A DNA stretch of 23,231 nt. Origin: Saccoglossus kowalevskii (lineage: Eukaryota; Hemichordata; Enteropneusta; Harrimaniidae). Location of the stretch: positions 31,597 through 54,827 of the forward strand of contig NW_003119933.1 of the NCBI RefSeq assembly GCF_000003605.2. Direction: 5' to 3'. This document shows positions 1 to 23,231 of the stretch, one piece after another. The notes under the pieces were generated by a model, which saw only the letters and a program-made list of their open reading frames with translations, was not told the origin of the DNA and made no database searches. A program made the translations under genes and the position numbers. Position 1 is the first letter of the stretch; every line of letters starts with the position of its first letter.

Positions 1-178
1 ATGCACCCATAAAACTCAATAGAAATGCACCCATAAACTCAATAGAATGCACCCATAAACTCAATAGAATGCACCCATAAACTCAATAGAATGCACCCAT
101 AAACTCAATAGAATGCACCCATAAACTCAATAGAATACACCCATAAACTCAATAGAATGCACTCATAAATGCAAAAGA
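1..178. repeat. 22-bp minisatellite (about 8 copies)
   Basis: The unit starting ATGCACCCATAAACTCAATA recurs with starts at 25, 47, 69, 91, 113, 135 and 157, giving an exact 22-bp period. Position 1 begins a 24-bp variant unit. Copies between 47 and 134 are essentially identical. The array may extend left of the window. It lies in the BRSK intron before the exon at 426. The open frame it creates on the minus strand is a by-product of the repeat, not a gene. Confidence 0.95.
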
Positions 179-360
179 ATATACACATAAGAACAAAAAA
201 ATACACATATAAATACGAAAGAATGCACCTATAAAAACAATGCACCCATAAAAACAACACCCATGTACAAACAAAAATACACCAATAAAAGCAAAAGATT
301 CTGTTCATCAAAACAAAATAACCTGCCTATCGAAACAAAAGATTGTGTCCATAAAAAAAA
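179..360. repeat. Decayed continuation of the 22-bp minisatellite
   Basis: After 178 the units lose their exact period but keep pieces such as ATGCACC, CCATAAA, ACACCCAT and runs of AAAACAA. The tract fades into A-rich DNA near 360. This looks like old, mutated copies bordering the homogeneous array. Confidence 0.7.
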
Positions 361-425
361 ATAAGGACAAAAGTAAGAGTGTATTCAATAAAACTAAGTG
401 ATATTTTTCTTTCATCATGTTACAG

Positions 426-549
426 ACTTTCTAAGAAATCCTGGTTTGGAAGTCTTATAGGTGCTGATAAAGAGGAAACAGTTTGTATGGTAATTCGTGA
501 TAAATCACTTAATGTTATTAAAGCCGATGTCGTCCATGCATTTTTATCA
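426..549 (+). CDS. BRSK: BRSK exon, KKSWFG block
   Basis: The acceptor is the AG at 424-425 after a T-rich tract; the exon opens on the third base of a codon and then reads LSKKSWFG. It ends with complete codons for HAFLS at 549, followed by donor GTAAGT at 550-555. The peptide begins the KA1-like domain of SAD kinases. Confidence 0.9.
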
Positions 550-2112
550 GTAAGTACAATATCATGAAATGTTACTGTGGATATACTGTAAAGTAGCGAC
601 CAGGCAAACCTTCATAATCTATTGTGTTTTGTGTCGTATCTTCTTTCAGGTGGTATAAATGTAACTATGACAACATGTGTTTACTGCAACTAAGCTTGAA
701 TGTAGAAACCACAGAGCGATGTATTTTGTAACATTGTTTGCTTGCGATGGTGAAACAATAAGGAATCCACTGTTAATAGAAATGACGATTCTCAAATTTA
801 ATAATGTTTTTTTTTTATCGTTCATGAGGTTTTTTGAAATCCAATATGTACCCCGTAATCCCCTGATGCATTTTTGTTACTTCATCATCATCATTCAGTA
901 CTACTCTGGAAATGTCAGCATCCTAGTTTGATAAATGCAGCGAAAAAAATCACCAATGTTTAAGAGTTATTCTTCATACGTGTAGCGCAATCCATTAAGC
1001 TAACAATGTATGAAATATCACTAAATATACATTACCATAGCAACACAACGGTAAATGGACTTTACTTACCTATGATCTATTGAAGATTGGTGGTCGTCAC
1101 AAATATATGCTTGACTTTTGTGAAATTTTGACTTCACAAATGCAATAAAATCATTGAATCACAAAAATTCCTCATAGTGAATATTAAGTTGTTTACAGTG
1201 TACATACAAAGATACTTACATGATTGCGCATGATTGGCTACCTAACTCTAAAACAGTCAGACCAATCAGAGAGCAGAGGTGTTTATATTATGCTTTGACT
1301 TGGTTGCAAATGTGTTGTATATTTGCACTCAATTTGAGTGCACAAGATTGTACCAACCACTGTGCTTTAATAGATATTCATGTGAAACTGAAAATGTCCC
1401 TGATACTTTGCATAAGTATTAGCATAAATTGATATAATTATATGATTTATATCTAGAATATTATTAGGTGGTGCAACTGATCACAATTTGTTTTTGATAT
1501 CAACAGATTCCTGATCTTACTCACAATGTGCAATCTCCCAATGTCTTCAAAGCAGAATACAAACGACCTGGTGGAAGCATGTTTGCTAAATCGATACGAT
1601 TTCAAATTGAAATTATGCAGCACGAAAGGGATACTAGTAAAGGAGACTGTGTCCATCTCGTAACTTTTACTCTCATATCAGGTGAGCTACTTAGATTTGT
1701 TAATAATGATGTACTGATGTACAACCCAATACACAGTACAATGGAATGTATTTTAAACTTGACAACCCAATGCACAGGACAGTGGAAATAAATTTAAGTA
1801 GGCGTGGATCTGTTTTCTTCTGCAGGTCAATCAAGACGATTTAAGCGCATTGTTGAAGTGATTCAGTCCCAGATGAATACAGCTAGAGGTGCTGAACTTT
1901 CACCTTTAGTAATAGCTGATGCGTTCAGTGACAGTACTAGTTCCGCCGGATCTGATCGTGTATCTCCCTCACCGCCACCCCACTCTGCCAACAGTGCAGG
2001 AGATGGGAATGACGTATTTGCTGATGAGAAGTGTAGTAGTCCGAAAGCAAACCTCCTCAGTGCTGGTGATAGTAACGGTACAAATGAGTTCAGTAGTTGT
2101 ACTGAACTATGA
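426..2112 (+). CDS. BRSK: BRSK/SAD-type serine/threonine kinase, C-terminal three exons (5' part outside window)
   Basis: These are the last coding exons of a brain-specific/SAD kinase, an AMPK-related kinase that acts in neuronal polarity and synapse organisation in animals where it has been studied. Exons are 426-549, 1507-1681 and 1826-2112, with stop TGA at 2110-2112; together they encode about 195 residues. The match rests on the family block KKSWFG, the segment IKADVVHAFLS, the following IPDLTH, then FKAEY, the strand VTFTLISG and the closing SRRFKRIVEVIQ helix. In known BRSK proteins this region is a KA1-like regulatory domain behind the kinase and UBA domains. All introns have GT/AG ends and the reading frame is kept (phase 0, then phase 1). 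The last roughly 75 residues are serine-rich and do not resemble vertebrate BRSK tails I remember. The kinase domain must lie left of position 1. BRSK1 versus BRSK2 cannot be assigned in an invertebrate. Confidence 0.93.
550..1506 (+). other. BRSK intron
   Basis: This intron begins GTAAGT at 550 and ends CAACAG at 1506. It holds no coding exon I can support; short open frames in it resemble nothing. It contains inverted CCAAT-type motifs around 1228-1270 (GATTGG then CCAATC), which may be chance. Confidence 0.8.
1507..1681 (+). CDS. BRSK: BRSK exon, middle of KA1-like domain
   Basis: The acceptor CAACAG ends at 1506, and the exon begins in phase 0 with IPDLTHNV, directly continuing HAFLS of the preceding exon as in other BRSK proteins. 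It includes VFKAEYKRPGG and KSIRFQIEI and ends at 1681 inside the glycine codon of TLISG, before donor GTGAGC. The exit phase is 1. Confidence 0.92.
1826..2112 (+). CDS. BRSK: BRSK terminal coding exon with Ser-rich tail
   Basis: The acceptor TTCTGCAG ends at 1825. The exon completes the split glycine and reads QSRRFKRIVEVIQSQM, the conserved last helix of the BRSK KA1-like domain. A tail of about 75 residues follows, rich in Ser, Asp, Asn and Pro with a short SPSPPP run, ending at TGA 2110-2112. The tail has no domain I recognise and is probably disordered. Confidence 0.92.
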
Positions 2113-3080
2113 TACAATATTTAATTTAGAAATATAAAAATGAAATCATAATTAAGATATTGGAATATGTAAAATGATGAGAATGTGTAAAAAAAAAAAA
2201 AAAACAACGTCATTTTTAAAATTTCAGGCAATTTTAATATTATTATAATAGTAATCTTAAAAATAAGGAATTCGCTAAAGGTACTTTGCATATTCTAATA
2301 TCTAAGTTTTTGACTGCTGGAATATTGTCATTTCATGTGACATATCAGGTACAATGGGTTTTTGCAATTCGTGTAATGGCTAATCTAGAATTAGTTTTTT
2401 TTTTTAGTGACTTTTGGGATAATATAACGATGTCAAGATTTATCAGACTACTTGATGTATTACTACTGTACATCCGTAATTTTCACTGATGGTTTGATCC
2501 GTTCACATTGATAGAATTGTATCAAAGTAAAGAAATTATGTATATGGAGGTGAGGGTGGAAAAGTCATACAATAGAGTACGTAGGTATAGTGCAATTCTC
2601 ATTTTAATTTTCAAACATATATATCGATATATAGATTTACGTTAAATTCTTTAAATCACTATTGTATAGTTTAGAAGGAGCCCCTAAAGCATAAAATGTA
2701 ACTTTCTAAGAAAAAAACAAACCTGAATTTCTATATTAATATGGTAATGTTGTGTGAACTGTGTATGTGTAAATTCTAATGTATATTTATGTTCCTCTAC
2801 TCTATGGGTGAACTTTATCTACATGACTTACACTATGCATTATACACAGTTCATACAAACGCAATACAGCTATAGAATGGAAAACCAGTCTAATTTGGTT
2901 TTGTCAGTTTTTGTATTTAATTACCAGCTTGCCTGTAAGGCCTTCCTTCTTTCTATCCTCTTGTCCACTCAACAACGATAGTTAATACTAATTTCTTGTT
3001 ATTTATTAAAAAAAATGTTAAAAGTATGCTTGTCATTATCAAAATATTCAAAACAAAGTTTGAATAAAAAAATATTTCGA
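2113..3080 (+). other. BRSK: Probable BRSK 3' UTR
   Basis: No coding exon is visible after the BRSK stop. An A16 run lies at about 2189-2205, and the first clean AATAAA is at 3063-3068, so the message could end soon after that. Further AATAAA hexamers occur downstream (for example around 3348, 4080-4096, 5515 and 5901), so the true 3' end is undecided; BRSK messages in other animals have long 3' UTRs. Confidence 0.4.
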
Positions 3081-3300
3081 AACATAAATTTCAATAGTAA
3101 ACTGCCCATGTAATATTCAGTGTTTCTAGTATTTGTAGCAGAGTTAGCAAAAAAATATTCAAAAAGTTTCTGAGAAATATAAGCAAGTTTTGGCACAAAC
3201 AAGTTCATCAGAATGGCAGGTTGCTCTTATGATTGGCTCAGAGTTGGAATTATTTGCTCTGTGTGCATTTTTCTATGTCATAAGCATAAGGATGGTAGCT

Positions 3301-3320
3301 TTAATCTTTTGAATGCCAAC
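3301..3320 (+). repeat. Lone terminal-repeat-like sequence resembling the MITE end at 4467
   Basis: TTAATCTTTTGAATGCCAAC closely resembles the left end of the MITE at 4467 (TTAA, then CCCTGTGAATGCC). I find no matching right end downstream, so this may be a truncated relic or coincidence. Confidence 0.3.
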
Positions 3321-3470
3321 ATAAATTTCTATCACATACCTTTCACAAAATAAAAAACATTTTTCATATGCTTTTGTTAATTACTCATCAAGACCTGTGA
3401 AAATGGTAAAATTTGACTGTTTTGCCCCCAAATAACAAGGAAATTACATAAACAATTGCAAAATGCTGCT

Positions 3471-3497
3471 CCACAGTTTTCATGGGAAAAATTGTGG
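3471..3497. repeat. Imperfect hairpin
   Basis: CCACAGTTTT is followed by a short loop and by AAAATTGTGG, pairing at 9 of 10 positions. There is no known role. Confidence 0.4.
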
Positions 3498-3696
3498 AAA
3501 TAAAAAAAATGAGATAAAGCATTATTTAACACCAAATCTTGATGTCGTCATATATCCAAGCAAAGATATTTTTAAAACACTAACTTTAATAGTATAAAAA
3601 TGTTTTAATTATGTATTGAAGTTTTTAAGCTAATTTTAAATGATTTGTTTACTTCTGATTTACATTGTTCATATTTCTTTTGTTATGTAAATTATT

Positions 3697-3729
3697 TATA
3701 TATATATTGTATATTATATATATATATAT
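3697..3729. repeat. (TA)n microsatellite
   Basis: Interrupted TA dinucleotide tract in intergenic DNA. Confidence 0.85.
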
Positions 3730-4072
3730 GAATAATATTGTTATGCTTTAATGCTTTTATTCTGTTTGTCTATAGTCTATTTTTTTCTCAAAGTCGTATA
3801 TTTTTGTTGAAATCAGAGAAAGAAAAGTTTTTTTTTTTTACTTATAGATTTATGTGGTTGTATAGATGTTACTGCAGCGTAGTAGTAATTTAAACATCAT
3901 GCATTTCATATGTTGGTTGTTCAGGTACCTGTATTGGATCTAGTTAAAAAAAATGACATGAACTTCATACCAGTCAGAACTAGTTTTAAACCAGTCGATT
4001 CTAGTTCTAGTTTTAATAGTAATTTGTGAATGCAACAAGCAGCAGGAGGTTATTAAAAATAAAGATGTGCCA

Positions 4073-4096
4073 AGAAAAAAAAATAAATAAATAAAA
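4073..4096. repeat. A-rich (AAAT)n tract
   Basis: A run of A followed by AAATAAATAAATAAAA. It might be the tail of a retroposed element, but no body is recognisable upstream. Confidence 0.6.
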
Positions 4097-4466
4097 TGCA
4101 TTTGGTAAACAATTATGAGCGAATGTACATGCTAATTTAAACGAATGATGATTGACTGTCTTTTCTACTACACTACCAAGATGTTTTCGTTTCTTGGGAA
4201 AATGGTTTGTAAATTGTTCTTTAATTCAACAAAGATTCATGTATATTTCCTGGACAGTGGTTGGCTGATTTGTTCATCCTGTATCACATTATATATTATG
4301 CAAATTGATAGTTGTGATGTTCCGTTGCAACATACATAGTCATAGTGGTGATAAATTTGTAGTTGTAATGAAGATTGTACTGCGTCTTAACAGGATATAT
4401 TGAATGTTAATGCTGATAGGTTTGGTAAGATGCTTTAAATTAAAATACATTTATTTAGTGTTGTGT

Positions 4467-4682
4467 TTAACCCTGTGAATGCCAAAATCGACTTTTGTCA
4501 CCTTTTTTTTAATCTAAACCTGAATAACTGTGTTTGCAATTCTTCCAAATTGTTGTCCAAGATCAGTAGCCAATGGAAAATTATGTCAATTCGGTCCCAA
4601 ATTACTGAACAAAAATCTGTATAAATTTGTAGATATTGTAGTAAAACTTTGGCGGAGAAAATTCTGATATTCAAAGGGTTAA
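4467..4682. mobile_element. piggyBac-type MITE with TTAA target duplication
   Basis: The element is flanked by TTAA at 4467-4470 and at 4679-4682. Inside these lie imperfect inverted ends: CCCTGTGAATGCCAAAAT on the left, and a right end whose reverse complement is CCCTTTGAATATCAGAAT, giving 14 matches in 18. TTAA duplication with CCCT/AGGG ends is the hallmark of piggyBac superfamily transposons. At about 208 bp with no open frame it is a non-autonomous miniature element, mobilised only by a transposase encoded elsewhere. I infer the superfamily from the ends only. Confidence 0.75.
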
Positions 4683-5933
4683 CCACACTCACACAAACGT
4701 TGTTGATGTATCATATGAGATGCTTACACATTTGCATAATTCAGGAAATGAACATTGTGATTCTATACCGCATTTACGACACCAATTGAAGCGTAATTTT
4801 ACAAACATAATTAACATAATGCAATTAAGTATCCAGTGATTCACATAACAATCAATCTTTCATATTATTATTTGTACTTATTTATATGAATTACTATGTA
4901 AGTTCTTGAAAAAACTTGCAAGTAATTTATTAACTTTACATCTTCTATCACTAGATTATGCCAATGTAGTATGTTTATCAAGGCTAATCTAATTTTTGAC
5001 AGATCCTTGACACAGGGTCATTGGAAATGTATTACCTAGGTTACATGTTTTATTACTTTGCAGTGAATGTGCTCGGTCATTTATAAAAAAACAAAAAAAC
5101 ATGTATACATCTGAGGCCAAACTGATTCTGAATTGATGATAGGACCATGGCAATTAACCACCATATCTATACTAAAATGCATAGTAGTGCCCTCTATAGT
5201 TGTGTCATATTATGCAAATTTTCGTACCCCTAGTAATGTATATATATATATCAGAGTGTTTATATATTTAGGAATTTAACAAATCCGGATGCAGACAAAT
5301 TCTGTGAAGTTATATTTTCAGACTGATTGCCATATTTATTTGTTTAATGTACAGTTATTTGTATTACGTAGTTATTGTGCCTGGAATATTTATGTTAACA
5401 TTCCATTGTAAGTTTTTGTTTGCTGATCCCAAGAAGGCTACATCACACACCTGATGATTGTCGTTGTGAGTTTATACTTACCGAAATCAACATTTAATAG
5501 AAACCCATTCTGAAATAAATGTCACACTGTTTCATGATGTTCGATTAACATCTTCCAGTTTAGGAGTGTTGTGTGTGAGATTGTAGGTTAGTAATACTTT
5601 TGTTGATGACACGGAACTCAAGGTAGTCTACATGACGAGACATGTGGGCATCAGCGTTGTATTACATGTACTTATTAAACATAATTAATAATGTACTTTA
5701 AAATGTTGAGGTAGCCACACCTGCAACCCATGTGGATATACTGAGCACTCCTTGTACATTGCGGCTCTTGTATATGTGTTTAGTAACAAAATACTAATTA
5801 CAAATTGTGACATGTCGAAATATAAATCAGATAACAGAAACCACTTGAGAAACAATTTGTACGGACACATTGACAACTAAATCTGTCTGAAACGATGTTC
5901 AATAAAAATAATTTCATAAATGTATCCCCAACT

Positions 5934-6107
5934 AGGGATTTGAATGCCGAATATACACCCTGGATGAGTTTATTTTATGTGGGTTGTAGATGTACAGTGC
6001 AATATTTGGGTTTATATTGAAGCATAACCCCTCCTCCGTAATCTTTTAAAGGTGTAAATGCCAGTTTTTGGCAGCCTTGTTCATTTTTGACATTCGGCAA
6101 TTACCCT
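5934..6107. mobile_element. Small inverted-repeat element (MITE-like)
   Basis: The left end reads AGGGATTTGAATGCCGAAT and the right end, reverse-complemented, reads AGGGTAATTGCCGAAT. They share AGGG and an exact TGCCGAAT core with a short gap difference. A small perfect stem TGCCA/TGGCA lies inside at 6059-6073. Length is about 174 bp with no coding capacity. No clear target duplication is visible, so the superfamily is open; the GAATGCC motif recalls the neighbouring piggyBac-type ends. Confidence 0.45.
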
Positions 6108-9100
6108 GTTTAAATTTAATGATATATCTTATTTACTGTTAGTTACAACAACGTTGAGAACTCTGTGAACTTCTGATTAGTTTCTGCCTTCACAACAGCA
6201 GTAATTTCTTGTTTTTGTAACTTCTGAATGACAACTGTGAGCATTTGACGAGGGGGCGGGGGTAATTAAGATATTCTCATTGATAATAGATTTTTACCCT
6301 GAAGCAGGATGCGTGAATTTTTTTAGTTCATGCTTAATGCAGATTGTTGTTTGTATTCATATCACAATTTTAACTTATGTTTGTGGTCACTGTCATTGAG
6401 ATGGATGGTGGTGTGTGTGTAGGGGGGAGGGGGTATACCAAGGTGGAAATGGAATGAAATGTGTAGAAAGTTTCTTTATTGTTTACTGACAGTCTTATGA
6501 TATAAACAACATTAAAATGATTTGATTATATGAATATATCCACTCTGGTTCGTGTCACGTTTTATTTAAGACTATTTAAAGAAGGTAACTCAATCACATA
6601 AAAACTGATCTAGCTTGAGTTCTTCAGAAAATATACAGAATAAAAGACAGTAGATTATATTACCCGGACAGCTGTCCTGGTTTCAAGAGTTTTTACTAAT
6701 GCCGTCTTCCCGAAGCCAGATCGTGCCTCTGATATCAAATTGTACCCGTACACGTGTTTTCAATAATTCTGCCGAGCACCGGAAAAACAATTGACTGTTT
6801 TTTGTTGATATGTTTACTACCAAATAGAGAATCTTTGAAGTAACTTTGTCTATCTTTCAAATATTAGGGGAAATGCAAGATGTAAAACAGACCTAGATGC
6901 TATGCTAAAGGTTGAATATTTTAGATGAAGCAGGCCAATTGCGACTGACGCGTTTTTAGGAAAAGTCGAGCGAATGCAACCTATTCCAGACGCTTCATAA
7001 TTCGAGATATTACATTTGTTCAGTAACGAAATCAATTGAGTAATCAAATTTCACAATTAGTATTGTCAATGAGTTTGTGATTAATAAATTAGTTCAACTC
7101 ATTTATGTCAACGGAATTGCGTGCAATCATTGACGTTTGATAAATCATTCAAGTACCAAACATAATCACCATTAACCTGAACTCACTGTATTGTGGTGGC
7201 CCGTAATTTGGAACAAAGACGAAAGGTAACACAAAACGGTCACAAGTCGCCATTTTAAAATTTAATCGAATTTTACAGAAAAAATTGCCATGCCGCCCGA
7301 TGTGATGTCGTACTGTTTAATTAAAATCAGCAAAGCACGCGCCAAAGTAATTTCTGGGGAATATTTATTAAATTATATGCAAACCTAGGACAAGTCTCCA
7401 AGTGAATCTTTCACATAGTAACTTTATTCAAACTCATTATGATCTCGCATTTAATATACATGTTTATTGAAATCATAAAGTAAAATTTTCAAGCCATATT
7501 TGGTTGTGTAGTGCATTTTAAAACGAGATAAAATGGCCACCAGTCGGTCATGTTGTATCTATTCCCTTGTACACAAAAAGTGACAAAAGATAGCACACAT
7601 TTGCAACTACCGTCGTACCGTTTGATTGAAATTTTCAAATTCAAACCGTCGCGGGCACATTCGCGTGTTAGGGTTTCACAATTATTATGACCAACGAAGC
7701 AATTAATTATTTCGTAATAGGAATGATGTGGACTGAGCGGAAAAAACATATATTGAATTGAATAAAAAATAATATGGACTTTCATATCGAATACGAGTGT
7801 GTTATTGTTAACTGAGATCATTCATTTTCTGTCATTTTACCCGTGGAAATTGCCTTTGTCGACCCTCTTCCAATCTCCATTTCTTTTAGATTGATTTCCA
7901 ACAGAGAATATACATATCATACAAACTTTGCTCATCATATCACCCATCTCATAGAATCTATTGACGTGGATAGGAAACACGCGTAAACTACAAAGCAAAT
8001 TATGATGCTTGCTGTACAGGCTAGGTTGTAATTTATTGTAATTCATAATTGGACTACTTATGCTACAATAATCATGAGATCGTGCCTACTTGGTGTGCTT
8101 TATTCTCATGGATTGAGTTCAGATGCAAGATGCACGCCAGTTCATAAATGCAAGGCTCGTTCATGAGTAAGACACACATTTTCCACACCAAAATGTCGTT
8201 ACCCTTATGTTGGTTATAACAGGTAAATGCAGTATTTCTAATAAACTAAAATTCAGATAAATAAGTAAAGAGAAATGATCTATTTATTCCCACCAAACTA
8301 AACATGTGGAGCTCACTCATTTTGAAACGCCTTACATTACTTCTTGGCTGTATGTACGCCTTCAAATATATTCCTCTCCACGTATTTAATTGTAAGCGTA
8401 TGTTTGTTTGTGATGTATTTGTCATTCGAAACGATAAGTGTGGTTGAACTTGATTTAACATATAAGTATCGTAAATGTGTCAGCATCCATCCATTGCTGA
8501 CTGTTGATGTTAACTAATTATTAGAGTTATTCAGACTTTGTCAAGGCCGGTAATTGTCTCTTGAAATGTTGCCAGGACAACACAATTTCTAACATGGGAA
8601 AGATAACGCGGAAATGATGGACATTGCAGCAGTGGAACGCTATTGAAATTATTGAAAAACGTACATGGCGCGTGAAATCAAAATCTCGCGTATGATTGGA
8701 TAAACAGGAATATTTAAAATAAAAAATTGTAATCATAACTGAACCAGAGGACACTCATATTATTAATACGTGATCATGGAATGCATTATTTATTTCAAAA
8801 TTGATAAGTAAATTAAACTCCAAACCTTGTCTTAACAATAACTATATATGATGTAAACATATTATTTAGTGGAGACCAGTTACATGATTTCGTAAAGGGA
8901 AATTACAAGCATTAGATCACAGCACATTATATAAAACAAACAGACACATAGTATTGTTACAATATAGACCTAAAGTTTATACAGTATCTATGCAGTATTT
9001 TGATAGGATTATACACAGTGTACTGTGTAATAATGTGGATATCTAAGTATTGTTCACTCCTTGTCATACAATTGATAGCTTTTATTGGAACTAACAATTT

Positions 9101-9505
9101 CAAAAAGGTGGAAGCGAACTCTGAACAATAATTTACTATTCTTGATGTCTAGGATATTTTGTTTCTAGGTAATTGAAACCATGTATCACATGCTGATATG
9201 CCCGAGTGAGCTCCGAACGTGTTTGACATACGTACTCATTGTTTTGTTAATCGAATCTCAATCACAATATGTAAACCTGAGACAATTCGCTCTCAATAAA
9301 AATTTCAATAACAATGTGGCGATATGATATACACCGCACGGGAGTAATCAACCGGGCTTGCATATAATCAACCGTTGGGAGATATCTTCTGGATGCAATT
9401 TTGGAGGTTTGTATATTTGTATTACAATAGTAAATGCTTTCACACTAAATATAATAGTGCGTATGAAAACGCGGAAAATTTACTTTCAGATCTGCATAAT
9501 TTAAC

Positions 9506-9513
9506 TATATAAA
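9506..9513 (+). promoter_or_regulatory. Candidate TATA box for the first EGF gene
   Basis: TATATAAA lies about 0.2 kb before a good splice donor (GTAAGT at 9725) that could end a non-coding first exon. In AT-rich DNA such a motif can be chance. Confidence 0.25.
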
Positions 9514-9724
9514 CTTCGTTAAAAACAACATACGGAGATTTTATGCTAAGCTTGTTTCGCTTACGGTATAAGAACAGATATATTCGCAACAACGATATAC
9601 TATTTTGCATGTGAGGCCATGCAGAATGTTATAAAAACTCACTCATAAGTGTTACATGCCAGAGTCTGAGGATTGCTGTTTTTCTCGTACACGGTTTCAA
9701 GTCAGTTCCCACAATCACTGTGTA

Positions 9725-10121
9725 GTAAGTATACAAATCTTTTATTGTACAATGTCCGGGGTATTTCCTTTCTTGCCTGAGATTACTCATGAAATGAACG
9801 TATTACGCGCATAAATTCAGGACTGATTCTCTCAAACCATGCAGGAAGAGACATCTTATCCAGTCGAAACCTAGAAGGCACATTAAAGCGGTGTCTAACC
9901 TGACAAGTGACTGGCTGAGTACATGGCCAGAGAGAAAGATAGCCAGCCAAGATGCAGGTGTTCCAAAACACCCTCTTTTCTACATGTTTCAGTATGATAT
10001 AGATCATAAATTGTTACTTTCTTTCCCGGATCCAAGCTTAATGGTACTTAGAACATGTAAACGTACCACATATGTTACTATCACATCCGCTGAGACTAAT
10101 ATTTTCGTATATTTTTTACAG
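9725..10121 (+). other. Candidate 5' UTR intron of the first EGF gene
   Basis: GTAAGTAT at 9725 and the strong acceptor TATTTTTTACAG ending at 10121 could define a 397-bp intron upstream of the ATG at 10157. The acceptor, only 35 bases before the start codon, suggests that the signal-peptide exon is preceded by a non-coding exon. This is inference from splice motifs alone. Confidence 0.35.
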
Positions 10122-10156
10122 CGTTTACCTACTCGTCAGAAAACTATACAGACAAC

Positions 10157-10216
10157 ATGATCATTTTGTTGCTTAGTGTCATCCTGCAGTTGTCTGTTAC
10201 GCAAGGTGCACCAGAG
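10157..10216 (+). CDS. Paralogue A exon 1: signal peptide
   Basis: ATG at 10157 opens a hydrophobic stretch, MIILLLSVILQLSV, followed by TQGAPE, a typical secretory signal with likely cleavage near residue 17. The donor GTACAG at 10217 is somewhat weak, but the frame continues into exon 2 in phase 0. Confidence 0.75.
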
Positions 10217-13200
10217 GTACAGTAATTTAATAGTGTCACCATTAAATATGAGCATTATCTAGATATTATGGGATACGCCATGTGTCACATTTGAAACAGA
10301 CAACATCCTAATGTTTATCCTAATGTTGTGTACTACGTGGTGATTTGCCACCTTATTCTTTTCCGTGTGAGAGTTTTATGCGTACTGTTTATTCAAACAA
10401 AAAATAAGCAAGTTTGTTTTTCAGTTGTATTATTATATGACAAATGGTTTGAACTAATAATTTACAATAATAACATTTACCTAGCTTTTATATATCTGTT
10501 TTTTTATTTCAGTCTCACGCCGATCACAATATAGCTGTGAGAGCTGGTAAGTTAAGTGATTTTTCAATTTTCTAAATCTTACGTTAATTAGAAAATGCAT
10601 CATTGGATTGTCAGGTAATTGTCAGTGTCATGTCCACAAGGCCAAATACCACATGTCCTAACATAATTTCATATTGCCATTAAAATACCCGTAAATGGTA
10701 ATACTGTTAGCATAATCACGAATTCTGCTGTAAAAAAGTGTGCTAAAAGAATGGTGCACTATTTTATAAGAAGAAAATTTATAAGAAGTATTTCTCTAGG
10801 ATTGCTCAAAGATACACTGAAGGTTGTCGCAAAAGTATATAAACATTTAACGTTCCAGATTCACTGAAAACATAACATTCACATATCATATACATTGTTT
10901 GAATAATATATAATGAACGCATATTTATGCCTGTCTAGTCAATCAGGGACTGTATCCTTTGAGAAACAAATTAGTATGTTACTGAGGTTCTTAGTGATTC
11001 CAATTTATTTATTATTTGCACCAAATGTTAAATTGGTGATAGACCAACATCTAATATCAAATAAAAAAAATATGAAAGCTGCTAGGTCCAATAAATATAA
11101 TATAGTTCTTGATAATTGTCAATGTAACCAGATATTTGGGCCTTTTTCAATATAATGTCTATTCGTGTCTCTTAGAAGCATGCGTACGTGCCAAGGAAAC
11201 GCGTGTACGTGCCATGGACATGCCAGGCTTGATTTATTATGCGGAAACAGCATGATTGCAACTATGTATGAGATTGCGAAACCAGTAGTCATCTTATACT
11301 GCCATGTTAAAAGGTTGTTAATAATGTTGCACATCGCCGCAGACGCAACATAATTAGTTGTTGCAAATATAATTGCTCAAAAACTGTAAGCGAATCATTA
11401 GTAGCATAAATATGAATGTTAACTCAATCTACAGATAATTTGTATAAACTACCGTACTTGTGCAATAACAAATGTACCATTGTATTAAAAATGATTACCT
11501 AATTACTGATTAACTATCGGTATGATTTTTTTTATTATATTATTTAATTTAGTGACCGAAGCTCCATCGCCTTGCAGTCTCCTAGAATGTGTTGATGCGA
11601 CAACATGTTTTGGAACTAGTTTTTGTATATGTCCTACGAACTATCATTGGTTGGTGGGTACTGAGCTGTGCATTGGTAAGTTACACAATAAAATACGTTA
11701 ACTAAATGATTTTGAAGTGGACAAATAGACCAAGGTGCTGAATGATCAGCATAGCACTGCCTGTTGCTGTACAGTATTGTCTGTTGTTTCATTTCGATAT
11801 AGGTCTCGTGCGACCAGTGATGGATTTAATAGTAAGATTGGAAGTTGTGAGACCACTTCGCGAATTTACAACATTGATGGGATATTCTGCTTATTGAAAC
11901 TAACCATAAATCATCGAAATTCTAATTTTGGGAAGCTTATACGTCAGTTAGCGCATTAACTCTTCTTGGTAACCGCAGTCACAACACTCTTCATAATATA
12001 CATACCTCTTATGCGCCGCTTTGTATTCGCTTTGGGACAGGATCTCTTCTGGAGCATAAATGACGGGTCTTATCTTCTCCGCTTTGTGTACCTGTGTTGG
12101 TATGAAGTTAAAATGACCTTCTATAGTCAGTGGAAGCTAACTCTGGTGGCGTACATGATCTTTCCGCAGGTGTTATTGCCACCTAAAACCAAGTTGGTTT
12201 TTCGTGCACAAAGATTAGAAATCTAGTGGTCCAATTACACTCCAGATAAGCTACGTAGCCAAGAGCTCTAATGAGTTTTGTGGGAATGACTTCATCCACG
12301 GAGGCATTGTCCCCCAAGCAGCTCACATTGTCTGCAATAGTATTTCTAGCGTAGCGTTGTGGGTTGCCTCTTACGAACACAATTCGTATGAGCCCCTGAT
12401 GGATGGATTTATCCAACAGATTGATCCATCAATTTCACTCATAACACTAGTCACATACGCCCGGAATAAGGCCCACTTCATGGACATAGACGCTGGGGGA
12501 GTGAACCCAACAAGAAGACTTATTGCTGTTGCTCTGACGCCACGAGAAGTAAGGGATTAGCCGCACACCTGATATCATAGAAACACGCATACTCGAATAA
12601 CAAGCGGAAAATGTCCCATGGTCTGGTGAGCAGTCTATTGCCCTGCGGAGAACGGCCATGCTATACCTGTAATTGCCATAAACTTGTTATATGTCATATC
12701 ACCTGGCGCACCTTACATATGTGAGGGATGATGATGATTTATGTGTCCTGAAGAATGTCATACTCAGCGCAGCATTTTGATTTGACCAGAAAGACCTTGT
12801 TTCCCACTAGTCCTGTTATTGTTAGTAGCGAAGTCAGTATGCTTACTGGACAACTGCTGATGGGGAGCTCTCTGTGAATTCAGTGTCGTTGAATTACAGA
12901 CTCCCCAGCAATTGACAACTAAGAAAGGATTTTCTTGCCGTCTGGCTGGCCATAATCTATTTCTATGACTACTGATGGCGATGATTCGATGATTAGTACA
13001 ATGGGTGACAAGCGGGTCCATTGGAACCATCATATCCTTTTGTTGTAGATATATTCGAGCCTAGAGCTGTTGGTCATCTTCATATTCTGTTCTGTGGACC
13101 ATTGATCAATCTACAGATAGTGTCATTGTTCAACTGACAATAGTAGCCAGAGAGCCAACCATTTCCCTAGAGGGCTCATGGGTTGAGGCATCAGTCCAGT

Positions 13201-15742
13201 ACTAGATTCATTTCATGAGCCTTTTATGTACTGCTAAAATCAGTTGCACTCAAGCATTTGACCTGCAAGACAGTTTTTTCTTGTTAACCCTGGTTTTTGG
13301 TCTTTGGTTTGGCTCGATTTCTTGACTAAAAATCAAAACGCAGGATTTGACTTGTCTCCAATTTGTATTCCCCCTCTCACACAAGTTGCGGATACCAAGA
13401 TGATTTGTCTAGTTAGAGCCCTGGTAATATTCATATGATATCTTAGACCAAAATATACATATTGGTCGTCTGTCATGTGTCGCTGAAACAACATACAGCC
13501 ACATTCCCTACAACCATTAGCCATTGGGTAAAGTACACGATTACCAAAGCATACAAGTCTCCCCGACCCTCACATGTACCAGGTCAAGGGCCACCCGGTC
13601 ACTTGCAAGCGAGTCTGTGGATGGTCCACACGAGAAATACATAGCATGGATAAATGCAAAACCAGCTTTGGCTGCCACCTTTTAGGCGAGCAGTATGGTT
13701 ATCCCGATAATAAATTTAATTTCAGCATTTCTCAACCTCAGTTTACAGTTGTTGCAGTCCCCGGTAGAAGCATACTTTAGAACTCTGCCCATTGGATTTT
13801 CATTCAATAACTAGATATTGAATGACAGTATGATTGAACAAGTAAAATACACACATTCCGAGGGTAATTTTAAATTGCACTTAGTAATATCATACTAACT
13901 GCCTCCCATCACTTCAATCATTTGCAGATTCCATGGTTGCCAATTTAAGTTTAATATTGCCCACTTGGGGGAAGCTGGCACCAATAGCCTACTGTTGGCT
14001 CGAATTATCTTGGGCGATTTGCTCCCATTCTAACAGGTACTCGATCGGCATAAATAGTATTTTTCATGGCGGAAATCACTATTCATTCAGAGAATTTGGA
14101 TTATGTAGTCCTAGTCGCGCCATAAATGTTACAAAAATTCACATCTTTCGTTATCAACAATAACACAGTTCTAATACTATTTATGATGATGTGTTTAAAC
14201 TATCACCATCACTATTATCAAGTAGCTCCGCAACTTAAAACAGGGGGCGCTCTAGCACCAGCCTGCTGTTTCAAATACGTCTAAACGAGACGTAGGAATG
14301 AGATTCGCCATTTAAATTTAAATTTAAAATTTAACTTTCGGAATTCTTGTGAAGTTTATGTATTGGAAATATATTTTTAATACATACTTGTCGCGAGTTA
14401 ATAATTAGATGACATTACCCACATGTGTCTGCGAACTGTGTATAGTTACTGTATTTTGACACGTTTAACGCGATTATTTTAACATATGTTTCTCGGCGTT
14501 TGATTAGTTAACGATTGGCCCTGGAGGAAGCTCGACCCGATTTGAAAATTATAGTACTAGTAATAAGTTTTGTTGTATATGTTGCGTTTTATGTTGCCTA
14601 TTCTAAAGCAACATATAAAGACATTGTATATTCATGTACTAACATCCTCTCCCATAGATATCGACGAATGCGTGGAGGACCCAACTGCTTGTGTTAATGC
14701 TCACACATGTGTCAACACTGGTGGTTCCTTTGAATGTGGTTGCAACGAAGGATGGACACTTTCCCCAGAACAGATATGCGAAGGTAGCGTCTTTCTGTTG
14801 TGCTTGTTAGCTTGTTCAATATACAATATTTAATAACGCTTTTAACATGCATAAACTGATAGTCAATTATGCTTCCATGTTTCGACGATATGCATACTTA
14901 TGCAAATGAATATAAATGTGAGTGCCCTAATGTACAAACACGTATTATTTGTTTAGATATGTATTTCTTGTCTTTTAATATACACTTATTTCAACTAAAT
15001 AAATCCTGTTTCTTTTTAGACATTGACGAATGTGTTACTCCAGCAAACAATTGTCAACACACATGTAACAACACCATTGGTAGTTTTGAATGTCTGTGTG
15101 ATACTGGATATGAATTACTACCTGACGGATTTTCATGTTCACGTAAGTTGCAACATACTGTCCCCTCCAGTGTTGGTTTTCCGTGGTGCATGCTGCGTCA
15201 TGTTACATACGTCAGTGGTTTACCAAGTAATATATAGTAACATATCTTGTACACAAGATATTCGTGTATAATCGATTGACATGCACTGGCGTGAATTGTA
15301 AAAAAATGAAATTCGAGCATTATTAATATAATGTTCGATATTATGGAAGATAAATTAAACGATCTGCAAAAGTACGACTGGCTGTATTTGAATAATGATT
15401 TGTACACGATTCGTAGCACACCTATTCAATGTAAATATAAACGTATCAATGTCTTTCTTTTCAGAAAACGAAGTATCATGGGTGAAAGTCACGCTCTGTC
15501 AAATGTATTCAGTACGTACCGTAGCAGACGTGACTCTTGGTGACGCGGAACAGGGTTGCCTTGATGATGGATTTGCACTTCTAAGCATACAGAGCGCAAG
15601 AACCGGCGAATATCTCGACACCTTCCTTCAACAAACTGCTTCTGATCTGAGTTCCTATTGGACCACAGCGCAGTGTCCAGGCGATCCCAATGGCGGAGAT
15701 GCCCCGAACACCAAAAAAGACGGATACATATGTAAAGTGTAG
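10157..15742 (+). CDS. Secreted EGF / calcium-binding EGF / C-type-lectin-like protein (paralogue A)
   Basis: I assembled six exons: 10157-10216, 10513-10546, 11553-11675, 14658-14783, 15020-15142 and 15465-15742. They join in frame into 247 residues with stop TAG at 15740-15742. The protein has a signal peptide (about 1-17), a short linker, an EGF-like domain (39-71), two calcium-binding EGF domains (73-113 and 115-154) and a C-terminal four-cysteine domain (156-247). That last domain resembles a short C-type lectin fold (Cys 167, 187, 226, 245; core GFALLSIQS and a Trp near 221). It should be an extracellular protein, with Ca2+ held by the DIDEC motifs. The usual sugar-binding QPD/EPN and WND motifs are absent, so carbohydrate binding is doubtful. 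Every intron between domain exons is phase 1. A tandem paralogue follows at 18625. I do not recognise a named orthologue. Confidence 0.85.
10513..10546 (+). CDS. Paralogue A exon 2: short linker
   Basis: The acceptor TTTATTTCAG ends at 10512. The 34-base exon encodes SHADHNIAVRA and exits in phase 1 at donor GTAAGT. The paralogue has a matching exon reading FHADQHVAV, which supports this being real. Confidence 0.78.
10547..11552 (+). other. Paralogue A intron 2
   Basis: This is a 1.0-kb intron of similar length to its counterpart in the paralogue (18895-19915). I see no exon in it. A short imperfect direct repeat, GTACGTGCCA near 11190 and 11207, lies within a locally GC-richer patch at about 11180-11235. 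Confidence 0.7.
11553..11675 (+). CDS. Paralogue A exon 3: EGF-like domain
   Basis: This is a phase-1/phase-1 exon between acceptor TTTAATTTAG and donor GTAAGT. It holds six cysteines with spacing C-x4-C-x5-C-x5-C-x-C-x12-C, an EGF-type pattern without a calcium-binding DxDE start. It is about 89% identical in nucleotides to the exon at 19916-20038 (14 differences in 123 by hand count). Confidence 0.9.
11960..13790. other. GC-richer block, possible decayed transposon or pseudogene
   Basis: This part of the intron is visibly richer in G+C than the rest of the window and has longer broken open frames on both strands. On the minus strand, 12105 down to 11958 reads about 50 codons without a stop (FIPTQVHKAEKIRPVIY and onward). 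About 55 stop-free codons lie at 12550-12370 and a further frame at 12416-12183, all separated by stops or frame changes. I recognise no protein family in any frame and found no terminal repeats. It could equally be unconstrained DNA of different origin. Confidence 0.3.
14241..14251 (+). promoter_or_regulatory. CTCF-core-like motif
   Basis: CAGGGGGCGCT equals the core of the bilaterian CTCF consensus, although the 5' CCAC part is missing. It stands out in AT-rich intronic DNA. No binding can be inferred from one motif. Confidence 0.25.
14310..14336. repeat. (ATTTAA)n-like tract
   Basis: Short low-complexity tract ATTTAAATTTAAATTTAAAA, self-complementary. Confidence 0.6.
14658..14783 (+). CDS. 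Paralogue A exon 4: calcium-binding EGF domain 1
   Basis: The exon begins with the split codon of DIDEC and contains six cysteines, with CVNTGGSFECGC matching the Asp/Asn hydroxylation consensus CxNx4[FY]xCxC. This is the classic calcium-binding EGF signature. It is about 91% identical in nucleotides to 21076-21201 (11 differences in 126 by hand count). Confidence 0.93.
15020..15142 (+). CDS. Paralogue A exon 5: calcium-binding EGF domain 2
   Basis: DIDECV opens the exon and CNNTIGSFECLC again fits the calcium-binding and hydroxylation consensus; CDTGYELLPDG is a typical EGF C-loop. It is a phase-1/phase-1 cassette between acceptor CTTTTTAG and donor GTAAGT. No equivalent is found in the downstream paralogue. 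Confidence 0.93.
15465..15742 (+). CDS. Paralogue A exon 6: C-type-lectin-like C-terminal domain
   Basis: The acceptor CTTTTCAG ends at 15464. The exon encodes 92 residues ending DGYICKV and a stop. The pattern is C, 19 residues, C, a GFALLSI strand, an amphipathic helix (EYLDTFLQQ), YW, C, 18 residues, C. This follows the first half and the closing cysteines of C-type lectin domains, but it is 25-40 residues shorter and lacks WIGL and WND. Assignment to the fold is an inference. Confidence 0.75.
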
Positions 15743-15790
15743 CATTCTTTCTTGTCAGTGATGATGTTTTGTTCAAGAATAGTATGATTA

Positions 15791-15796
15791 AATAAA
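15791..15796 (+). terminator. Poly(A) signal of paralogue A
   Basis: AATAAA lies 49 bases after the stop codon at 15742; a second AATAAA occurs near 16035. The first would give a very short 3' UTR, much like the paralogue. Confidence 0.5.
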
Positions 15797-15799
15797 ATA

Positions 15800-18350
15800 A
15801 TTTAACACATCGGGTCATAATATAAAGTAAGAAGTGATAAAAGTGCACATCTTATCTAAACATGCAAATGAGCGCCGAGATCTCACTGAGAGCGAGATAT
15901 TTGTTTTCTGCTGCTTAGATATAATTCCATTCTCTGCTCAGGCTGTTGAACGCATTCGTTGTTGCATTGATCTATGTAACCATGGTGCGTGAGACAGTGA
16001 ACGCTAAATAACATTGTGCATTCCTTTCAATGAATAAATAATAAGCCCCATTCAAAACAACTTGAATTGTCTGTATTTTCTGTTTTAAAGTTATAAAATA
16101 TATAACGTCCAGGTTCTGACAAATAACGGTAGAAGCGCCCAACTTTGATGTGACTGGTTATATTATGGGGGAAATGGCACTAATTTATAATAAATGTCTG
16201 CGTTACTAGCACTCATATCGATTGGACATCGGTTGTGTTCGCGTGAGTCGAGTCTAAAACGTCGTTCACCATTTACTTTTTCATCACGGCGTAATGACGT
16301 AATCTGTGCTTTTTCACATACCACTAACAACCAGACCAATGTACTGTATGGTACAATAATTCTTGTTATACAAAATATTGAATTCACTACTTTGCGAGAT
16401 TATCAGCGAACTTAATTATACACATTGCTACATGAATATAATGTACGGTATCATCTTTGGAAGTGATTGGGATTTGTATTAAGAATGTGATCGACTTGTC
16501 AACAAAAACGAAACTCACACATTAAAATATATAAATATAACTAAAACATAGATTTGCGGAGTCAACCGTGCTGATCTAAAAACTCGCCGTTAATGACACG
16601 CGTATTTGATGTCGACGATCGTGTGCAATGTGCGCTTGTATATATTGGGATCCCCCTTGCTCAATTAAACTGAATAGATTCACTCATGAACTGCAGCTAG
16701 AATTTGTATGTGGTTCCACCTCTGTTGCTCGTGCTCATTAGAAATATGTCATATCACTGTTTTTGTAGCCGATAAACCGTGTGCTTAGCTCTCGTGTGTG
16801 TGTGTTACGATACCGACTCAAATGTAGAAATTTATACCCGTGTTATCATCGTATATAGTGTAACCTTATGCAATATGAACGAGACAAATTCGTGTTTATT
16901 ACAAACTAACATCAGTTTATGCAATAACATTTACAGAAAACATTAGCAGTTTCTATCGAAAATGAAATTGTCTATTAGTATGGCTTTGTGGACAATGTAG
17001 ATGTAGACAAATCTGCAACTCACTTCTTCGGCAGCCTCTGGTTAACTTCGGTGGTAATATACTTATGACTGAAACGTAATTGCTCGTTATTGGCTTTGAC
17101 CTCTGAACTATTCTGTCATTTAACAATGTCTTCCTTACTGACCGCTACTGAACAAGACGTTGGTTCTGCCTTTCAGTCCGACAACTAACTACTTCACGAT
17201 TACTTGTACTGACTGTTACGACTTTCTTACAGCGGTAGATTACTGTGTAACAGGACTAATTCAACTGTTGTTGGCCGACTAACTGACTGACTGACTGAGA
17301 CCGAAGTTTCGGGAAAAAACACGACATCATCTTCCCATGTTCAGACGGACGTCGTGTAATGTTTCAGTATGTTCTTTGTGTATCTTTACAACAGTTTGGC
17401 CAAATGCAAAGAAACTTTATACATAATTATTTGTTTGTTGCAGACGATGCGACCGCGTACTGTCTGAGTGCATACTTTTCTGTATCCTTCACATAACCTT
17501 ATTATTATACATCTTTTCCTCCCACGAATGCATCACGGGAATACCGAAATACAAAAAGTTTAGAACAGATTGACTTTTTGTATGGCGTCCGGCTGCCATG
17601 TTTTGTTTTTATTATTAGAGGACGCCTATGCGCGTAATCGTCCATATTTGGAATTTATGGCGTTACGGTCACAGATGTATAATAATATTAATTAACTTGT
17701 TTTCGGCTTCATTTTGTTTTCTAAGCACTTTCATCATCTCAATATGCGCTCGCTACGTATGTTTTTCCTTACACTCTTTGCATACACTTAATGCAATTTC
17801 TCGGTTACGATGCGTACAACTCAATTTACACATCTTTTTTTAAAGCTTGTTTTTAATCGAAAAGAATCTAGTGTCACTGAAAGCAACTACTCAAAATATA
17901 ATTTTCTTACATACTTGGTTCTCTTGTTTAGAGTTTGTAATTATGGTTATTGTTCGACGTTTTCTCATTCCCCGATTCACGTATTCATTGACATATTTTT
18001 TCATGCATTTTGTAAAGGAGTGGCAACACCTGACATATGTCATGATATTATTTTGAACAAAAGTTATAACACTCGCAATCAACGTCACAATGTATCATAG
18101 ATTACAGAGACACAGGGATGTTGCAAACCATATACATTCAGCGACGAATTACCCAATAGAATTTTGATTTAATGGTGAAAGTAAATGACAGTCGTAAAGG
18201 ACATGTTCAGCATGAATGGTGTGTGAAAATTGACTTCCCTATGCTCAAATTACCTCTACACAAAGACCCTAAAAGAACCATATGGCCTGGGAAAGGTTGA
18301 CTGTGTTTAATACAATTACTTTCAGCTTGTTTCAGTAAGTAATTGATACA
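15800..18350. other. Intergenic region between the two EGF genes
   Basis: About 2.5 kb lies between the first poly(A) signal and the second gene's candidate promoter. No open frame resembles a known family. It contains a short ACTG tetranucleotide tract and one octamer ATGCAAAT at 15862-15869. Nothing else is supportable. Confidence 0.6.
17278..17298. repeat. (ACTG)n microsatellite
   Basis: About five imperfect tetranucleotide copies in intergenic DNA. Confidence 0.8.
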
Positions 18351-18356
18351 AGTACT

Positions 18357-18364
18357 TATATAAG
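18357..18364 (+). promoter_or_regulatory. Candidate TATA box of paralogue B
   Basis: TATATAAG sits in the 12-base palindrome ACTTATATAAGT and lies about 260 bases upstream of the ATG at 18625, leaving room for a 5' UTR of roughly 235 bases. It is plausible but untested. Confidence 0.35.
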
Positions 18365-18624
18365 TAGTAGCTTATATTAAGTGCAAGGGTCTTCTGAGCT
18401 CAATGTCGTCAATTCATTAATACCCTGCTGTATTGCGTCTGTTTATTCGTGCGAGGTTTTGATACATTCTTTTAGTTTTAGTGATATATGTGATCTTTAT
18501 TCATCGCACTTTGCGTTGCCCCCTAATTCTACCAAGATTATATATTTCACGACCATTCTAAGTACGGATTGCTCATACATTGATACATTGGTATTAGCTT
18601 TACCGAACCATGCGAATACCCACC

Positions 18625-18696
18625 ATGGAAGTCCGGGTATCAGTGTTGTGCCTCGGTCTCATTCTACATCTAAATCCACTGCAATGTACATCAAAG
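18625..18696 (+). CDS. Paralogue B exon 1: signal peptide
   Basis: CACCATGG gives a near-ideal start context at 18625. The 24-codon exon reads MEVRVSVLCLGLILHL and on to LQCTSK, a convincing secretory signal. It ends in phase 0 at AAAG/GTAATG, which matches the phase-0 start of exon 2 at 18849. A longer open frame overlapping in another phase (18381-18755) has no such support and is best ignored. Confidence 0.75.
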
Positions 18697-21600
18697 GTAA
18701 TGTAAACTTCCTGATCATGTCGAGGCAATCACGAAGGTTACTATGCCAACAATAAGAACACCTATGCCCACCCTGTGCGATATTACAAAACAAAGTGATA
18801 TTTGTTAGGGATTTAGTTAGATTCACATATTTGTTATGTTTTCTTCAGTTTCACGCAGACCAACACGTGGCTGTCAAACAGGAGCAGATGGGAGGTAAGT
18901 ATCTAGAGTAATTTACATTTATATATTAAATATGATATATTTTATTACCATAAACATTGATAAATAAGCATTTCTGTAATAGCCTGTGCCTTATTTATGT
19001 TATGTTATAACAGTTTACAAATGCCTAAGTGAACATAAAATCAAACAAATTTGCAGAATGGAGGAAAATAGTAAAATAATGACCAGTCTATGTACTTGAA
19101 AACGTGAATAGAAAGCCTCATCCCTTGCCATAACACATAAAGTGTCATTAAGCGATTTGTGTATATAGTTTCTGTGTTCAGACGGGTCTGTTCTGCTCGA
19201 ACCAGCCTTGTTTGAAGAGTAATTTTATTTCGTGAACAATGCCTACTTTATAGCGTAACGACGAATATTTATTTCCTCCGTTTTGTAAACTATAGTGCAA
19301 TGACCTTGGCTGAATCATAAATCTATTCTATTCAAATGGTCGTATACATAAATAATAAAGAATGGTTTTATCAACAGAAAGTACGAATAGTAATATTACA
19401 GTAACTACGTTTGTACGGAATAAAAGAATACAATGTTCACATTCGAGTCACGCGTAAACACAGGACAACAGTAGAAAATTGATTCTCGTCTCGAGACGAG
19501 TATTGGTTCCGAAAAACAAACAAACAGACGCTGTTGACAGAGGTAGGAATTTTCAAATAGATGACGCGTTATTTGGGCAGATTTTCGGCTCTAGCCAGGC
19601 TGCCCGTTTGAACACAGTAACTTCTTCCTTACAATGGCATTTAGTAACATTGTCATTTATGTTAGACGAAAATTTCGGTTGTGATATAACATAACAATTG
19701 CTGATGCGATCAATTCAAATTAAAATACTAGGAAACACCAAAACGTTCTGAATCAGGAGTCATTTTGGAATATGCAATGACATAGGCTGGGGATTTTTTT
19801 CTATAGCTAAGACTGGTTTGAAATGTTTATATTATGTTTGCTGTTATTTAGGTATTTTTTGTATACTGAAAGCATCAAATTGTAACGTCATTACACTTGT
19901 CTTTGTTTTCGTTAGCAACTGAAGCTCCATCACAGTGCAGTCTTCTAGAGTGTGTTGATGCGACATTATGTTTTGGAACTGATTTTTGTATATGTCCTAC
20001 GAACTATCAGTGGTTGGTGGGTACGGAGCTGTGCATTGGTAAGTTACACATTATTTGTATAGTAATAATTTTTTTTGGGGGGAGGCCAAGGGTTATTTTC
20101 GTTCAACGTAATTGCAATATTTTTTTGTTCGTACAACGTAAAATGAATTCTGTAATCACAGGCTAGACGTACAACCTAATCAATCAAATATTTTTTTCGT
20201 ACAGCGTAAAAATGTGTAATTTTTCTCGGTACGTACAAGAATTTACATCCAAATAAAAAAAGTCGTAAAGAATAATCCTGGGAAATTAAATTTTCGAAAC
20301 TGTAAAACGACTAGATGACACAATTCACGGCAAAATGCAATTATCACTGTAAACTGTAAAAACGTCTTTTTTTCCTTGTAAATTGTAAAAAGCCCTTTTT
20401 ATTTCCCGTAAAACAGTACCAACTACCCCCTTGTCCCTCCCCTCATTTTGAAGTGGACAAATAGATTTGTGTATATATGGTCATATGAATGTAATAAGTG
20501 GGAACAGAAATATACATTGCCACTTCAGTTATTTTTTGTCTCTGACAAATAGCACAAATAAGAAATAATATGATTATCGTTAAAAAATCATCTTGCTTGC
20601 TTGCTTTGTATGCGCTATTAATTCTAAGCAGTGACGTAATTCGTGTAAGATTGTGTGCGCGCGCACCATGTTCCATTCATCCACCAAGTCACGTAATATG
20701 CAAATTTAAATTAACAAATAGCAACACACACCTCGCAAGGGACAAAAAACTTTTTTTCGCGATCACTTTTTCATTTTGTAATAACCGCGTTTCGTATAAT
20801 AAAACTTGTAAGCAAGCCTAGTTAAATTATTAAATGGACTAAAAAAATAATCAATCAGTGTGACATTGGCCCTATTTTCAGTATTTCTTTTATTTTGTTA
20901 AATACTATAATTAAACATTACATATTTTGATAAGGATGAGTAGATAATGGCGATTTACAGAATCAACTACATTGTATTGATAATCTAAACACGTTCTAAG
21001 AGTAGCTGTTGAACAGTCGTCTGCTGTTCTTATCTGATGTCCATGATCATTATATTAATTGATTCCGTACCATAGATATCGACGAATGCGTAGAGGACCC
21101 AACTGCTTGTGTTAATGCTCACACATGTGTCAACCTTGGTGGTTCATATGAATGTGGTTGCAACGAAGGATGGATACTTACCCTAGAAAACACATGCGAA
21201 GGTACCATTAACATTCTATTTTTGCTCGTTTAAAAACCTATAACAGCAAGAAATAGATAAATCCAAATTCTTTCATTATTAAAATCTTCCAGTCACACCT
21301 ATTGGACTGGAATGCGAAGTGAAGGGAAAGTGAAATCTACAAGTGTTTTTGTATATCTTGAGAACAATTATTGTAGAGTTTTTCAAATGTTTTTCTCCGC
21401 GTCGTGATACCATCTACCCTTACGTCACCAAACCTGTTTAAGTAACATCACTCGCATGTTTCAAATGAAAAAATTAATGTTCGTGTCATTCAACCAAGAA
21501 CATGTACACATACACCAACAATTGTGTAACTCATAATTGTAACTCAAATCGTCACTGGTCATATCGACACTACGAACCTAGTATACAACATCATTTAACC

Positions 21601-21985
21601 CATTAATTGGCACACTGAGTCACAACTCTTACACATATATTCCGTTCTCTTATTTCATATTTTTCTCCAACATGCGTGTCCTTCCGTAACAGAAGATACA
21701 GCTGGACCCAAAGACTACTTGAGAGTATGCAGTAAATACCACGTATTTATAGAGGATGGCGTTACTTTCATGGATTCCCAGAAAGGTTGCGATGACAATA
21801 ATTTAGAGCTTTTATCAATACCGAATGAAATATTTGCCACAAACATCGAAACGTATCTTCAAGGAATTGACATAAATTACAGCTTGGATGATTTTTGGTA
21901 CATGACCAAGTGTGGTGAAAATCCTAACAGCAATGGACAAGCTGGGGATACCAGAGATGGATATATTTGTGGGTTCAAGAACTAA
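18625..21985 (+). CDS. Secreted EGF / calcium-binding EGF / C-type-lectin-like protein (paralogue B)
   Basis: I assembled five exons: 18625-18696, 18849-18894, 19916-20038, 21076-21201 and 21693-21985, which join in frame into 219 residues ending TAA at 21983-21985. Order: signal peptide (about 1-22), linker, EGF-like domain (47-79), one calcium-binding EGF domain (81-121) and a four-cysteine C-type-lectin-like domain (123-219; Cys 135, 155, 196, 215). Cysteine spacing in the last domain matches paralogue A (19, 40 and 18 residues between cysteines, against 19, 38 and 18). The second calcium-binding EGF exon of paralogue A is missing, and the join stays in frame because those exons are phase 1 at both ends. 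The central exons are nearly identical to paralogue A while the last exon has diverged strongly. The product is expected to be secreted; no orthologue name is recognised. Confidence 0.82.
18849..18894 (+). CDS. Paralogue B exon 2: short linker
   Basis: The acceptor TTTTCTTCAG ends at 18848. The exon encodes FHADQHVAVKQEQMG and exits in phase 1 at GTAAGT. It matches exon 2 of paralogue A in position, phase and the HAD..VAV-like pattern, with four extra codons. Confidence 0.8.
18895..19915 (+). other. Paralogue B intron 2
   Basis: This is a 1.0-kb intron with GTAAGT and TTCGTTAG ends. No exon or clear repeat is visible in it. Confidence 0.7.
19916..20038 (+). CDS. Paralogue B exon 3: EGF-like domain
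   Basis: This 123-base phase-1/phase-1 exon is the same length as in paralogue A. The six cysteines and the ending NYQWLVGTELCI are conserved; 37 of 42 residues match paralogue A. Confidence 0.92.
20055..20444. mobile_element. Intronic insertion with G/C-rich inverted ends (MITE-like)
   Basis: Compared with paralogue A, about 390 bases are extra here. In paralogue A only 33 bases separate the donor from the shared block starting ATTTTGAAGTGG, against about 406 here. The ends are roughly inverted: GGGGGGAGGCCAAGGG at 20077 and, on the other strand, AGGGGAGGGACAAGGG from 20443. Inside are repeated short motifs of the type CGTACAACGTAAAA and CTGTAAACTGTAAAAA. There is no coding capacity. The alternative is a deletion in paralogue A. 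Confidence 0.45.
20655..20666. repeat. Perfect GC palindrome
   Basis: GTGCGCGCGCAC is a 12-base perfect palindrome of alternating purine and pyrimidine in the intron, capable in principle of Z-DNA. It is possibly chance. Confidence 0.5.
21076..21201 (+). CDS. Paralogue B exon 4: calcium-binding EGF domain
   Basis: DIDECVEDPTACVN and CVNLGGSYECGC carry the calcium-binding and hydroxylation consensus. The exon has the same 126-base length as paralogue A exon 4, and 35 of 42 residues match. The donor is GTACCA, weaker than its counterpart's neighbours but with the correct phase. Confidence 0.92.
21202..21692 (+). other. Paralogue B last intron
   Basis: This 491-base intron occupies the place where paralogue A has the second calcium-binding EGF exon. 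I looked for a relic of DIDEC or of a CxNx4[FY]xCxC pattern in all three forward frames and saw none. Confidence 0.7.
21693..21985 (+). CDS. Paralogue B exon 5: C-type-lectin-like C-terminal domain
   Basis: The acceptor CCGTAACAG ends at 21692. The exon encodes VCSKYHVFIEDGVTF, then LELLSIPNE, ETYLQ, DDFWYMTKC and DGYIC. About 31% of residues match paralogue A by hand alignment, yet all four cysteines, LLSI, the aromatic-Trp pair and DGYIC are kept. As in paralogue A, WND-type ligand motifs are absent. Confidence 0.78.
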
Positions 21986-21997
21986 ATCTCACTAGTA

Positions 21998-22003
21998 AAT
22001 AAA
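21998..22003 (+). terminator. Poly(A) signal of paralogue B
   Basis: AATAAA lies 13 bases after the stop codon, giving a very short 3' UTR like that of paralogue A. Confidence 0.55.
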
Positions 22004-22111
22004 ACAATGTAAGTATAAAAAAATCAAACAGTATTACACATTGACGACTACACCATACATTGCAGAATAATTGATTCTATGAATACTGTGTTCTCTTCTA
22101 GTATCAATGGG

Positions 22112-22221
22112 CGGCTTGGAATCACTGGTGTATATTGAATATATAATTAGTGCACTGTATCATCGGCTTGGAATCACTGGTGTATATTGAATATATAATT
22201 AGTGCACTGTATCATCGGCTT
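22112..22221. repeat. Perfect 52-bp tandem duplication
   Basis: The unit starting CGGCTTGGAATCACTGG runs from 22112 to 22163, repeats without change from 22164 to 22215, and a third copy is cut after CGGCTT. Zero differences imply a recent event or an assembly artefact. Confidence 0.95.
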
Positions 22222-23231
22222 CTTTAACGCATTGACATTTTGTTGTTTTGGTTTGAGTTTTGCATCCGTCGGAATCATACATGATTGTTAGTGCCAGGAT
22301 TCCAGGTCTTATTGTGTGTACAAACTACTGTATTTGTTTTTCTTTTAACGATCTCAGGGGTTATTGATAAACAGCAACACTCATTAAAACAGAGATGTTG
22401 CATTTTTGTGACTGTACTGAAGATACATACGTATTCTGAAACAACGCATCACCAATGCAATAATTCATCAGTGATGGGATTTGATATTTAGGCGACTACC
22501 TACCCTATACTGTTTATCGAATACAGATCTAAGTTTATATGTGGATGTGTTTGCTAGCCCATATCAATATGTAGTTTACCTGCTGTGATAGCTATTACAG
22601 TTTTGACCCCCGGGACACAGTAAAAACTTTAGTCACATTTCCGGGAGAATTGGTGTTGGGTATTTGTGAGGTTTTAATCTTTATAAATCGGATACGGCTT
22701 TTACCATATACCTTGAGGGTAATTATCAATAAATGTCATTATTTCAACCTACTGGCTTTTTTTATTTCAGTTGTTATTCTCATTTCTGCCATTTATTCAA
22801 ATAATTATAAGATTTGATATGCATGTCCTTGTTACCACGGTAACAATAAAAACATTCGGTTAAATATTTGTATGTATCCAACAGTTAAATAATCAATATC
22901 AATATAATAGGTAATTTAAAATAATCGCACAAACAAATCATCATATCATACACATTAGCCCTGCGTACAGTGCTGTGCGTACGGGGATAGATGTCCCCCA
23001 CCACAGCCCTGCGTACCTCCATAGACAAAGTCCGGGACTTTGAAAAATATAAATTTTTTAATGAAATAACATGCTCAGGTACCAAAAATGATGATCGATC
23101 ACCAGATATATCCAGAACTCCCAGTTCGGAGTCCAATTGTGGATGGAACCGGCTACTTTGCCCTAACAAACACATTCTCTTGCGTGAATGAAATTAAAAA
23201 TTGCGGCGTTTGTAATAATTCCTCGGTATCA
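22222..23231. other. 3' intergenic region, no supportable gene
   Basis: No exon matches a known family. A GC-richer patch at about 22955-23190 carries short open frames on both strands and the repeated words CCCTGCGTAC and TGCGTAC (about 22960-23017). It may be a relic of a repeat element cut by the window edge or the start of another gene; I cannot tell. Confidence 0.5.

Follow-up and report, generated by a model that had tools for sequence, protein, structure and literature searches.

How two tandem genes can be nearly alike in two central exons and strongly diverged in the rest of their length is the question raised by a stretch of 23,231 nucleotides from Saccoglossus kowalevskii (C1271:31597-54827 of the 572-Mb genome; hereafter the window), which holds two intact genes, A and B, both on the + strand. 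The preliminary description of this DNA had reported identities of 89% and 91% (nucleotides) for exons 3 and 4 and of 31% (amino acids) for the last exon, and had offered three explanations: gene conversion keeping the central exons alike, diversifying selection on the terminal domain, or a swap of that domain.

Gene models and silent-site divergence

The models of A and B were made by hand and are predictions from one genome and one haplotype. Gene A comprises 6 exons (247 aa) and gene B 5 exons (224 aa); both are open, with AG/GT splice sites (Table 1), and the outer coordinates of the pair as previously given, 10157-21985, are right. Both genes encode a hydrophobic leader, followed by EGF modules and a CTLD-derived end domain. 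The signal-peptide exons are of unequal length (60 nt in A, 87 nt in B), and the most hydrophobic stretch of either protein is its N-terminus, with none as strong later in the hydropathy profile: from this leader both proteins are predicted to be secreted. The HAD motif pattern matched only exon 2 of A and exon 2 of B in the contig sequence examined. Exon 3 encodes six cysteines in EGF order; a Pfam scan of the A exon 3 peptide alone gave no match, and EGF_CA was matched by A with 69.9 bits (2 stretches) and by B with 35.3 bits at a cutoff of 27. An alignment search of B, including its intron 4, for a remnant of A exon 5 found none. A BRSK-kinase-like gene lies upstream of the pair; to judge by this gene and by the intron-rich genes, the DNA is that of an animal.

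Table 1. Features of genes A and B (positions in the window) and of the related genes downstream (kb on the contig).
Feature	Position	Strand	Basis and remarks
A exon 1, start codon and hydrophobic leader	10157..10216	+	open spliced model, GT donor; top hydropathy at residue 1
A exon 2, SHADHNIAV motif	10513..10546	+	gene model; HAD motif pattern
A exon 3, EGF-like module, six cysteines, copied exon	11553..11675	+	14/123 nt differ from B exon 3; dS 0.24
A intron 3, first 12 nt	11676..11687	+	identical to B 20039-20050 (alignment)
A intron 3, 21 nt	11709..11729	+	identical to B 20445-20465
A intron 3, remainder	11730..14651		no B counterpart; GC mostly 0.37-0.54 to ~14130
A exon 4, calcium-binding EGF module, copied exon	14658..14783	+	11/126 nt differ from B exon 4; dS 0.08; EGF_CA
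A exon 5, third EGF module	15020..15142	+	gene model, Pfam; not found in B
A exon 6, CTLD-derived end domain and stop codon	15465..15742	+	gene model, profile comparison
B exon 1, start codon and hydrophobic leader	18610..18696	+	gene model, hydropathy
B exon 2, FHADQHVAV motif	18849..18894	+	gene model; first nine codons pS 0.77 to A
B exon 3, EGF-like module, copied exon	19916..20038	+	gene model, comparison with A
B intron 3, block between the two A-matching stretches	20051..20444		alignment
B intron 3, remainder	20466..21069		no A counterpart (alignment, simulation)
B exon 4, calcium-binding EGF module, copied exon	21076..21201	+	gene model, Pfam, comparison with A
B last exon, CTLD-derived end domain and stop codon	21693..21985	+	gene model, profile comparison
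Gene C, EGF gene downstream of A and B	from 72.7 kb on contig	+	
Gene D, EGF gene, CTLD-type end exon	80.8-77.2 kb on contig	-	
Gene E, EGF gene, CTLD-type end exon	86.4-89.2 kb on contig	+	
Gene F, EGF gene, CTLD-type end exon	122.3-125.5 kb on contig	+	
Further CTLD-type exon	near 138.2 kb on contig		

The mosaic divergence previously described is borne out by both the exon identities and the silent sites. Nucleotide identity between A and B is 88.6% in exon 3 and 91.3% in exon 4, while 27 of 89 aligned residues of the last exon are identical (31.0% by BLAST). Using Nei-Gojobori counts, a simple method applied here to ~53-55 silent sites per compartment, the comparison of dN and dS by exon that had been proposed gave a dS of 0.157 (bootstrap 0.06-0.29) and a dN of 0.086 for exons 3 and 4 together; in the last exon dS is saturated (pS 0.78; bootstrap lower bound 1.36), with pN 0.46 and dN 0.72, and the first nine codons of exon 2 show a pS of 0.77. 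Silent differences number 7.5 over 53.0 sites in exons 3 and 4 against 43.9 over 54.5 in the last exon (Fisher p = 3.6e-12), and codons for the same amino acid differ in 7/68 cases against 16/27 (p 2e-6). When the silent differences were permuted along the coding sequence, 0/10,000 permutations gave a block as strong: chance is excluded as the source of the block of low silent divergence. Equal silent divergence across the exons had been named as the point on which the mosaic reading could fail; it is very unequal, and the finding survived. Silent divergence is not different between exons 3 and 4 (p 0.25).

Since protein-level selection makes no such step at silent sites, the exons must have parted from their common ancestors at different times, and exons 3 and 4 have a much more recent shared ancestry than their surroundings. 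This unequal silent divergence supports a recent exchange of the two exons, as the suggestion of gene conversion had supposed. The likeness of exon 4 is not due to protein constraint, because its differences comprise 9 replacements and 2 silent changes; with exon 4 changing mostly by replacement, constraint on exons 3 and 4 was rejected. Diversifying selection on the last exon is not supported: the domain as a whole, where dS is saturated and pN lies below pS, shows no sign of it, and it was rejected at that scale; saturation in this exon hides any site-specific selection. A swap of the terminal domain proved needless and was likewise discarded, the last exons of A, B and the downstream gene D being homologous. 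GC-biased conversion was dropped as a candidate since GC3 shows no rise of the kind that it can cause, a point that also counts against conversion.

Borders of the likeness and its recurrence among EGF exons

The introns were aligned, as had been proposed, in search of tract borders, and cannot be matched save for 33 nt of intron 3; the outer borders of the likeness lie within the two exons or at their edges. Introns 1, 2 and 4, distal intron 3, 1 kb of upstream sequence and the 3' flanks all gave A-B alignment scores within the range of 40 shuffles, and the strong DNA alignments between the genes comprise the two exons together with a few bases beside them, and one perfect match of 21 nt in intron 3, with the remainder at chance level. 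Introns copied along with exons 3 and 4 would be detected, because introns simulated at silent distances of 0.157 and 0.29 outscored the observed value in 60/60 runs in each of four comparisons, and those simulated at 0.5 did so in 60, 51, 60 and 50 of 60 runs. Over the first 10 nt outside exons 3 and 4, A and B have 5-10 bases in common, and over later 10-nt bins 1-7; the edges of exons 2 and 6 are similar, with 6-8 shared bases in the first 10 nt, which are splice signals. A likeness that stops at exon edges is unusual, whereas the process of conversion is known.

Intron 3 departs from this pattern: 33/33 nt (12 + 21) match perfectly, in order, at two places. In addition, only 3/115 nt differ over the end of exon 3 and the start of exon 4 compared to 22/134 in the outer parts of these exons, a contrast seen in 6/300 permutations. 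This concentration of likeness on either side of the exon 3/4 junction suggests one recent tract through intron 3. The alignment leaves 604 nt of B intron 3 without a partner in A. In 100-nt windows, the GC content of A intron 3 is 0.44 from 11730, 0.32 in the next window and then mostly 0.37-0.54, and is thus higher from about the end of the match to B. An insertion in A would explain part of the mismatch, though the 604 nt of B would still be without a partner. A known transposon protein was rejected as the content of A intron 3, where none of nine ORFs scanned with Pfam gave a match above cutoff and two gave one below. A search for terminal repeats in intron 3 of A and of B found no clear ones, only short inverted pairs, and comparison of the intron parts with a portion of the genome's own sequence gave two short repeat matches, none in intron 3.

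Further EGF genes lie downstream on the same contig, most of them with a CTLD-type end exon; such an exon was sought for gene C and not found. Genes C and D form an inverted pair 20-27 kb downstream of A and B. Their second EGF exons are 91% identical with a pS of 0.30, as against 0.80 for the first and 0.76 for the third pair, and codons for the same amino acid differ in 8/39 versus 22/44 cases (p 0.006), a weaker contrast than between A and B; the alignment of the second exons takes in 76 nt of the upstream intron, with gaps. Thus, the island pattern of A and B recurs, more weakly, at one EGF exon of C and D. The other EGF exon pairs of the cluster are saturated at silent sites, with exon identities mostly of 50-70%. 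The last exon of B is nearer to that of D than to that of A (37% vs 29% in one comparison, 41% vs 31% in another), as expected of old paralogues.

We also surveyed 14 stretches for EGF exons with a domain E of 0.01 or lower, a length of 33 aa or more and no fewer than 5 cysteines; the 109 exons found gave 1,211 within-stretch pairs. Since the stretches were picked for matching the A protein (150 of 564 candidates scored), the counts are not a genome-wide rate. A pS below 0.40 was found in 7/1,211 pairs and an eighth lies at 0.40, the A/B exons being the two lowest; by contig, these eight pairs fall on C1271 (3), C1101 (3) and C3324 (2). One-sided intron homology accompanies 3/8 of them (68, 76 and 26 nt, with a background 95th percentile of ~16 nt from 60 pairs). 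In the case of exon 3 of A and B, 23 of the 27 nt reached upstream are exon sequence that the profile had trimmed away, and the 16 nt reached downstream are at background. A genome search with the A protein gave no third close copy of exon 3 or 4 among the matches listed. On C1101, introns adjoining repeated EGF exons align at 80-88% identity, and one EGF exon there is chimeric: over 140 nt it is 95% identical to one exon, whilst the right part together with ~120 nt of intron is 87% identical to another. Exchange has therefore happened inside an EGF exon in this genome.

Proposed gene conversion and its alternatives

The explanation that we favour, with a probability of about 0.72, is that A and B are old tandem paralogues of the EGF/CTLD cluster in which interlocus (ectopic) gene conversion over short tracts has homogenised exons 3 and 4, the leader, exon 2, the introns and the end exon having meanwhile drifted to saturation. 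The last exons, with that of B nearer to D than to A, are consistent with a great age of the pair. Recombinational repair would be the agent, and the exons may have become the converted units as the last long stretches of homology; in the presumably secreted proteins, this would keep the stem alike and leave the head free to diverge. Conversion could have acted in separate tracts for exons 3 and 4, or in one tract with intron 3 disrupted later: the greatest likeness at the junction suggests a single tract, yet 604 nt of B intron 3 are partnerless, and it is at intron 3 that the explanation is weakest. With ~125 nt the exons offer little length for homologous recombination, and at the 50-70% identity usual in the cluster they would hardly recombine; exchange would therefore have been ongoing since the exons were alike. 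The case for a probable concerted evolution of A and B is drawn from one genome. A wider reading, in which EGF exons in general are exon-sized units of concerted evolution, with whole modules exchanged between tandem and inverted genes, borders near splice sites, perhaps an RNA-derived template, and a uniform stem beside a head and introns free to diverge, we regard as unlikely.

The intron 3 matches and the straddling of the exon 3/4 junction by the most alike part would also follow from a single recent segmental copy of exon 3, intron 3 and exon 4 between the genes, by duplicative insertion or exon shuffling, with intron 3 then broken up by indels in both; the rise in GC in A at about where the match ends, with 0.32 in the next 100-nt window, would fit as well. 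Such a copy is nevertheless unlikely, if slightly less so than the wider reading above: outer borders at or inside the exons, and not in introns 2 and 4, would be rare for random breakpoints, the unmatched parts of both introns would need several large replacements in a short time, and neither clear terminal repeats nor a Pfam match above cutoff in the nine ORFs of A intron 3 came to light. A reverse-transcribed spliced transcript serving as template, by which exons 3 and 4 would be homogenised without introns, would account for a likeness that is delimited by exons and continuous in its most alike part across the mRNA junction. However, a tract across that junction should delete intron 3, which both genes keep, and such a template would carry neither the 33 matching intron nucleotides in two places nor the one-sided intron matches of the C/D second-exon island (76 nt) and the C1101 island (68 nt); we consider it highly improbable.

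Two explanations dispense with exchange or with the great age of the genes, and both are contradicted by the data. Strong selection, silent sites included, might hold exons 3 and 4 alike while the rest of the genes evolves faster, and these exons do encode disulphide-rich EGF modules; exon 4, however, shows the reverse of constraint, the other EGF exon pairs of the cluster are saturated at silent sites, and no reason for silent-site constraint was found, leaving this account with even less credit than the transcript template. Least credible of all is a recent duplication of the whole gene followed by strong diversifying selection on the last exon and fast turnover of the introns: the tandem order and the exon 2 motif common to A and B are in its favour, but silent sites are saturated in the last exon and in exon 2, and introns at the silent distance of exons 3 and 4 would align.

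Gene conversion itself is already known; what would be particular here is that it acts on one EGF exon at a time, with introns not shared, in a tandem and an inverted gene pair alike. Conversion in the tandem paralogues TLR1 and TLR6 of mammals was shown by trees from nine species over a converted region of ~300 aa (PMC2077338); as in A and B, one region is kept alike by conversion and another is free to diverge, whereas our case involves one genome and EGF exons of ~125 nt. Drosophila Amylase pairs, inverted ones among them, show concerted evolution of the coding sequence only, as revealed by orthologue comparison (PMC3924832); there the whole coding sequence is alike, here two of several exons. 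The mammalian pairs BMP8A/B, DDX19A/B and TUBG1/2 are mosaics of concerted and divergent exons like A and B, with conversion fragments that include introns (PMC2720389), while the introns of A and B are unlike. Among the papers listed by our literature searches there was no report of exon-wise conversion in EGF exons, a weak indication that none exists. Mosaic paralogues are easily taken for the outcome of selection; here the silent sites point to recent gene-to-gene exchange, with a unit as small as one EGF exon. If this were general, the history of EGF-rich clusters would vary from exon to exon, so that trees or dates based on whole proteins would be misleading; a stem prone to conversion, joined to a head that diverges freely, would offer a simple route to diversify secreted binding proteins.

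The end domain

The end domain common to A, B and D spans ~90 aa. Neither A nor B matches Pfam Lectin_C, and we therefore do not file them as C-type lectins; among A, B and D one in three matches, at E 0.021 and below cutoff. A profile of the three compared to PDB gave the mannose receptor at E 1.8e-4 and the PLA2 receptor at E 6.3e-8, the latter a whole-chain score with no single stretch passing. Gene F, with two of its exons joined by eye, encodes a complete CTLD (Pfam E 2.3e-15), to which the A/B/D domain aligns with a probability of 96 over 60 columns (hhalign). Between the conserved W and YIC, a region which we take to be the long loop with the calcium/sugar site, there are 19-21 residues in A, B and D compared to ~55 in F (counted by eye). 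Judged by its sequence, the A/B/D end domain thus appears to be without the long-loop segment of ordinary C-type lectins, and calcium-dependent sugar binding seems unlikely. The AlphaFold2 model of the B end domain is poor (mean pLDDT 46). Of the earlier term 'lectin-like', the homology to CTLDs stands, whilst A and B have no Lectin_C match and the long loop is missing; 'recognition family' may be kept as a putative label for A and B. EGF modules are combined with a CTLD in lecticans and group XIV proteins; A, B and D share with these the EGF modules and a CTLD-related domain, but not the long loop, and their end domain matches the first lobe of CTLDs.

Composition of an EGF exon on contig C1101

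The EGF exon at L045:4991-5288, a stretch of another contig of the same genome (C1101), is a chimera of two other exons: its left part exhibits 95% identity with one exon, and its right part, together with intron sequence, 87% identity with a different one.

Dispersed similarities and gene C

The spacer between genes A and B (window 17445-17641) matches L043:2840-2976, close to the downstream EGF gene F, in two pieces at ~85% identity; these pieces probably represent a dispersed repeat. Similarity was also observed between two further contigs, with L010:1724-1883 (C2261) and L029:769-934 (C3647) sharing 89% identity over a 166-nt alignment, an 84-nt portion of which additionally matches at a second place (92%). 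Gene C, located at ~72.7-77 kb of the contig that carries the window, C1271 (L037, L038), comprises three EGF exons, and no C-type lectin-like domain exon was recognisable ahead of the convergent gene D; gene C is perhaps truncated.

Kinase gene upstream of gene A

The translated exon pieces of the kinase gene matched the structure of the BRSK1 C-terminal domain (E 3.7e-36), and likewise the solved C-terminal domain of BRSK2.

Features in the window
Feature	Position	Strand	Basis
Minisatellite	1-260		22-nt unit, ~8-11 copies
End of BRSK1/2-like kinase gene	421-2112	+	three translated exon pieces against solved domains
Tandem duplicate shortly past gene B	22112-22215		52 nt, two perfect copies
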